From Flavobacterium frigoris PS1 (lineage in GTDB: Bacteria; Bacteroidota; Bacteroidia; Flavobacteriales; Flavobacteriaceae), in assembly GCF_000252125.1 (NCBI RefSeq), contig NZ_AHKF01000020.1, forward strand, positions 62,001-126,000: a stretch of 64,000 bases of DNA, in the 5' to 3' direction. A program made the position numbers and the translations under genes. Position 1 is the stretch's first letter, and every line of letters starts with the position of its first letter. This document shows positions 1 to 64,000 of the stretch, in pieces. Below the pieces are notes generated by a model. That model was not told where the DNA came from. It ran no database searches and saw only the letters and a program-made list of their open reading frames with translations.

Positions 1-2918
1 ACTTCAAGCTTGTATTCTATGTTTTTATCCAATGCCCATTCATCAAATAATTCAGCAATTTGTTCGACTAAGTTGACCAAATCAAATTTTTTCACGACAA
101 CTTCTAAGTAATCAAACTCCGCTTTTCTGAATTCCAGTAATTGTTGTGTTAGAAAAAGCAATCGCGAAGAGTTTCGCTCAATCATTTGAATGAACTTCTG
201 GTTTTTGTCGCTAAGGTTATTTGCTTCTGCTAATTTTTGAATGGGTCCAACAATCAATGTCAAAGGAGTCAAGAATTCATGCGCAATATTAGTAAAGAAC
301 GAAAGTCTGTTCTCATGCAGCTCTTCTTCTCTTTGACGGAAAAGAATGTTTTGGCTTAAAGATTGACGTTTTTTATAGTAGCTAACAACAAATAGGATAA
401 AGAAGAAAAACAATATGGAGTATATGAAAATAGAAAGGTTAGATTGCCAAAAAACTGGTTTTATCCTGATGTCAATCGCGTGCACGGGATCGCTCCATAT
501 GCCGTCGCTGTTAGTCCATTTTATCCACAAAGAATACTTGCCTCTTGGTACATTGGTAAATGAAATACTTCTTCGATTATTGATGTTATTCCAATCTTTG
601 TCAAAATTTTCTAACTTATAGGCATATTGGCATTTTTCACTGTTAATATAAGTTAATGCAGATAGTTCAATATCAAAAAAGTTTTGATCGTGGTCCAATA
701 TAATGGCAGGAGGCGCTTTTGAATCTGGAGAAATAACCAATCCTTGATAATAGGGATCTGCCTGATTTTGTCCACTAATTTTATCAATTAATAGATCAGG
801 AACTACTGCCGATTCCTTTATTTTTTGAGGAAGAAAGTAATTGAATCCTTTTATTCCACCCATGAAAATATAATCTGATTTTGGATCCTGATAAAAGGCT
901 CCGTCTGCAAATTCATTGTTTTGCAGTCCTTCGTTTTTTGTGTAATTAATGAATTTTGATTGTTCTGGGATAAAGTTTGATAAACCAAAATTAGTGCTTA
1001 TCCACAGATTTGATTTTTTATCGGAGACAATTCCGTGAATGGTATTATTGGGAAGACCGTCCTTAACAGTATAGCTTTTGAATGTTGCACTGCCATCACT
1101 TTTTAGGTCTTCTAGTAAATTCAGACCAAAACTGGTACCTATCCAAAGCCTATTTTTGGCGTCTTTTTTCAGGCACAGTATATCATTGTTAGACAGACTT
1201 TGAAAATCATCCTTTTTGTTTTTATAAGTACGGAACAAACCTGATTCTTTGTCAAAGAGATTAAGACCTCCCAATCGGGTACCTATCCAAAGTTGGTTTT
1301 GATTCTTTGGGACGATAGAAAAAATAATATTACTGCTTAAGGATTTTCCATCCTCATTATCTGCAATGTATTTTTTGTATTGGGATAACTTTAGTTTGTT
1401 ACCTGAACGTTCTATTTTACATCGAATCATACCATAACCATTAGTTCCAAGCCAAATAAAGCCCTGTTCATCCTGATAAATGGAATAAATAGATTTAAAA
1501 TAGTCGCATTGTTCGCTTCCTATAATTTCAGGCCAACTAATGAGTTTCGAGTTTTTTAAATCGTAAATAGTGATGCCGTTTCCATCTGTACCAATGAATA
1601 ACAATTCATTCTTTCCTTTGCACAATGAAAATACGGCATTATTAATGACGCTATTATTTTCATTGAAATTCACAAATTTTAAAGATTGTTCGCTTTGATA
1701 AAATTTAGAAGAAAATCTAAAAAGACCCTTTCCTTTTGTTCCCACCCAGAATGAATTCCCCTCTACTTCTAGAAAAGCCCTAATAATACCGCCATCCAAT
1801 TCGGGAATTTGCGCTTTTGAAATAAGATTAAATGACTTTTTAAGTGGAAACATTTTAAAAACTCCGTCTCCATCTGTTCCCGTCCAGATCACATTTTCGC
1901 TACCTTGTATTAAAGCGGTTATCTTCTGATTTTTCAGATGTTTTAACCAAGATCTGCTAATTAGGTTTCCAGTGCTATCAATAATACTATAACCTTCTTT
2001 TCCTGAAATAACGAGGCCTTCAGGAATATGGCCTACAAGATTATCGATATTTTTTTCTGAAAGAACTTGTTTTTTTTTATCGAATACGGAATATATACTG
2101 GCATTTCCGGAAGTTGGTATAATGCAAATTTTCTCATTTGAGATGGTTTCAAATGTTCGAATGTTTTTTGAAATCAACTCTGATTTTGTAATTGTTTTTT
2201 CGGTTTCATTACTATTTGCAATAGACAAGCAATAAAGCTGCTCGTCTTCAAACAGAACTAATAAATCACCAGTAGAACTAAACTCCATTTTTTTGATAGC
2301 TTTTGAGGGAAGAGTTTTGGATTTTAGCAATTGGAAATCGGTGCCGTTATAATAACCAATTCCCCAATCTTTTACGGCGCAAAATACTTTTTTTGAGTCG
2401 TCAAGGGCTATGTTGAATTCAGATTCAGATAATGGGGGGGTGTTTTTTCTGGAAAAATAAAAACGTTTAAAATGGTCTGTTTTTTTATCATATTGATTTA
2501 TCCCGTGCATTGTCAAAATCCAAATACGGCCTAAATCGTCTTCATCTATTTTAAGGATTACCTGATTGCTCAAGCTATTTTCATTATTTAATTCGGGTCT
2601 GAAAATTTTAAAAGTGTTTCCATTATAACGGTTTAGTCCGTCCCAAGTACCAATCCAAAGTAAATTTTCGGAGTCTTGAAAAATAGTATTCACGGAGCTA
2701 TTAGATAGTCCTTTAGTGTTGTCTAATTGTTCAAGAGAGTACTTTAATTCTACTGTTTTTGCTGAGTCTGCAGCTGATTTTATGGCACCACTTTTAATTT
2801 CTTGTTCTGTGGACGTTTGAAGATTCCTATTGGCAGTATTACGCGACTGTTTTTCTTGGTCGTTACAGGCAACAAAACCTATTAAAAGAAAACAAATAAA
2901 TAAAATCTTAATTTTCAA
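1..2918 (-). CDS. Hybrid two-component-type sensor with periplasmic propeller and histidine kinase (3' end outside window)
   Basis: An uninterrupted minus-strand reading frame runs off the left edge. I translated it by hand: a short hydrophobic N terminus with a possible lipobox cysteine (Cys18), then many ligand-binding-propeller repeats of the form LWIGT.GLN, a Y_Y_Y domain around residues 742-812, a membrane span near 826-845, and a HisKA motif (FFTNIAHEFLTPL, His880). Full-length relatives continue with HATPase, receiver and often AraC domains, which would lie outside. No ATG exists between the in-frame stop at 2952-2954 and the signal sequence, so I infer a TTG start at 2918. Such sensors usually respond to glycans or their breakdown products; the ligand here is unknown and no polysaccharide-utilisation genes lie beside it in the window. 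Confidence 0.88.
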   Translation of the reverse strand, partial: MKIKILFICFLLIGFVACNDQEKQSRNTANRNLQTSTEQEIKSGAIKSAADSAKTVELKYSLEQLDNTKGLSNSSVNTIFQDSENLLWIGTWDGLNRYNGNTFKIFRPELNNENSLSNQVILKIDEDDLGRIWILTMHGINQYDKKTDHFKRFYFSRKNTPPLSESEFNIALDDSKKVFCAVKDWGIGYYNGTDFQLLKSKTLPSKAIKKMEFSSTGDLLVLFEDEQLYCLSIANSNETEKTITKSELISKNIRTFETISNEKICIIPTSGNASIYSVFDKKKQVLSEKNIDNLVGHIPEGLVISGKEGYSIIDSTGNLISRSWLKHLKNQKITALIQGSENVIWTGTDGDGVFKMFPLKKSFNLISKAQIPELDGGIIRAFLEVEGNSFWVGTKGKGLFRFSSKFYQSEQSLKFVNFNENNSVINNAVFSLCKGKNELLFIGTDGNGITIYDLKNSKLISWPEIIGSEQCDYFKSIYSIYQDEQGFIWLGTNGYGMIRCKIERSGNKLKLSQYKKYIADNEDGKSLSSNIIFSIVPKNQNQLWIGTRLGGLNLFDKESGLFRTYKNKKDDFQSLSNNDILCLKKDAKNRLWIGTSFGLNLLEDLKSDGSATFKSYTVKDGLPNNTIHGIVSDKKSNLWISTNFGLSNFIPEQSKFINYTKNEGLQNNEFADGAFYQDPKSDYIFMGGIKGFNYFLPQKIKESAVVPDLLIDKISGQNQADPYYQGLVISPDSKAPPAIILDHDQNFFDIELSALTYINSEKCQYAYKLENFDKDWNNINNRRSISFTNVPRGKYSLWIKWTNSDGIWSDPVHAIDIRIKPVFWQSNLSIFIYSILFFFFILFVVSYYKKRQSLSQNILFRQREEELHENRLSFFTNIAHEFLTPLTLIVGPIQKLAEANNLSDKNQKFIQMIERNSSRLLFLTQQLLEFRKAEFDYLEVVVKKFDLVNLVEQIAELFDEWALDKNIEYKLE

Positions 2919-3125
2919 TTTACTAAATTTTTTCGTGATTTTTTCGAAATACTACAATAAATGGTGCCAATTCATCAAAATAAGCGCACGGAATCGTTGT
3001 AGCTGAGTGATCAAATATACATAAAATATAAGAAAGAGAATAGTACGTGCATTTAGTCTCCCCCATAAAAGGATTATGATTTTATGGACTTAAAAAGATT
3101 GTGAAAATAGGGTAGTTCAGTCAAG

Positions 3126-3815
3126 TTAAACTATGGTTTCACCATTAGAATCGGTGGTCAGTAATTCGCTCATGTAATCAAAAAAGGGCATCACCGCAGT
3201 GTAGATTGAATTCACTTGTGCCAAAAAACTGTCTGAAAGTACTTCCTCATCGCTAAAATCATGTCTTAAATAAAATTGTTTGTGACGGATTAATTCGATA
3301 GCCACATGATCTTTCTGAAATCCTCTGGGCGTAGTCAAAACGGCATTTCCCTTTAAATCACCAAAATTAGACTTGATTTCCTTTGATTGAAGTATCTCAT
3401 TCCACTGGGGGTAGTTTTTAGTAATATCTAAACGAATCCTTTTTAGATCTTCTGGATTTGGAGCAAAAAAGCCACAGGCTAAATAGCTATTTCCAGGCTT
3501 AATGTTCATATAATAGCCACCTCTTCTTTGTTTACCGAATCGCTTTAAACTAAAGTCAAATTTTGAGTGATAAGGTAGTTTATCTTTGCTGAATCGCATG
3601 TCACTGTAGATCCGGTGAAGGCTTTGTTTTGCAGATCTGTTTTCTAGTTGGTCATGTTTGTTGATTTTCAAGATTAACCCTTCGATGAAGGAATGCATGT
3701 TTTGCTGTGCCTCAACATAAAACTGTTTGTTCGTTTGAAACCAATCCCTGTTATTGTTTGCGGCAATATCAGTAAGGAATTTTAATGTTGATTTGTCTAT
3801 GGTTTCTATTGTCAT
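3126..3815 (-). CDS. DUF2461 (TIGR02453-type) family protein
   Basis: This 229-residue cytoplasmic protein has the hallmarks of the DUF2461 family: NNRDWF at residues 21-26 and RIYSDMRFSKDKLPYHSKF around 68-86. The N-terminal part of the family typically reads as 'F.L..N.....WF...K..Y', which is visible here. No catalytic residues are known for the family, and I assign no function. It stands alone, with 207 bases separating it from the sensor kinase downstream and about 120 bases from the PLP enzyme upstream. Its length is normal for the family and it shows no damage. Confidence 0.85.
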   Translation of the reverse strand: MTIETIDKSTLKFLTDIAANNNRDWFQTNKQFYVEAQQNMHSFIEGLILKINKHDQLENRSAKQSLHRIYSDMRFSKDKLPYHSKFDFSLKRFGKQRRGGYYMNIKPGNSYLACGFFAPNPEDLKRIRLDITKNYPQWNEILQSKEIKSNFGDLKGNAVLTTPRGFQKDHVAIELIRHKQFYLRHDFSDEEVLSDSFLAQVNSIYTAVMPFFDYMSELLTTDSNGETIV

Positions 3816-3936
3816 TTTATTTTAAATTTGGCAAATTGCTTAAACTCCTGTTTTCTATCTAACCTTTGCTCAGTCAAATTTATGGAACTATCCTTAATCT
3901 ATACGCTAATGAACTATTAGATTAAGATTATACTTT

Positions 3937-5097
3937 TTAAAACACAAAATCGGAAGCTTCTTCTGGTCTTTCTATACAGTTTTCGATATCGTGAATTAGG
4001 TGGTCAATTTGTTCTTTGGTAACATTAGGCATACATATAATATGGGAGATGTCTCCTTCAGTGGCCAGTTGCCACTTCAGTTTAATTTCCTCGAATGTCT
4101 TTGGAAATACAACTGTTAAGGCATTTGGGTTTCTCCAGGCGGCGATTCCTATTTCTTTTAGTCTTCGTTCACAGTATTCAGCCACTTCTAGACTGTCTAA
4201 GTAGCGTTTTTTCAGACCTTCGACCCCCATTTTTTTTAGGGCATACCATAAAAATAAAGGGCAATGCCCGTTTCTAGAACCAGTGATGGTGGTGTCCAGC
4301 GATCCTATATAGGAAATGCCTTTTGAAATTCGGTCCCTGTTGGAGCGTTTGGTGATAATGACCCCTGTAGGTATAGGTGAGCCAATAAATTTATGTCCGC
4401 TGATTGATATACTATCTGCGCCATCAGTAAAGTCAAACGGAAAGCGAGGTTCCATAAAGGCACCGTACGTTCCAGATAAAGCGGCGTCACAATGAATGTA
4501 GCTGTCTTGTATGGCCAAACCTCTTAAGATTCCTCTAATTTTTGAAACATCGTCTTTAGCTTCCTTCATGGTAGTGCCAAAAGTCGTCAATACAATAGCT
4601 GGCTTGTGTCGGTTCATTTTTAGTGTGTTCTCAAAATCGGAATAATCGATTTCTCCATTTTCCTGAGATCGAATTACAATACTTGGTATGTTTAGAAGAT
4701 GGATATTTTTACGGACGCTGTAATGGGTAGATTCAGAGTAATACACCATCGCTTTGGGATACAATTCTCTAGCCAGATACAAACCATATAAGTTACTTTC
4801 TGATCCCCCATTGGTCACATAACCCCAATAATCTTTTGGATTGGCTCGGAATAATTTGGCAAAGAAACCCACTACTTCTCTTTCCAATTCATGCGTTTGC
4901 ACTTTATAAGTACAATCTTCAAAAGGGTCACCAAGGTTATTAATTGGGTATTTTAAAAAATGGGCAATTTCTGAATAGTCAAAATCTTTTGAGACAGGAT
5001 AACCTAGAAAATTATCGCGGGCATTTTCTATATACTGCTCTAAAGTGTTTAAGCGTTGGTTATCTTGTTCTGACAATGATTCCGAAATTGTTTTCAT
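3937..5097 (-). CDS. hdc: PLP-dependent group II decarboxylase, histidine (or serine) decarboxylase-like
   Basis: The protein (386 residues from Met at 5097) is a fold-type I PLP decarboxylase that would convert histidine to histamine or a similar amino acid to its amine. Visible motifs are TNGGSESN (cofactor phosphate site), STHYS with the ring-stacking His (about residue 125), HCDAALSG with the pyridine-binding Asp (about 204), and SISGHKFIGSPIPTG with the Schiff-base Lys (about 236). A longer frame to 5163 exists. I prefer 5097 because homologues begin near here and a TACTTTTG promoter box lies inside the extension. The family includes bacterial histidine decarboxylase and plant serine decarboxylase, so the substrate is uncertain. 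It is divergent from an Lrp/AsnC regulator, its likely controller. Confidence 0.8.
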   Translation of the reverse strand: MKTISESLSEQDNQRLNTLEQYIENARDNFLGYPVSKDFDYSEIAHFLKYPINNLGDPFEDCTYKVQTHELEREVVGFFAKLFRANPKDYWGYVTNGGSESNLYGLYLARELYPKAMVYYSESTHYSVRKNIHLLNIPSIVIRSQENGEIDYSDFENTLKMNRHKPAIVLTTFGTTMKEAKDDVSKIRGILRGLAIQDSYIHCDAALSGTYGAFMEPRFPFDFTDGADSISISGHKFIGSPIPTGVIITKRSNRDRISKGISYIGSLDTTITGSRNGHCPLFLWYALKKMGVEGLKKRYLDSLEVAEYCERRLKEIGIAAWRNPNALTVVFPKTFEEIKLKWQLATEGDISHIICMPNVTKEQIDHLIHDIENCIERPEEASDFVF

Positions 5098-5114
5098 TTC
5101 TTTAATTTTTTTTA

Positions 5115-5127
5115 CAAAAGTACTTTT
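5115..5127 (-). promoter_or_regulatory. Promoter -7 box of the decarboxylase with an overlapping 12-bp palindrome
   Basis: On the minus strand TACTTTTG (5122 to 5115) matches the Bacteroidota -7 consensus TAnnTTTG and ends 17 bases before the ATG at 5097. It overlaps the perfect palindrome AAAAGTACTTTT (5116-5127), which may be an operator for the divergently encoded Lrp/AsnC regulator. No convincing -33 TTG was found at normal spacing. Confidence 0.45.
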
Positions 5128-5249
5128 AATGAAATGATATTCTGTTTGTATAACAAGATTCAAAATATAATTCTATTTTTGAATATAATTACAGGATTTT
5201 AATATTGAATAACTGTAGTTTGGTTTTTTTAAAAGGAAAATTTTCTGAT

Positions 5250-5702
5250 ATGGATGCAATAGACAAAAAAATATTAATGCTGCTGCAGGAAAATGCAAAG
5301 TATAACACCAAGGAAATCGCCGATAAAGTAGGCTTATCTGTGTCTCCAACTTTTGAGCGCATTAAGAAATTGGAACAAAAAAAGTACATCAAAAAGTACG
5401 TTGCTCTACTGGATGGCGAAAAAATCGGGAAATCAATTAATGTGTATTGTCAAGTGACTTTGGCCATTCATTCTAGAGAATTGATAGATGATTTTAAGAC
5501 GCAAATAGCTAAATTACCTGAAATTATGGGTTGTTTTCATGTGTCAGGGAACTACGACTTTTTATTAAAAATCGCCGTTAACGACATGAATGAGTACCAG
5601 AAGTTTATCATCGACAAACTATCTGTTATAAAAGGGATTTCTAACGTTCAAAGTTCCTTTGTAATGGAGGAAATAAAAAATGATGGCATCTATAACTTAT
5701 GA
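5250..5702 (+). CDS. Lrp/AsnC family transcriptional regulator
   Basis: This 150-residue protein has the standard two-domain layout. An N-terminal winged helix-turn-helix (MDAIDKKILMLLQENAKYNT... to about residue 55) binds DNA, and a C-terminal RAM/ligand-binding domain (about 60-140) has the typical HVSGNYDFLLKIAV strand-turn. A frame extends upstream to 5205, but the family starts at MDAIDKKIL and a purine-rich AAGGAAAA lies 11-18 bases before this ATG. It is transcribed divergently from the PLP decarboxylase, with 152 bases between the chosen starts. Lrp family members often control the adjacent amino-acid catabolic gene, so regulation of the decarboxylase by an amino-acid signal is a reasonable inference. 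Confidence 0.92.
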   Translation: MDAIDKKILMLLQENAKYNTKEIADKVGLSVSPTFERIKKLEQKKYIKKYVALLDGEKIGKSINVYCQVTLAIHSRELIDDFKTQIAKLPEIMGCFHVSGNYDFLLKIAVNDMNEYQKFIIDKLSVIKGISNVQSSFVMEEIKNDGIYNL

Positions 5703-5828
5703 AGCATCATTTCTTGAATGTTTTCTTTTTTCGAAAGCATGTAAAGTATGATGTCTCAATTTAGCAATTGTAACATGCTTTGCAAGTTGATTGAAGGCAT
5801 GATTATGCAATAAAAACATTCGATTTTC

Positions 5829-6884
5829 TTAATTAGTTTTTGCGAGAATGCTGTCAACTAGATTCATGATATCATCAGTATTCATGGTATTAGTGTCCAC
5901 GGCAACGCTATTGTTTCCATAAGGGAGGTATTTATCTACAACAGTTACCGAAAACAATCCCACAGTAGGTGTTTTTGAAGCACTGGCCAAATGCATCATG
6001 CCGCTATCCGCTCCTATGAAGATGTCTGTATTGGCAATAAAGGCTGCTATTTGCCGAATATCCTTGCTATAAAAGGAAGGCGCTTTGAAACCTATTTGCG
6101 ATACATTTTCAACAGGTAATAATTCAACAATGTTGTAGTCGCTGTAATCCCTTTTCAGTCTGTCGTAGATTTCATTCCACCAAGTCTCTGAGTAGCATTT
6201 TGCTCCCGTGGCAAAAGTAAACAGACAGATTGTCTTTTTATCTTTATCGATTAGTTTTTCTAATTCAAGCTTGGCTTCTGCAAGTTCTGAAGGGCTTAAT
6301 TTAATATCTAATGTCGGTATTGGATTCTCTTTATTTGGGATTCCTAGTTTAGATAAATAACTTCTTAAACTGTACACCGGATATTTAGCAATGTGTCTGT
6401 GATCTGTGTATTTCGATTCAAAATCAGTTTCTTCATCTCCGAATAGTTTATAGTCTGACTTTGCAAATTTGGTAGAAAGTCTGCCTGATGAAGAGTTCTT
6501 ATCTACATTTATAACAAGGTCGTAGTGTTTTTTCTTAAGCGCTAACCAACCGTTAAGGTAAGGAAGTAAATCGTTAAAATGTTTTTTTGGCAATTTAATG
6601 ATGCTGTCAACATTCTCATAATTTTCAAATATAATTGGAGCTACATTTCCTTTTACAAATAGATCTATTTTACAGTTTGGGAATGTATTTGTAACCTCTT
6701 GGACAAGTGGCGTAATTAATAATTGATTTCCCAACCGGTGATTGGGTCTGCAAATCAATACAGTCTTTACCGCATCTTTATTGATCATTGGCAGGTTTTG
6801 ATTGATTGTTGAACCACTAATTTTCTTAGTCATTCCCTGCATCAAATTCCTTCTGACTGAATTTACTTTTTTTAAGATATTCAT
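5829..6884 (-). CDS. Glycosyltransferase family 9 (heptosyltransferase-like)
   Basis: This 351-residue GT-B fold enzyme resembles ADP-heptose:LPS heptosyltransferases. The N-terminal Rossmann domain carries VLICRPNHRLGNQLLITPL, and the C-terminal nucleotide-sugar-binding domain carries IGADSGMMHLASASKTPTVGLF, the family signature. It would add a sugar to lipopolysaccharide core or another surface glycan on the cytoplasmic face of the inner membrane. The donor cannot be read from sequence. It stands alone, not in an LPS gene cluster. The start at MNILKK fits the family, which often has a basic N-terminal extension. Confidence 0.85.
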   Translation of the reverse strand: MNILKKVNSVRRNLMQGMTKKISGSTINQNLPMINKDAVKTVLICRPNHRLGNQLLITPLVQEVTNTFPNCKIDLFVKGNVAPIIFENYENVDSIIKLPKKHFNDLLPYLNGWLALKKKHYDLVINVDKNSSSGRLSTKFAKSDYKLFGDEETDFESKYTDHRHIAKYPVYSLRSYLSKLGIPNKENPIPTLDIKLSPSELAEAKLELEKLIDKDKKTICLFTFATGAKCYSETWWNEIYDRLKRDYSDYNIVELLPVENVSQIGFKAPSFYSKDIRQIAAFIANTDIFIGADSGMMHLASASKTPTVGLFSVTVVDKYLPYGNNSVAVDTNTMNTDDIMNLVDSILAKTN

Positions 6885-9551
<2,667 letters not shown>

Positions 9552-9614
9552 TTTCTGATTAAAGCAAGTCACAAGGCCAACAATATAGCAACAATTGTTG
9601 CATAATTATGAATT

Positions 9615-9646
9615 AAAAAGGTGATCTGGAAACAGACCACCTTTTT
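9615..9646 (+). terminator. Rho-independent terminator of katG
   Basis: AAAAAGGTG pairs with CACCTTTTT around an inner CTG-GAAA-CAG hairpin. A T tract ends the structure, 64 bases after the katG stop. Confidence 0.85.
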
Positions 9647-9806
9647 CGTTTTTGATACTTTACTAAGTATTTCTCAAAAGCTGTAATTTGATATTCCTTA
9701 TCGTTATATTAGGATTTCATTTTTTAGCAAATTGACCAACTTTAAAACCATTTTAGATCCAAAATACGGTTATATTAGTTATTATTTGGTGTACTATTAG
9801 AGGGAT

Positions 9807-10742
9807 TTACTTTTCCGATTCCAGATTATTTAGCCAAAAGAACATTTCATTGCATGCCTTTTCTCTCACATTTTTGCGTGATAGGAATATATCATGTTGG
9901 GCATTTTTAATTTCTAGCAAAGTAACATGCGTACCAAGTTTTGCTCCAATTCTTTTAATATCAGTAACATCTAATACGATATCTTTAACCATAGCTTCTT
10001 CTGAAAATTTTGAAAGATTAGAGGAAGCACTAGAATACATGACTAAAACAGGGGTTTTTATATTAGAGTCTTCTAATTTTTGGTGTGCTGATCGAATGGC
10101 TAAGAGCCAAGCGAAATAGGTAGGGAAGCCTGCAATAGGTTTCCAATCTAAGTTATAGTCCCATTCACCATGAAAATCTTTATGCAAACTTTTTGCGTAA
10201 GCCGTAGGCAAGGCTCCATTGACTTTTGCATAAGGAAAGATTCCGGCAATTACTTTAGCAGCTAAATAAACAAGCGTTTTCTGAAGATTAGTCTGGTAGA
10301 AATCAAAAAAAGGAGAATTTAAAATAAGCCCTTTTATTAAATTTTTTTCCTGTCCAAAATTCATATAATTACTAGCTATTAAACCTCCCGTTGAGTGGCC
10401 CAATAGAAAGAGCTCCGCATTACCAGATTCGTGAATCTGGCGAATTGCTATTGTGATTTCTTCGAAGTATTCACTAATATCCCTGCAATAATTGGGATGC
10501 TGATAGGGCAGGAGTGAGCGTCCGTATTTTCTAAGGTCTAATGCATAAAAATCAAAATCATGCGTATTGAACTTTTCTGCCAGATGCGCCTGAAAAAAGT
10601 AATCAATATAACCATGGATATACAATACACTCCTCCTGTTTCCTATATTAAAGTTTGAAGTTATAAGTGTTGCTTTTACTTCACCTTCGTCATCTGGTTG
10701 TAAATTAATTGTTTGGCTCGTGAAGTCTTTAAGGATGTCCAT
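9807..10742 (-). CDS. Alpha/beta hydrolase (serine aminopeptidase S33/lysophospholipase-like)
   Basis: The 311-residue protein has an alpha/beta-hydrolase fold. The nucleophile elbow is GHSTGG with Ser117, an oxyanion-type YIHGYIDY motif lies near residue 41, and a probable catalytic His sits in NAQHDIFLS near residue 284. This pattern matches the monoglyceride lipase/lysophospholipase group called hydrolase_4 or S33. No signal peptide is visible, so it is probably cytoplasmic. The natural substrate is unknown. It stands alone between katG and a small membrane protein gene. Confidence 0.8.
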   Translation of the reverse strand: MDILKDFTSQTINLQPDDEGEVKATLITSNFNIGNRRSVLYIHGYIDYFFQAHLAEKFNTHDFDFYALDLRKYGRSLLPYQHPNYCRDISEYFEEITIAIRQIHESGNAELFLLGHSTGGLIASNYMNFGQEKNLIKGLILNSPFFDFYQTNLQKTLVYLAAKVIAGIFPYAKVNGALPTAYAKSLHKDFHGEWDYNLDWKPIAGFPTYFAWLLAIRSAHQKLEDSNIKTPVLVMYSSASSNLSKFSEEAMVKDIVLDVTDIKRIGAKLGTHVTLLEIKNAQHDIFLSRKNVREKACNEMFFWLNNLESEK

Positions 10743-10904
10743 GTCTGAAATGTTACTAGTTCTTTTATGTGGGATACAACGGTATTGTTGCTATAGCTGT
10801 CTTGTAAGTTATAATAACTAAAACACGAATTAAAACGATAATTCCACTAAATTCTGGGGTAGCCACAAACGTGTGTTGTCAATTGGCTTTTTGCGTTCTG
10901 CATT

Positions 10905-11339
10905 TCAGTCAGTTGTTATTTTTATGTCTTTATTTAATTCTAAAATTTTAACTATAAAAGTATTGTTAGTTTTTGGACTAATATAAATCTCTTCATATTT
11001 GTCATATTTTATAATCAGTCCGTTTCTTGCAATTGCAGGTTTTAAACCTGAGCATAAACTTTTTCCTTTCACTATTTCTTTTATCCGTTCGATTTCAATT
11101 TTCCCGCGTATTGGTCCACTTTTATATTTTAATTCCGTTGGAGTGAGTTCGTATTCCGTTCCGAAATTCAACCATAATAAAAATCCAATTACTAACAGCA
11201 TTAAAGTATCAGGCCAAATAAATTCATAGTTTACAGTTTTATTAGAAAATGTTCGAAACAAAATTACTCCAATGAATAGTCCGCTCAATCCAAATGTTAC
11301 TATTTGAAACAATATATCTTTTCTACTTTTAAATCTCAT
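10905..11339 (-). CDS. Small membrane protein with bacterial PH domain (bPH_4/YyaB-like)
   Basis: This 144-residue protein opens with MRFKSRKD, then two hydrophobic spans (about residues 12-30 and 41-57), then a soluble C-terminal domain beginning ELTPTELKYKSGPIRGKIEIERIKEI. Arrangement and wording match the bPH_4 family (Bacillus YyaB/SunI type): an N-terminal basic start, two helices and a PH-like domain that recurs as 'L....L.Y..G.....I....I..I'. SunI confers bacteriocin self-immunity in Bacillus, but most relatives have no known function, so none is assigned here. The gene stands alone. Confidence 0.6.
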   Translation of the reverse strand: MRFKSRKDILFQIVTFGLSGLFIGVILFRTFSNKTVNYEFIWPDTLMLLVIGFLLWLNFGTEYELTPTELKYKSGPIRGKIEIERIKEIVKGKSLCSGLKPAIARNGLIIKYDKYEEIYISPKTNNTFIVKILELNKDIKITTD

Positions 11340-11585
11340 TTTCAGTTCAGTTTTTTTCAGCTTAATACTAACGACAATATCAGACTTATGATCCTAAAAT
11401 GGCTGGCTATGTCTGGTAAATACCATACTTTATACTTTCTCAAATATATAACAATTATCTAATAAATAATGTAGTAGACTGCTAGTTGGTTGGTATGCTT
11501 TTGTTAATTAGACAGCGGCATATTTCTCGTGCTTTACTATTGTATGGAGTACTAATTTCGGGGAAATACATGAAAAAGAGTAGTG

Positions 11586-11620
11586 AAAATCCTTTTTTGT
11601 AGCGCAGTGAAAAAAAGATT
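11586..11620. repeat. Dispersed palindromic intergenic repeat, copy A
   Basis: AATCCTTTTTT and AAAAAAAGATT form imperfect arms around an 8-10 base centre containing GCGCAG. The layout ATCCTTTT-loop-AAAAGAT recurs upstream of the phosphoesterase gene at 16994 and, inverted, at about 55870, so it looks like one repeat family. Confidence 0.4.
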
Positions 11621-11661
11621 GAAATTTGCAGCCTTATTATTCGCGACAAGAACGCCCAAAA

Positions 11662-11704
11662 AATCCGTTTTAGTCTATTTTAATGAATAAGACCAAAACG
11701 GATT
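11662..11704 (-). terminator. Terminator-like hairpin downstream of the secreted protein gene
   Basis: AATCCGTTTT-a-GTC and GAC-c-AAAACGGATT form a long stem around an AT-rich loop. It lies 46 bases beyond the stop codon of the minus-strand gene at 11750. Confidence 0.55.
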
Positions 11705-11749
11705 CTGCATTTTAATTCTGGGTGGCTATCTGCTTTGATAACTGTATTT

Positions 11750-12244
11750 CTAATTTTTGCTGAAGGTTAAAAAATCAGTTATTCCATTTTTGAAGCTTTG
11801 GTCTTTTAGTTCAAAAAAGTCGGATGATTTTTCAATATTTTCCCAACCACCAATTATTTTTACAAAATGCATGGGGTAGGACAGATAGATATTGAACTTT
11901 AAATCAGTTATGATTTTGTTATTACTGTTGGCTTCGAGCATGGACCAACTGCCCTTGTAGGTGTTTGTGCCATCCGTCACTGTTAGCGCATCGTTAGCTC
12001 CAAAACTAAAATTAAATCCATTGAAATTCACCATTTCATCGCGTTCACTTTTCCAGTAGTAGCTTATTTTCCAGCTTCCATTGGTCACAATGATAGCAAT
12101 AATATCGTGCTCTTCTGGAGGAGTAGTTTTGGTTTCTGGACTATCGGAAATATCTGAATTGGAATTTGGCTCAGGAATAATGGAAAAAGTGACCATTATT
12201 AATAGCGGTTCCATACTGAATTGTTTGAGGGTTTTCATAGTCAA
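11750..12244 (-). CDS. Small lipocalin-like hypothetical protein with damaged or absent lipobox
   Basis: The 164-residue protein starts with a short leader (MKTLKQFSMEPLLIMVTFSIIP, from Met3) and a polar linker. A beta-rich domain follows with NGSWKISYYWKSERDE, FNGFNFSFGANDALTVTDG and YKGSWS. This pattern resembles small secreted Flavobacterium lipoproteins with a 'G.W.I.Y.....DET..F.G..F.F' core, but those normally carry a lipobox cysteine after the leader and none is present here. The leader is also weakly hydrophobic. Localisation is therefore uncertain and function unknown. A terminator-like hairpin follows. Confidence 0.6.
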   Translation of the reverse strand: MTMKTLKQFSMEPLLIMVTFSIIPEPNSNSDISDSPETKTTPPEEHDIIAIIVTNGSWKISYYWKSERDEMVNFNGFNFSFGANDALTVTDGTNTYKGSWSMLEANSNNKIITDLKFNIYLSYPMHFVKIIGGWENIEKSSDFFELKDQSFKNGITDFLTFSKN

Positions 12245-12374
12245 ATAGTTTAAAAGGTTAGAACTTTAACATATTTACTTATAAATACAATCGGCATTCT
12301 CAAATTTACGAATTAATAAATATTTATTTGTTAAAATGAGAATCTAATTCTAGTGGAACAGTTTTTTTAAATAA

Positions 12375-12406
12375 AAAATCCGATTTGCGTGAGCAAATCG
12401 GATTTT
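12375..12406 (-). terminator. Terminator of lpdA
   Basis: AAAATCCGATTTGC and GCAAATCGGATTTT form a perfect 14-bp stem with a GTGA loop. It lies 62 bases past the lpdA stop and is symmetrical enough to act on both strands. Confidence 0.9.
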
Positions 12407-12467
12407 ATTAAATTGTAGACGCACCTTAGAGATGTACTGCAGTGCTTCTCTACTACGCATTTTATAT

Positions 12468-13856
12468 TTACAAATGGATCACTTCTCCATAAGCATCAGC
12501 AACAGCTTCCATAACCGCTTCACTCATTGTAGGGTGCGGATGTATCGCTTTTAGGATTTCGTGTCCTGTAGTCTCTAGTTTACGTGCTACAATTGCCTCA
12601 GCAATCATATCTGTAACTCCAGCACCTATCATGTGACATCCCAACCATTCGCCATACTTGGCATCAAAGATTACTTTTACGAAACCATCAGGAGTTCCTG
12701 AGGCTTTTGCCTTTCCCGAAGCTGAGAATGGGAACTTACCAATTTTTAATTCGTATCCTTTTTCTTTAGCTTGTTTTTCAGTCAAACCTACTGAAGCAAT
12801 CTCTGGAGTAGCATAAGTACAACCTGGTACGTTTCCGTAATCGATAGGCTCTACGTGCATTCCTGCAATTTTCTCCACACAGTTGATTCCTTCGGCAGAA
12901 GCTACGTGAGCTAAAGCTTGTCCTGGAGTCACATCACCAATAGCATAATAACCTGGGATGTTAGTTGCGTTGTATTCGTTTACTAATATTTTATCTTTGT
13001 CAGTTGCAATTCCTACTGCTTCTAGACCTATGTTTTCAATGTTTGTTTTGATACCAACAGCCGATAGTAAAATGTCAGCTTCAAGAACTACTTCTCCTTT
13101 TGCTGTTTTAACGTATGCTTTTACACCAGCTCCATTAGTGTCGATTTTCTCAACAGAGGAGTTAGTCATAATTTTCACACCCGCTTTTTTCATAGAACGT
13201 TCCATTTGTTTCGAAATGTCTTCGTCCTCAACAGGGACAATATTTGGCATAAATTCAACAACAGTCACATCAGTTCCCATTGAATTGTAGAAATGTGCAA
13301 ATTCAACCCCAATCGCTCCAGAGCCTACGATAATCATCGATTTTGGTTGGGTAGGCAAAGTCATTGCTTGTCTGTATCCAATCACTTTTACACCATCTTG
13401 TGGTAAGTTTGGTAATTCACGAGAGCGAGCTCCAGTAGCAACAATAATATGGTCAGCACTATATTCAGTAACTTTATCGTCTTTGTCAGTAACATCAACT
13501 TTTTTACCAGCTTTTAGTTTCCCAAAACCATAGATAACATCAATTTTATTTTTTTTCATCAAGAATTGAACTCCTTTGCTCATATCGCTTGCAACAGTTC
13601 TACTGCGTTGAACTACAGCAGGGAAATCTTTGTCGAATGATGAAACAGTCAATCCGTAATCGGAAGCGTGTTTTAGGTAATCAAAAACCTGCGCTGATTT
13701 CAACAATGCTTTGGTTGGGATACAACCCCAGTTCAAGCAAACTCCACCTAAGTTTTCTTTTTCAATCACGGCAACTTTAAAGCCTAATTGTGATGCTCTA
13801 ATGGCAGTAACATATCCGCCTGGTCCACTTCCTAAAACAATGATATCGTATTTCAT
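12468..13856 (-). CDS. lpdA: Dihydrolipoyl dehydrogenase (E3)
   Basis: This 462-residue flavoprotein re-oxidises dihydrolipoamide in pyruvate, 2-oxoglutarate or branched-chain oxo-acid dehydrogenase complexes, passing electrons to NAD+. Visible are the FAD-binding GSGPGGYVTAIRAS, the redox-active Cys40 and Cys45 in GGVCLNWGCIPTK, the NAD site GSGAIGVEFAHFYNSMG, the second FAD motif YYAIGDV, and the C-terminal HPHPTMSEA with the active-site His. Length is typical. No E1 or E2 genes lie nearby, so this E3 is encoded apart from the complexes it serves. Confidence 0.97.
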   Translation of the reverse strand: MKYDIIVLGSGPGGYVTAIRASQLGFKVAVIEKENLGGVCLNWGCIPTKALLKSAQVFDYLKHASDYGLTVSSFDKDFPAVVQRSRTVASDMSKGVQFLMKKNKIDVIYGFGKLKAGKKVDVTDKDDKVTEYSADHIIVATGARSRELPNLPQDGVKVIGYRQAMTLPTQPKSMIIVGSGAIGVEFAHFYNSMGTDVTVVEFMPNIVPVEDEDISKQMERSMKKAGVKIMTNSSVEKIDTNGAGVKAYVKTAKGEVVLEADILLSAVGIKTNIENIGLEAVGIATDKDKILVNEYNATNIPGYYAIGDVTPGQALAHVASAEGINCVEKIAGMHVEPIDYGNVPGCTYATPEIASVGLTEKQAKEKGYELKIGKFPFSASGKAKASGTPDGFVKVIFDAKYGEWLGCHMIGAGVTDMIAEAIVARKLETTGHEILKAIHPHPTMSEAVMEAVADAYGEVIHL

Positions 13857-14200
13857 ATTGTATTTGTTTTTCTTCGATTAAATGATTTTGCGAATTTAAG
13901 GATTTATTCTGTTTTTGGAAAGCTTAGAAGTGATAAAGTGGTAAAGTAACAAATTTTATAAAATTCACTATTATTTTTAATCAAATAAGTTCAGCTACGA
14001 CCGCTCTATGCCTCTAATATAATCGCTGTGATCCTTGTGAAAACTTAGTGTTAATTGCGGTTAGAAAAGAGCACACAGATGATACAGATTAACCGAGTTT
14101 CCGCTTATTTTTTTAGTGTATTTAAAGAACCGTTTAACCTTTGCAGCTAAAAAACCCTTGCGCTCTTTGCTAAAGCTTAGGGGCCTTAATGGTTAAGCTG
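13857..14200. other. 344-base gap containing degenerate Bacteroidota-type word repeats
   Basis: No gene is visible. Around 14068-14090 the text CACACAGATGATACAGATTA, and around 14120-14195 phrases such as ACCTTTGCAGCTAAAAAACC and CTTGCGCTCTTTGCTAAAG, resemble the wordy degenerate intergenic repeats I know from many Bacteroidota genomes. They carry no ORF and no clear terminator. Confidence 0.4.
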
Positions 14201-15955
14201 CTAATTAGCCACTGAAAACTGGGAATCATACAAGTTTTTATAGTACCCGCTTTTACGATTGATTAATTCCTGATGCGTTCCTTGTTCAACAATCAAACCT
14301 TTGTCCATCACCACAATTTTATCTGCAGTGACAATAGTAGCTAGTCTATGGGCAATCACAATAGATGTTCTGCCTTGTGTAATGGTTTCCGTAGCACGCT
14401 GTATTAATTCTTCTGAATAGGTATCGATAGATGAAGTTGCTTCATCCAGAATAAGAATACTTGGATTACTGACATACGCTCTCAAGAAAGCGATTAATTG
14501 ACGCTGTCCAGAGGACAACATCACTCCACGCTCTTTGACGTCAAAATCATAATTATCAGGTAAACTCATGATGAAATCATGCACGCCTATTTCTCTTGCT
14601 GCAGCCAAAACATCTTCCCTAGTAATTTCTGGATTATTTAGCGTAATATTCTTGAAAATCGTGTCGGCAAAAAGGAAAACATCCTGCAATACCACCGCAA
14701 TTTGTTTTCTCAATGAACTTAAAGTGTAATTTTCGATATTTTGATTATCGATATAAATTTCCCCGCTGTTGATCTCGTAAAAACGGTTTAGTAAATTGAT
14801 AATTGTTGATTTTCCGGCACCTGTAGAACCCACAATAGCAACGGTCTCTCCAGCCTTAACGTTCAAATCGATGCCTTTGATTACTTCTTCGTCAGGAATA
14901 TAACTGAAATGCACATCCTTAAAGCTTAGATTTCCCTTAAAAACGGGCGCCTCGATTGTTCCTGTATCCTGAATCTGATCCTGAGTGTCAATGATTTCAA
15001 AAACGCGATTAGCAGCAATCATTCCCAGTTGCATCTCGTTGAATTTATCAGCAATCTGACGCAAAGGATTAAACAACATTCCAATAAACATAGTGTATGA
15101 AAATAAATCACCAAAAGTGGTAAAAGTATCGCCGTTCAAAATCTTTAGTCCGCCATACAATACTATAAAACCAAGTGTCAGAGACGATATGATATCAGCT
15201 ATGGGAAAGAAAATCGAGTTATAAAGAATCGTTTTTATCCAAGCTTTTTTATGTTTGTCGTTTATATTTTTGAATTTTTCAGACTCAATTTCTTCTCTGT
15301 TGAACAGCTGTACAATTTTCATTCCTGTAACTCTTTCTTGTACAAAAGTGTTCATGTTTGAAATCTGGTTACGTACATCCTCAAAAGCAACTTGCATTTT
15401 TCGTTGGAATATTCGGGTGATAAAGACTAAAATTGGCATGGCAACGATCACAATCCAGGTCAATTTCCAGTTCATATAGAACATAAAACCCAGTACCACG
15501 ACCATTTTCATCAAGTCACTGATGATCATAAAAAGCCCTTGACTGAAGATACGAGCAATTGATTCGATATCCGAAACGGAACGTGTTACCAGTTGGCCTA
15601 CTGGAACAAGATCAAAATATTTCATTCTGAAGCTCAAGATATGCTTGAAAAGTTTTGTTCGAATGTCTTTTACAATGTCCTGCCCCAGCCAGTTAGCCCA
15701 AAAGACAAAGTAAAACTGCGAAAAAACTTCGCACAAAAGAACCACTCCCATCAGGGTAATGTAAAACAAAAGTCCGTCAGCATCCCTAGTCTGGATGTAC
15801 CCATCAACGGTTTGCTTCAATAAATACGGGCGCAATGCCGCAAATATAGACAGGGAAATCGCGAAGGCAATAACGCCGTTAAAACGCCATTGGTACGGTT
15901 TTGTATATTGTAATATTCGTTTGAATAATCGGGTATCGAATGCTTTTGCTTTCAT
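14201..15955 (-). CDS. ABC transporter, fused permease/ATPase (MsbA/lipid A exporter type)
   Basis: The 584-residue half-transporter has six membrane helices (about residues 20-310) followed by an ATPase domain. Visible are Walker A GSTGAGKSTI, the Q-loop VLQDVFLF, the signature LSSGQRQ, Walker B SILILDEATSSID and the H-loop IVIAHRL. The protein would act as a homodimer exporting a lipid or drug-like substrate across the inner membrane. Members are often annotated as MsbA or multidrug exporters; the substrate is not readable. truA lies upstream on the same strand with 110 bases between, so cotranscription is possible. The family-typical length suggests an intact gene. Confidence 0.92.
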   Translation of the reverse strand: MKAKAFDTRLFKRILQYTKPYQWRFNGVIAFAISLSIFAALRPYLLKQTVDGYIQTRDADGLLFYITLMGVVLLCEVFSQFYFVFWANWLGQDIVKDIRTKLFKHILSFRMKYFDLVPVGQLVTRSVSDIESIARIFSQGLFMIISDLMKMVVVLGFMFYMNWKLTWIVIVAMPILVFITRIFQRKMQVAFEDVRNQISNMNTFVQERVTGMKIVQLFNREEIESEKFKNINDKHKKAWIKTILYNSIFFPIADIISSLTLGFIVLYGGLKILNGDTFTTFGDLFSYTMFIGMLFNPLRQIADKFNEMQLGMIAANRVFEIIDTQDQIQDTGTIEAPVFKGNLSFKDVHFSYIPDEEVIKGIDLNVKAGETVAIVGSTGAGKSTIINLLNRFYEINSGEIYIDNQNIENYTLSSLRKQIAVVLQDVFLFADTIFKNITLNNPEITREDVLAAAREIGVHDFIMSLPDNYDFDVKERGVMLSSGQRQLIAFLRAYVSNPSILILDEATSSIDTYSEELIQRATETITQGRTSIVIAHRLATIVTADKIVVMDKGLIVEQGTHQELINRKSGYYKNLYDSQFSVAN

Positions 15956-16065
15956 TTTATTTTCAGCTGAATTTAGTTCAGTTTTAGGAGCTGTTTCCTG
16001 CTATTCGTTACAATCTTTATGTTTTTTAAAAATAAAAACATAAAGGATTTTCACTGCTATCAGGG

Positions 16066-16806
16066 CTATTTTGTTATGTAATCGTAATCAATTTCGGTTA
16101 AATACAAGCCGTGTGCCGGTACCGAAAAACCAGCCTTGTCTCTATTCTTGGCTTCAATTATAATGTTAAAATCATCAAGCGTAATCTTATGTAAACCTAT
16201 GTTAACTAATGTTCCCACAATAGATCGCACCATGTTTCTAAGGAAACGATTTGCTGATATGGTAAATACCAATTGGTTATTTTTTTGTTTCCAATACGCT
16301 TCAAATATTGTGCAATCAAAGGTGTTGACATCCGTATTTACTTTTGAGAAACATTGAAAATCAGTATGTTTAAATAAGATTTTCGCTGCTTCATTCATCA
16401 AATCAACATCTAGTTTTTGATGGAAATACCAACTTTGTTCCTGCAAAAATACATTTTTGAAAGTATTGATGTGGTATTCGTATGTTCTTTTGGTCGCATC
16501 AAAACGAGTATGCGCTTCATCAGCAACTGGAATAATGTCATAAACAACAATATCCTTTGGCAAGTAGGAGTTGAGTTTGTGTATTAATTTTGGGATCTCA
16601 AAAGAAGTTTCGAAATCAAAGTGTGCATACATTACTTTAGCGTGAACACCAGTGTCCGTACGTCCTGCTCCCATAAGGCTGATATCTGAATTAAGTAATA
16701 CAGAAAACGCCTTGTTCATGGTTTCCTGAACAGTGGAAGCATTAGGTTGGTATTGCCAGCCATGATATTGGGTTCCGTTGTATGCTAATTTTATAAAATA
16801 CCTCAA
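16066..16806 (-). CDS. truA: tRNA pseudouridine(38-40) synthase TruA
   Basis: TruA converts uridines 38-40 in the tRNA anticodon arm to pseudouridine. The sequence shows the N-terminal FIKLAYNGTQYHGWQ, the catalytic Asp in MGAGRTDTGVHA and the C-terminal NRFLRNMVRSIVGTLV. An upstream frame begins with TTG at 16827, but that codon lies inside a TATCTTTG promoter box. The likely start is therefore the TTG at 16806, giving (M)RYFIKLAYNG, which is how homologues begin. This is a non-ATG start. The ABC exporter gene follows 110 bases downstream on the same strand. Confidence 0.93.
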   Translation of the reverse strand: MRYFIKLAYNGTQYHGWQYQPNASTVQETMNKAFSVLLNSDISLMGAGRTDTGVHAKVMYAHFDFETSFEIPKLIHKLNSYLPKDIVVYDIIPVADEAHTRFDATKRTYEYHINTFKNVFLQEQSWYFHQKLDVDLMNEAAKILFKHTDFQCFSKVNTDVNTFDCTIFEAYWKQKNNQLVFTISANRFLRNMVRSIVGTLVNIGLHKITLDDFNIIIEAKNRDKAGFSVPAHGLYLTEIDYDYITK

Positions 16807-16824
16807 GTTGTTTTTTTCAAGATG

Positions 16825-16832
16825 CAAAGATA
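16825..16832 (-). promoter_or_regulatory. Promoter -7 box of truA
   Basis: TATCTTTG on the minus strand matches TAnnTTTG and ends 18 bases before the TTG start at 16806. Its position excludes the longer reading frame as the true start. Confidence 0.5.
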
Positions 16833-16993
16833 CTTATTAATTTTTTTGTGAGACGACTAAGCTCTAAAGTTTGTTCTATTGAATTAGATTTTTTAATTGG
16901 AATCCGAATGGTTATTTTTACCACAAAATTCTAGCCCTGATTATTCCACTAAGCATTTAATTTCATGAGAGTTCAATGAACTTCGTTTGAAGT

Positions 16994-17064
16994 AAAAATC
17001 CTTTTATACGTCTTTTCGAGTATAAAAAGATCGCAGTGGAAATCAGGAAATAGCTCCAAAAAAT
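16994..17064. repeat. Dispersed palindromic intergenic repeat, copy B
   Basis: AAAATCCTTTTATAC and GTATAAAAAGAT form arms around TCTTTTCGA. They are followed by CGCAGTGGAAATCAGGAAA and TAGCTCC. The element ends six bases before the TTG start of the phosphoesterase gene, so it may contribute its leader. Compare copies at 11586 and 55811. Confidence 0.5.
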
Positions 17065-17069
17065 AAGTT

Positions 17070-17567
17070 TTGAAAAAAATTCTACTCCTTTCAGATACCC
17101 ATAGTCATATGGATGACAGTATTTTAAAATATGTCAGCCAAGCTGATGAAGTCTGGCATGCAGGCGATATTGGCGACTTGAGTGTTACTGACACTTTAAA
17201 AAAACTAAAGCCATTAAGAGCAGTTTATGGGAACATTGATGATGCGACGGCACGTCTTGAATTCCCGTTGCACAACCGTTTCCTATGTGAAGGGGTTGAT
17301 GTGTGGATTACGCATATTGGTGGTTATCCGGGCAAATACAACCCTAATATAAAGGCGGAAATGGCATCAAACCCTCCTAAATTGTTCATTTGTGGGCATT
17401 CTCATATTCTAAAAGTGATGTTTGATAAGAAACACGATCTTTTACATATGAATCCTGGGGCCTGCGGTAAAAGTGGATTTCATCAGGTACGTACCATGCT
17501 GCGTTTTGTGATTGATGGGGACAAAATCAGAGACTTAGAAATTATTGAGATAGAGAAGCGAGTTTAA
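17070..17567 (+). CDS. YfcE/MJ0936-type metallophosphoesterase
   Basis: This 165-residue calcineurin-like phosphoesterase shows all metal-binding blocks in order: SDTHSH (residues 8-13), GDIGD, GNID and GHSH. Relatives hydrolyse phosphodiesters in vitro with two divalent metals; the natural substrate is unknown. The start must be TTG at 17070, because the next in-frame ATG (17109) lies after the essential DTHSH motif. A dispersed palindromic repeat ends just upstream. The 3' end overlaps the convergent histidine kinase gene by four bases, so the two stop codons share TTAA. Confidence 0.9.
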   Translation: MKKILLLSDTHSHMDDSILKYVSQADEVWHAGDIGDLSVTDTLKKLKPLRAVYGNIDDATARLEFPLHNRFLCEGVDVWITHIGGYPGKYNPNIKAEMASNPPKLFICGHSHILKVMFDKKHDLLHMNPGACGKSGFHQVRTMLRFVIDGDKIRDLEIIEIEKRV

Positions 17568-19261
17568 GCTTTTTTATAGGAAATAGGCGCTTTAATGTGA
17601 ATTGAAGTTCCTAATTTTACTTTGGACTGTACCGATATTTCTCCATCAATATTATTTATCCTCGCTTTGATCTGATTGAGACCAAAACCTTCAATTATAT
17701 TATATTTATTAGAGTCAAAACCTTTTCCGTTATCTCTAACATGTATCAATAGTGTTTTGTTTTTCTCTTCGATTCCAACAAATGCATTTGTAGCATTACT
17801 ATGTTTTGTAACGTTATTAAGGAGTTCTGTAATAATGAAATAGATTTTCATTTCGAAATCCTCGTTATAGCGTTTTGATGCTTCCGTTGTGCTAGAATAT
17901 TCGAAACTGATGCTGGAGTTTGAATTTTTTTCGCACAAATCGTGGATCGCATAATATAAGCCGAAACGGGTTAACAATGAAGGTAAAAGCTCGTGTGATA
18001 GATCACGAACTTTATCATGCGCTTCTCTTAGGATTGCTTTCGTCTTAGTGATTTCTTCGGATTCCAATTGGTTTTTGGCGCTGAAAACGCTTAAATGTAG
18101 TCCGGCTGTCGATAGTAGGGCGCTAATGTTGTCATGTAAAAAATTGGCTATTTTTTTTCGTTCTATTTCCTGCCCATTCACCGAGGCATTGATGATATTC
18201 TCCTGAATTTTACTTTGTATGTCCTTGAGTTTGTTTTTTTGTTTCAATCGTGTATTTTGAAAGAAAAAGTAAAACAAGATGATAATTAAGAGTAATAGTG
18301 AAATGATTATGATGCTGATTTGTTTGTTTTTAGACTGCTTTTCTATAAGGATTTGCTGTTTTGTCTTGTATTTAGTTTCAATAATATCAATCTCCCTTTT
18401 GTACTCATCTAGTTCTAGATTGATTCCCGCAACGTTTACTTTTTTGAGCTTGTCTTCATCTACAACTTGTTCATTTATAGTATTATAAAGAGACAGATTT
18501 TGGTAGGCTTTTTGATGATCTCCATTTTTTAATAGAAATTTTGAGTATTCTAAATAGGCAAATGCCAAGTCAGATTTGAAGCCTTCTTTAATGGCAAGAT
18601 TAATAGAATTATTGAAGGAAGTGTTGGCTTTTTCATTTTCATTATTATAGTTGTAATACATGCCGTTAAGCATGTTTAAGGCAGCAATTGTTGAACTGTC
18701 CCCAAATGCAGCGTGGTGTTTATTAACGAATTCTAGATAGGGTAGGCCATCTTTAAAATGCCCAATATCAAAATAGGCCCAAGTAATATTGAGTTTTGTA
18801 AAAACAATAGCTGATGAATCATGAATTTTGGTACTGTAATCGAGCGATTTCTTGTAATAAAAGATGCCTTTTGCATATTCCTTTTTGTTAAAGCAATAGA
18901 TGTTGCCTAGATTGTTATACAGCCAGTTTTTGAGTTGGCTGTTAGTGGTTCTACTAGCATAGATAAGTCCTTTTTTATAGTAAAAGAAAGCTTTATCAGG
19001 CTCGGTTAGTTGGTCAAAATTGGCCGCAATGGTATTGTAGCAGGTGGCAATAGCATCGTCATCTTTGGCGGCAATGGCATATTTTAAAGCAAATCGAGAT
19101 TTTATTAAAGATCTTTCAAATTTCCCTTCTTTCATCAAATTAGTAGCCTCTGTTGTCAGCTCAGTCATTGTTTTTTTTGAAAGGGTTACGGTTTGGGAAA
19201 GCAAGCCATGACCAAAAAAAACTGTAAGTAGCAGTAATAAAAAGAATCGGTTGTGAATCAT
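17564..19261 (-). CDS. TPR-containing sensor histidine kinase (NarX/LiaS-type HisKA_3)
   Basis: The 565-residue protein has a signal-like N terminus, tetratricopeptide-type helices over about residues 30-300, a membrane span near 316-337, and a HisKA_3 dimerisation domain. The phospho-acceptor is His376 in RKKIANFLHDNIS. A HATPase domain follows with LLNNVTKHSNA and DNGKGFD. The layout is typical of Bacteroidota kinases that pair with LuxR/NarL regulators. The response-regulator gene lies 78 bases upstream on the same strand, so they form an operon and probably a cognate pair. The stimulus is unknown; periplasmic TPRs suggest protein-protein sensing. The stop codon overlaps that of the convergent phosphoesterase gene. 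Confidence 0.92.
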   Translation of the reverse strand: MIHNRFFLLLLLTVFFGHGLLSQTVTLSKKTMTELTTEATNLMKEGKFERSLIKSRFALKYAIAAKDDDAIATCYNTIAANFDQLTEPDKAFFYYKKGLIYASRTTNSQLKNWLYNNLGNIYCFNKKEYAKGIFYYKKSLDYSTKIHDSSAIVFTKLNITWAYFDIGHFKDGLPYLEFVNKHHAAFGDSSTIAALNMLNGMYYNYNNENEKANTSFNNSINLAIKEGFKSDLAFAYLEYSKFLLKNGDHQKAYQNLSLYNTINEQVVDEDKLKKVNVAGINLELDEYKREIDIIETKYKTKQQILIEKQSKNKQISIIIISLLLLIIILFYFFFQNTRLKQKNKLKDIQSKIQENIINASVNGQEIERKKIANFLHDNISALLSTAGLHLSVFSAKNQLESEEITKTKAILREAHDKVRDLSHELLPSLLTRFGLYYAIHDLCEKNSNSSISFEYSSTTEASKRYNEDFEMKIYFIITELLNNVTKHSNATNAFVGIEEKNKTLLIHVRDNGKGFDSNKYNIIEGFGLNQIKARINNIDGEISVQSKVKLGTSIHIKAPISYKKA

Positions 19262-19339
19262 GAAAAATTAATAAGAATTAGACAGTTCTTGTTTTTTTGC
19301 TTGTATTCCTTTTGGAACTGTAGTCGATTGCGCGCCGAT

Positions 19340-20002
19340 TTAGGCTTTAATCAATTTGTTTTTAAGGGCAAACTTAACCAGACTGATGGTGTTTTTTGCT
19401 TTTAGTTTTTTCATGATATTCTTGCGATGTGTTTCGACTGTATTTGAACTGATAAATAATTGTTCACTTATTTCTTTTCCGCTATATTCTAATGCGATTA
19501 AAGTAATAATTTCAATTTCTCTAGCTGTCAACAGTAAGTCGATTGTGGGTTTGTATTTGTTTAATTTTGGAATGTTTCTAGTTGCTGAATTGAAAATTTT
19601 CTCCCTTACGGCAGTACAAAAATAATCCTCACCGCTTGAAACTGCATTTATGGCCTCGACAATGTTTTCTCCGGCACACTGTTTTGTTAAATACCCACTT
19701 ACACCAAGCTTCATGACCTCTTGGATTATTTTTAAATCATCATAGCTGGACAGAATGATCACTTTACAGGGAAACCCTTTTTTTGCAAACTCTTTAACCA
19801 CTTCAATACCATCTTTTTTTGGCATGCTGATATCTAGGATCAGAATGCTGGTGTTGTTAGATTTTACATCGTCGTATAGAGTACTTCCGTCCAAAGAAAA
19901 GCCAACCACCTCAAAATTAGAGACAGTGTTCAAAAGCGTTTTCATTCCATCAATAAGGACTTGATGATCATCTGCAAGATGTATTCGTATTTTATCGTTC
20001 AT
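19340..20002 (-). CDS. NarL/FixJ-type response regulator (REC-LuxR HTH)
   Basis: The 220-residue regulator has an N-terminal receiver domain (IHLADDHQVLIDGMK, phospho-acceptor Asp in ILILDISMPKKDG) and a C-terminal LuxR helix-turn-helix (LLTAREIEIITLIALEYSGK... to SSNTVETHRKNIMKKL). A frame extends upstream to 20044, but Met at 20002 directly precedes the receiver domain and lies 19 bases after a TAAATTTG promoter box. The kinase gene follows 78 bases downstream. It should activate or repress genes when phosphorylated by that kinase. Targets are unknown. Confidence 0.93.
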   Translation of the reverse strand: MNDKIRIHLADDHQVLIDGMKTLLNTVSNFEVVGFSLDGSTLYDDVKSNNTSILILDISMPKKDGIEVVKEFAKKGFPCKVIILSSYDDLKIIQEVMKLGVSGYLTKQCAGENIVEAINAVSSGEDYFCTAVREKIFNSATRNIPKLNKYKPTIDLLLTAREIEIITLIALEYSGKEISEQLFISSNTVETHRKNIMKKLKAKNTISLVKFALKNKLIKA

Positions 20003-20020
20003 ATAGTTTAATGCTGCTTC

Positions 20021-20060
20021 CAAATTTATAAAAAAATAAACCAATTAATCATTTAATTGG
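20021..20060 (-). promoter_or_regulatory. Promoter -7 box and inverted repeat upstream of the response regulator
   Basis: TAAATTTG (20028 to 20021, minus strand) is a consensus -7 box. Just upstream, CCAATTAA-TCAT-TTAATTGG (20041-20060) is an inverted repeat placed over the -20 to -45 region. It could be an autoregulatory operator of the NarL-type regulator. Confidence 0.45.
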
Positions 20061-20097
20061 TGTTATTTGTTTAGTTATTCTTACTTAAAGTCACAAA

Positions 20098-20125
20098 AAA
20101 AACCGAATGTTTCCATTCGGTTTTT
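20098..20125 (-). terminator. Terminator of the DUF4293 gene
   Basis: AAAAACCGAATG and CATTCGGTTTTT form a perfect 12-bp stem with a TTTC loop. It starts 30 bases beyond the stop codon at 20155. Confidence 0.9.
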
Positions 20126-20154
20126 CTTCGCACTAATAAACTAAGTTTATAGGT

Positions 20155-20568
20155 TTACCTCAATCTGTCCACAGATTTTACAAGATCTTCATCCTTTTTG
20201 ATGGCCTTATTAGCCAAGACTAATAATACGATAGCAACTATAGGTAGAAACATCCCAATACCTTTCTCAGAAACAAGAATTGTTTCTCCAGATACATTTA
20301 GTGAACGATATACAAACAATCCTAATAAAATTAAATTTAATATCATGTTCAATCTGCCAACAACAAATTGATTCTGTCTTTTTTTATAGGAAACAATACT
20401 AAAAACGGTAAGCGTTGTGCTTAATCCCAATAAGATCACATAAAATTGGTTTTGCATAAAGTAATATTCCTTCCCGTCACTCATTGTCCACAAAGGAAAT
20501 AAGAACGGTAAAATACCAGTAACTACAAAAGCAAGAATTAAATAAATCGTCTGTATTCTCTGTATCAT
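20155..20568 (-). CDS. DUF4293 family membrane protein
   Basis: The 137-residue protein begins MIQRIQTIYLILAF and has four hydrophobic helices (about residues 8-25, 40-57, 72-90, 100-117). This matches DUF4293, a Bacteroidota-specific inner-membrane family of unknown function. It is divergent from rho, an adjacency I recall as common in Flavobacteria. A -7 box TATTTTTG (20593 to 20586, minus strand) lies 18 bases upstream of the ATG, and a strong terminator follows. No function can be assigned. Confidence 0.85.
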   Translation of the reverse strand: MIQRIQTIYLILAFVVTGILPFLFPLWTMSDGKEYYFMQNQFYVILLGLSTTLTVFSIVSYKKRQNQFVVGRLNMILNLILLGLFVYRSLNVSGETILVSEKGIGMFLPIVAIVLLVLANKAIKKDEDLVKSVDRLR

Positions 20569-20585
20569 TGTTTAATTTTGTTTTA

Positions 20586-20593
20586 CAAAAATA
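20586..20593 (-). promoter_or_regulatory. Promoter -7 box of the DUF4293 gene
   Basis: TATTTTTG matches TAnnTTTG and lies 18 bases upstream of the ATG at 20568. Confidence 0.4.
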
Positions 20594-20750
20594 TATTTTC
20601 TTTTTTTAAAATACTATTGTATCATTAAATTTTATTCGTATTATTGCATGACAATACCGTAAGCACTTCATACTGCGGTCAATTCGAAGTAAAAAATTAC
20701 TACCTATCTTTTTATAGTGTCACCAATTTAATTAAACTCATAGAACATTC

Positions 20751-22496
20751 ATGTTTGATATTTCTGCATTAAAAGAAATGAAGCTTGCTGAGCTTCAAGA
20801 AATAGCTAAATCAGCTAAAACCATAAAATTTAATGGTGTAAAAAAAGACACCTTAATAGGGGCAATTTTGGAACATCAAAATAGCACTGTTGATACAACA
20901 TCAGATAAGCAAGCGGAAACTAAATCCGAAGATGATAAGCCTAAAAGGGCACGTATTGTACCTGTAAAAAAGGTGGCCATTCAAAAATCTAAAGTCAAAC
21001 CATTATTCACAAAGGAAGAGGATTCTGTTGAAACAGAATTACAGGCTACAATTGAGGTGCCGGCAGAAGTTACTTCTCAGGTTGAAGCCGTAAATGCTCA
21101 GGCTGAAGCGGTAGATGAAGCACCAGTATCAGGTAAGAAAGTAGGGAAAGAGATTAAATTTAATAAATCAGCCTACGAAAAGAAAATTGCTTTAAAAAAA
21201 GATAAAGAAGAAGCAAAAGAAGCTTCAAAAGAAAGCGAAGAAGGCACGGATACTGAAATAAAAGCAACACCAGAAGTTAGTGCTCCTGTTAAAAAAGTAA
21301 ACCCAAACCAGTTAAATAAACAAAACCAAAATCCTACTTTTAAAGCTAAAAAAAGTAATTTTAGGGATTCTGATTTTGAATTTGATGGAATTATAGAAAG
21401 TGAAGGAGTTTTAGAAATGATGGCTGATGGTTATGGTTTTCTACGCTCTTCAGATTATAACTATTTGGCTTCGCCAGATGATATTTATTTATCGACATCT
21501 CAAATTAGATTATTCGGTCTTAAAACCGGAGATACCGTTAAAGGTGTAGTACGTCCTCCAAAAGAAGGGGAGAAATTTTTCCCACTTGTAAAAGTACTGA
21601 AAATAAACGGACACGACCCTCAAGTGGTTCGTGACAGGGTTTCTTTTGAACATTTAACCCCCGTTTTTCCGTCAGAAAAATTCAATTTGGCTGCACGTGA
21701 AAGCACAATTTCTACACGTATTATCGATTTGTTTTCTCCTATAGGAAAAGGACAGCGTGGTATGATTGTAGCCCAACCAAAAACGGGTAAAACAATGTTG
21801 TTGAAAGAAATTGCAAACGCAATTGCGGCTAACCATCCTGAGGTTTATCTTATCGTTTTATTGATAGATGAGCGTCCTGAGGAAGTTACAGATATGCAAC
21901 GTAGTGTGCGTGGAGAAGTAATCGCTTCTACTTTTGATAGAGAACCACAGGAACACGTTAAGATTGCTAATATCGTTCTTGAAAAAGCAAAACGTTTAGT
22001 GGAATGTGGACATGATGTGGTGATTTTATTAGATTCGATTACACGTTTGGCCAGAGCTTACAATACAGTGCAGCCTGCTTCAGGTAAAGTATTGAGTGGT
22101 GGTGTGGATGCAAATGCGTTACAGAAACCAAAACGTTTCTTTGGAGCGGCCCGTAATGTTGAAAATGGAGGTTCGTTAAGTATAATAGCCACTGCGTTGA
22201 CTGAAACAGGTTCTAAAATGGACGAAGTTATTTTTGAGGAATTCAAAGGTACTGGTAATATGGAATTGCAGTTGGATAGAAAAATAGCTAATAAACGTAT
22301 CTTTCCAGCAATTGATTTAACTTCTTCAAGTACTCGTCGTGATGATTTGTTATTAGACGAAAAAACCTTGCAAAGAATGTGGATTATGAGAAAGTATCTT
22401 TCTGATATGAACCCAGTGGAAGCGATGAGTTTTATAAACGACCGTTTCAGACAAACTAGAAACAATGAAGAGTTTTTAATCTCGATGAATGATTAA
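20751..22496 (+). CDS. rho: Transcription termination factor Rho
   Basis: Rho is the hexameric RNA helicase that terminates transcription. The 581-residue protein has an N-terminal Rho_N helical domain ([20 protein letters not shown]), a long low-complexity insertion rich in Lys, Glu and Ala (about residues 45-205), and the RNA-binding cold-shock-like domain ([16 protein letters not shown]). The ATPase core has Walker [11 protein letters not shown] (residues 341-350), Walker [17 protein letters not shown] and the Q-loop region. The insertion makes it longer than E. coli Rho (419 residues), which is usual in Bacteroidota and is thought to alter RNA binding. Two strong hairpins follow. Confidence 0.98.
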
Positions 22497-22545
22497 GATC
22501 GAGACAATAGAATAAAGAAAATAGAGTAGTTTGTTTTCTATCAAA

Positions 22546-22586
22546 AAAATCCTCGAAAAGTAATGTACTTACTTTTCGAGGATTTT
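22546..22586 (+). terminator. Terminator downstream of rho
   Basis: AAAATCCTCGAAAAGT and ACTTTTCGAGGATTTT form a perfect 16-bp stem around a 9-base loop, 50 bases after the rho stop. Confidence 0.85.
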
Positions 22587-22604
22587 CTATTTTATGCTAT
22601 GGCT

Positions 22605-22636
22605 AAAAAAACACCTTCGATCGAAGGTGTTTTTTT
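22605..22636. terminator. Bidirectional terminator between rho and the rRNA methyltransferase gene
   Basis: AAAAAAACACCTTCGA is followed immediately by its reverse complement TCGAAGGTGTTTTTTT, a perfect palindrome. It lies 22 bases past the stop of the minus-strand gene at 22658 and probably serves it. Confidence 0.85.
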
Positions 22637-22657
22637 GTTATTTATTAGCTTATGCTG

Positions 22658-23914
22658 TTATGCTTTAGCTTCTTTTATTTCTTTTGGTGGTTTTGCTACT
22701 TCTTCTTTTCTTTCTAAAAGTGCCATGTAAAACCCATCAAAACCAGATTCTGAAGCAAGAATTTTTTGGTCTTTTATAAAAGTAAATTCTTTTCCAATAT
22801 CTGTTGTCAAAAAACGCTCTACTTGCTCCTGATTTTCAGATGGTAATACAGAACAAGTTGCATAAACCAGTTTTCCTCCCGGTTTTACGATTTTAGAATA
22901 ACTTTCTAAAACTTCCGACTGAATCTTACGTATGTTATCGATGAATTCTGGTCTCAATTTCCATTTGGCATCTGGATTCCTTTTAAGAACCCCAAGGCCA
23001 CTACATGGAGCGTCAATCAAAACACGATCTGCTTTTTGATGTAGCTTCTTGATAACCTTAGTGGTGTCAATTATACGGTATTCTATATTAAAAGCACCAT
23101 CTCTTTTTGCTCTTATTTTTAACTGTTTCAGTTTACTTTCGTATAAATCCATAGCAATCAATTGTCCTTTGTTTTCCATCAAAGCGGCAATGTGTAATGT
23201 TTTTCCACCAGCACCAGCACAAGTATCAACAATTCGCATTCCTGGTTTTACATCAAGGAAAGCGGCTACAAGTTGAGAATTAGCATCCTGAACTTCAAAG
23301 AATCCTTGTTTGAAAACATCAGTCATGAAAACGTTGGCTCTTTCTTTTAAAACTAACGCATCTGGTTGGTTTTTTAGAGTGTCTGTTTCAATGTTTAAGT
23401 CCATCAATATGGCTCTTAAGTTTTCTTTGGTTGTTTTGAGGGTGTTGACTCTAAGAACCACTTTGGCAGGTTGGTTTTGAGCAGCTATTTCAGTAGCCCA
23501 TACTTTTTCTCCCAATTCTTTTACTCCCATTTCATCCATCCAATCTGGAATAGATTCTTTTAGGGCTCTTACTTTTGAAAGTTCGTCAAAACGACCTTTT
23601 ATTTTTCTTTCTGGAGTTCCTTCCAGTTGACGCCAATCTGGAATAGGATAACCTCTTAATACAGCCCATACTGAAAACATTCTCCAAAGATTATCTCTGT
23701 CAAATGGCTCTTTTACTTCGGCAATTTCTGCATATAATCGTTTCCAACGTACTACTTCGTAGATGGTTTCGGCAACAAACTTTCTGTCAGAGCTTCCCCA
23801 ACGTTTGTCTTTCTTTAAGGCTCTTGCAACCACTTTATCAGCATATTCCCCTTCATTAAATATTGCATTTAGGGAATCAATAGTGGTATAAACTAAATTT
23901 CTGTGTAATCTCAT
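22658..23914 (-). CDS. RsmB/NOP-family RNA (cytosine-C5) methyltransferase
   Basis: This 418-residue enzyme methylates cytosine C5 in RNA with S-adenosylmethionine. An N-terminal NusB-like helical region (about 1-130) precedes the Rossmann methyltransferase domain. That domain carries DTCAGAGGKTLHIAALM (SAM motif I), VLIDAPCSGLGVLKRNPD and YATCSVLPSENQEQ, each with one of the two catalytic cysteines (PCSG and TCS). The domain order is that of RsmB (16S rRNA C967), but orthology to RsmB rather than another NOP member is not proven. A consensus -7 box TACCTTTG lies 17 bases upstream of the start. Confidence 0.93.
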   Translation of the reverse strand: MRLHRNLVYTTIDSLNAIFNEGEYADKVVARALKKDKRWGSSDRKFVAETIYEVVRWKRLYAEIAEVKEPFDRDNLWRMFSVWAVLRGYPIPDWRQLEGTPERKIKGRFDELSKVRALKESIPDWMDEMGVKELGEKVWATEIAAQNQPAKVVLRVNTLKTTKENLRAILMDLNIETDTLKNQPDALVLKERANVFMTDVFKQGFFEVQDANSQLVAAFLDVKPGMRIVDTCAGAGGKTLHIAALMENKGQLIAMDLYESKLKQLKIRAKRDGAFNIEYRIIDTTKVIKKLHQKADRVLIDAPCSGLGVLKRNPDAKWKLRPEFIDNIRKIQSEVLESYSKIVKPGGKLVYATCSVLPSENQEQVERFLTTDIGKEFTFIKDQKILASESGFDGFYMALLERKEEVAKPPKEIKEAKA

Positions 23915-23931
23915 TTTTAATTATTGAGGTG

Positions 23932-23939
23932 CAAAGGTA
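23932..23939 (-). promoter_or_regulatory. Promoter -7 box of the RsmB-like gene
   Basis: TACCTTTG on the minus strand matches TAnnTTTG and ends 17 bases before the ATG at 23914. Confidence 0.5.
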
Positions 23940-24002
23940 CTATTAATTGATTGAAAGTTAAATTTTTAATAATGAATGTTGATTTTAAATTTTCAGCATA
24001 AA

Positions 24003-24032
24003 AAAAACACTGCTTATAAGGGCAGTGTTTTT
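24003..24032 (-). terminator. Terminator of kup
   Basis: AAAAACACTGC and GCAGTGTTTTT form an 11-bp stem around an 8-base loop, 22 bases beyond the kup stop codon. Confidence 0.88.
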
Positions 24033-24054
24033 GAATTTTATTAATTGAAATCCC

Positions 24055-26022
24055 TTATTTAACCCTTGTTAGCCCGATGTTTTCAGGAGCATGAAGGACC
24101 ATTGGAAATTTTTCTATTTTTACAGAACTACTGTCTAAACCAAAAGCACTTTCTTCAGACAGACTTAATTTTTTAATGAAGAAATAAGAGTTCATGATTA
24201 TTTTCTCATGCCATCTCATATCACTATCATTAGATAGAAACTTCTCAGATAAAACAAACTTGAAGTCGCCAATGATATTGTTCTTATTTAATGATTCATA
24301 TCGACTTGTAATATCGACTTCACCTTTTTTAACCATGTCTTTGATTACTTCTCGGAACATTAGATTTATTTTTGTTGGTTCTCTAAAACCTAAATTGAAG
24401 TCTACACGATATAAATCATCTTTGATTATTTCACTTACTTTATACTCAGTTTTATAAGGTTCACTTAAAATATTTACATGGACAAACCAATATATATCAG
24501 CTCTTTTAGGTCTTTTTTGCAATATAGAATACATTACCTTTTCTTCAATTTCATCAGCGCGATTTGCATTGGTCATGTAAACTAAGTGAGTTGCATATTT
24601 TGGAATGGATAAATCAGCACTTAACTCCATTAGTACTTTTCTGTAGTCCTCAATTTTTACAATTTTAGTGTAGGTCTTACTTATTTTTTTAGCGAGATAC
24701 CATGTTGTCATTACAGAGATTAATAATACAGCTATGATAAGGGTTACGTAACCTCCTTCAGAAAACTTAGTGATATTTGCGACAAGGAAACTTAACTCAA
24801 TTGCTAGATATATCGAGATCAATGGTATGATAAAGTATAATTTTACTCTTTTCATTATTAAGTAAAAGTTAAGCAAGATTGTTGTCATTATCATACATAA
24901 TATGATTGCAAGCCCATAAGCATGTTCCATATTACTGGACTCTTCAAAGTGAAGTACAATTCCAACACATCCAAAAAACAGCAACCAGTTGATCGACGGG
25001 ATATACAGCTGTCCTTTTAATTCCGTAGGATATTTTATTTTTACTTTTGGCCAGAAATTTAATCTCATGGCTTCATTTATTAAAGTAAATGAACCGCTAA
25101 TAAGCGCTTGAGATGCTATTACTGCAGCAAGTGTCGCGATTACAATCCCTATAGGTTGAAACCAGTCAGCCATTATAAGGTAGAATGGATTGCCATTAAC
25201 ACCACCTAAAGTTTGTAACGTTTCTCCTTCATGATGTATCAAATAGGCCGCTTGCCCAAAATAATTAAGTACTAATGTTGTTTTTACGAATATCCAGCTA
25301 ATTCTAATGTTTTTTCGGCCACAATGCCCCATGTCTGAATATAATGCTTCGGCACCTGTTGTACAGAGGAATACAAAACCAAGTACAAAAAAACCGTCAG
25401 GATGAATGGATAGTAAGTGGTAGGCGTAGTATGGGTTGAAAGCTTTAAAAACTTCAGGATGCTTTGTAATTTGGATTAATCCAAGGATTCCAAGCATGCT
25501 GAACCAAATTAGCATCATGGGAGCGAAAAATTTACCGACTAGTTTTGTGCCAAATTGTTGAATTGTAAACAATACGAATAAGATTCCAATAACAATGGGG
25601 ACGGTATTTATTTGTGGGTAATAGGTTTTAATTCCTTCCACGGCCGATGAAACGGATATAGGAGGGGTTATGATACCATCAGCAAGCAAGGCACTTCCTC
25701 CAATAATGGCGGGGACGATTAACCATTTAATTTTTGTTTTTTTGACTAACGCATATAAGGCAAAAATTCCGCCTTCACCATGGTTGTCTGCACTCAAGGT
25801 TATGAGGACATATTTGATGGTGGTTTGTAAGGTAAGAGTCCAAAAAACGCATGAAATACCTCCTAGGACAATATCTGCATTTATAATATTATTACTAAGT
25901 ATGGCTTTCATTACATATAATGGAGAGGTTCCAATATCACCGTAAATTATTCCCAACGTAATTAATAAACCACCTAGCGTTAATTTTGAATGTAGGTTTT
26001 TATGCGATGTGCTTGTGCTCAT
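24055..26022 (-). CDS. kup: Kup-family potassium uptake transporter
   Basis: The 655-residue protein is a K+/H+ symporter of the KUP/HAK/KT family. It has about twelve membrane helices over residues 15-450 and a cytoplasmic C-terminal domain. The signature GIIYGDIGTSPLYVMKAI is at residues 24-41, followed by TLSADNHGEGGIFALYALV. It provides constitutive low-affinity potassium uptake in relatives. The gene is monocistronic, with a TAAATTTG -7 box 22 bases upstream of the ATG and a terminator downstream. No c-di-AMP riboswitch-like leader is apparent, since the 5' region is too short. Confidence 0.97.
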   Translation of the reverse strand: MSTSTSHKNLHSKLTLGGLLITLGIIYGDIGTSPLYVMKAILSNNIINADIVLGGISCVFWTLTLQTTIKYVLITLSADNHGEGGIFALYALVKKTKIKWLIVPAIIGGSALLADGIITPPISVSSAVEGIKTYYPQINTVPIVIGILFVLFTIQQFGTKLVGKFFAPMMLIWFSMLGILGLIQITKHPEVFKAFNPYYAYHLLSIHPDGFFVLGFVFLCTTGAEALYSDMGHCGRKNIRISWIFVKTTLVLNYFGQAAYLIHHEGETLQTLGGVNGNPFYLIMADWFQPIGIVIATLAAVIASQALISGSFTLINEAMRLNFWPKVKIKYPTELKGQLYIPSINWLLFFGCVGIVLHFEESSNMEHAYGLAIILCMIMTTILLNFYLIMKRVKLYFIIPLISIYLAIELSFLVANITKFSEGGYVTLIIAVLLISVMTTWYLAKKISKTYTKIVKIEDYRKVLMELSADLSIPKYATHLVYMTNANRADEIEEKVMYSILQKRPKRADIYWFVHVNILSEPYKTEYKVSEIIKDDLYRVDFNLGFREPTKINLMFREVIKDMVKKGEVDITSRYESLNKNNIIGDFKFVLSEKFLSNDSDMRWHEKIIMNSYFFIKKLSLSEESAFGLDSSSVKIEKFPMVLHAPENIGLTRVK

Positions 26023-26044
26023 GAATTATCTTTAAAAAACTCGT

Positions 26045-26052
26045 CAAATTTA
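26045..26052 (-). promoter_or_regulatory. Promoter -7 box of kup
   Basis: TAAATTTG on the minus strand is a consensus -7 box ending 22 bases before the kup ATG at 26022. Confidence 0.5.
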
Positions 26053-26099
26053 CTCTTTTAAAATAAATTAGAACTGTTTATCTCGAAATAAGACATAAA

Positions 26100-26127
26100 A
26101 AAACACGGTTCGTTAAAACCGTGTTTT
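26100..26127 (-). terminator. Terminator of the secreted repeat-protein gene
   Basis: AAAACACGGTT pairs with AACCGTGTTTT around a six-base loop. It lies 20 bases past the stop codon at 26148. Confidence 0.88.
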
Positions 26128-26147
26128 CTGTTTCGTTAAAAAAGGGA

Positions 26148-27443
26148 TTATGTTCTTCTATTACCTCCTCTTGATGAGTTATTTCCTTCTTCGTTAGAAG
26201 AAGAGTTTCTTCTTTGACTTTCAGCTCTTTGTGGTGCGTCTTGTCTAGCAGAACTAGCCCTATTTTGTGAATTGTCTCTCTGTGTTTGCGTTCTTTGTGG
26301 CGCAGCTTGTGTAGCTGAGTTTCCTCTGTTTTGTGAATTTTCTCTCTGCGTTTGCATTCTTTGAGGTACAGTTTCTCTTGAAGAACTAGTTCTGCTTTGT
26401 GAATTGTCTCTCTGCGTTTGCGTTCTTTGAGGTGCAGTCTCTCTTGAAGGACTAGTTCTGTTTTGTGAATTGTCTCTCTGTGTTTGCGTTCTTTGAGGCG
26501 CAGTTTCTCTTGAAGGACTAGTTCTGTTTTGCGAATTGTCGCTCTGCGTTTCAGTTCTTTGAGGTGCACTTTGTCTAGATGAACCTGCTCTATTTTGCGA
26601 ATAGTCCCTTTGATTTCCAACTCTTCCACTTTGTTCTCTTGAAGGGCTTGTTCTATTTCTAGAATTACCATTGTCGTTGCGTGAGTTAACACTTCTGGAG
26701 TTTCTTCTTTGGTCTAATTCATAACGATTAGAAACAGTTGCGTTTCTTCTTGAAAATGCATAATCAGGATGACGTTTTTCATATCCATTTGAACGTCTTG
26801 AGCTATATAAAACAACCGCTTGGTTACTTCTTCTTGAAGTTACATAATTATAGTTGTTGTGTATGTTTAAGCTAAGTTGGATGTTGTTTCTATATCTGTA
26901 AACAGGAAAAGGATTCCATGCATAATAATAAGATGGGTAAAAGTTCCAGTACCAGTTTGAAACATATGGACGATAGTTATTAGACCATAATGAGGCATAT
27001 ATTACTGGAGTGCTATAATAATTAGGTTCATAAATATAATTTGGACCATACATGTATTCATTACCTACAACTTGTATGTGAACTCTATTGTATCTGTCTT
27101 TTTCTACCTCGATTGTAGCAACGTCCTGATATACATCTCGATCAAGTACAGACTGAATGATGATAACGTGAGTGTTATAATCAACAGTTTCGATAACTCG
27201 CAAGTAATCAACTTCATTATCGTAATTCAGATCCAAATTTGATATTTGAAGTTCAGGATCGTTCAAGCGTCTTTCAAAATCTTGAAGATTTCTGGAATCC
27301 CCAAAAATATCGGTAACAGCTCTTAAGTCTAAATTATCACTAATTTCGTCGTTCATTGCATTTACCCTAGTTCTGTTTTGCGCCTGCATTTGCAGTGCAA
27401 AAACGGAAGTCATAAGACTCAATAATAGTATTTTAGTTTTCAT
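26148..27443 (-). CDS. Secreted protein with Tyr-rich domain and disordered 22-residue repeats
   Basis: From Met at 27443 the 431-residue product has a Sec signal peptide (MKTKILLLSLMTSVFALQMQ, cleavage near AQN). An acidic domain with DNEVDYLRVIE and an aromatic stretch of many Tyr, Trp and Pro (about residues 115-190) follow. The C-terminal half is rich in Arg, Ser, Asn and Gln. About six copies of a 22-residue unit of the type RTQTQRDNSQNRTSPSRETA fill positions 26229-26624. No catalytic motif is visible. It is probably an envelope or surface protein with an intrinsically disordered, basic tail. I do not recognise a named family. Confidence 0.8.
   Translation of the reverse strand: MKTKILLLSLMTSVFALQMQAQNRTRVNAMNDEISDNLDLRAVTDIFGDSRNLQDFERRLNDPELQISNLDLNYDNEVDYLRVIETVDYNTHVIIIQSVLDRDVYQDVATIEVEKDRYNRVHIQVVGNEYMYGPNYIYEPNYYSTPVIYASLWSNNYRPYVSNWYWNFYPSYYYAWNPFPVYRYRNNIQLSLNIHNNYNYVTSRRSNQAVVLYSSRRSNGYEKRHPDYAFSRRNATVSNRYELDQRRNSRSVNSRNDNGNSRNRTSPSREQSGRVGNQRDYSQNRAGSSRQSAPQRTETQSDNSQNRTSPSRETAPQRTQTQRDNSQNRTSPSRETAPQRTQTQRDNSQSRTSSSRETVPQRMQTQRENSQNRGNSATQAAPQRTQTQRDNSQNRASSARQDAPQRAESQRRNSSSNEEGNNSSRGGNRRT
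26229..26624 (-). repeat. Tandem 66-bp coding repeat, about six units
   Basis: The protein unit R-T-x-T-Q-R-D-N-S-Q-N-R... ending APQ recurs every 22 residues, i.e. every 66 bases. Middle units are nearly identical and outer units more diverged, which suggests expansion by slippage or recombination. Boundaries are approximate. Confidence 0.8.
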
Positions 27444-27559
27444 AATCAGTGTATTAAAATATAACAATTTTGGATATCCAATTACTGTGCCAATAAATTT
27501 TGAGTTGATTTGTCATTCCTATAATTAGTTGTAAATTAGCTTTAAATAAACGGATAAGG

Positions 27560-28624
27560 ATGAAAAAAAAAATTATAGTAGGGTTAACGGTGCTTATTTT
27601 AATTTCTTGTAAAACAGCGTTGTATGAGAAAATAAGTAAGGATAAGATTATTTATAAGACAGTTGTAATTGACACGCTGTTTCAGGATAATATCAGTATC
27701 AGGGCGATATTAATTGACGAGAATAAAATCTGGTATTCTGCAAATAATTCAAGATTTGGTTTTTATGATTTGAAAACTAAACTGAAATTTGAAAGAAACA
27801 TATTTAAGGACAGTTTAAAGTTGGAATTCAGAAGTAATGCACAAACGGCTCATGCTGTTTTTATATTGAATGTTGCTAATCCAGCTTTACTTTATAAGGT
27901 TTCTAAAAAAGATTTTACAACTAAATTAGTATATCAGGAAAGCCATGAAAAGGTGTTTTATGATAGCATGCAGTTTTGGAATAACAAAGAGGGAATTGCA
28001 ATGGGGGACCCTATAGCGGGCTCTCTTTCTATTATCATCACGAGAGACGGAGGAAATACATGGAACAAAATACCAGCAAATGAATTACCTGAAATTGCTG
28101 AAGGCGAAGCAGCTTTTGCGGCAAGTAACACTAATATTGTAATAAAGGGAAATAATACCTGGATTGTTTCTGGAGGTAAAAAAGCGAGGGTTTTCCATTC
28201 CTCTGATAAAGGAAAGAGCTGGCGAGTTTACAATACACCGATAGTTCAAGGCAAAGCGATGGCAGGTATCTTTACTGCTGATTTTTATGATTCGGAAAAA
28301 GGATTTATTGCAGGAGGAGACTATGAGGCTCCAAATCAAAATTTCGGAAATAAGGCGGTTACCTATGATGGAGGGAAAAATTGGGAGCTTATTTCAGAGA
28401 ACCAAGGTTTTGGATACGCTTCTTGTGTTCAATACATACCTCATAGCAATGGAAAGTCACTTGTTAGTGTAGGGGCATCCGGAATTCATTATTCTTGTGA
28501 TGGGGGTAATTCATGGAAACAGCTGGCTAGTGATCCAAATCTCTTTACTATTCGTTTTGTAGATAGGCAAACTGCAATTGCTGCAGGGAAAAATAAAGTG
28601 ATTCGGATTAAATTTTTGAAATAA
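27560..28624 (+). CDS. Lipoprotein with BNR/YCF48-like beta-propeller
   Basis: The 354-residue protein starts with a lipoprotein signal (MKKKIIVGLTVLILISCKT, lipobox LISC with Cys17). It continues as a beta-propeller with Asp-box/BNR-type motifs such as ITRDGGNTWNKIP, HSSDKGKSWRVY, VTYDGGKNWELIS and YSCDGGNSWKQL. The repeats resemble the YCF48/HCF136 photosystem-II-assembly propeller and sialidase BNR repeats. In Bacteroidota such proteins are often called oxidoreductases without evidence. No glycosidase active site is visible, so I infer a binding or scaffold role at the outer membrane. It is divergent from the repeat protein gene. Confidence 0.85.
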   Translation: MKKKIIVGLTVLILISCKTALYEKISKDKIIYKTVVIDTLFQDNISIRAILIDENKIWYSANNSRFGFYDLKTKLKFERNIFKDSLKLEFRSNAQTAHAVFILNVANPALLYKVSKKDFTTKLVYQESHEKVFYDSMQFWNNKEGIAMGDPIAGSLSIIITRDGGNTWNKIPANELPEIAEGEAAFAASNTNIVIKGNNTWIVSGGKKARVFHSSDKGKSWRVYNTPIVQGKAMAGIFTADFYDSEKGFIAGGDYEAPNQNFGNKAVTYDGGKNWELISENQGFGYASCVQYIPHSNGKSLVSVGASGIHYSCDGGNSWKQLASDPNLFTIRFVDRQTAIAAGKNKVIRIKFLK

Positions 28625-28625
28625 A

Positions 28626-28670
28626 ATAAAATCCCAATCTAATAATTTCATTATTGGATTGGGATTTTAT
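28626..28670. terminator. Bidirectional terminator between convergent genes
   Basis: ATAAAATCCCAATC and GATTGGGATTTTAT form a 14-bp stem continued by TAATAAT/ATTATTG around a short loop. It lies directly after the propeller lipoprotein stop and 26 bases before the end of the convergent gene. Confidence 0.9.
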
Positions 28671-28695
28671 TAGTTCACAAGGAGAGAATAAGATG

Positions 28696-29154
28696 TTATT
28701 TTCTGTTTCCTCTGTCTCTGTATTGATGCAATAATTTTCTATTGAAACCTTCTTCAGAAATTCGAAGTTTAATGATTTTTACCGCAGGTAATACCTTTCT
28801 TAGATTCTTAGTGTAATTTTTACGTAGTAAAAATAACTCCTCATCTGTGTTTTCCATTTGCGTCAATAATAGGACTGCTTGACTTTCAGTCATTCTATTT
28901 AAATCAGCCTCACCCATTCTCTGCTTATACGCTTTCATTTTTAGATGCCTTATTTCAAATTGTTTATCATCGAAGGTGTTGTAAACAGGCCAGAATTTTT
29001 CGGCTTCCTTAGTTGTTAAGTCTAGTTCGGTCGTTAAAAAAGCCACTTTTAAAGCTTTAATTTGTTCCTTTTTGTCTTTCATGCTTTCGCTTTGAGCGTA
29101 AAAATTAAAAGAGCTAAGTAGCAAAAGTATCGGTAGGATTTTTTTAATGTTCAT
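28696..29154 (-). CDS. Periplasmic helical protein (Spy/CpxP-like 'sensor of ECF-type sigma factor')
   Basis: The product (152 residues from Met at 29154) has a Sec signal peptide (MNIKKILPILLLLSSFNFYAQ) and an all-helical, charged mature part with EKFWPVYNTFDDKQFEIRHLK. This is the pattern of Bacteroidota periplasmic proteins encoded beside ECF sigma factors. An upstream in-frame extension to 29244 overlaps the preceding gene and lacks a signal peptide, so I reject it. It is the last gene of a three-gene operon (sigma factor, membrane protein, this gene). By context it may modulate the sigma/anti-sigma pair in an envelope stress response; this is inference. Confidence 0.8.
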   Translation of the reverse strand: MNIKKILPILLLLSSFNFYAQSESMKDKKEQIKALKVAFLTTELDLTTKEAEKFWPVYNTFDDKQFEIRHLKMKAYKQRMGEADLNRMTESQAVLLLTQMENTDEELFLLRKNYTKNLRKVLPAVKIIKLRISEEGFNRKLLHQYRDRGNRK

Positions 29155-29170
29155 TTTCTTTGTGTTTTTA

Positions 29171-29581
29171 TTATTCATTGAGGAGCTGCTCCAAGTCAGG
29201 ATCGCTAGCCAGCATGTCTTCAATTGTCTTGTCCTCCAAGGCAACCGTAGTGTTTATATGGTCAATATCTTCAGACTCTAATGCGTTTATCAAATCAAAC
29301 TGAGTCATATTGGTTTGATAACTTAAGTAGTTTTCCAAGGTAGCCTCGTCTAATTCTTTAGTAGTAGTAGTGTCGAATAAGATTGGAACCATCAGTGCAA
29401 TAATTAATATGGCAGCTGCAGCCATAAATGCATTTTTTCTTCTCTGAAAAATAGAAATTACCTTTGGTTCATTTGCAGGCAAAGTCTGCATTAACTTTTC
29501 TGAAAAATTTTCAAAGTAATGCTCCGGAGTTTTAAACCCAGATTCGATTTTCGGTTTGTTTTCTAATTTAAATGCTTTCAT
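29171..29581 (-). CDS. Single-pass membrane protein, probable anti-sigma factor
   Basis: This 136-residue protein has a cytoplasmic N-terminal part with TPEHYFENFSEKLM, one membrane span (AFMAAAAILIIALMVPILF, about residues 51-69) and an acidic extracytoplasmic tail ending DLEQLLNE. It lacks a recognisable zinc-binding anti-sigma motif. Its position directly after an ECF sigma gene (33 bases) and its single-span layout fit the anti-sigma role that is common in this genus, but homology alone does not prove it. The downstream periplasmic protein gene starts 16 bases after its stop. Confidence 0.65.
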   Translation of the reverse strand: MKAFKLENKPKIESGFKTPEHYFENFSEKLMQTLPANEPKVISIFQRRKNAFMAAAAILIIALMVPILFDTTTTKELDEATLENYLSYQTNMTQFDLINALESEDIDHINTTVALEDKTIEDMLASDPDLEQLLNE

Positions 29582-29614
29582 AACAATGGTTAGACTTAAT
29601 TATTGATAAAAGGT

Positions 29615-30157
29615 TTAATCGGCCATGACAAATGCTTCAATTTTTTTTACTGCATGATGATAGGAAGCTTTTAGTGCGCCTACCGAAGTTCCTAAAATAT
29701 CTGATATTTCTTCATATTTCAGTTCTTCAAAATATTTCATTTTGAAAACTAATTGTTGTTTTTCAGGAAGGGCCGCAATTGCTTTTTGTAATTTAATTTG
29801 AACTTCATTCCCGTCAAAATATGGATCGGATTTAAGATTGTCTATCGTTTTATTCTGCAACGATTCTGATGAAACCCCATTTTTTTTTGCTTTTTGACTT
29901 AAAAAACTAATTGCTTCGTTTGTGGCTATGCGGTAGATCCATGAAAAAAGCTTGCTTTCCCCTTTGAACTTTTTTAAATGTTGAAACACTTTTATAAATG
30001 TATTTTGCAAAACATCGTCAGTATCGTCATGATTTAACACGATGTTACGGATGTGATTGTACAATGGTTTTTGATAAGCTAACAAGAGTCTTTGAAACGC
30101 CTCATTTTGCGTTTTAGGATTCAATAACTGTTGAATAAATTCCTCTTCTTCTGGCAA
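29615..30157 (-). CDS. ECF-type RNA polymerase sigma factor
   Basis: The 180-residue protein is a sigma-70 family member of ECF type. Region 2 (about residues 20-90) contains LYNHIRNIVLNHDDTDDVLQ and KGESKLFSWIYRIATNEAIS. Region 4 (about 125-175) contains ALPEKQQLVFKMKYFEEL and the helix-turn-helix YEEISDILGTSVGALKASYH. It should direct RNA polymerase to a small regulon, probably envelope-related. A probable anti-sigma gene and a periplasmic sensor-like gene follow, forming the operon. The regulon cannot be inferred here. Confidence 0.95.
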   Translation of the reverse strand: MPEEEEFIQQLLNPKTQNEAFQRLLLAYQKPLYNHIRNIVLNHDDTDDVLQNTFIKVFQHLKKFKGESKLFSWIYRIATNEAISFLSQKAKKNGVSSESLQNKTIDNLKSDPYFDGNEVQIKLQKAIAALPEKQQLVFKMKYFEELKYEEISDILGTSVGALKASYHHAVKKIEAFVMAD

Positions 30158-30218
30158 AGCTATTATTTATGGAGTTAGAATAGAATTTATCGAATTGGTT
30201 TAATCAAAAAAATAATAA

Positions 30219-31412
30219 TTAAAATTCAGATGGTTCTTCTTCTTTAACTTTGGGTACAACTGGTTTTTTAGGCTCGCTGGTTTTTAGGGGTGTTTTAATA
30301 ATTTTTGCCGGTTCAGCTGCGCTTGGCAGCGGTTGTTCTGCAGAAGGCTCGGTAGCTTTTGTTACTACTGGGATGTACGCTTTTGCAGGTACAACTTTTG
30401 GAATTAGTGGTACATAAATTTCGGTAACCCACTTTGAAGGGTTTTTTATATCAGTTCTAGAGGTAATGTAGATTTCAATATGTGAAAATATAGGGTTTAC
30501 TATAAGTTGGTTTTTAACACTATATTCTACCGTTTTGTCATACCCCTTTTTGGTATGCGATATATCTCCAACAACAGTGGTCTTCACGCCTTCAAATGCT
30601 TCTAGCTTTCCAGATAGGATATCGCTCCCAGAACTGGTGAATATTTCACTTTTTATGGGAATGCAAATGGATATTTTTGCTAGTCCGGTAGTTAGGTCAT
30701 AAGTGTGGTAAATCACGAACGGCTTTCCGTTAATTTGGACATTGTTTTCTTGGCAAAAAGCTTCGATTTTAGGGATTACAACTTTAAAGTTTTTATTGAT
30801 TTTTACGATTTCAGAGGTGAAAGTCTGGCTCAAATAAAAGATTTGCGGTTTTTTAACCACGCCATCTAATTTTATGGTAAATGTGTTTATTTCATAATCA
30901 AGAGCCTTGTCTAAATTAGACAGACTTTTTTCATACATGGTGCCTATAACTTTATCCACGCCACCATTTAAAGCAGCATAGATTTTAAACATAAAACTCA
31001 TTTTTCCAATTGATCTCCAACTAACTTTTGTTCCTCCAATAGTATCCTTGAATCTCCAGGAAACATCAGCCGATGTACCGTTAAAATTCATTTTTTGAGA
31101 AATACTGTCGTTTTCTTTTACAAAGAGGGTTTGCATCTGACCGTCACCATCTTTCCCGTCCCAAGAATAGGAAGCCCCTTTGCCAATTGTTTTTTGAGGA
31201 TATGATATTTTTATTTCTGGATCTTCCGTAGTCCAACTCCCAAAATCTTCCCAGTTTTTATAGTCATTTACATAATTATATACTGCTGGTTTTGCTGAAT
31301 TGATAAATTTACTTCTCTCAACATTAAAATCACCTTTTTGTGTAGCCATAAAAATGGAAAGGGCCACTAAACTCAGCAATAATAAAAGAAATATGTATTT
31401 TAAAATCCTCAT
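30219..31412 (-). CDS. Membrane-anchored SRPBCC and GyrI-like (effector-binding) fusion protein
   Basis: The 397-residue protein begins with one membrane span (ILKYIFLLLLLSLVALSIFMA). A START/SRPBCC-like polyketide-cyclase domain follows at about residues 30-170, with the phrase VNDYKNWEDFGSWTTEDPEIK. A GyrI/AraC effector-binding-like domain occupies about 185-330, and a Pro/Lys/Glu-rich tail forms the last 55 residues. Each domain binds small hydrophobic ligands in other proteins. The span and the long tail suggest a membrane-tethered binder; the ligand is unknown. It is not linked by spacing to the ECF operon, whose sigma gene begins 62 bases downstream of its stop, so cotranscription is possible but unproven. 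Confidence 0.75.
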   Translation of the reverse strand: MRILKYIFLLLLLSLVALSIFMATQKGDFNVERSKFINSAKPAVYNYVNDYKNWEDFGSWTTEDPEIKISYPQKTIGKGASYSWDGKDGDGQMQTLFVKENDSISQKMNFNGTSADVSWRFKDTIGGTKVSWRSIGKMSFMFKIYAALNGGVDKVIGTMYEKSLSNLDKALDYEINTFTIKLDGVVKKPQIFYLSQTFTSEIVKINKNFKVVIPKIEAFCQENNVQINGKPFVIYHTYDLTTGLAKISICIPIKSEIFTSSGSDILSGKLEAFEGVKTTVVGDISHTKKGYDKTVEYSVKNQLIVNPIFSHIEIYITSRTDIKNPSKWVTEIYVPLIPKVVPAKAYIPVVTKATEPSAEQPLPSAAEPAKIIKTPLKTSEPKKPVVPKVKEEEPSEF

Positions 31413-31718
31413 AATAAATTGGTTGTTTTCGGTGGTAAAGTTAGAATTTTTATCAATATCTAAGACGATTCATAAAAAAATTATAGGCAAACTAGTTTTT
31501 AAGGCATTTATTTTTTTAAAAAATGGTTTTAGCTTCAATATTTGTATTAAATAATGGGAATTTAAAAGGTCTCAAATGAATGTCGAAAGATTTTTTTAGC
31601 ATGTGTATTTTGCATTTTCTTTATTTTTGAAGGACCGTAGGCGATGTTTTTTATTGTTTGTTTACAGAATATGTATATTTGCTGAATAATAGATTTATTA
31701 ATCTTTAAAAACACAATA
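31413..31718. other. 306-base gap between divergent SRPBCC and M49 peptidase genes
   Basis: No gene is visible. The stretch is AT-rich and holds the promoter of the peptidase gene (31654-31681). Nothing else is recognised. Confidence 0.6.
31654..31681 (+). promoter_or_regulatory. Promoter of the M49 peptidase gene
   Basis: TTG (31654-31656) and TATATTTG (31674-31681) are separated by 17 bases, matching the Bacteroidota -33/-7 pattern. The ATG is 37 bases downstream of the -7 box. Confidence 0.6.
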
Positions 31719-33755
31719 ATGAAATTACTTAGAATCACAGGCATTTTCATGACTCTTGCAGTTTCTGCTACTTGTAATGCGCAAGTGGTAAAAGCAGCAG
31801 ACGTAGTTAAAAAAGAAAATGTTGCTTTTGAATACGTTGTCGAGCAATTTTCCGACATAAAAGTGCTACGATACCAAATTCCAGGCTGGGAAAACCTAAC
31901 GCTTAAGGAGCAAAAGCTGGTCTATTATCTTACGCAAGCTGGAACTTCTGGACGCGATATCATGTGGGATCAAAATTATAGGCACAACCTGACAATCAGA
32001 AAAGCATTAGAGAATATATACCAAAATTACGAAGGCGATAAAACTACTGAAGATTGGAAGAATTTTGAAATTTACCTAAAAAGGGTTTGGTTTTCAAACG
32101 GGATTCACCATCATTATTCAAACGAGAAAATTCAGCCTGATTTTTCGGAAGCTTATCTCGCGATTTTGATGAAAGCGACAAAAACGAAATTAGAGCCAGG
32201 TATTGCTGCAATTTTATTTAATGACATCGATACAAAAAAGGTGAATTTGGATGAATCTAAAGGATTGTTGGCTGGTTCTGCTATCAATTTTTATGAGAAG
32301 GGTATTAGCTTGAAAGAAGCAGAAGATTTTTATGCTAAAAAAACAAGTCCAGATGCTAAAAGACCATATTCTTATGGTTTAAATTCTAAATTAGTTCGCA
32401 ATTCAAAAGGACAATTAGAAGAAAAAGTGTGGAAAAGCAATGGGATGTATGGAAAAGCGATAGATAAAATCATTTATTGGTTAGAGAAGGCCCAATCTGT
32501 TGCAGAAAATAAGAATCAAGGAGATGCTTTAGGGTTACTAATCTCTTATTATAAAACAGGAAGTTTGAAGACTTGGGATGATTACAATATCGCTTGGTTA
32601 GCAGCTACTGAAGGCAATATTGATTATATCAATAGTTTTATCGAAGTCTATAATGATCCTTTAGGATACAGAGGTTCTTATGAGGGAATTGTGCAGATTA
32701 AAGACTTTGACATGTCTAAAAAAATGGAAGTAGTGTCCGGCAATGCGCAATGGTTTGAAGACAATTCTCCGCTAATGCCACAACATAAAAAGAAGAATGT
32801 AGTGGGAGTTTCTTATAAGACTGTAATTGTTGCAGGTGAATCGGGTGATGCTTCACCAAGTACTCCAATTGGTGTTAACCTTCCAAACGCAGATTGGATC
32901 CGTGCCGGTCATGGATCAAAGTCAGTTTCGTTAGGAAATATTATCGATTCGTATTCTAAGGCAGGTGGAAAAGGGAAGTTGCAGGAATTTGCAAACGATG
33001 AAGAAGAAGTTGCTTTAGCGGAACAATATGGCGAGATAGGCGATAAATTACACACGGCACTGCACGAAGTTGTAGGTCATGCTTCAGGGCAAATTAATCC
33101 CGGTGTAGGAACACCAAAAGAAACCTTGAAAAGTTATGCTTCTACTCTTGAAGAGGGAAGAGCTGACTTAGTAGGTTTGTACTACTTATACAATCCTAAA
33201 ATTCAAGAATTAGGTCTAGTAGATGATTGGAAGAAAACAGGAATGGAGTCTTACGATAGCTACATCCGAAATGGATTGATGACTCAATTATTCCGTTTAG
33301 AGTTGGGTGCTAACATTGAAGAAGCCCATATGAGAAACCGTCAATGGGTGAGCGCTTGGGCATTCGAAAAAGGATTAAAAGACAATGTAATTGAAAAAGT
33401 AAACCGTAATGGTAAAACATATTTCAATATTACCAATTATGAAAAACTACATGATTTATTTGGAGAATTGTTACGTGAAGTTCAACGTATCAAGTCCGAA
33501 GGAGATTATGAATCGGGTAAAGCTTTAGTCGAAAATTATGGTGTAAAAGTGGATCAAAAATTACATGCTGAAGTTTTAGAGCGCAACAAACAATTCTCTT
33601 CGGCGGCATATAGTGGATTTGTAAACCCTTTATTAGTTCCTAAATTAGATGCAAAAGGGACAATCATTTCGATAGAGGTGAAGCAACCGAATTCCTTTGT
33701 GGAACAAATGTTGTACTATTCAAAAAACTTTTCTTTTTTACCTCTTGAGAACTAA
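31719..33755 (+). CDS. Dipeptidyl-peptidase III-like metallopeptidase (family M49)
   Basis: The 678-residue zinc peptidase has an N-terminal leader with SATCNAQ, suggesting export or a lipoprotein-like signal. The catalytic blocks are LHTALHEVVGHASGQ, carrying the M49-type HExxxH motif, and TLEEGRADLVGLYYL, carrying the EExRAD motif with the third zinc ligand. M49 enzymes release dipeptides from the N terminus of short peptides. In Flavobacteriaceae databases such proteins are sometimes labelled dihydrofolate reductase, which this sequence does not support. The gene is monocistronic, with a good TAnnTTTG promoter and a terminator. Confidence 0.93.
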   Translation: MKLLRITGIFMTLAVSATCNAQVVKAADVVKKENVAFEYVVEQFSDIKVLRYQIPGWENLTLKEQKLVYYLTQAGTSGRDIMWDQNYRHNLTIRKALENIYQNYEGDKTTEDWKNFEIYLKRVWFSNGIHHHYSNEKIQPDFSEAYLAILMKATKTKLEPGIAAILFNDIDTKKVNLDESKGLLAGSAINFYEKGISLKEAEDFYAKKTSPDAKRPYSYGLNSKLVRNSKGQLEEKVWKSNGMYGKAIDKIIYWLEKAQSVAENKNQGDALGLLISYYKTGSLKTWDDYNIAWLAATEGNIDYINSFIEVYNDPLGYRGSYEGIVQIKDFDMSKKMEVVSGNAQWFEDNSPLMPQHKKKNVVGVSYKTVIVAGESGDASPSTPIGVNLPNADWIRAGHGSKSVSLGNIIDSYSKAGGKGKLQEFANDEEEVALAEQYGEIGDKLHTALHEVVGHASGQINPGVGTPKETLKSYASTLEEGRADLVGLYYLYNPKIQELGLVDDWKKTGMESYDSYIRNGLMTQLFRLELGANIEEAHMRNRQWVSAWAFEKGLKDNVIEKVNRNGKTYFNITNYEKLHDLFGELLREVQRIKSEGDYESGKALVENYGVKVDQKLHAEVLERNKQFSSAAYSGFVNPLLVPKLDAKGTIISIEVKQPNSFVEQMLYYSKNFSFLPLEN

Positions 33756-33777
33756 GAATATTTAGACTAAAGTGCAA

Positions 33778-33806
33778 ATAAAAGGCCAATTTCAGTGGCC
33801 TTTTAT
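33778..33806. terminator. Terminator between the M49 peptidase gene and the convergent small gene
   Basis: ATAAAAGGCCA and TGGCCTTTTAT form an 11-bp stem around a 7-base loop, 22 bases after the peptidase stop. It is symmetrical and can serve both convergent genes. Confidence 0.85.
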
Positions 33807-33824
33807 TTATTTTAAAAAGAAAAA

Positions 33825-34013
33825 CTACCTTTTAAAAAATACTTTTATCACAAATAATATCCCAATAAAAAGAACGAAAGCGATCAGAATCTTATAACTT
33901 CCTTTATAAAATAGGTTGTGTAATTTCAGGTCTTTTCGATAGGCATATATCATTGCGATAACAAATACAATGAAAAAAAAGCCTGCAAATCCTAATTGTC
34001 CTTGACTAAACAT
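33825..34013 (-). CDS. Small membrane protein, two predicted spans
   Basis: The 62-residue protein has two hydrophobic segments (about residues 7-24 and 41-59) with a basic loop YRKDLKLHNLFYKGSYK. A consensus TAAATTTG -7 box lies 19 bases upstream and a shared terminator lies downstream, which supports a real gene. I do not recognise a named family. It is likely a conserved inner-membrane protein of unknown function. Confidence 0.7.
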   Translation of the reverse strand: MFSQGQLGFAGFFFIVFVIAMIYAYRKDLKLHNLFYKGSYKILIAFVLFIGILFVIKVFFKR

Positions 34014-34032
34014 AGTTTGAATTATTTTTCAG

Positions 34033-34040
34033 CAAATTTA
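34033..34040 (-). promoter_or_regulatory. Promoter -7 box of the 62-residue membrane protein gene
   Basis: TAAATTTG on the minus strand, 19 bases upstream of the ATG at 34013. Confidence 0.5.
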
Positions 34041-34095
34041 GCTAATTGTTTAGAAATAGTTGCTACTTTGTCTTTTCATTTAATATAATTTAATT

Positions 34096-34479
34096 ATGCA
34101 AAAACAAATAGATTCAGTTAAGGAATTTCATATAGCATTTAAAATAGGATATAGTGAAACTCCAGTAGCGGACTTGGGTGAAAGTAAAAGTACGCTTCGC
34201 TACCATTTGATGAAGGAAGAGAATGAAGAATACCTTGAGGCAGTTCAAAACAATGACTTAGTCGAGATCGCCGATGCCTTAGGTGATATGATGTACGTTC
34301 TATTAGGAACCATTATAGAACACGGACTACAGCACAAAATAGAAGCGATTTTTGACGAGATCCAAAGAAGCAATATGAGTAAATTAGATGAAGAAGGAAA
34401 TCCGATTTCTCGTGAAGACGGAAAGATAATTAAGGGGGCCAATTATTTTAAGCCTAACTTCTCCAAAATACTCAAATAG
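34096..34479 (+). CDS. MazG/HisE-superfamily nucleoside triphosphate pyrophosphohydrolase
   Basis: The 127-residue all-alpha protein carries the metal-binding acidic motif of the superfamily: MKEENEEYLEAV with an ExxE pattern and EIADALGDMMYV with an ExxxD pattern. These enzymes split nucleoside triphosphates to monophosphates and pyrophosphate and often clean up aberrant nucleotides. Relatives are annotated as phosphoribosyl-ATP pyrophosphatase-like, but no his operon is nearby, so a house-cleaning role is more likely. The substrate is not readable. The gene is divergent from the small membrane protein gene and stands alone. Confidence 0.8.
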   Translation: MQKQIDSVKEFHIAFKIGYSETPVADLGESKSTLRYHLMKEENEEYLEAVQNNDLVEIADALGDMMYVLLGTIIEHGLQHKIEAIFDEIQRSNMSKLDEEGNPISREDGKIIKGANYFKPNFSKILK

Positions 34480-34584
34480 TGTTCTGAAATCGTTTGTTCA
34501 ATTATAATATCTTTAACTCCTTGAAGAAAAATATAGATTTTGCTCAAACAATTTTCTTTTTGCAAATTAAAAATAGGAGTATAA

Positions 34585-34619
34585 AAAAAGGTGATTTTCA
34601 ATTTGAAAATCACCTTTTT
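34585..34619 (-). terminator. Terminator of ilvE
   Basis: AAAAAGGTGATTTTCA and TGAAAATCACCTTTTT form a perfect 16-bp stem with a 3-base loop, 18 bases beyond the ilvE stop codon. Confidence 0.9.
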
Positions 34620-34636
34620 ATTTGGGATTATTAGAA

Positions 34637-35704
34637 CTAAACTTTAACTGTCCAACCAAAAGTATCTTCAGCTAGTTTGTGTTGCATGTTTGTTAATTCT
34701 TCTTTTAATTGAGAAGCATAAGAGTTTTCAATTTTTGGCAATTCATAATATACATCCTGATATGAGAATCCAATGATAGGATTAACTACAGCCGCAGTAC
34801 CTGCACCAAAAATTTCTTTTAAAGTACCATTTTTAGATGCTTCAACTAATTCAGAAACCAGAACAGGACGAACTTCTACAGCAATACCATCTTTTTTGGC
34901 CATTTCAATCAGACTCTTTCTAGTGATACCATCAAGAATTCTTTCACTTGTTGGCGCAGTGTATAAGGTGTCATTTATTCTAAAAAACACATTCATTGTT
35001 CCTGCTTCTTCAAGTTTAGTATGAGTAGCATCATCAGTCCAAATTACTTGTTGGAAACCTTCCTTATTAGCCAAGCTTGTTGGGTAAAACTGAGCAGCAT
35101 AGTTACCTGCAGCTTTTGCAGCTCCAATTCCGCCATTTGCGGCTCTACTGAAATGCTCAGCAATCAACACTTTTACTTCTCCTGAATAATACGATTTAGC
35201 AGGAGAAAGTATAATCATAAATTTATAGTCATCCGATGGGTTTGCAATTACACCTCTACCGGTAGCAATCATAAATGGGCGTATATATAAAGTGTTTCCT
35301 TTTCCTTTTTTAATCCAGGCTTCGTCTAACTGTAACAATTGATTCAGACCATCCATAAATACAGCTTCTGGAACTTCTGGCATAGCCATTCTTACAGCAG
35401 AATTATTGAAACGTCTATAGTTTTCATCAGGTCTAAAAAGCCAAACCGCATCTTCATCATCTTTGTAAGCTTTCATACCTTCAAAGATGGCTTGACCATA
35501 ATGAAAAACTCGAGCTGACGGATCTAACAAAAAAGGGGCATAAGGCTTGATGACTGGTTTTTGCCATTCTCCATTTGTATAATCACATTCCATTAAATGG
35601 TCTGTAAATACGGAGCCAAAGCTTAAGTTTTCAAAATCAACTTCATTTATTTTAGAAGTTGGCGCTTTTATTATGTCAATTTTGTTGGTGTGAGTTGTGC
35701 TCAT
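34637..35704 (-). CDS. ilvE: Branched-chain amino acid aminotransferase
   Basis: This 355-residue fold-type IV PLP enzyme interconverts branched-chain oxo acids and Leu, Ile and Val using glutamate. The sequence shows FHYGQAIFEGMKAYKD and YIRPFMIATG. The PLP Lys lies in GGIGAAKAAGNYAA, and TKLEEAGTMNVFF follows. This wording is of the eukaryote-like BCAT class II type rather than the E. coli IlvE type. The gene is isolated from other ilv/leu genes. A -7 box TAATTTTG (35803 to 35796, minus strand) suggests a leader of about 85-90 bases; I saw no leucine-rich leader peptide in it. Confidence 0.95.
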   Translation of the reverse strand: MSTTHTNKIDIIKAPTSKINEVDFENLSFGSVFTDHLMECDYTNGEWQKPVIKPYAPFLLDPSARVFHYGQAIFEGMKAYKDDEDAVWLFRPDENYRRFNNSAVRMAMPEVPEAVFMDGLNQLLQLDEAWIKKGKGNTLYIRPFMIATGRGVIANPSDDYKFMIILSPAKSYYSGEVKVLIAEHFSRAANGGIGAAKAAGNYAAQFYPTSLANKEGFQQVIWTDDATHTKLEEAGTMNVFFRINDTLYTAPTSERILDGITRKSLIEMAKKDGIAVEVRPVLVSELVEASKNGTLKEIFGAGTAAVVNPIIGFSYQDVYYELPKIENSYASQLKEELTNMQHKLAEDTFGWTVKV

Positions 35705-35795
35705 AATACTATATTGGTTTTATTTTTATTATTGTTTGAGAATTAAGTAAAAGCCTATAAAATTCAGTTTATTTTAAATTGAACTTTAATTGATG

Positions 35796-35803
35796 CAAAA
35801 TTA
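35796..35803 (-). promoter_or_regulatory. Possible -7 box of ilvE
   Basis: TAATTTTG on the minus strand matches TAnnTTTG and lies 91 bases upstream of the ilvE ATG. No -33 element was found at normal spacing. Confidence 0.35.
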
Positions 35804-35944
35804 AATAAAAATCAATAGATTCCTTGTGAAAATATCATTAAATATAGCTTTTAATTGTGATTTAATTATATTAAAAAAAGGAGTGTAATTTATATGAAAT
35901 CTGTATAATTTGGAGTGTTTTGAACTTTCTATATTAGTTTTTGA

Positions 35945-35952
35945 TTAGTTTT
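35945..35952 (+). promoter_or_regulatory. Possible -7 box of mnmD
   Basis: TAGTTTTG matches TAnnTTTG and lies 48 bases before the proposed TTG start at 36001. A TTG lies 23 bases upstream of it. The box overlaps the 5' end of the longest reading frame, which argues against a start there. Confidence 0.35.
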
Positions 35953-36000
35953 GGCGTGCAGAGGAAGGATAAAATAGTAATCATTATCAAAAATAGTATT

Positions 36001-36666
36001 TTGGAAAGAGAAATTATACAAACGCTCGATGGTTCGACCACGATACAAATAAAGGAATGGGATGAGTGTTACCATTCTAAACACGGTGCTATACAAGAAG
36101 CACAACATGTTTTTATAAAGAATGGTCTTTCCCTTTTTCAAAACAGGGAAGTTTCAATTTTAGAAATAGGATTTGGGACTGGATTAAATGCATTTATTAC
36201 TTTTTTAGAAGGACGAAAAATGAATCAGTCCATTGAATATGTTGGAGTGGAAGCGTATCCTATATCGGCTGAGGAGTTGATTTCGATGAACTACGTGGAA
36301 GAATTAAATGCTACGGATGATAAAGGTCAATTTGAAAAAATGCATCAGTGCAATTGGGAAGAAAAAATGGTATTGAGTAAGGACTTTACTCTAACAAAAA
36401 GGAAACAGTTTTTTGAAGAAATTGATGATTTGAATCGATATGATTTAATTTATTTTGATGCTTTTGGCTATAGAGTCCAGCCCGAATTATGGAGTACTGC
36501 CATTTTTAAAAAAATGTATGAGTCCCTTAAAGACAAGGGGGTATTGGTGACTTATGCGGCTCGCGGTGTCGTAAAACGGAGCATGATTGAAGTAGGATTT
36601 ACCGTCGAAAAATTAGCAGGGCCTCCAGGGAAAAGAGAAATGTTTCGTGCGAGTAAATCCCAATAG
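36001..36666 (+). CDS. mnmD: tRNA 5-methylaminomethyl-2-thiouridine methyltransferase (MnmD, stand-alone)
   Basis: The 221-residue SAM-dependent enzyme finishes mnm5s2U at tRNA wobble position 34. It corresponds to the methyltransferase half of MnmC only; the oxidoreductase half is absent, as in other Bacteroidota. Motifs are GSTTIQIKEWDECYHSKHGA, the SAM site ILEIGFGTGLNAF, DLIYFDAFG and VTYAARGVVKRSM. No ATG precedes these in frame. A frame reaches 35941, but the homologous N terminus (REIIxTxDGSTTI) and an internal promoter box favour a TTG start at 36001. Divergent from ilvE. Confidence 0.9.
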   Translation: MEREIIQTLDGSTTIQIKEWDECYHSKHGAIQEAQHVFIKNGLSLFQNREVSILEIGFGTGLNAFITFLEGRKMNQSIEYVGVEAYPISAEELISMNYVEELNATDDKGQFEKMHQCNWEEKMVLSKDFTLTKRKQFFEEIDDLNRYDLIYFDAFGYRVQPELWSTAIFKKMYESLKDKGVLVTYAARGVVKRSMIEVGFTVEKLAGPPGKREMFRASKSQ

Positions 36667-36821
36667 ATATTGTTTTTGGTGTTTTATGTTTTATCAAAAA
36701 TAGTTAGCAGGGATGAAATAATAATCAAAAATATACGTTAATTTGATAGATTGTAATTATAATAAATGTATTTTTACTGAACATTAAGAATGATAATTTA
36801 ACCTAAAAACTATAGTTTATT

Positions 36822-37019
36822 ATGTCGAAAATCATGTTTGATTACACAAAATCAATACTAGAAAGAGTAAGTTTCGATCCGATACTTTTTTGTAAGGAGT
36901 TAGAAAAAGCCATCAAATCATTATTACCTTATGAAATGGAACAATTAAGAGAATGGCTATCTACTTTTATAATTGAAAAACCAGAATTACAACAATGTTT
37001 ACTAATTGTAAATCAATAA
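36822..37019 (+). CDS. 65-residue tandem paralogue, copy 1
   Basis: This is the first of three consecutive same-strand genes encoding 65-residue proteins. The product is soluble, probably helical, with the shared frame D-Y-T-K-x2-LERVSFD, LFxKEL, LLPYE, an LxxWL motif and KPELxxC. By hand count it is identical to copy 2 at 39 of 65 positions. It has its own terminator 5 bases after the stop. The preceding intergenic region contains ATTGTA, 72 bases before the ATG. I recognise no named family and assign no function. Three copies with purifying-looking conservation argue that the ORFs are real. Confidence 0.75.
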   Translation: MSKIMFDYTKSILERVSFDPILFCKELEKAIKSLLPYEMEQLREWLSTFIIEKPELQQCLLIVNQ

Positions 37020-37023
37020 ATAG

Positions 37024-37054
37024 AAAAAGGAACCCCTAAAAAGGTTCCTTTTTT
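37024..37054 (+). terminator. Terminator of 65-residue paralogue copy 1
   Basis: AAAAAGGAACC and GGTTCCTTTTT form an 11-bp stem around an 8-base loop followed by T residues. The same stem recurs after copy 2. Confidence 0.9.
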
Positions 37055-37248
37055 ATTTTGTTTTTTTATGTTATTCTAAAAATTTTAAAAGGACTAAATT
37101 GCTTGTAAGATTTTTAATAAAATAAATCAACAAAAGAGTTTTTAGACGGTGTTTTTTGTACTTAGTAGGCTTTTTTTATGGAATTAAGAGTTTAAATCTT
37201 TAAATTTATATTGTATTTTAATAAGAAACCTTCTTAAACCGTTTAGTT

Positions 37249-37446
37249 ATGTCTAGAATGATTTATGATTACACAAAAGAGGTACTCGAAAGAGTTAGTT
37301 TTGACCAAAAGCTTTTTATCAAGGAATTAAAAAAGGCAGTTAAAATTTTATTACCCTATGAAATTGACCATTTAAGAAAATGGCTTTTGTTCTATACCAG
37401 TGAAAAACCAGAATTAAAAAAATGTTTGTCTATTATCAATGAATAA
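37249..37446 (+). CDS. 65-residue tandem paralogue, copy 2
   Basis: The second copy lies 427 bases from the first by start position and is identical in length. Its sequence keeps DYTKEVLERVSFDQ, KELKKAVKILLPYE and KPELKKC. It matches copy 3 at 43 of 65 positions by hand count, closer than to copy 1. An ATTGTA box lies exactly 39 bases before the ATG, as in copy 3. A terminator with the same stem as that of copy 1 follows directly. Function unknown. Confidence 0.75.
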   Translation: MSRMIYDYTKEVLERVSFDQKLFIKELKKAVKILLPYEIDHLRKWLLFYTSEKPELKKCLSIINE

Positions 37447-37447
37447 T

Positions 37448-37477
37448 AAAAAGGAACCTTTTGTGGGTTCCTTTTTT
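37448..37477 (+). terminator. Terminator of 65-residue paralogue copy 2
   Basis: AAAAAGGAACC and GGTTCCTTTTT form the same 11-bp stem as after copy 1, with a different 7-base loop. Confidence 0.9.
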
Positions 37478-37674
37478 ATGCCTATAAATGAGTTTTTAAA
37501 GAGAAAGTTTTGTGAAACCAATGAATTATAGGAATGCGATAAGTGAAAAGCGTAGTTGATTTTAACGCGCGGGACTAATATTTATTTCAGTTTGGCTCAG
37601 CTTTTGCATTACAGGGAATCAGGGTCATTATATTTATTGTATAATTAGATCAATAACTCTTTAAATAATGCGTT

Positions 37675-37872
37675 ATGTCCAGATTAATTTATTTTCATAC
37701 CAAAGATTCTCTTGAGAGAGTCAGCCTGAATCCTGAATTATTCAGTAAAGAATTAAAAAAAGCAATAAGAAACTTATTGCCATATGAAATGGAACATTTA
37801 AAAAATTGGCTACTGTTTTATACTGACAGCAAACCAGAGTTAAAAAAATGTATTTCTTTAATCTGTGAATAA
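37675..37872 (+). CDS. 65-residue tandem paralogue, copy 3
   Basis: The third copy starts 426 bases after copy 2. It keeps the LERVS, LFSKELKKA, LLPYEMEHL, NWLLFYT and KPELKKC blocks but has diverged at DYT (now FHT) and near the C terminus. Unlike the first two it lacks a downstream hairpin; its stop is 18 bases from the stop of the convergent oxyR gene. An ATTGTA box lies 39 bases before the ATG, as for copy 2. Function unknown. Confidence 0.75.
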   Translation: MSRLIYFHTKDSLERVSLNPELFSKELKKAIRNLLPYEMEHLKNWLLFYTDSKPELKKCISLICE

Positions 37873-37890
37873 ATAAAGCAATATTAAAGT

Positions 37891-38832
37891 CTATTTTTTT
37901 TGGATTGGGCTAACTATTTGTACATTTTGAAAAACGATTGCACCTTTTATTACTCCTGCTATTGTGCTTCTAAGCGCATCAATTATCTGGATTTTTAATT
38001 CGCTTTTCGGAAATATCAAACTCACCTCTCGAGCAGGTTTAGGCTCTTTAAAGTGTCTTAATTTCAACTTATCTGCTTCTTTTAAGTCCAATGTGTGCAA
38101 ATAAGGCAATAGCGTAGTGCCCAATCCTTCATCGGCTAGTTTTATTAGAGTTTCAAAGCTGCCGCTTTCTATTTGAAAATGACTAAACTCATTTTTAGGA
38201 TTATTTTTACACAAATTCAGTATTCCATCTCGGAAACAGTGTCCGTCTTGCAATAGGAGGATTTCGTCTAAGTTCAAGTCGGCTACTTCAATTTCTTCTT
38301 TTTGAAAATCGCGGTGACTTTCTGGTATGTAAGCAACAAAGGGCTCAAAGTACAAAACTACTTCCTTAATTTTCTCCTCCATCAGTGGAGTAGCAGCTAT
38401 TGCTGCATCAAGATGACCGTTGTTTAGTTTTGTAATTATTTCCTCAGTATTTAATTCCTCAATTATGAGTTTTACTTTTGGATATTTTTTGATAAAATTA
38501 TTTAAAAACATTGGTAGTAAAGTAGGCATGATAGTTGGGATTATCCCTAATCTAAATTCCCCGCCTACGAATCCCTTTTGTTGTTCAACAATATCTTGTA
38601 TTCTTCCAGCTTCGTTGACTATGTTTTTGGCTTGAGTGACTATTTTTTCTCCAATATCGGTCAGTTGGATCGGTTTTTTTGATCTGTCAAAAATCAGAAT
38701 GTTTAATTCCTCTTCAATTTTTTGTATTTGCATGCTCAATGTTGGTTGAGTTACAAAACATTTTTCTGCTGCCAAAGTGAAGTTTTTATGTTCCGCAACC
38801 GCTAAGACATATTTTAATTGAGTAATAGTCAT
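37891..38832 (-). CDS. oxyR: OxyR-type LysR regulator (peroxide sensor)
   Basis: From Met at 38832 the protein has 313 residues. An N-terminal LysR helix-turn-helix (MTITQLKYVLAVAEHKNFTL, AAEKCFVTQPTLSMQIQKIE) is followed by a substrate-domain fold. It retains both redox cysteines in the spacing C-x8-C, within DGHCFRDGILNLC. Counted from this start they fall at Cys199 and Cys208, the same numbers as in E. coli OxyR. This supports peroxide sensing through a disulfide. An in-frame extension to 38865 is not conserved in the family. It is divergent from dps (94 bases between starts), a typical OxyR target. Confidence 0.93.
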   Translation of the reverse strand: MTITQLKYVLAVAEHKNFTLAAEKCFVTQPTLSMQIQKIEEELNILIFDRSKKPIQLTDIGEKIVTQAKNIVNEAGRIQDIVEQQKGFVGGEFRLGIIPTIMPTLLPMFLNNFIKKYPKVKLIIEELNTEEIITKLNNGHLDAAIAATPLMEEKIKEVVLYFEPFVAYIPESHRDFQKEEIEVADLNLDEILLLQDGHCFRDGILNLCKNNPKNEFSHFQIESGSFETLIKLADEGLGTTLLPYLHTLDLKEADKLKLRHFKEPKPAREVSLIFPKSELKIQIIDALRSTIAGVIKGAIVFQNVQIVSPIQKK

Positions 38833-38903
38833 GGATAGTATTTTATGATGCAAATATAAAAACAATCAATTTGCTTTATAGTGTAAAATCCTATTTTGTT
38901 CGT

Positions 38904-38911
38904 TAAATTTG
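38904..38911 (+). promoter_or_regulatory. Promoter -7 box of dps
   Basis: TAAATTTG matches TAnnTTTG and ends 15 bases before the dps ATG. It lies in the oxyR-dps divergent region. Confidence 0.5.
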
Positions 38912-38926
38912 TTAAAAATACATCAC

Positions 38927-39400
38927 ATGAAAACAAATATTTTAGGTTTACCAGTTCAAGAGTCAGAATTAATAGTAACGGAATTAAATACTTTATTATC
39001 AAACTATCAAGTGTACTATCAAAACCTGAGAGGGATTCATTGGAATATTAGAGGGAAACGTTTCTTTGATTTGCATGTTAAGTTTGAAGAGCTTTATAAC
39101 GATTCGCAATTAAAGGTCGATATGATAGCTGAACGTGTTCTTACGCTTGGTGGGACACCACTACATACTTTTGAGGATTATATCAAAAACAATAAATTAG
39201 CTGTGGGTAAGAATATTTCCAATGATGAAAAAGCAATTCATTTAATTGTAAGTTCATTATCTGATTTATTAAGAATGGAAAGAGAAATTCTTGACAAGGC
39301 ATCTGCAATAAATGATGAAGGGACAAACTCGATGATGAGCGATTTTATAGTAGAACAAGAAAAAACCTTATGGATGATGCAAGCTTGGCTTGAAGAATAA
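38927..39400 (+). CDS. dps: Dps-family DNA-binding ferritin-like protein
   Basis: The 157-residue protein forms dodecamers that bind DNA and oxidise ferrous iron with hydrogen peroxide. The ferroxidase segment QNLRGIHWNIRGKRFFDLHVKF and ELYND (residues about 36-64) carries the conserved His, Asp and Glu ligands shared between subunits. A start six codons upstream (38909) is possible, but Met at 38927 fits the family and the -7 box position. OxyR is encoded divergently, so peroxide control is likely. A terminator hairpin follows. Confidence 0.95.
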   Translation: MKTNILGLPVQESELIVTELNTLLSNYQVYYQNLRGIHWNIRGKRFFDLHVKFEELYNDSQLKVDMIAERVLTLGGTPLHTFEDYIKNNKLAVGKNISNDEKAIHLIVSSLSDLLRMEREILDKASAINDEGTNSMMSDFIVEQEKTLWMMQAWLEE

Positions 39401-39422
39401 AAGAGATCGTTTTATGAAAATT

Positions 39423-39465
39423 AAACAGCAGCATACTAGTAAATTAGGAAGCTGCTGTTTTTTTT
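39423..39465 (+). terminator. Terminator of dps
   Basis: AAACAGCAGC and GCTGCTGTTT form a 10-bp stem around an 18-base loop, followed by T residues, 22 bases after the dps stop. Confidence 0.8.
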
Positions 39466-39502
39466 AAATGTTAAACTTTTATGAATTTTATTGGAGTTCC
39501 TT

Positions 39503-39531
39503 TTGGTTGTCTAAGTTAAAATTTACTTTTG
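39503..39531 (+). promoter_or_regulatory. Promoter of the small exported protein gene
   Basis: TTG (39503-39505) and TACTTTTG (39524-39531) are separated by 18 bases. The -7 box ends only five bases before the ATG at 39537, so the transcript would be nearly leaderless. Confidence 0.5.
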
Positions 39532-39536
39532 TGCTA

Positions 39537-39821
39537 ATGAAATTAATAGCTCGCATATTTTTATTCTTATTTATTGTCTTTCTAACAACTCCTACGATTG
39601 TTACGATGGTAAAAAAGTCATGCGATACTTCAAGATTTTTTAGTCTCTCAGAAGAAGAGCACGCTCAAAAAGAAATCAAAGTTTTTACCCGCTACGAAGA
39701 GATTCAAGTAGGATTCTTAATAGGTAAAAACAATAAATCAAGTCTTATACTTTCAGAAAATTTGTCTAAACACGATAATATTACTGCTAGCATATTTTCC
39801 CCTCCGCCAGATTTGGCATAA
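39537..39821 (+). CDS. Small exported or membrane protein of unknown function
   Basis: From Met at 39537 the 94-residue protein has a hydrophobic N terminus (LIARIFLFLFIVFLTTPTIV) and a polar remainder with KEIKVFTRYEEIQVGF and a Pro-rich end (SPPPDLA). The longer frame to 39468 would put the promoter inside the coding region. I do not recognise a family. The location before the SulP/carbonic anhydrase pair (82 bases) may be accidental. A role cannot be inferred. Confidence 0.6.
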   Translation: MKLIARIFLFLFIVFLTTPTIVTMVKKSCDTSRFFSLSEEEHAQKEIKVFTRYEEIQVGFLIGKNNKSSLILSENLSKHDNITASIFSPPPDLA

Positions 39822-39903
39822 TACTTCCGATTATATTTTAAAAAAAAATTAACTGTTTACATTTTTCAATGTAAGAGGTTTACGTATAATTTATTACAGT
39901 ATT

Positions 39904-41559
39904 ATGACAAAAAAAATTAATCTTTTTGCCAACCTTAAATCTGATTTTGCATCTGGTTTAGTGGTTTTTTTGGTGGCTCTACCCTTATGTTTAGGAATTG
40001 CAATGGCTTCTGGTGCGCCGTTATTTTCAGGAATTATTGCTGGAGTTATTGGCGGAATTGTAGTGGGATATTTAAGTACATCTCACATAAGTGTCGCAGG
40101 TCCTGCAGCTGGTTTAACTGCAATTGTTTTAACTGCAATCAGTGACTTAGGCGCTTTTGATGTCTTTTTATTGGCCGTTTTTATTGCGGGTTTATTGCAA
40201 TTGATATTAGGGTTTGTTAAGGCGGGAAGTATTTCTAATTATTTCCCAACAAATGTTATTGAAGGAATGTTAGCAGGAATTGGAATTATTATCGTTATGA
40301 AACAATTGCCTCATGCATTTGGTTATGATAATGATTTTGAAGGTGATTTATCCTTTTTACAATCTGATGGGACGAATACTTTTTCTTCATTATTAGGGGT
40401 TTTTGATCATATCCAATTAGGCTCAATCGTGGTTACAAGTATATCATTGATAATATTGATTTCATGGGATAAGCTCCCTTTTCTTAAAAAAATAAAATTA
40501 ATTCCTGGAGCATTAGTAGCGGTAGTATTGGGGGTTGTTTTGAATGAACTTTTTATTACTTCAGGGAGTTCATTAGCTATTGCAAAAGAACATTTAGTTT
40601 CTTTACCGGTTCCAACGTCTTTGGATGAGTTTAAATCAATAATTGTTACCCCAAATTTTTCGAGTATTCTAAACCCTCAGGTTTGGATTGTAGCTATGAC
40701 CATCGCTATTGTAGCCTCTATTGAAACACTTTTAAGTATTGAAGCTGCAGATAGAATGGATGTGCAAAGACGGTATACAAACACTAATATTGAGTTGAAA
40801 GCACAAGGAGTTGGTAATGTTATAAGTTCATTATTGGGAGGTTTACCATTAACATCTGTAATTGTTCGCTCTTCAGCAAATGCGAGTTCAGGCGCTAAGT
40901 CTAAGATGTCTGCAATGATTCATGGTCTTTTATTATTGATTAGTGTTTTGGTAGTTCCGTTTATCTTGAATAAAATCCCGCTGGCTACTTTAGCCGCAAT
41001 TTTAATTTTAGTAGGGTATAAATTAGCTAAACCAGCAACTTTTAAACATTTTTGGGAAAAAGGAAAATATCAATTCATTCCTTTTATCGCGACCTTACTA
41101 GCCGTTGTATTTATGGATTTATTGAAAGGTGTCGCACTGGGAATTATAATTAGTATCATTTTTGTTCTTAGAGGAAATCTAAAAAGAGCCTATAGTTTTA
41201 AAAAGGAAGAATATGAGGATGGAGATATCATTCATATCGATTTAGCTCAGGAGGTTTCTTTTTTGAATAAAGCTGCGATAAAAAGTACACTTAATGATAT
41301 TCCTGAAAACTCTAAAGTAATAATAAATGCCCAAGATACTGTTTATATAGCCCATGATATCTTAGACTTAATACGTGAATTTAAAGAAACTCGAGCAATT
41401 GATGAAAATATCAAAGTTAAACTGAAAGGGTTTAAAAAGGCATATGATTTAGATAATTCACCAGAGACAGCAAATCATGTATCATTCGAACATTATTATG
41501 ATGTTGCTAAAAGAGTAATAGTTAAAAAAGAAGTGGTTAAAGAAAATTTTGATAATTAA
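39904..41559 (+). CDS. SulP-family anion permease with STAS domain (bicarbonate/sulfate type)
   Basis: The 551-residue inner-membrane transporter has about ten to twelve helices (residues 15-430) and a C-terminal STAS domain (about 440-540). The family signature appears as VVFLVALPLCLGIAMASGAP near residues 22-41 and as HISVAGPAAGLTAIVL. Substrates in SulP include sulfate and bicarbonate. The next gene encodes a beta-carbonic anhydrase 102 bases downstream on the same strand, which favours bicarbonate or CO2-linked transport, as in BicA-like systems; this is context inference. Confidence 0.93.
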   Translation: MTKKINLFANLKSDFASGLVVFLVALPLCLGIAMASGAPLFSGIIAGVIGGIVVGYLSTSHISVAGPAAGLTAIVLTAISDLGAFDVFLLAVFIAGLLQLILGFVKAGSISNYFPTNVIEGMLAGIGIIIVMKQLPHAFGYDNDFEGDLSFLQSDGTNTFSSLLGVFDHIQLGSIVVTSISLIILISWDKLPFLKKIKLIPGALVAVVLGVVLNELFITSGSSLAIAKEHLVSLPVPTSLDEFKSIIVTPNFSSILNPQVWIVAMTIAIVASIETLLSIEAADRMDVQRRYTNTNIELKAQGVGNVISSLLGGLPLTSVIVRSSANASSGAKSKMSAMIHGLLLLISVLVVPFILNKIPLATLAAILILVGYKLAKPATFKHFWEKGKYQFIPFIATLLAVVFMDLLKGVALGIIISIIFVLRGNLKRAYSFKKEEYEDGDIIHIDLAQEVSFLNKAAIKSTLNDIPENSKVIINAQDTVYIAHDILDLIREFKETRAIDENIKVKLKGFKKAYDLDNSPETANHVSFEHYYDVAKRVIVKKEVVKENFDN

Positions 41560-41661
41560 TTAAAATAAGAATATTTCTATGTAATTTGGAGCTTAAAAAG
41601 AATTTTCTTTACAATGCTTTTTAAGACGAGATAGAATTGATTATTTATAAAACATAAAAAA

Positions 41662-42297
41662 ATGAGTGATTTTTATAAAAAAATATTAGATAATAATAAG
41701 GAATGGGTTCAGAATGCTTTAGCAAAAGACCCTAATTTTTTTGCAGACTTAGCCAAAGGGCAAACACCACCATTATTGTGGATAGGATGTTCTGATAGTC
41801 GTGTGCCTGCAAATGAAATCATTGGCGCAAAGCCAGGTGAAGTTTTTGTACACAGAAACATTGCTAACATGGTTGTACATTCTGATATGAATATGTTGAG
41901 TGTACTAGATTATGCAGTTAATATTCTGAAAGTAAAGCATGTGATTGTATGTGGTCACTACGGTTGTGGTGGTGTAAAAGCTGCAATGGGAAACCAATCT
42001 ATAGGGATTATTGATAACTGGATTCGTCATATTAAGGATGTTTACCGCTTACATAATGCATATTTAGATTCAATTGAAGATGAAACGGAGCGTTTTAATA
42101 CTTTTGTTGAGATTAATGCTAAGGAACAGGTTTTTGACTTGTCAAAGACGTCGATCGTACAGGCTGCCTGGAAAAATGGCCAGGAATTAAGCATTCATGG
42201 TTGGGTATACGGATTGAATTCTGGTTTTGTAACCGACTTAGGTGTTAATATTAGTTCTAATAAAGATTTAGACGAAGTGTTTCAATTACAGTTTTAA
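41662..42297 (+). CDS. Beta-class carbonic anhydrase
   Basis: The 211-residue enzyme interconverts CO2 and bicarbonate. Zinc ligands and catalytic dyad are visible in CSDSRVPANE (Cys, Asp, Arg) and HYGCGGVKAAM (His, Cys). Wording and length match the E. coli Can-type clade of beta-carbonic anhydrases. It is cytoplasmic, with no signal peptide. It follows the SulP transporter gene in the same direction and is followed by a terminator, so the two likely form a bicarbonate-handling operon that supplies carboxylases. Confidence 0.96.
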   Translation: MSDFYKKILDNNKEWVQNALAKDPNFFADLAKGQTPPLLWIGCSDSRVPANEIIGAKPGEVFVHRNIANMVVHSDMNMLSVLDYAVNILKVKHVIVCGHYGCGGVKAAMGNQSIGIIDNWIRHIKDVYRLHNAYLDSIEDETERFNTFVEINAKEQVFDLSKTSIVQAAWKNGQELSIHGWVYGLNSGFVTDLGVNISSNKDLDEVFQLQF

Positions 42298-42302
42298 AAT
42301 AT

Positions 42303-42330
42303 AAAAATCCGCTGAAAAGCGGATTTTTTT
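42303..42330. terminator. Terminator of the SulP-carbonic anhydrase operon
   Basis: AAAAATCCGCT and AGCGGATTTTT form an 11-bp stem with a GAAA loop, six bases after the carbonic anhydrase stop. It can also serve the convergent LETM1-related gene. Confidence 0.9.
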
Positions 42331-42331
42331 T

Positions 42332-43531
42332 TTATTCTATATCTAAGTTCTCGTTAAAAGCAGAGGGGAGTAATTTGGGTATAAACTTAATTAATATTGG
42401 TAACAAAAGGCTTCCTCCAGGTAATAAAAAAATGGTTAGTGAAGGAACAGATTTACAAATATCTAACAACTGTTTTTTTACTTTTTTCTTTTCTTTAGGG
42501 TCTAAATCACGACGTGTCGAAATGGCGAGTAAAATCATCAATTCTTTACTTTGAATAATTTCTTTAACTAATCTGTTTTTATTACGACTTATTAATGTGA
42601 TAACGCTTTGTGTAGTCTGGTCATAGAAATGCTTAACAGGATTAGAATAATTAAAGTAGGGGATGTCTTTTTTATGCTTAACTATAAAGTCATCTGTACT
42701 TTTTATACTATCTGCTACAAAATCGTCAGAAACTGAAATTAGTTCAGCTAATTTATGTAAAAAGTAGACTTCTTCATTTTCAATTTTTCCATCACTCCAC
42801 AAGGCCATGCCTGCAATGTCTATCAGATAAAATTTTTCCAAATCAGAAGTGAAATAGCTTAAGTCTAATTCTTCTAAATTCTGGGTATTTATTTTTGAAA
42901 ATTTACTGTATCGTACTGATGCTTCAAAAAGTTTAATCAGTAAATCGTCATAATTGGATTTATTGGTTTTAGTTTTCAATGCGAGCGAAACAATACTGAT
43001 GACAGCTTCTTCAATTTTTTTTAGATATTTTTCTGGAATTTCGCCATGCATCAAATATTGGCGAAAAGCCAAAACATCAATAAATAGTAACGCATTGGTT
43101 ACGATATGTGAAAAGTTTTTACTGATTATATCGATATTGGTTTGTACTCTTTCATCAATTATTTTTTCCAAATTTAAAGAGGGGGAACCATGTGGCAATA
43201 CTTTCTTAAACAAGTTGAATCCCTGTGGATTCATTTCGTCATAAAACCCCAAAACTTTAGATATAAAGGCAGCGGAATTAATTTCCTGTGTAGTTAGACC
43301 ATAAATGGCATTTAAGGTGTTTAGTAATGCAACTTTCGGAATCTCATTTTGAACCCAACCTTTGGTTTCAATAGGAACATTTGTTTCGAATGACACAATA
43401 TGACCATATATAAAACCTGTTTTTCTGATATTCTGATAAAAAAGTTCCGGAATCTGGTAGACAGTTTGTTCCGTTAGTTTTTGTTTAAGAAAATATTTGT
43501 CTATCCAACCTGTTGCCGAAGGGTTAATCAT
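42332..43531 (-). CDS. LETM1-related (TerB-like plus LETM1-like) protein
   Basis: This 399-residue protein has a helical N-terminal half, a TerB-like segment around residues 240-290 (LIDIAGMALWSDGKIENEEVYFLHKL), and a C-terminal LETM1-like motif (SVPSLTIFLLPGGSLLLPI then LIKFIPKLLPSAF). I recall Flavobacteriaceae relatives being annotated as LETM1-related biofilm-associated proteins. The hydrophobic C-terminal segment may associate with membrane. The mechanism is unknown. It is convergent to carbonic anhydrase across a shared terminator. Confidence 0.75.
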   Translation of the reverse strand: MINPSATGWIDKYFLKQKLTEQTVYQIPELFYQNIRKTGFIYGHIVSFETNVPIETKGWVQNEIPKVALLNTLNAIYGLTTQEINSAAFISKVLGFYDEMNPQGFNLFKKVLPHGSPSLNLEKIIDERVQTNIDIISKNFSHIVTNALLFIDVLAFRQYLMHGEIPEKYLKKIEEAVISIVSLALKTKTNKSNYDDLLIKLFEASVRYSKFSKINTQNLEELDLSYFTSDLEKFYLIDIAGMALWSDGKIENEEVYFLHKLAELISVSDDFVADSIKSTDDFIVKHKKDIPYFNYSNPVKHFYDQTTQSVITLISRNKNRLVKEIIQSKELMILLAISTRRDLDPKEKKKVKKQLLDICKSVPSLTIFLLPGGSLLLPILIKFIPKLLPSAFNENLDIE

Positions 43532-43612
43532 TGTTCTATTTTAAAAATGTAAAGCTAAGTTTATTTATGAATTTATTTAAAACGCAAGCTTCAATTAATA
43601 ATTAAATTGCTG

Positions 43613-44175
43613 TTAATTTTTTGCTTTAAGGTTCTTCTGGCAGCAATTGATTATTTCTGTAATCTTATTGTTTCGTGTTGCTCCTCGTTTTGCTTGATTG
43701 AGCTAATAGAGTTAGTTTTTCCTTTAGGTTGGGCTCAAAGCCAAGTATTGCTAGTCTTTTTGTTGTCTTCAAATGCGATTTGTAAATCTGATGGAACTAT
43801 TAAATCTGCTACTTCATCTACTGAAGTCCAAGTTCTATTTGTTTTGGCAGTTTCAAATTTGGTTAATCCACTTTGATGCATTAGGTTTTCAAGCAACAGT
43901 TTTTAAATTTACGATTCATCTAGTTTATTCCAGGTACTTCTATCTTTTCTAGGTGTAAATAATTGCTTTCTCTTTTCGGAATCTAATCTTTTTACAGTCG
44001 AATCAATTTAGCCTTAGCAAACTGCTGCTTGAACGGCCTCTTCCCAACGCATACTCTCAAAGGACTATCTACTTCATAAGTAAATAAATACCTATTGCAT
44101 CCGAATGGTTTTCATGAAGGCAATTCCACCATTCTATCAAGTTTTTGAAATAATGGAGTTGTTTTTCCTCCAGAC
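43613..44175 (-). pseudogene. Decayed YdeI/OmpD-associated-family gene
   Basis: Read on the minus strand in several frames, this stretch preserves the order of a YdeI-family protein: NLIEWWNCLHENHSDAIGIY, then YEVDSPL, ESMRWEEAVQAAVC, IDSTVKRLDSEKRKQLFTPR, KDRSTWNKL, LLENLMHQSGLTKFETAK, WTSVDEVADLIVPSDLQIAF, and a tail ending NKITEIINCC. At least two in-frame stops interrupt it (TAA-GGC-TAA where FGW is expected), and several one-base frameshifts are present. The N terminus is eroded. YdeI relatives are linked to bacteriocin and stress protection. It is clearly inactive as a full-length protein. sodC begins 21 bases upstream on the same strand. Confidence 0.85.
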
Positions 44176-44195
44176 CGGTTTTTCCTTGAAATGTT

Positions 44196-44723
44196 TTATT
44201 TAATAATAGCTGAACAAGCTACTCTTGCACCTGCATTTCCCGAGGGCTGAGAAACAAAATCATCTGCTCCTTGATGGACAATCAATCCTTTACCAAGAAT
44301 GTCTTTTGTAGGATCTCCAGATCCTATATTCCATTCGTCAGTTGTTAAAGTTATAGTTCCGTTTCCATTTGCATCAGCGGTAAAGTTACCAATATCTCCC
44401 TTGTGATATTCGCCAATACCCCACTTTCCGTGTTTTTTGAAGGTAGGATTCCAGTGTCCTCCAGCTGAGCTTCCATCTGCTGCTGAGCAATCTGATTTCT
44501 CATGAATATGGATGGCGTGAATTCCTGGCTGTAGACCTGCTAATTTAGCAACGAAAGTAACTTTACCGTTTTTTTCTATAAAAGTAGCTGTGCCAGAAAC
44601 ATTACTGTCGCTTTTAGGTTCAAAAGTAATTTCTAATTTTTTAGAGTCATTAGAGTTACTATTAGTTTTACAACCAATAAGGACCGCAATGATAAGTGCT
44701 GTTGAAAGTATGATTTTCTTCAT
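44196..44723 (-). CDS. sodC: Copper/zinc superoxide dismutase, lipoprotein
   Basis: The 175-residue enzyme dismutates superoxide outside the cytoplasm. The N terminus is a lipoprotein signal with lipobox LIGC (Cys18). Metal-binding and disulfide motifs are AIHIHEKSDCSAADGSSAGG followed by HWNP, then HGKWGIGEYHKGDIGNF, GKGLIVHQGADDF and the C-terminal GNAGARVACSAI. All His ligands expected for Cu and Zn are visible, so it should be active. The stop is followed by a decayed YdeI-family pseudogene. It joins katG and dps as oxidative-stress genes of this window. Confidence 0.96.
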   Translation of the reverse strand: MKKIILSTALIIAVLIGCKTNSNSNDSKKLEITFEPKSDSNVSGTATFIEKNGKVTFVAKLAGLQPGIHAIHIHEKSDCSAADGSSAGGHWNPTFKKHGKWGIGEYHKGDIGNFTADANGNGTITLTTDEWNIGSGDPTKDILGKGLIVHQGADDFVSQPSGNAGARVACSAIIK

Positions 44724-45512
44724 GATTTTTGTTTTTTTAGAATTTTATATAAAATTACATATAAATCAGCATCATAAGGTATAATTTTAGCTAAAATATG
44801 TAGTAGGAAGATTTGGTAAATTAATTGAATTCTTTAAAAATGTTGCTGAGTAGTAAGGAACAAGACTATAGCAAGGAATTCTTTTTTTAATTATGTATTT
44901 AGCGCAAGGAAATTAGCTGTAGTTTTAGAATGATACAGTACGTATATATAGTAGTATAGCAGTTTTTTTTTGACAATAGTTAGTATAATAGCCTCTATTT
45001 GAAGTTTTTGATCTTTATTAATGCCTTTTTTTAGTAATAAAAATGTAAATTACATAAAATTAGGTTTTTATTAGTGTCATATTCTCTGAAATAACTCCTA
45101 TTGCGCATTTATGGCGGTTTAGGCTACTTTTTTCACTAAATTTGCAGTCCAATATTTTGCTTTTTTAAGACTGTTTTTAATTAATCAGGTTGACATTGAT
45201 TAGAGATCTTTAATCATTTACTCATTTAAGTTTTTTCTATATACACGCTATGGCTTTAGTCATTAGTACATGCTGTAATTTTGCTTTTATTCAGAAAAAA
45301 GCCTTCAGATTTACTGATTTTTATAGGAATGTAATCGGGGAATTAGTCTCCGCGGGAAGTATATATCCTTTTTTTTTTTTTGAATATCGCGGAAGGCAGT
45401 TATTTCTGCTTTAAGATTAATATTGGGTGGTTACGATTATTAGGTTTTATATATAAATGGAGGGTTAGATGCTCTCATAGAAATTAAATTACATTAAATA
45501 ACAAAATGATTT
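44724..45512. other. 789-base gap between divergent sodC and BCCT transporter genes
   Basis: No credible gene is visible. A promoter-like TAAATTTGCAGTCC occurs at 45137. A reading frame of about 55 codons from 45250 to 45414 lacks any recognisable protein feature. A 13-T run (45369-45381) sits between short CCGCG/CGCGG arms. The rest is AT-rich. If the promoter drives the BCCT gene, its leader would be about 365 bases. Confidence 0.5.
45137..45144 (+). promoter_or_regulatory. Promoter -7 box, 369 bases upstream of the BCCT gene
   Basis: TAAATTTG followed by CAGTCC is a strong match to Flavobacterium promoters. A long untranslated leader or a small RNA would start here; neither is proven. Confidence 0.45.
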
Positions 45513-47153
45513 ATGGCTAAGAAGATTATAAGAAGTGATGAGAGGAAATCCATTTTTGGATTGGATGTTAATGGGCCTGTGTTTTTTACATCGGCGATTA
45601 TCATCATCATCATAATAGCACTAACGCTGATGTTTAAAGACGGAGCGGAACACGTTTTTACCGCAATTCAGAATTTTGTCGCTAACAAAGCAGGTTGGTT
45701 TTTTATATTAAGTGTCAATATTTTTCTGATATTTATGGTTTATCTGGCCTTCAGTAAATTTGGTCACTTAAGGATTGGAGGGCAAAACGCAAAACCCGAG
45801 TTTAAAACGCTTTCTTGGTTCGCGATGCTTTTTAGTGCGGGAATGGGAATTGGATTGTTGTTTTGGAGTATTTCAGAACCAGTTTATCATTTTCTGAGTC
45901 CACCAATGGCAGAAGGCGGAAGCGCTGAAGCGGCTAAGGAAGCTATGAGGTTTACCTTTTTGCACTGGGGCTTTCACGCTTGGGCAGTCTATGCATTGGT
46001 AGGATTATCACTAGCGTATTTTACCTATTCACGCGGACTTCCACTTACTATAAGATCTATTTTTTATCCTTATTTAGGAGATAGAATTTACGGGAAAATT
46101 GGAGATGCTATTGATATTTTTGCGGTAATTGCGACTTTATTTGGTCTTGCTACATCTTTAGGAATGGGAGTGCAACAAATTGCTGCAGGATTAAATCACC
46201 TCTGGGGAATAGATAGCGGCGTACAGACTCAAATTCTTCTAATTGCAGGAATAACAGCAATTGCTACTGTTTCAGTTGTTTTAGGAGTAGATAAGGGGGT
46301 GCGAATCCTGAGTGAGTGGAATATGAGAATAGCGTTGCTATTTCTTTTGATAGTTGTGGTTTTAGGACCGACGATCTTTATTTTTAAATCGTTTGTACAA
46401 AATACAGGAAATTATTTATCTAGTATTCTAGAACTTTCAACATGGACAGAAAGCTATACTGGTTCTAACTGGCAAAATGCCTGGACCGTTTTTTACTGGG
46501 GATGGTGGATTGCTTGGTCTCCTTTCGTAGGGATGTTTATTGCTCGTATTTCTAAAGGACGTACCGTGCGTGAGTTTATTTTGGGAGTTTTATTAGTGCC
46601 TTCCCTTGTAACTTTTTTCTGGATTACAGCTTTTGGAAGCACAGCTTTACATATGACACTTCTGGGAGATGATACCATTGCAAATGCAGTGAATGATAAC
46701 GTTGCCACTGCACTGTTTGTGTTTTTGGAAGATTATCCTTTTGCATTTTATCTTAACATAATTGCTATAATTTTAATTGCAGGATTCTTTATTACCTCTT
46801 CAGATTCTGGATCTTTAGTGGTTGATAATTTAACTTCCGGAGGTAAAATTGATGCTCCAGTAGGTCAAAGAATATTTTGGGCTCTTGCTGAAGGTGGTGT
46901 TGCTGCGGTACTTTTAATAGGTGGTGGATTACAGGCGCTTCAAACAGCAACCATAGTTACTGGATTGCCTTTTGCCGTGATTTTAATAGTCATGTGTTTT
47001 TCACTTTACAAAGGCTTAAGTGAAGACCTGAAGAAATTGCAAAAACGAGAATCACAAAAAGACCTCGAAAATTACGAGGAAATCGTTTCTGACATCGTTA
47101 AAAAACAAAGTATTATTAGCAAAACAAAATTAAACAACCCCAATAATGACTGA
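45513..47153 (+). CDS. BCCT-family glycine betaine/carnitine/choline transporter
   Basis: The 546-residue inner-membrane transporter has twelve predicted helices. The BCCT motifs include GMGIGLLFWSISEPVYHF near residues 111-128 and WGWWIAWSPFVGMFIARISK with the conserved Trp box, then GRTVREFILG. A glycine-rich segment in helix 1 suggests Na+- or H+-coupled uptake, but the ion and substrate are not settled. Its C-terminal cytoplasmic tail is short and charged. The stop overlaps the start of a universal stress protein gene by 8 bases, so translation is coupled and osmotic or stress control of the transporter is plausible. Confidence 0.95.
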   Translation: MAKKIIRSDERKSIFGLDVNGPVFFTSAIIIIIIIALTLMFKDGAEHVFTAIQNFVANKAGWFFILSVNIFLIFMVYLAFSKFGHLRIGGQNAKPEFKTLSWFAMLFSAGMGIGLLFWSISEPVYHFLSPPMAEGGSAEAAKEAMRFTFLHWGFHAWAVYALVGLSLAYFTYSRGLPLTIRSIFYPYLGDRIYGKIGDAIDIFAVIATLFGLATSLGMGVQQIAAGLNHLWGIDSGVQTQILLIAGITAIATVSVVLGVDKGVRILSEWNMRIALLFLLIVVVLGPTIFIFKSFVQNTGNYLSSILELSTWTESYTGSNWQNAWTVFYWGWWIAWSPFVGMFIARISKGRTVREFILGVLLVPSLVTFFWITAFGSTALHMTLLGDDTIANAVNDNVATALFVFLEDYPFAFYLNIIAIILIAGFFITSSDSGSLVVDNLTSGGKIDAPVGQRIFWALAEGGVAAVLLIGGGLQALQTATIVTGLPFAVILIVMCFSLYKGLSEDLKKLQKRESQKDLENYEEIVSDIVKKQSIISKTKLNNPNND

Positions 47154-48003
47154 AATTAAAAACATCTTGGTCGCATTAGACCTTTCGGATATTGATAACA
47201 CCCTTATTGAATATGCATCATTTATTGCAGATACGCTTAAGGTTAAAAAAGTGTACTTTGTACATAATATAAAAAAATACGAGATATCGGAATTATTTGA
47301 AGAACAGTTAAAGGATATTAACCTTGACGAAATAATAGGGGATGAGTTGAATGAAAAGGTAGAAGAGAAATTTAAATCTTCAGTAGAATGGGAAGTGCTT
47401 ATTTCTGAAGACCCTTATTCTGAATCCTTGATCAATTACATTGTCAACAAATACGAAGTTCAGTTGGCTTTAATTGGTAATAAAAATAAGATAAAAGGTA
47501 CTGGAGTCGTTAGCGGAAAATTATTGCGTTTGCTTAAATGTAATATTCTGTCTATCCCTAAAAATGCGAAACCTGTTATTAGCAATATTTGGGCTGGAAC
47601 AGATTTTTCAAGTGCTTCTAATAAGGTTTTTGAAGTGGCTGAAAATTTACAAAAAAACACTGATGCTAAAGTAAAAGCGGTCCACGTTTACAATGTGCCG
47701 TTACAATTTTCGCCTTACATTCCAAAGGAGCACCTTGATGCGAAGATTGAAAATCATCTGAAGGAAAAATATGAGAAATTCATAAAAAAGGTGGGATATA
47801 AAGGGGAGTTAACTACAGAAATTATTCCAGGAAGAGATAGCGGGGTTGCAGAAAAACTGCGTGCAAAAGCCGCAGCTGCTAAGGTTGATCTTATTATTGT
47901 AGGAGACAAAGGCAGAAACACTTTTTCTTCTTTACTAGTAGGAAGTGTTACCGAGGAGCTTTTCAACCAAGATCTGGAAGTGCCTTTATGGATTGTAAAG
48001 TAG
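47146..48003 (+). CDS. Tandem-domain universal stress protein (UspA family)
   Basis: The 285-residue cytoplasmic protein contains two Usp domains. The first (residues 1-140) begins IKNILVALDLSD. The second (about 145-285) ends with LIIVGDKGRNTFSSLLVGS and VTEELF, the ATP-binding G-x2-G-x9-G-type motif. The second domain keeps the nucleotide-binding glycines, whereas the first looks more degenerate (IGNKNKIKGTGVVSGKLLR). It overlaps the BCCT transporter gene, a fused arrangement known from TeaD-TeaABC systems in which a Usp protein controls osmolyte uptake. A regulatory role for this transporter is inferred. Confidence 0.92.
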   Translation: MTEIKNILVALDLSDIDNTLIEYASFIADTLKVKKVYFVHNIKKYEISELFEEQLKDINLDEIIGDELNEKVEEKFKSSVEWEVLISEDPYSESLINYIVNKYEVQLALIGNKNKIKGTGVVSGKLLRLLKCNILSIPKNAKPVISNIWAGTDFSSASNKVFEVAENLQKNTDAKVKAVHVYNVPLQFSPYIPKEHLDAKIENHLKEKYEKFIKKVGYKGELTTEIIPGRDSGVAEKLRAKAAAAKVDLIIVGDKGRNTFSSLLVGSVTEELFNQDLEVPLWIVK

Positions 48004-48050
48004 AAAATTAAAACTTGGGATAGCCTCTCAATATATTTTGAAATAAATTT

Positions 48051-48086
48051 AAAAGCTGCAATCATCTCGTTGATTGCGGCTTTTTT
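48051..48086 (+). terminator. Terminator of the BCCT-Usp operon
   Basis: AAAAGCTGCAATCA and TGATTGCGGCTTTT form a 14-bp stem with one wobble pair and a 6-base loop, 47 bases after the stop. Confidence 0.85.
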
Positions 48087-48252
48087 AAACAAATAAATTT
48101 AACTAAAAATTATTTTTTTTTCTTAAAAGTAAAACTAATTTTTAGCTACTAATTTTGATGTTATTACTATTAAAATATTTATTCTTTTATAATAATTTAC
48201 GACAGCTATGATTTTGGCAATGTTATTGCGTTAAATGCTAAAAATAAATCTC

Positions 48253-48681
48253 ATGAAAAAACTAATGTTATCACTGACCATTTTCTGTTCGGTACTTATT
48301 TCTTGTAATTCTGTAAAAACAGCCAACAGTAAAATGACTTCACTTGAAGGTTCTTGGGAATTAAATTACATATCTGGTCCACGTATAGTCTTTGATGGTT
48401 TGTATCCCAATAATAAGCCAACTATTGCTTTTGATTTGAAAGAGAACAGAGTCTTAGGGAAAAATAGTTGTAACAGTTACTTCGGACCATTGGCTGTTGA
48501 TGGCAACAAAATTGATTTCAAAGGACCAATGGGAGCTACAAAAATGTTTTGTCCAGGCGAAGGTGAGAATGTTTATATGACGACACTCGAGAAAATAGAT
48601 TCTTATTCTGTTTCAGAAGATGGAAAAACATTAACGTTAATAATGGACGACATCGCAATGATGCGTTTTGATAAGAAGTAA
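48253..48681 (+). CDS. META/HslJ-type lipoprotein
   Basis: From Met at 48253 the 142-residue protein has a lipoprotein signal (MKKLMLSLTIFCSVLISCNS, lipobox LISC). A META domain follows with SWELNYISGP, GKNSCNSYFGPLAVDGNKID and MGATKMFCPGEGENVYM. The domain occurs in E. coli HslJ, a heat- and novobiocin-associated outer-membrane lipoprotein of unclear mechanism. An upstream in-frame Met (48235) lacks the compact signal and is less likely. The next gene starts 4 bases after the stop, so the two are cotranscribed. Confidence 0.9.
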   Translation: MKKLMLSLTIFCSVLISCNSVKTANSKMTSLEGSWELNYISGPRIVFDGLYPNNKPTIAFDLKENRVLGKNSCNSYFGPLAVDGNKIDFKGPMGATKMFCPGEGENVYMTTLEKIDSYSVSEDGKTLTLIMDDIAMMRFDKK

Positions 48682-48685
48682 CACT

Positions 48686-49138
48686 ATGAAAAAAAATATA
48701 GTTACATTAGTAATTGTCTCATTGTCCTTTTTTAGCTGTAAGAAAGAAATAAAAACGGTAGAAGCAAAAAAAGATACAATTGCAGATGTTGTTGATACAA
48801 TTACAACAGATATGCATAATTCTCAAAATGCTTTAGATTGGCCAGGAACCTACAAAGGAATGACTCCTTGTGCAGATTGTGAGGGAATTGAAACGGAACT
48901 AATCTTGAATAAAGATCTGACTTTTGTTTTGAAAACAAAATATTTGGGCAAAGAAAAGGAAAATGTTTTTGAAGAAAAAGGTGATTTTACTTGGAATGCA
49001 TCTGGCTCCATTATCTCTTTAAAAGGAATATCTTATCAATATAAAGTGGGAGAAAATACGTTGACGCAATTGGATTTGGATGGAAAAGCAAGTACGGGTT
49101 TATTAGCAGATATGTATATTCTAAAGAAATATAATTAG
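48686..49138 (+). CDS. NlpE N-terminal-domain lipoprotein
   Basis: From Met at 48686 the 150-residue lipoprotein has the signal MKKNIVTLVIVSLSFFSCKK (lipobox FFSC). A NlpE-like domain follows with WPGTYKGMTPCADCEGIETE, which contains the CxxC pair of the family. In E. coli NlpE senses envelope stress and copper and activates Cpx; no Cpx system is seen here, so the role is probably envelope sensing or lipid binding. It lies in an operon with the META lipoprotein gene, only 4 bases downstream. A terminator follows. Confidence 0.9.
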   Translation: MKKNIVTLVIVSLSFFSCKKEIKTVEAKKDTIADVVDTITTDMHNSQNALDWPGTYKGMTPCADCEGIETELILNKDLTFVLKTKYLGKEKENVFEEKGDFTWNASGSIISLKGISYQYKVGENTLTQLDLDGKASTGLLADMYILKKYN

Positions 49139-49153
49139 AAATTTGAATTAAAT

Positions 49154-49192
49154 AAAAAAACCGTCCTGTTTGTTAGAACAAGACGGTTTTTT
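49154..49192. terminator. Terminator between the NlpE-like gene and the convergent acyl-CoA dehydrogenase gene
   Basis: AAAAAACCGTC-c-TGTT pairs with AACA-a-GACGGTTTTTT with a single mismatch, around a 6-base loop. Both strands end in T residues. Confidence 0.85.
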
Positions 49193-49226
49193 AACAAATA
49201 AATTCAATTAAAAACTACCTTATTGC

Positions 49227-51017
49227 TTAGAAGCAATATTGGTTTTCTGCTACTAATTTAGTAGTAATAGCTTCTCTTAGTCCAACAACATTTGGCATAT
49301 TAGTATATTTTGTGAAACGTCTCAAGCCCATTAGCATCATACGTTGTTCGTCACCTTCAGCAAAAGAGATTATGCTTTCTTTTCCTTTTAGAGTTACAAC
49401 ATCAACCGCTTGGTACAAGTATAATTTTGCCATTGCAATTTGTTCCACTATTTTGTCTTCACCTTCTTTTTTGGCCATTTTTTCAGTTCTTAAAATGGTA
49501 CTTTCAGCCATATAGATTTCGATAAGAATATCAGAAGCTGCCATTAATAACTGTTGGTGTGCATCTAAGTCTGGTCCGTATTTTTGAACGGCACCGCCTG
49601 CAACCATTAAGAATGCTTTTTTCAACTTAGCGATCATTTCCTTTTCTTCTGCAAATAATTCAGAGTAGTCAGGAGTTTCAAAAGATGGTATTCCCATTAA
49701 TTCTTCTTGTACTTTTGAAGCAGGTCCTAGTAAGTCAACATGACCTTTCATTGCTTTTTTGATCAACATTCCTACTGAAAGCATTCTGTTGATTTCGTTA
49801 GTACCTTCGTAGATACGAGCGATACGAGCGTCTCTCCAAGCACTTTCCATTGGTGTGTCTTCAGAGAATCCCATTCCACCAAAGATTTGAATTCCTTCAT
49901 CAGCACAGTTTTGTACATCTTCAGATACTGCTACTTTAAGGACAGAACATTCAATTGCATATTCTTCAACCCCTTTTAATTCGGCATCTTGATGCGTAGC
50001 ACCTTCTGCTTCACGAGCAGAGATTCTGTCTTCAATATTTTTTGCTGCTCTATAAGTAGCACTTTCACCTGCATAACAAGAAGTTGCCATTTCAGCTAAT
50101 TTGGCACGAATCGCTCCAAATTGAGAGATTGCAGTGTTAAACTGGATTCTTTCGTTTGCATATACAGTAGCGTTAGTAATCACTCTACGTTGTGCGTCAA
50201 GACAGGCTGCAGCCAATTTGATACGACCAACATTCAGAGCGTTCATTGCAATTTTGAAACCGTTCCCTCTTTCAGAAAGCATGTTTTCAACAGGAACCGT
50301 AGTCTCGTTGAAGAAGACCTGACGAGTTGATGAAGCACGAATACCTAATTTGTGTTCTTCTTCACCCATTGAAATTCCATTGTCGTCAGAATTTTCAACG
50401 ATAAAACCAGTAATGTTTTTATCATCTCCAATACGTGCAAAAACGATGAATACGCTGCAGAAACCTGCATTCGAAATCCACATTTTTTGACCTGTGATAG
50501 AATATGTTTTTCCGTCTTCAGATAAAACAGCTTTTGTTTTTCCTGAATTCGCATCTGATCCTGCACCTGGCTCAGTAAGACAATAAGCACCAAACCATTC
50601 GCCAGAAGCTAATTTAGGTACGTATTTTTGTTTTTGTTCTTCTGTACCGTATAAAGTGATTGGCATAGTTCCAATTCCTGTATGTGCTCCAAAAGCAGTC
50701 GAGAATGATCCCGTTGCTCCAGAGATATAATCACAAACTAAAACGGTGTTTACAAATCCCATTCCCATTCCACCGTAAGACTCAGGAACTGCAACGCTCA
50801 AGAAACCTAAGTCACCTGCTTTACGCATGGTTTCTTCAGTTAAGGCGTAATCTTTCTTTTCAAAACGGTCTTTATAAGGCCATAATTCTTTGTCTACAAA
50901 CTCTTTTACAGAGTCACGCATCATTAATTGTTCTTCATTGAAATCTTCTGGTGTAAAGATGTCTTCACACTTGGTTTCTTTTACAAGGAATTGACCCCCT
51001 CTGGTTACGTCGCTCAT
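49227..51017 (-). CDS. Acyl-CoA dehydrogenase (long form)
   Basis: The 596-residue flavoenzyme catalyses the first step of beta-oxidation, making trans-2-enoyl-CoA. Core domains show YCLTEPGAGSDANSGKT, KMWISNAGF and the FAD/substrate segments QIFGGMGFSEDTPMESAWRD and ARIARIYEGTNEINRMLSVG, with the catalytic Glu in YEGTNEI. A C-terminal extension of about 150 residues beyond the usual 380 places it in the long ACAD group. Its operon neighbours encode thiolase and the HAD-ECH protein, so it supplies their substrate. It stands at the 3' end of the fatty-acid operon. Confidence 0.95.
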   Translation of the reverse strand: MSDVTRGGQFLVKETKCEDIFTPEDFNEEQLMMRDSVKEFVDKELWPYKDRFEKKDYALTEETMRKAGDLGFLSVAVPESYGGMGMGFVNTVLVCDYISGATGSFSTAFGAHTGIGTMPITLYGTEEQKQKYVPKLASGEWFGAYCLTEPGAGSDANSGKTKAVLSEDGKTYSITGQKMWISNAGFCSVFIVFARIGDDKNITGFIVENSDDNGISMGEEEHKLGIRASSTRQVFFNETTVPVENMLSERGNGFKIAMNALNVGRIKLAAACLDAQRRVITNATVYANERIQFNTAISQFGAIRAKLAEMATSCYAGESATYRAAKNIEDRISAREAEGATHQDAELKGVEEYAIECSVLKVAVSEDVQNCADEGIQIFGGMGFSEDTPMESAWRDARIARIYEGTNEINRMLSVGMLIKKAMKGHVDLLGPASKVQEELMGIPSFETPDYSELFAEEKEMIAKLKKAFLMVAGGAVQKYGPDLDAHQQLLMAASDILIEIYMAESTILRTEKMAKKEGEDKIVEQIAMAKLYLYQAVDVVTLKGKESIISFAEGDEQRMMLMGLRRFTKYTNMPNVVGLREAITTKLVAENQYCF

Positions 51018-51055
51018 GACTTTGTTATTTTAAATTTTGAATTATAAATTTTAAA

Positions 51056-51409
51056 TTATTTTGTATTCGCTTCCTGAGAAGTTTTAATAATTTTTGTTAT
51101 TATGTTTATTATATGCTCAATCTCAATTAAATAATTGGTCATCGAAATTGTTGTTAGATTAGATTTGTCCAATAAACGCAACCAATATTTGGTTTCTCTC
51201 GCTTCTTTAGAGGCAATTGCCATTTTGTGAACAAAATCTTTTCTAGATTGGGCTGCAATAGCTTCTTCAACATTTGCTCCAAGGCTTGTTGCAGACCTTA
51301 GTATTTGTTTAGAAATTATGAATTCGTTTTCCTTTTTTAAGGAGATGAAAAGATTTACTATAATCAGTGCAAAATCAAATGTTTTTGTAGCGATTATATT
51401 TTCTTTCAT
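51056..51409 (-). CDS. Four-helix bundle protein (S23/IVP-like)
   Basis: The 117-residue protein matches the four-helix-bundle family named after the 23S rRNA intervening-sequence protein: MKENIIATKTFDFALIIVNL at the start, then ILRSATSLGANVEEAIAAQS and EARETKYWLRLLD. The family is widely dispersed in Bacteroidota and often sits inside operons without metabolic relation. The gene is inserted between thiolase and acyl-CoA dehydrogenase, 36 bases after the thiolase stop and 38 bases before the dehydrogenase start. Its function is unknown. It is a likely mobile passenger in the beta-oxidation operon. Confidence 0.85.
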   Translation of the reverse strand: MKENIIATKTFDFALIIVNLFISLKKENEFIISKQILRSATSLGANVEEAIAAQSRKDFVHKMAIASKEARETKYWLRLLDKSNLTTISMTNYLIEIEHIINIITKIIKTSQEANTK

Positions 51410-51445
51410 CTCACTTAAAATTTAGAATTCATCATTTAAAATAAA

Positions 51446-52627
51446 TTAAAGGAGTTCATAAACCCCAGCACTTCCTTGACCTGTTCCCACGCACATAGTA
51501 ACGATTCCGTATTTGTTACCACGACGTTTCATTTCGTCAAATAATTGAACGGATAGTTTAGCACCTGTACAACCTAGTGGATGTCCCATTGCGATTGCAC
51601 CACCGTTTACATTGATGATATCAGGATTTAAATCAAGTTCTCTTATTACGGCAAGTGATTGTGAGGCAAAAGCTTCGTTTAATTCTATTAAGTCAATATC
51701 ATTGATAGACAGTCCTGCTTGTTTCAATACTTTTGGTATTGCTTTTACAGGTCCTATTCCCATGATTCTAGGTTCAACACCTGCAGATGCAAAGTTTACT
51801 AATCTAGCGATAGGTTCTAGGTTTAGTTCTTTTACCATCTCTTCGCTCATTACAAGTACAAAAGCGGCACCATCACTCATTTGTGAAGAGTTACCAGCCG
51901 TTACGCTTCCACCAGCTTCAAAAACGGGTCTTAAACCTGCTAATGCTTCTTTTGAAGTTCCAAATCTTGGTCCTTCGTCTTTGTTTACAACGTAAGACTT
52001 TGTTTCTTTTTTACCATTTTCATTGATAAACGTTTGTTCAACAGTAATTGGAACGATTTGTTTGTCAAATTTACCATCAGCTTGCGCTTTCAAGGCTTTC
52101 ATATGAGAGTTGTAAGCAAACTCATCTTGATCTTCTCTTGACACTTTAAATTGCTGTGCTACTGCTTCGGCTGTTAAACCCATTCCCCAGTAGTAGTCCT
52201 CGTTTCCTGCTTTTGCAACAGCATAATCAGGAGTCGGTTTGTAACCTCCCATTGGAATGAAACTCATACTTTCAGCACCACCTGCAATAATACAATGTGC
52301 CATTCCTGATTGGATTTTGGCTGTAGCCATCCCAATTGTTTCCAATCCCGACGCACAGTAACGGTTAACCGTTACACCCGGAACATCTTCGATTTTCAAT
52401 CCCATTAAGGAAATCAAACGAGCAATGTTTAATCCTTGTTCTGCTTCCGGCATGGCATTTCCTACCATCACGTCATCGATACGAGTCTTGTCAAAATCAG
52501 GTAGCTCATTCATCATAAATTCGATGGTTTCTGCAGCTAATTCATCAGGTCTTTTAAATCTGAACACTCCTTTTGGGGCTTTCCCCACGGCTGTTCTGTA
52601 TGCTTTTACTATATAGGCTGTTTTCAT
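51446..52627 (-). CDS. fadA: Acetyl-CoA C-acyltransferase (thiolase)
   Basis: The 393-residue thiolase cleaves 3-ketoacyl-CoA with CoA in the last step of beta-oxidation. The nucleophile is Cys91 in VNRYCASGLETIGM, His lies in GGAIAMGHPLGCTGAKL, and the second Cys is Cys379 in TMCVGTGQGSAG. All catalytic residues are present. It lies between the HAD-ECH gene (109 bases upstream, with an inverted-repeat element in the gap) and the four-helix-bundle gene. It cannot be distinguished from biosynthetic thiolase by motifs alone, but the operon favours degradation. Confidence 0.96.
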   Translation of the reverse strand: MKTAYIVKAYRTAVGKAPKGVFRFKRPDELAAETIEFMMNELPDFDKTRIDDVMVGNAMPEAEQGLNIARLISLMGLKIEDVPGVTVNRYCASGLETIGMATAKIQSGMAHCIIAGGAESMSFIPMGGYKPTPDYAVAKAGNEDYYWGMGLTAEAVAQQFKVSREDQDEFAYNSHMKALKAQADGKFDKQIVPITVEQTFINENGKKETKSYVVNKDEGPRFGTSKEALAGLRPVFEAGGSVTAGNSSQMSDGAAFVLVMSEEMVKELNLEPIARLVNFASAGVEPRIMGIGPVKAIPKVLKQAGLSINDIDLIELNEAFASQSLAVIRELDLNPDIINVNGGAIAMGHPLGCTGAKLSVQLFDEMKRRGNKYGIVTMCVGTGQGSAGVYELL

Positions 52628-52630
52628 ATT

Positions 52631-52733
52631 AGCCCCCTAACCCCCGAAGGGGGAATTCCTATTAGGGGTGAATAGGATTTTAAGTTAATATTATGGTTAA
52701 ACCTTCTAAATTCCCCCTTGGGGGGTAGGGGGC
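52631..52733. repeat. G/C-run inverted repeat element (REP-like), 103 bases
   Basis: The left arm AGCCCCCTAACCCCC-GA-AGGGGGAATT and the right arm AATTCCCCCTTGGGGGGTAGG followed by GGGCT are near-perfect inverted copies around a 53-base centre. The arms are much richer in G and C than the flanks. The element fills the gap between the HAD-ECH and thiolase genes. Similar C-run words occur as dispersed elements in Flavobacterium, as I recall. Confidence 0.75.
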
Positions 52734-52735
52734 TC

Positions 52736-55126
52736 TTAATTTCTAAGAGGTTTCCCTTTGGTTAACATAAACTGGATTCTTTCTAGTGTTTTTCTTTCTG
52801 TACATAGTGACAAGAAAGCTTCACGTTCCAAATCCAATAAATATTGTTCACTTACCAATGTTGGTTCAGATAAATCACCACCAGCCATTACATAAGCCAG
52901 TTTGTTTGCGATTTTCTTATCGTGTTCAGATATGTATTTTCCAGCTTCCATTTGGTCCGTTCCTACTAAGAACATTCCCAATGCTTGTTTTCCTAATACC
53001 TTAACATCCGTTCTGTGAATAGGTTGTGTATAACCTGCTTCAGCCATAATCAATGCATGTTTCTTGGCTTCAGCAATCTGACGGTCTTTGTTCACTACAA
53101 TGATATCTTTTCCTTTTTGTAAAAGTCCAGAGTCAAAAGCTTCGTATCCAGAAGTAGATACTTTAGCCATAGCAATCGTCAAGAAATACTCTTGCAATAC
53201 ATTCAGCTCCACATCATTTTTGTGAAATAAATCAGAAGCACGCAAGGCTAGTTCTTTCGAACCACCACCACCAGGAATTACTCCAACTCCAAACTCAACT
53301 AATCCCATATAGGTTTCAGCTGCAGCGACTACTTTATCAGCATGTAAACTCATTTCGCAACCTCCACCAAAAGTCATTCCGTGAGGCGCAACCACTACTG
53401 GAATTCCAGAGTAACGCACACGCATCATGGTGTCTTGGAACATTTTGATAGCCATGTTCAATTCGTCATATTCTTGCTCAACAGCCATCATGAATATCAT
53501 CCCGATATTAGCACCAACAGAGAAATTCGCTGCTTGATTCCCAATAACCAGACCTTGATATTCATTTTCAGCCAAATCGATTCCTTTATTGATCGCTTGT
53601 AAAACATCGCCACCAATGGTATTCATTTTAGACTTAAATTCTAAGTTCAAGATTCCATCTCCTAAGTCTTCTATAATTGCACCGCTATTGCTCCATACTT
53701 TTTTGCTTTCGCGAATGTTGTTCAAGATGATAAATGAATCTTGACCAGGAACTTTAGTTTGTGATTTTGTAGGGATATTGTAGAAATAAGTAGCCCCTTC
53801 TTTAATAGAATAGAAGCTTTTGCTTCCGGCAGCTAGCATATCATTTACCCAAGCAGCAGGAGCAAGGCCTTCTGCTTTCATGATTTCAATTCCTTTTTCG
53901 ACACCTATAGCGTCCCAAATTTCGAATGGACCATTCTCCCAACCGAATCCAGCTTTCATAGCATCATCGATTTTGTATAATTCATCTGAGATTTCAGGAA
54001 TTCTATTCGAAACATAAGCAAACATACCGGCAAAACTTTTGCGATAAAATTCACCCGCTTTGTCTTTTCCTTTTACCAAAACTTTAAAGCGATCAATTGG
54101 TTTATCAATTGTTTTTGTTAGTTCTAAAGTAGCAAAGGATGCTCTTTTAGCCGCTCTGTATTCCATAGTTTCTAAATCCAAAGTCAGAATTTCTTTTCCT
54201 TCTTTTTTATAGAAACCTTGTCCCGTTTTACTACCAAGCCATTTGTTTTCCATCATTTTATTGACGAAGTCTGGCAGTTTGAATAATTCGTGTTGCTCGT
54301 CATTTGGACAGTTTTCATAAATTCCATTAGCAACATGTACCAAAGTATCTAGTCCAACAACATCCACTGTTCTGAAAGTAGCTGATTTTGGTCGGCCAAT
54401 AACTGGTCCAGTCAATTTATCTACTTCTTCAATGGTTAATCCCAATTCTTTAACCAAATGGAATAAACTTTGAATTCCGTAAATACCAACACGGTTTCCA
54501 ATGAATGCAGGAGTATCCTTGGCTACAACTGAAGTTTTACCTAAGAATTTCTCTCCGTATATAGTAAGGAAGTCCAAAACTTCAGTTGAAGTTTGTGGTC
54601 CGGGAATAATTTCAAATAATTTTAAGTAACGCGCAGGGTTGAAAAAGTGAGTTCCACAGAAATGTTTTTGGAAATCTTCGCTTCTTCCTTCACTCATAAA
54701 GTGAATCGGAATTCCAGATGTGTTTGAAGTAACCAAAGTTCCTGGCTTTCTGAATTTTTCGATTTGTTCGAAAACCATTTTCTTGATGTCCAAACGCTCT
54801 ACTACCACCTCAATAATCCAGTCAACAGTAGCAATTTTTGCCATGTCATCCGTAGTATTTCCAGTTGTAATTCGGTTAGCGAATTTCTGACTGTAAATAG
54901 GAGAGGGTTTTGACTTCAAGGAGTTCGCTAAATGCTCGTTTACCAATCTGTTTCTAACGATTTTACTTTCTAAAGTCAGACCTTTTTTAGTTTCGGCATC
55001 CGTAAGTTCTCTTGGAACAATGTCCAAAAGTAAAACTTCAACTCCAATGTTGGCAAAATGGCAAGCAATTCCTGAACCCATAATTCCGGATCCTATCACT
55101 GCAACTTTTTTAATTGTGCGTTTCAT
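52736..55126 (-). CDS. Bifunctional 3-hydroxyacyl-CoA dehydrogenase/enoyl-CoA hydratase
   Basis: The 796-residue protein covers two beta-oxidation steps. The N-terminal half is a 3-hydroxyacyl-CoA dehydrogenase, with the NAD site VIGSGIMGSGIACHFANIGV (residues 9-28), SNTSGIPIHFM and HFFNPARYLKLFEIIPG. The C-terminal half (about 470-680) has an enoyl-CoA hydratase/crotonase fold with GMTFGGGCEMSLHADKVVAA. The domain order is the reverse of E. coli FadB, as is usual in Bacteroidota. It lies between the MarR regulator gene and the thiolase gene in one operon. FadB-like function is clear; chain-length range is not. Confidence 0.96.
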   Translation of the reverse strand: MKRTIKKVAVIGSGIMGSGIACHFANIGVEVLLLDIVPRELTDAETKKGLTLESKIVRNRLVNEHLANSLKSKPSPIYSQKFANRITTGNTTDDMAKIATVDWIIEVVVERLDIKKMVFEQIEKFRKPGTLVTSNTSGIPIHFMSEGRSEDFQKHFCGTHFFNPARYLKLFEIIPGPQTSTEVLDFLTIYGEKFLGKTSVVAKDTPAFIGNRVGIYGIQSLFHLVKELGLTIEEVDKLTGPVIGRPKSATFRTVDVVGLDTLVHVANGIYENCPNDEQHELFKLPDFVNKMMENKWLGSKTGQGFYKKEGKEILTLDLETMEYRAAKRASFATLELTKTIDKPIDRFKVLVKGKDKAGEFYRKSFAGMFAYVSNRIPEISDELYKIDDAMKAGFGWENGPFEIWDAIGVEKGIEIMKAEGLAPAAWVNDMLAAGSKSFYSIKEGATYFYNIPTKSQTKVPGQDSFIILNNIRESKKVWSNSGAIIEDLGDGILNLEFKSKMNTIGGDVLQAINKGIDLAENEYQGLVIGNQAANFSVGANIGMIFMMAVEQEYDELNMAIKMFQDTMMRVRYSGIPVVVAPHGMTFGGGCEMSLHADKVVAAAETYMGLVEFGVGVIPGGGGSKELALRASDLFHKNDVELNVLQEYFLTIAMAKVSTSGYEAFDSGLLQKGKDIIVVNKDRQIAEAKKHALIMAEAGYTQPIHRTDVKVLGKQALGMFLVGTDQMEAGKYISEHDKKIANKLAYVMAGGDLSEPTLVSEQYLLDLEREAFLSLCTERKTLERIQFMLTKGKPLRN

Positions 55127-55190
55127 ACGTGGTTTATATTTATTTTATATTAAATCCCAAAAGCTATTGGGAATATTGACATTCTTAATT

Positions 55191-55667
55191 TTATTTCAGA
55201 CTGATAATACTATCACTCTCTGAAATCTCAGTTTGAGTAAATATGTTTTTCTCTTGAATCAGTTCGTTGATCGTCTCAGCTACTTCAATGAAATGTTTTA
55301 GTTTTTCGTCAGAGATATGCTGCTTCACAGTTTCATTAAACTTCAAAACGGTATTCTTAGATAACTCTCTTTTCTCTTTACCAAAATCAGTTAGGTAAAT
55401 TAAAACACCGCGACCATCCTCTGGATTTTTCTTTCTGATGATGAGTCCTTTGTCTTCCATTGATTTTAATGTTCTGGTCAAGCTCGTGGCTTCCATCCCC
55501 ATTTTTGGTCCTAAAGCTGTCGAGGGAGTTCCTCCCTCTTTATCAATGCTCAGCAATGCAAAACCAGTAGCCATACTGGCATCGTATTTTGAAGCTTCCT
55601 CGTTATACATTCGTGCAACCGCTTGCCAAGTAGCGCGAAGGATGTAATCTATTGTTTTGTCTTTCAT
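55191..55667 (-). CDS. MarR-family transcriptional regulator
   Basis: The 158-residue winged-helix protein has DNA-recognition helices around ALGPKMGMEATSLTRTLKSM and a wing with RKKNPEDGRGVLIYLTDFG, characteristic of MarR. It is the first gene of a minus-strand operon with HAD-ECH, thiolase and acyl-CoA dehydrogenase, 64 bases upstream of the second gene. It probably represses that operon until an acyl-CoA or fatty acid binds; this is inferred from similar arrangements such as FadR-like MarR systems. A -7 box and an inverted repeat lie upstream. Confidence 0.93.
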   Translation of the reverse strand: MKDKTIDYILRATWQAVARMYNEEASKYDASMATGFALLSIDKEGGTPSTALGPKMGMEATSLTRTLKSMEDKGLIIRKKNPEDGRGVLIYLTDFGKEKRELSKNTVLKFNETVKQHISDEKLKHFIEVAETINELIQEKNIFTQTEISESDSIISLK

Positions 55668-55685
55668 AGGTAACTATATCGATTT

Positions 55686-55718
55686 CAAATATAATAAAAA
55701 AAATACTATGCACGCATA
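55686..55718 (-). promoter_or_regulatory. MarR promoter with candidate operator
   Basis: TATATTTG (55693 to 55686, minus strand) is a -7 box 18 bases before the ATG. TATGC-AC-GCATA (55707-55718) is an inverted repeat 13 bases farther upstream, inside the -33/-7 spacer, a common place for autorepression by MarR proteins. Confidence 0.5.
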
Positions 55719-55810
55719 ATAAATTCAATTTTTTTTTCATAAAAAGTATTAAATATAGAAAAATACCACTGAATTAGAGTCAATTGATTGGTTATTTAAG
55801 GTATTTTTAG

Positions 55811-55932
55811 GGCATGTCCTTCCTTAACCCCGATTGTTATCGGAGGGCAGGTCGGGCTGTACGTTGTATCTTTTATATCGCTATCGTGCTATAAAAGGAT
55901 GCCACTTCCATCCCTCATGCAGCTACATTATG
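55811..55932. repeat. Dispersed palindromic repeat, copy C (inverted relative to A and B)
   Basis: Two hairpins lie in a segment less AT-rich than its flanks: CCGAT-TGTT-ATCGG (55830-55843) and CTTTTATA-12 bases-TATAAAAG (55870-55897). On the minus strand the second reads ATCCTTTTATAGC...TATAAAAGAT, matching the copy at 16994. No ORF is present. Confidence 0.5.
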
Positions 55933-56190
55933 GAAAGAAGAGTAGGATTTGTCGATTAAATTAAAAAATGATAAAAGTGTTTTAGTCTGAAATAATATTG
56001 AGGAAGGAATCGGTATTATAATATAGTTGCAAATTTATTTATGGGATGATCGCTTCGTAATTATGGAAAGTTTGAAGATAAATTTTGCGGTCGCTTTCGT
56101 GGGTATGTATTGCAAAAGTTATTCATAGCATCTCAAAATAATTCGAAAGCCCCAAAAAAACAATTAACCAACTTTCAAAAAAAGACATAA

Positions 56191-56220
56191 AAAAACCACG
56201 AATCGCAATTCGTGGTTTTT
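56191..56220 (-). terminator. Terminator of the acyl-CoA ligase gene
   Basis: AAAAACCACGAAT and ATTCGTGGTTTTT form a perfect 13-bp stem with a CGCA loop, 15 bases after the ligase stop. Confidence 0.9.
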
Positions 56221-56234
56221 CATTTGGTTTTTAC

Positions 56235-58010
56235 TTAGTTGTAAATTTTATAGAATAAGTCAATGTATTTCTGCATCACTATTTTTCGTTTCAGTTTCAA
56301 AGTAGGAGTCAATTGTCCACCTTCGATTGACCAGACATCTGGTGTGAGTTCAAATCGTTTTATTTTTTCCCAGTTTCCAAATTTTGCGTTTAAGCCGTCA
56401 ATTTCTTCTTGGATTCGTGCGATTACTTTTTCATTAGTAATGATTTCCTCATTACTCACTCCCGCATCGATGCCGTGAATTGCAGCCCATTCTTTTACAA
56501 AATCAAAATTGGGTTGGATAAAAGCGGCTGGCATTTTTTGTCCATCACCAATAACCATAATTTGATCAATGAAACGCGATTGTTTCATCGTGTTTTCAAT
56601 AAGTTGTGGTGCAATGTATTTTCCTCCTGAGGTTTTAAACATTTCTTTTTTACGGTCGGTAATTTTCAAGAAGCCTTCCTTGTCAAATTCACCTATATCA
56701 CCAGTATGGAAATAGCCATCAATAATTACTTCACTGGTTAGTTTTTCGTCTTTATAGTAGCCCATCATCACGTTAGGACCTTTGCAAAGGATTTCGCCGT
56801 CTTCGGCAATGATTACCTCTACGCTGTCAATTACTTTACCTACAGTTCCTACTTTGAAACCCTTATTTCTCATGTCATTTACGGAGATCACAGGAGAAGT
56901 TTCTGTTAATCCGTAACCTTCCATTACCGGAATTTCGGCAGCAGCAAAAATACGTGCTAATCGTGGTTGTAGTGCAGCACTTCCTGAAACCATTAAATCT
57001 AAATTACCACCTAAGCCTTCTTTCCATTTACTGAAAATTAACTTTCGTGCAATTTTAAGTTGCATTTCATACCAAGTACCATTAGCACCATAAGGCTCAA
57101 ATCGCAATCCTAAATCAATAGCCCAAAAGAATAGCGCTTTTTTAATTCCAGTTAATTCAGCACCTTTTGCGTAAATCTTGTCGTATACTTTTTCAAGAAG
57201 TCTAGGAACGGCAGTGATAACCGTTGGTTGTACTTCTTTTAGATTGTCACTAATTTTGTCAATCGCTTCTCCAAAATAGATGGATACACCGTAATATTGG
57301 TATAAATACAAAATCATTCTTTCAAAAATATGGCAAACAGGTAGAAAACTTAAAGCTCTACTGCTTCCGGCCTCAAATGGAATTCTTGGAGCACTGTTTA
57401 GCACATCAGAAACGATGTTTTTATGTGAAAGCATGACTCCTTTCGGTTTCCCTGTTGTTCCTGAAGTATAAATGATAGTTGCTAATTCGTCTGTTTTAAC
57501 GTTATTTTTACGAGCTTCAACCTCGTCTTGGTTGCTTGTGTCAAGACCAAGAATAAGTAACTCATTCCAGCTTTTACAACCTTCAATGGTGTTGAAAGAA
57601 TATACTTCTTTTAGTCTGGGAACCTTATGTTTGATTAGGTTTACTTTATTAAGCACCTCTTCATCAGATACAAAACAATAAATTGCTTCAGAATGATTTA
57701 GAATGTATTCGTAGTCATCCTCAGCAATAGTAGGGTAGATAGGAATAGTTTGCGCTCCAGTTTGTAAAATACCAATATCCATGATGTTCCATTCCGTTCG
57801 GTTATTGGATGATATAAGAGCTATCTTATCGTTTTTTTGAAGGCCCATTCTCAAAAGTGCCCTCGAGACGGCATTCGCTTTTGCGATATATTCTTGTGTC
57901 GAAGTCTTTACCCAAACCCCATCTTGCTTTGTTACTAAAGCGTCAGGAATTGAAGTGAATTTATCTTGCTGATAATAAGGAAAATCAAAGAGTCTGGTTA
58001 TAGAAGTCAT
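56235..58010 (-). CDS. Long-chain acyl-CoA synthetase (AMP-forming)
   Basis: The 591-residue AMP-binding enzyme activates fatty acids with ATP and CoA. The ATP motif IIYTSGTTGKPKGVMLSHKN (about residues 178-197) and the motif EGYGLTETSPVIS are present. The hinge region DGYFHTGDIGEFDKEGFLKI and TDRKKEMFKTSGGKYIAPQ completes the active site. The gene supplies acyl-CoA to the beta-oxidation enzymes encoded on the same strand farther along, but a 567-base gap separates it from the MarR gene, so it is an independent transcription unit. Length is typical of FadD/FAA-like proteins. Confidence 0.94.
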   Translation of the reverse strand: MTSITRLFDFPYYQQDKFTSIPDALVTKQDGVWVKTSTQEYIAKANAVSRALLRMGLQKNDKIALISSNNRTEWNIMDIGILQTGAQTIPIYPTIAEDDYEYILNHSEAIYCFVSDEEVLNKVNLIKHKVPRLKEVYSFNTIEGCKSWNELLILGLDTSNQDEVEARKNNVKTDELATIIYTSGTTGKPKGVMLSHKNIVSDVLNSAPRIPFEAGSSRALSFLPVCHIFERMILYLYQYYGVSIYFGEAIDKISDNLKEVQPTVITAVPRLLEKVYDKIYAKGAELTGIKKALFFWAIDLGLRFEPYGANGTWYEMQLKIARKLIFSKWKEGLGGNLDLMVSGSAALQPRLARIFAAAEIPVMEGYGLTETSPVISVNDMRNKGFKVGTVGKVIDSVEVIIAEDGEILCKGPNVMMGYYKDEKLTSEVIIDGYFHTGDIGEFDKEGFLKITDRKKEMFKTSGGKYIAPQLIENTMKQSRFIDQIMVIGDGQKMPAAFIQPNFDFVKEWAAIHGIDAGVSNEEIITNEKVIARIQEEIDGLNAKFGNWEKIKRFELTPDVWSIEGGQLTPTLKLKRKIVMQKYIDLFYKIYN

Positions 58011-58137
58011 TAATCAAAATGTTGAATTGACTCGCAAATTAAATAAAAAATAGTGAAATTTTTTGTTTTTCAAAAAATAATTGTAAAAAATAACGACATT
58101 ATTAAAAATTAACGAAATCGATTTCTTTTAGAACTGT

Positions 58138-58620
58138 TTAAGTGGTTGATAATACGATATTATATGTGATTTTGGACCAATTAGCTAGTTCTGTTAACGA
58201 ATCTGTATAGTCTTTACTTCTTTCTCCTGAAATGAACATTTTCTTCTTTTGGAAGTGGATAGAGAAGTGTGCATAAGTCCATTGCGCATCATTTTCGCTT
58301 TTGTTTTTATACCAAAGTGAGTAAACACCATAGTTAAAGCCCTTCTGGTATTTGGGAGTGCCGTTTTCAAAACATTCCATTCCCCAATCTATATTTGTTT
58401 TTGACAAATCATGCAGTTGAAAAACCCCTGTTCCATCAGGATTGAGTTGGACTATTGGCTCTGCTTCTCCTGAAAATAAATAGGTTCCCGTTATGGGATA
58501 ATCAATAGTTGTAGTGATGTAATGTACGCCGTCTTTGGTTGTGATTTTTTCTGCTTTTTGAGCATAACTGCCAACATTAGAAAGAACTAAGGCTGCAATG
58601 AGAAAATTAAGGTGTTTCAT
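58138..58620 (-). CDS. Secreted hypothetical protein
   Basis: From Met at 58620 the 160-residue protein has a signal peptide (MKHLNFLIAALVLSNVGSYAQ). The mature part is beta-rich: YPITGTYLFSGEAEPIVQLN, GVFQLHDLSKTNIDWGMECF and WSKITYNIVLST. An upstream frame to 58677 lacks a signal peptide and has no motif, so I prefer this start. I recognise no named family. It is probably a periplasmic or secreted protein of unknown role. Confidence 0.75.
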   Translation of the reverse strand: MKHLNFLIAALVLSNVGSYAQKAEKITTKDGVHYITTTIDYPITGTYLFSGEAEPIVQLNPDGTGVFQLHDLSKTNIDWGMECFENGTPKYQKGFNYGVYSLWYKNKSENDAQWTYAHFSIHFQKKKMFISGERSKDYTDSLTELANWSKITYNIVLSTT

Positions 58621-58789
58621 ACTAGATTTGATTTTAAAGACCGAATCAAATCTAGGTAAAGCTATTTTTTTGAGCAAATATTATCGCATAAAATAACTGT
58701 GAAAAGGAAGTTTTGGTCGTTTAATATCGTACTCTGTTTTTATCTAATTTTCTACCTATTGCTTTTGATATGAGATTCAGTCGACATGA

Positions 58790-59416
58790 CTAATTGGTTC
58801 GTTTCCTAGTATTTGCTTGCCGTTTTTCTTGTGTTTTTAAGTTTTTAATCAGACGATTAAGATTCTTTTTTTTTAGCGGTGCTCTGTTCTGAATGCAATA
58901 GGTCGTATGATAAATGTGAGATTGCAGGAAATTAATTTGCATTTCGTTCCAGTCATCCAAGCTAAGATTCGGATGGAAATATCTCAATTCTAAATACAGG
59001 ATGTTCCCAAGGTGTTCAAATTTATCTGTTCCCAGATATTCAAGATCAGCATCTGCAAGAATACATTCTAATTTGGTCTTGGGTTTTTGCGGAATAATAG
59101 TGGCTCTAATGATTCCGGCAATAGTTTCAATTTCTTTTTTGCTATATCCGTATTCAGGTAATATATTTTCAGCCATTCGAACACCTTCTTCCTCGTGTCC
59201 CTCATAAAATCCATTAATAAATCCGGCGTCATGGAGTAGTGCTGCCGTTTTAAGAAGTAGGAGTTCCTCTTCAGTGATATGCTCATAAAATGCAATTTGT
59301 TCTGCTAATTCTAGCACATGTTGAGTATGTTTCCAGCGATGGTACATTAGAAAGGGTGACAATTGCTTTTTAAGATCATCCAAAACGTTACAGTACAATG
59401 CATTCCAGTTTTTCAT
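58790..59416 (-). CDS. HD-domain phosphohydrolase-like protein
   Basis: The 208-residue protein has the HD superfamily metal-binding layout: YHRWKHTQHVLELAEQIAF (first His), KTAALLHDAGFINGF (His-Asp pair) and ILADADLEYLG (distal Asp). Such proteins hydrolyse nucleotides or phosphate esters. It resembles small YedJ/YwfO-type HD proteins of unknown substrate. There is no sensor domain and no neighbour that would suggest a second-messenger role. The C-terminal tail is basic. Confidence 0.82.
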   Translation of the reverse strand: MKNWNALYCNVLDDLKKQLSPFLMYHRWKHTQHVLELAEQIAFYEHITEEELLLLKTAALLHDAGFINGFYEGHEEEGVRMAENILPEYGYSKKEIETIAGIIRATIIPQKPKTKLECILADADLEYLGTDKFEHLGNILYLELRYFHPNLSLDDWNEMQINFLQSHIYHTTYCIQNRAPLKKKNLNRLIKNLKTQEKRQANTRKRTN

Positions 59417-59493
59417 GTTTTGATAGTATTAGAAGAGGGTAAAAAGCGAAACGCCAAGAGTTACTTTATCTATTTGCCAGATTATTAAAATGA

Positions 59494-60381
59494 TTAATGT
59501 TTCTGCCTGTTTCTTAAAATTCCTCCACTTGCTTCTTTGATGTACTGAATAAACATAAAGGCGGTGGGATCTAATTTTCTTATTTCATCTTTGATGCGCA
59601 GTAATTCAAGTCGGGTTACTACAGTGATGATGATATCACAGTCTGCTTTTTGGTCGAAGTTGTCAGGTAAATAGCCGCGCTCACCTTTTATAATGGTAAT
59701 CCCTTTTCCAAATTTTTTCACAATCAAAGCTTTAATTTCTTCACTTTTAGACGAAATGATATTTAAGGATGTGTATTGTTCTAAACCGTGGGCTATATAA
59801 TCAAGCGATTTAATGGCTGAGAAGTAAGTAACTATTGAATATAAGGCAGTGGCAATACCAAAGGACCAGGCTGCCGCCAAAAACAACAAAGTGTTCATAG
59901 CAAAAATAACTTCAGATACGTTTAGTCCAATTTTCCGCGTCGTTAACATGGCCAGAATTTCTACACCATCAGCAGTTGATCCGCTGCGGATGCACAAACC
60001 CATTCCGATGCCAATCAAGCAACCACCAAAAAGCGCAATTAAAAGCCGATCTGTGGTCACAGCATCAATATCAATAAAAGTCATACCTGCAGCTATTAGT
60101 AAAAAAGTCATCAAACTTTGTATAGCAAATGTTTTACCCAGCAGCATTTTACCTAAATATAAAAACGGTAAATTAAAGCCTAATACCAGAATTCCAAATG
60201 GTAATTGTGTGATTTCATGTACAAGAATTGAAATGCCTATTATGCCACCATCAAGAAATTTATTAGGAATCATAAAGCCTTTTAACGCCAAGGTAATAAA
60301 CGCTACACCCACTAAATTTAGGAGAATATTTTTTGGATGAAATATTTCTTTCCAGTCTATAGATTGATGGGCAATATTCAT
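59494..60381 (-). CDS. YitT-family membrane protein (DUF161/DUF2179)
   Basis: The 295-residue protein has about five membrane helices (residues 15-200) with the motif GSTADGVEILAMLTTRKIG. A C-terminal soluble DUF2179 domain follows (about 215-285) with IIKGERGYLPDNFDQK and IITVVTRLELLRIKDEI. This matches YitT/YpjC/YqfU membrane proteins of unknown function. An inverted repeat TTGGATT-AA-AATCCAA lies 11 bases upstream of the ATG (60392-60407). It is divergent from the small protein and adenylate cyclase genes. Confidence 0.92.
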   Translation of the reverse strand: MNIAHQSIDWKEIFHPKNILLNLVGVAFITLALKGFMIPNKFLDGGIIGISILVHEITQLPFGILVLGFNLPFLYLGKMLLGKTFAIQSLMTFLLIAAGMTFIDIDAVTTDRLLIALFGGCLIGIGMGLCIRSGSTADGVEILAMLTTRKIGLNVSEVIFAMNTLLFLAAAWSFGIATALYSIVTYFSAIKSLDYIAHGLEQYTSLNIISSKSEEIKALIVKKFGKGITIIKGERGYLPDNFDQKADCDIIITVVTRLELLRIKDEIRKLDPTAFMFIQYIKEASGGILRNRQKH

Positions 60382-60391
60382 GAGGATTATT

Positions 60392-60407
60392 TTGGATTAA
60401 AATCCAA
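60392..60407. promoter_or_regulatory. Inverted repeat just upstream of the YitT gene
   Basis: TTGGATT and AATCCAA flank an AA centre. The site starts 11 bases before the ATG and could be an operator or a small leader hairpin. Confidence 0.35.
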
Positions 60408-60471
60408 TAAATGTACCACTTTATTTTAAAAATAAACAGTATATTTACCTAATAATTAGATAGTTGAGTTG

Positions 60472-60490
60472 TTTTTTTTTTTTTTTTTTT
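60472..60490 (+). repeat. 19-base T homopolymer
   Basis: A run of 19 T residues lies between the divergent YitT and small-protein genes, 79-97 bases before the ATG at 60569. It is a probable slippage site and a place where read errors could occur. Confidence 0.85.
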
Positions 60491-60568
60491 AGTTTTTTGG
60501 TGCCCCAGCCATTTTTTAAATTAATAGTTTTCTATAGTAGAATTTATTAACCTTTAAATAGAGTAATC

Positions 60569-60967
60569 ATGGCAGATGTAATCGTAACGCTACATGTTGA
60601 CACCAGTAAAATTTCAGAAAAAAACGTGGATTCTTGCAGCAATTTTGGGCAAGGACTAGGAATTAGCAACGAAAACTTTTCAATTTCGGCAAAGGTTGGG
60701 GATACTATCATCTGGAAAGGAGTATCCAGTAATGCACCAAAAAAAGACCTAGTCAATATTACTAAAGTACATCATCACAGTGGTAATAATGTTTTTAAAG
60801 ATAAGGACTTAAAAGGGCATGGCCACCCTGAAAAAGTTTCTGCAGCTGTTAAAAAGGACACAAATGGGGACCATGAAACCTATACTTTGTTTTTTACCGT
60901 TTATAATGGTGAAGTAAAACGTGGAGGTCAGTACCATATAGATCCCAAACTAGCAATCAATCCATAA
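60569..60967 (+). CDS. Small beta-rich protein coupled to adenylate cyclase
   Basis: The 132-residue protein lacks a signal peptide. It has a beta-sandwich-like pattern with DTIIWKGVSSN, a His cluster in ITKVHHHSGNNVFK and GHGHPEK, and a final segment YTLFFTVYNGEVKRGGQYH. The phrase 'VGDTIIW' and the closing strand recall cupredoxin-like or AidA/PixA-type folds, but no blue-copper ligand set is visible. I do not recognise a named family. Its TAA stop overlaps the ATG of the following adenylate cyclase (TAATG), so the two are translationally coupled, which suggests a joint role. Confidence 0.75.
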   Translation: MADVIVTLHVDTSKISEKNVDSCSNFGQGLGISNENFSISAKVGDTIIWKGVSSNAPKKDLVNITKVHHHSGNNVFKDKDLKGHGHPEKVSAAVKKDTNGDHETYTLFFTVYNGEVKRGGQYHIDPKLAINP

Positions 60968-62796
60968 TGGAACCGAGTCTTTTTAAATATTACTTCAAAG
61001 CCTCCCTTTTTTTTCTTTCTTTTCATTTATCTATGTTTGCCCAAGAGCAAAAAGTGGCTGATAGTCTTGTTGAAATTTACAGGCAAGGGAACCTTGGAAA
61101 TATTGAAAAGCTTGAATTACTACGAAATTTATCTTTTAATGAAGTAAACGATCTCAACTTATCTCTAAGATATGCTGAAGAGCTAATTAGGCTATCAAAG
61201 TTAGAAAATAACTATTTATACCTACACAGAGGGTATTTTCAAAAAGGAACTAAACTGAGAATTACAGGAGATTTACAGCGGTCCTTAGATGCTTTTTTTA
61301 AAAGTGAACAAGCTGCTACCAAAGCAAAATATATTGCTGGACAAGGAATTGCATTTTCTTCTATTGCAGATGTATATTCGGTGATGGGAAACTCCAAAAA
61401 TGCAGGGGAATACTATGATAAGGCAATCAGATTGCTGAGAAAAACGACTAATACTATTGGCTTAGCTTCAGCACTATTAAACGCAGGCGACGAATATTTA
61501 AAAGATAAGAAATATGATTTGGCCTTAGCTTACTTTGAAGAGTCTGGGGTTCTTTTCAAGCAGGCTGATTACTTAATTGGCTCGGCTTATAATTTAGGAA
61601 ACATTGGGATGGTATATGCTGAGCAGGGGAAAAATGATTTAGCTGAAAGCTACATAACTGAAGCCATAAAAATTCTGGAAGACCTGAAAGATTATTATGC
61701 GATTTCAGATTATCTAACCTATATGTCAGATATTTATTTGAAGAAAAATGAATGGGCTATTGCAGTCAACTACGCTCAGCGGAGCTTATTGTTAGCGCAA
61801 AAATATGGTTTAAAGGAGCAAATCAGCAGCTCAAATCTTAAACTTTCAGAACTATATCAAAACTCAGGGAATGCCAGCGAATCATTAAAATACTATAAAG
61901 ATCATATTGCATACAGGGATAGTGTCACCAATCTAAAATCAGTACAGCAAATGGCTGACTTGAGAACTAATTTTGAAGTTTCAAAGAAACAGTCCGAAGT
62001 CGATTTACTAAATCAAGGAAAAAAAAATAGGCAGATTTTAGCTACTTCGTCCCTTATTTCCCTACTTCTTGTTTTTTTACTTGCATTGGGAATGTATAGA
62101 CGGTACAAATTCATCAAGAAAACCAATGTCATTATTGAAGAAGAAAAGAATCGATCTGACAGTTTGTTGCTTAATATTCTTCCGGTAGAGACCGCTTTTG
62201 AATTAAAGAAAAACGGAAAAGTGTTGGCTAAAAAATTTGAATCAGTTACGGTATTGTTTACTGATTTTGAGAGTTTTACTCATTATGCAGAAAAACTTTC
62301 GCCAGAGAAATTAGTCGAAATTGTAGATTATTATTTTTCCAAATTCGATGCAATTATAGAAAAATATAATCTGGAGAAAATCAAAACGGTAGGTGACTGT
62401 TATATGTGTGCGGGGGGATTGCCTTTTCCAACAAAAGACCATGCATATAGAATGGTGCTTGCTGCTTTTGAAATGGTTGAATTTGTTAGGGATTCAAAAA
62501 ATAACAATCCACTAAATCACACTCGTTTTGAAATCCGCATCGGAATTAATTCAGGCCCAGTTGTTGCCGGTGTCGTGGGAACGAAGAAATTTGCTTATGA
62601 TATTTGGGGCGATTCAGTCAATATCGCTTCCCGCATGGAGTCTAACTCAGAGTCCGGGAAAATTAATATATCTGAAAACACTTATGAGTTGATTAAAGAC
62701 GCCTTTGATTGTGATTATAGAGGCGAAATTGAAGTTAAAAACAGAGGAATGATGAAGATGTACTTCATCAATGATTCGAAGCATAAAATGATCTAA
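60967..62796 (+). CDS. TPR-containing class III adenylate cyclase (predicted)
   Basis: The 609-residue protein has a signal-like N terminus ending near FAQE, TPR-type helices over about residues 25-340, a membrane span (about 358-377) and a C-terminal class III cyclase domain (from about 420). Metal Asp433 is in LFTDFESF and Asp477 is in KTVGDCYM. Lys473 and Asp545 (in YDIWGDSVN) are the ATP-specifying pair of adenylate cyclases, so cAMP rather than cGMP is the expected product. Asn and Arg of the transition-state site follow in SVNIASRMES. A start/stop overlap couples it to the 132-residue gene upstream. The effector of cAMP here is unknown. Confidence 0.92.
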   Translation: MEPSLFKYYFKASLFFLSFHLSMFAQEQKVADSLVEIYRQGNLGNIEKLELLRNLSFNEVNDLNLSLRYAEELIRLSKLENNYLYLHRGYFQKGTKLRITGDLQRSLDAFFKSEQAATKAKYIAGQGIAFSSIADVYSVMGNSKNAGEYYDKAIRLLRKTTNTIGLASALLNAGDEYLKDKKYDLALAYFEESGVLFKQADYLIGSAYNLGNIGMVYAEQGKNDLAESYITEAIKILEDLKDYYAISDYLTYMSDIYLKKNEWAIAVNYAQRSLLLAQKYGLKEQISSSNLKLSELYQNSGNASESLKYYKDHIAYRDSVTNLKSVQQMADLRTNFEVSKKQSEVDLLNQGKKNRQILATSSLISLLLVFLLALGMYRRYKFIKKTNVIIEEEKNRSDSLLLNILPVETAFELKKNGKVLAKKFESVTVLFTDFESFTHYAEKLSPEKLVEIVDYYFSKFDAIIEKYNLEKIKTVGDCYMCAGGLPFPTKDHAYRMVLAAFEMVEFVRDSKNNNPLNHTRFEIRIGINSGPVVAGVVGTKKFAYDIWGDSVNIASRMESNSESGKINISENTYELIKDAFDCDYRGEIEVKNRGMMKMYFINDSKHKMI

Positions 62797-63081
62797 ATGC
62801 ACTTAAAACGATTCTCTTGTTACTGCAATTCCTTTACAAACCGTGAATTCTGAAACTAAAATGAAAAATTATATAAAAGCCAGAAGTTGTATATGTCGTA
62901 TTTTTGTAATGTATAAATTCTGTTTAGTAGTGCTGCTACTAATTTGACAGGTTGGCAAAATGGCATCAAGTACATAGAGGTTTTCCGACCTTCCGTCTAT
63001 GACCAACGAAATGGTACACGAGCTTGATACCCATTGATTAGTTTTAAGGATGGTACCGCTAAGCAGTTTTTTTTATAAAAA

Positions 63082-64000
63082 TTATGGAATGGAGTTCAGG
63101 TGACGTGCAAGGAAAACGCCCATGCTAAAGCAAGATTGAAGGAGATAACCGCCAGTAGGTGCATCCAAATCTAGCATTTCTCCAATACAATAGTGATTGT
63201 CCATCATTTTTAATTGAAAATTTTCATCCACGGAATTCAATTTAATACCGCCAGTTGTTGATATGGCTTCATCCAATAATGCAGCTCCAGTTATTTCTAC
63301 AGGGAGTTTTTTGATGTTTTGTGCCAAAAGTTCCGAATTCAGGTAGGTTTCTTTCGAAAGATAGATTTTCAGAAGTCCAATTTGCGCAGGAGTCAATTTG
63401 AGCTCTTTTTGTAATTTTTCGCTCGTCTTTTTTATGTTTGATTTTCTGATCTTTTGAAGCAAATCATCATAACTTAATGTTGGTTTTAGATCCAAAAAGA
63501 TAGTAGCCTTTTGCTTGCTGTTAAGCTCATCCCGAATTTGTGGGCTAACTGCATAAATGGCATTGCCCTCTAAACCAAAACGTGTAATCACAACTTCGCC
63601 TTTTTGAGTTTTACTTCCGCAGCTTAGGGCTATATTCTTCAACGGATTTCCTTCAAAGCTATTTATGAAATCGGTATTCCAGTCAACACAGTATGCACAA
63701 TTTGAGGCTTTAAAAGGAACAACATCGACCCCTTTTTTATGGAAAAGGTCGAGCCAAGTCCCGTCAGACCCAGTTATTTTCCAACTTCCTCCGCCCATGG
63801 CAAAAATAGTATGATCAGATTTGATAGCTATATCAGAATTAAAAACAAGATCATCATTCGCATTCCAGCCTGTCCAATTATGTTGAAATTGGATAGCTAC
63901 ATTTCTTTTGTTGAGGACATCAAGAATTGCATTAAGCACTTCAATAGGCTTGATTCCGCTTTCAGGATATACACGTTTGCTGCTGCCTATGTATGTGGGG
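63082..64000 (-). CDS. RdsA/BaiN (HI0933)-family flavoprotein, 5' end outside window
   Basis: The frame is open to the right edge. Upstream of the GTG at 63939 it continues in frame (PTYIGSSKRVYPESGIKPIE), so that GTG is internal and the N-terminal FAD-binding GxGxxG region lies outside the window. Visible motifs are FAMGGGSWKITGSDGTW with the GGGS loop, RFGLEGNAIYAVS, TGGIKLNSVDENFQLKM and the C-terminal GEMLDLDAPTGGYLLQSCFS, all typical of HI0933-like NAD(P)/FAD oxidoreductases. The C-terminal GEMLDxxxPTGGYNLQ-like FAD motif is intact. Some relatives are linked to 23S rRNA modification or to bile-acid reduction; the reaction here is unknown. Confidence 0.9.
   Translation of the reverse strand, partial: PTYIGSSKRVYPESGIKPIEVLNAILDVLNKRNVAIQFQHNWTGWNANDDLVFNSDIAIKSDHTIFAMGGGSWKITGSDGTWLDLFHKKGVDVVPFKASNCAYCVDWNTDFINSFEGNPLKNIALSCGSKTQKGEVVITRFGLEGNAIYAVSPQIRDELNSKQKATIFLDLKPTLSYDDLLQKIRKSNIKKTSEKLQKELKLTPAQIGLLKIYLSKETYLNSELLAQNIKKLPVEITGAALLDEAISTTGGIKLNSVDENFQLKMMDNHYCIGEMLDLDAPTGGYLLQSCFSMGVFLARHLNSIP

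Follow-up and report, generated by a model that had tools for sequence, protein, structure and literature searches.

Why would a bacterium keep three adjacent genes for one small protein, and are the copies equivalent in sequence and in control? The question is raised by a 64,000-nucleotide window (the whole stretch of DNA that we analyzed) of a 3.93 Mb Flavobacterium genome, in which three plus-strand open reading frames of 65 codons follow one another with their starts 427 and 426 bases apart (Table 1). A preliminary description of the DNA had reported these lengths, order and spacing, together with 39 of 65 identities between copies 1 and 2 (60%) and 43 of 65 between copies 2 and 3 (66%), and all of these counts are confirmed; copies 1 and 3 are 51% identical. 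An mnmC2-type gene lies upstream of the triplet. Downstream, on the opposite strand, is a LysR regulator, for which OxyR is the best NCBIfam model at a score under that model's cut-off, followed by a ferritin-domain, Dps-like gene. The host genome contains no further copy of the family, the only extra match (E 0.6, with an internal stop) being spurious. On balance, we lean towards the view that the genes belong to an uncharacterized family of small Bacteroidia proteins that was tandem-duplicated within Flavobacterium, and that the second copy is made with a surface programme.

Table 1. Features of the triplet and its surroundings, in window coordinates
Feature	Position	Strand	Remarks
Promoter-like region of copy 1 (TACGTTAA ... 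TATTTTTAC)	36734..36777	+	read from orthologues' upstream regions
Copy 1 (MSKIMFDYTK...)	36822..37019	+	65 aa ORF, ancestral type by tree
Terminator hairpin after copy 1	37023..37054	+	pattern scan (both strands) and folding
Direct-repeat element before copy 2, period 20 bp	37133..37174	+	degenerate, 5 mismatches to IUPAC pattern
-7-like box of copy 2, holds the ATTGTA of the preliminary description	37207..37215	+	
Copy 2 (MSRMIYDYTK...)	37249..37446	+	65 aa ORF, single origin within genus by tree
Terminator-like hairpin after copy 2	37448..37477	+	pattern scan (- strand only) and folding
Sigma-54-like sequence before copy 3	37592..37608	+	12/14 consensus positions, best such site in window
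-7-like box of copy 3 (TATATTTAT)	37629..37637	+	
Copy 3 (MSRLIYFHTK...)	37675..37872	+	65 aa ORF, derived from copy 2 lineage by tree

No function could be assigned to these proteins, as the preliminary description had anticipated. With single proteins as queries, nothing of weight was returned from Pfam, NCBIfam, PHROGs, PADLOC or the PDB, and the same was true of alignments searched against Pfam, NCBIfam and the PDB. The best PDB sequence match (E 0.011) is to the repeats of a leucine-rich protein (4u06), and a wider profile reached at best E 0.24 there. Profile searches located homologues outside the host genome in hundreds of genomes. A three-row profile matched 282 of 299 Flavobacterium genomes, with one to three matches per genome except for four in G069 and five in G251, and, at the level of the order (Flavobacterium included), 121 of 296 genomes and 49 of 90 genera. 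Within the class Bacteroidia, 133 of 295 genomes and 71 of 155 genera matched a 41-row profile, three of the 133 marginally (E 0.0016 to 0.0055). Across the phylum, a 38-row profile matched 59 of 395 genomes, 57 of them within the class and the other two marginal (E 2.5e-4 and 8.9e-4); the family is not universal, and eight f5-family genomes in this last search yielded no match. Members are stand-alone proteins of about 60-70 residues that share a conserved core, V-S-(F)-D..LF..E..K with E38 and W45, as read from alignments of 41 and 46 rows. L13, V16, S17, E26 and K29 are invariant across the 41 rows, and copy 3 has L18-N19 where the family has F18-D19. We found no description of the family, or of the repeat element discussed below, within the open-licence literature, where both appear to be undescribed. 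A protein this common in Bacteroidia with neither a Pfam nor an NCBIfam model leaves a blank in the basic biology of an important bacterial group, and natural tandem copies provide a genetic handle on this unnamed 65-residue protein.

The history of the copies was read from a tree of 129 proteins, in which copies 2 and 3 form one clade (100/96) with copy 3 nested inside it (99/90), and in which single-copy Flavobacterium genomes fall outside that clade; the alignment is short, many forks are flagged as unresolved and the bootstrap did not settle. Copy 1 represents the ancestral type, copy 2 has a single origin inside Flavobacterium, and copy 3 was derived from copy 2 later on. The reported triplication is real in the window. 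It is not the rule across the genus: one or two matches were found in most of the Flavobacterium genomes searched, and an intact copy 3 in four genomes, the host included. Measured against F. degerlachei, dN/dS is 0.034, 0.166 and 0.107 for copies 1, 2 and 3, respectively, rough values from 65 codons only that are all far from 1, and purifying selection maintains all three copies. Of the signs that the preliminary description had named as speaking against the triplet, neither a lack of homologues elsewhere nor a dN/dS near 1 is seen. The triplet is more than chance, because homologues occur across hundreds of genomes and the copies are under purifying selection. Copies from L011, L023 and L028 also group with Flavobacterium in the tree; these are metagenome bins titled Rhizobium, Bifidobacterium breve and Sphingobacterium thalpophilum, and the titles may be wrong. 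Separate duplications occurred in other Bacteroidia, with two matches in each of the f77 genomes listed (e.g., G936, G975, G1006, G1034), and G627 has four family matches, on different contigs or far apart.

Both the protein sequences of the copies and their regulation have diverged; that tandem paralogues acquire new regulation is a known course of events. Four positions (5, 24, 28 and 44) differ in kind between the copy 1 type (73 rows) and copy 2 (29 rows). Position 28 is E in 69 of the 73 copy 1 type rows versus K or R in all 29 copy 2 rows, and position 44 is E in 57 of 73 versus K or N in 25 of 29 copy 2 rows. At both positions the charge differs between copies 1 and 2. C24 is found in 66 of 73 copy 1 type rows and 16 of 23 rows from other genera, but in only 3 of 29 copy 2 rows.

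The preliminary description took the duplicated unit to include gene, promoter and terminator. For gene and terminator this stands: the GGAACC/GGTTCC stems 3' of copies 1 and 2 are present as described, at -15.1 kcal/mol each on the plus strand, with z values against shuffles of -4.23 (copy 1) and -4.35 (copy 2). There is no hairpin after copy 3, where the 43 bases 3' of the gene fold like shuffles (z -0.67). For the promoter it does not stand, as the upstream regions align no better than shuffles in three comparisons (p 0.16, 0.39 and 0.575), so only gene and terminator look duplicated. ATTGTA does begin exactly 39 bases upstream of the start codon in copies 2 and 3; in copy 1 the distance is 72 bases. 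We rejected it as a separate motif, since it coincides with a -7-like box (e.g., TATATTTACAGTA) of copy 2 orthologues; these boxes are named from the Bacteroidota -7 consensus. The promoter-like region of copy 1 is recognizable before many copy 1 orthologues, and the promoter type to which we assign it is presumptive. We discarded a PerR/Fur-like box upstream of copy 1, since its bases are not conserved among the orthologues listed, and the three Rfam matches (E up to 1) each score far under their gathering thresholds.

What distinguishes the control of copy 2 is a direct repeat upstream of its orthologues, with a half-site of about RTGYATTTNRTCGRT and a period of 20 bp (21 in three rows). The element matrix was built from 27 of the 29 copy 2 rows; of the other two, L066 has its first half truncated and the element is missing from L039. 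When the matrix is built without the window and F. degerlachei, the window's site scores 29.7, against 18.2 for the next best place in 64 kb and 15.2 for the best of 30 shuffled windows. Across the 1.09 Mb of loci scanned, places scoring above 24 are found only upstream of copy 2, of a truncated copy or of a decayed remnant, two of these rows being repeats of the same places. A matrix-free check finds the period-20 signal upstream of copy 2, with a mean of 10.0 matches of 15 (other periods mostly give 7.8 to 9.1, and period 21 gives 9.3), and detects no such signal upstream of copy 1. The conserved element belongs to copy 2 orthologues and not to copy 1, and it is also found before many genes for secreted or surface proteins. 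The differential regulation that had been suggested from the separate terminators is upheld at least for copy 2, which has the direct repeat that copy 1 lacks. As to individual sites, the runner-up place in the window (42284-42325, minus strand, scores of 17.8 and 18.2 in two scans) is by eye a terminator-like inverted repeat and probably a chance match. An element persists beside a decayed copy remnant with internal stops (G436, L069 around 1354, minus strand), and another precedes a truncated copy (G146, L043 1804-2025).

Two rival accounts were weighed here. One is plain gene dosage, in which the copies share one job, more product is made and regulatory differences are incidental. Their equal length, conserved core residues and tandem position would suit it, but the duplication is old, with copies 34-49% different, copies 1 and 2 have different kinds of residue at four positions, and the element is retained across copy 2 orthologues; we consider dosage improbable as the explanation. 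The other concerns copy 3, which might be controlled by sigma-54, given that the best such site of the window precedes it, that F. degerlachei has an 11/14 site and that an RpoN match was found in all seven genomes searched, the host included. Sites with at least 10 matches are commonplace, however (26 in the window), and a -7-like box is recognizable at the usual place in all four copy-3 loci. Because the -12 GC is missing in two of the four loci compared (GG and GC, 12 bp apart, are kept in the window and F. degerlachei), we downgraded sigma-54 control to a doubtful possibility.

How far does the element extend beyond copy 2? With at most three mismatches, the pattern is present in all 54 multi-copy genomes at 1 to 13 sites each, whereas a reversed control gave zero sites in 47 of the 54 and at most 2 in any. 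Among 80 other genomes, 62 contain the pattern as well: 49 of 57 single-copy Flavobacterium, 2 of 3 that lack the family and 11 of 20 from other genera. Low counts in these are near the control, which gives up to 2, and the 10 sites in G372 and G454 are above it. Since the element occurs in genomes without copy 2, it is wider than copy 2, and its presence in the single-copy Flavobacterium genomes informs on how copy 2 is controlled and not on the protein's job. For the same reason, we gave up the idea that the element is driven by copy 2 itself. In the host genome, the pattern is found at two places, neither of which is copy 2; one precedes a protein of the L223 cluster (DUF4402 by inference) and the other a protein of the CAP cluster.

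We read 93 distinct sites, comprising the best per genome and chosen ones rather than a random sample. Two mismatches or fewer were seen in 87 of the 93, and 69 of these 87 are followed within 330 nt by the start of an open reading frame of 100 aa or more; these frames fall into 34 clusters. By a simple rule, signal-peptide-like starts are present in 26 of the 34 clusters, versus 29% of 368 baseline ORFs. A Pfam scan covered 32 of the 34 cluster representatives, omitting the MtaB-like cluster (11 sites) and L180. Among the 25 of 39 downstream families listed are Por_Secre_tail, FGE-sulfatase (the protein is presumably GldK of type IX secretion, judging from its sequence), CAP, Peptidase_M14, DUF4402, fn3 and LRR. 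Non-surface families are found downstream too, namely a receiver-only response regulator, sigma-70 region 4 (an ECF-like sigma factor) and glutathione peroxidase. The same downstream gene types recur across different Flavobacterium genomes, and the direct repeat seems to mark, genus-wide, a set of genes for the surface and type IX secretion. It provides a testable way into how Flavobacterium controls adhesion, surface proteins and type IX secretion.

Particular loci illustrate the range of genes that follow the repeat. These include gldK-like genes (L211, L270), CAP-type genes (L181, L186, L197, L205, L229, L230, L244) and LRR-type genes (L200, L210, L254, L260, L262, L264). Eleven large Flavobacterium genomes have the repeat about 225-244 nt before a gene that we presume to be MtaB-like (L269, L271, L273, L232, L236, L237, L238, L243, L247, L251, L266); this gene is a poor fit to a purely surface-directed set.

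We suggest that a DNA-binding regulator would act on the repeat, and that copy 2 would be made together with a surface, adhesion and type IX secretion programme. Copy 1 would be made more constantly; as the oldest copy, it looks like a housekeeping gene. In LytTR-type operators, a LytTR protein binds a direct repeat spanning roughly two turns of the helix, and LytTR genes occur in genomes with the element as well as in genomes without it. Points against our main explanation are this distribution of LytTR genes, the degenerate state of the window's own site, the reliance on chosen regulon sites, some of whose downstream genes do not encode surface proteins (MtaB-like at 11 sites, receiver-only, ECF-like), and an uninformative fold search. 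Among known systems, PorXY is reported to regulate type IX secretion in Bacteroidota, in P. gingivalis and F. johnsoniae (PMC5005315, PMC10951265), a likeness to the regulation proposed here; it differs in that PorX, according to the title of one report, does not directly regulate secretion genes (PMC5005315). PhoP of Riemerella anatipestifer offers a further likeness, a genome-wide binding motif of a response regulator within the order, but its most conserved bases are given as TTTAACA, which is not the repeat of copy 2 (PMC9603813).

For the protein itself, a single AlphaFold2 model (copy 2, 46 rows) predicts four helices (H2-18, H20-33, H36-52, H54-63) with pLDDT 81.6 and pTM 0.61. Foldseek returned only common helical arrangements for this model (best E 2.7), and the best VIA-align Z of 6.8 among 67 chains is middling for helical bundles. 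Inspection by eye revealed no signal-peptide-like start in the 65-residue proteins, and curated family searches gave no catalytic family match. The small helical form and these two negative results lead us to favour a putative small partner-binding protein. On this weaker footing, the protein would act through helices that bind a partner, and copies 2 and 3 would be versions for other conditions, serving or tuning that same partner. We speculate further, with considerable reservation, that the protein serves a core process (transcription or translation, for example), that copy 2 has turned in Flavobacterium into an output, and maybe also a feedback arm, of an undescribed regulon for the surface and type IX secretion that the 20-bp direct repeat marks, and that the cell exchanges one version of the core partner for another when it takes up surface life.

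Two other roles were weighed against partner binding. A small basic helical RNA or DNA binder, nucleic-acid- or ribosome-associated and with copies that differ in affinity, is kept alive by the charge of most relatives: the median is +2 in 20 rows from other Flavobacteriaceae and +5 in 19 rows from other Flavobacteriales, and six class-level proteins range from +3 to +11. Wide retention, small genomes of the order included, would also suit a core machine. The 74 copy 1 type rows from Flavobacterium are slightly acidic, however (median -1, pI 5.3), and no nucleic-acid-binding family matched, the weak DnaD hits being below cut-off and covering half of the domain. This likeness to DnaD (TIGR01446; DnaB_2 in Pfam) consists of a short helical stretch with P-x-E...W and weak hits in 10 of 38 members, the best at E 0.0026, but the score of copy 1, 16.1 bits, falls short of the 24.95-bit cut-off and covers positions 3-34 of the 73 in the model, and a single member matches DnaB_2 (E 0.12). 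We judge a nucleic-acid-binding role rather unlikely. That the genes, being small, unnamed and in tandem, form a phage, toxin-antitoxin or other mobile family is far less credible still: the best PHROGs match has E 0.095, PADLOC gave no match at E 1, and, of the loci examined, 6 of 7 from Flavobacterium and 16 of 21 from other Flavobacteriaceae have a LysR/OxyR-like gene nearby. Copy 3 has a chance-level match to SprT-like proteins (PF10263; E 0.011, 16 bits against a cut-off of 25.6). The zinc motif of SprT-like proteins is HExxH, which is absent from all three copies.

Gene context yielded no steady partner for the family in the loci examined. In most of the Flavobacteriaceae loci, the family gene runs against the LysR/OxyR-like gene. 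A RuvB-like gene is on the other strand in 13 of 17 loci from other families of the order, and, counting two neighbours per side, 5 of 20 class-level loci have queG/ruvB-like genes beside the family gene (with a Pfam check for L159 only). In small-genome relatives (L117, L119, L122, L125, L127), the family gene lies shortly after a UbiX-like flavoprotein gene on the same strand, the neighbour at L117 matching Pfam Flavoprotein.
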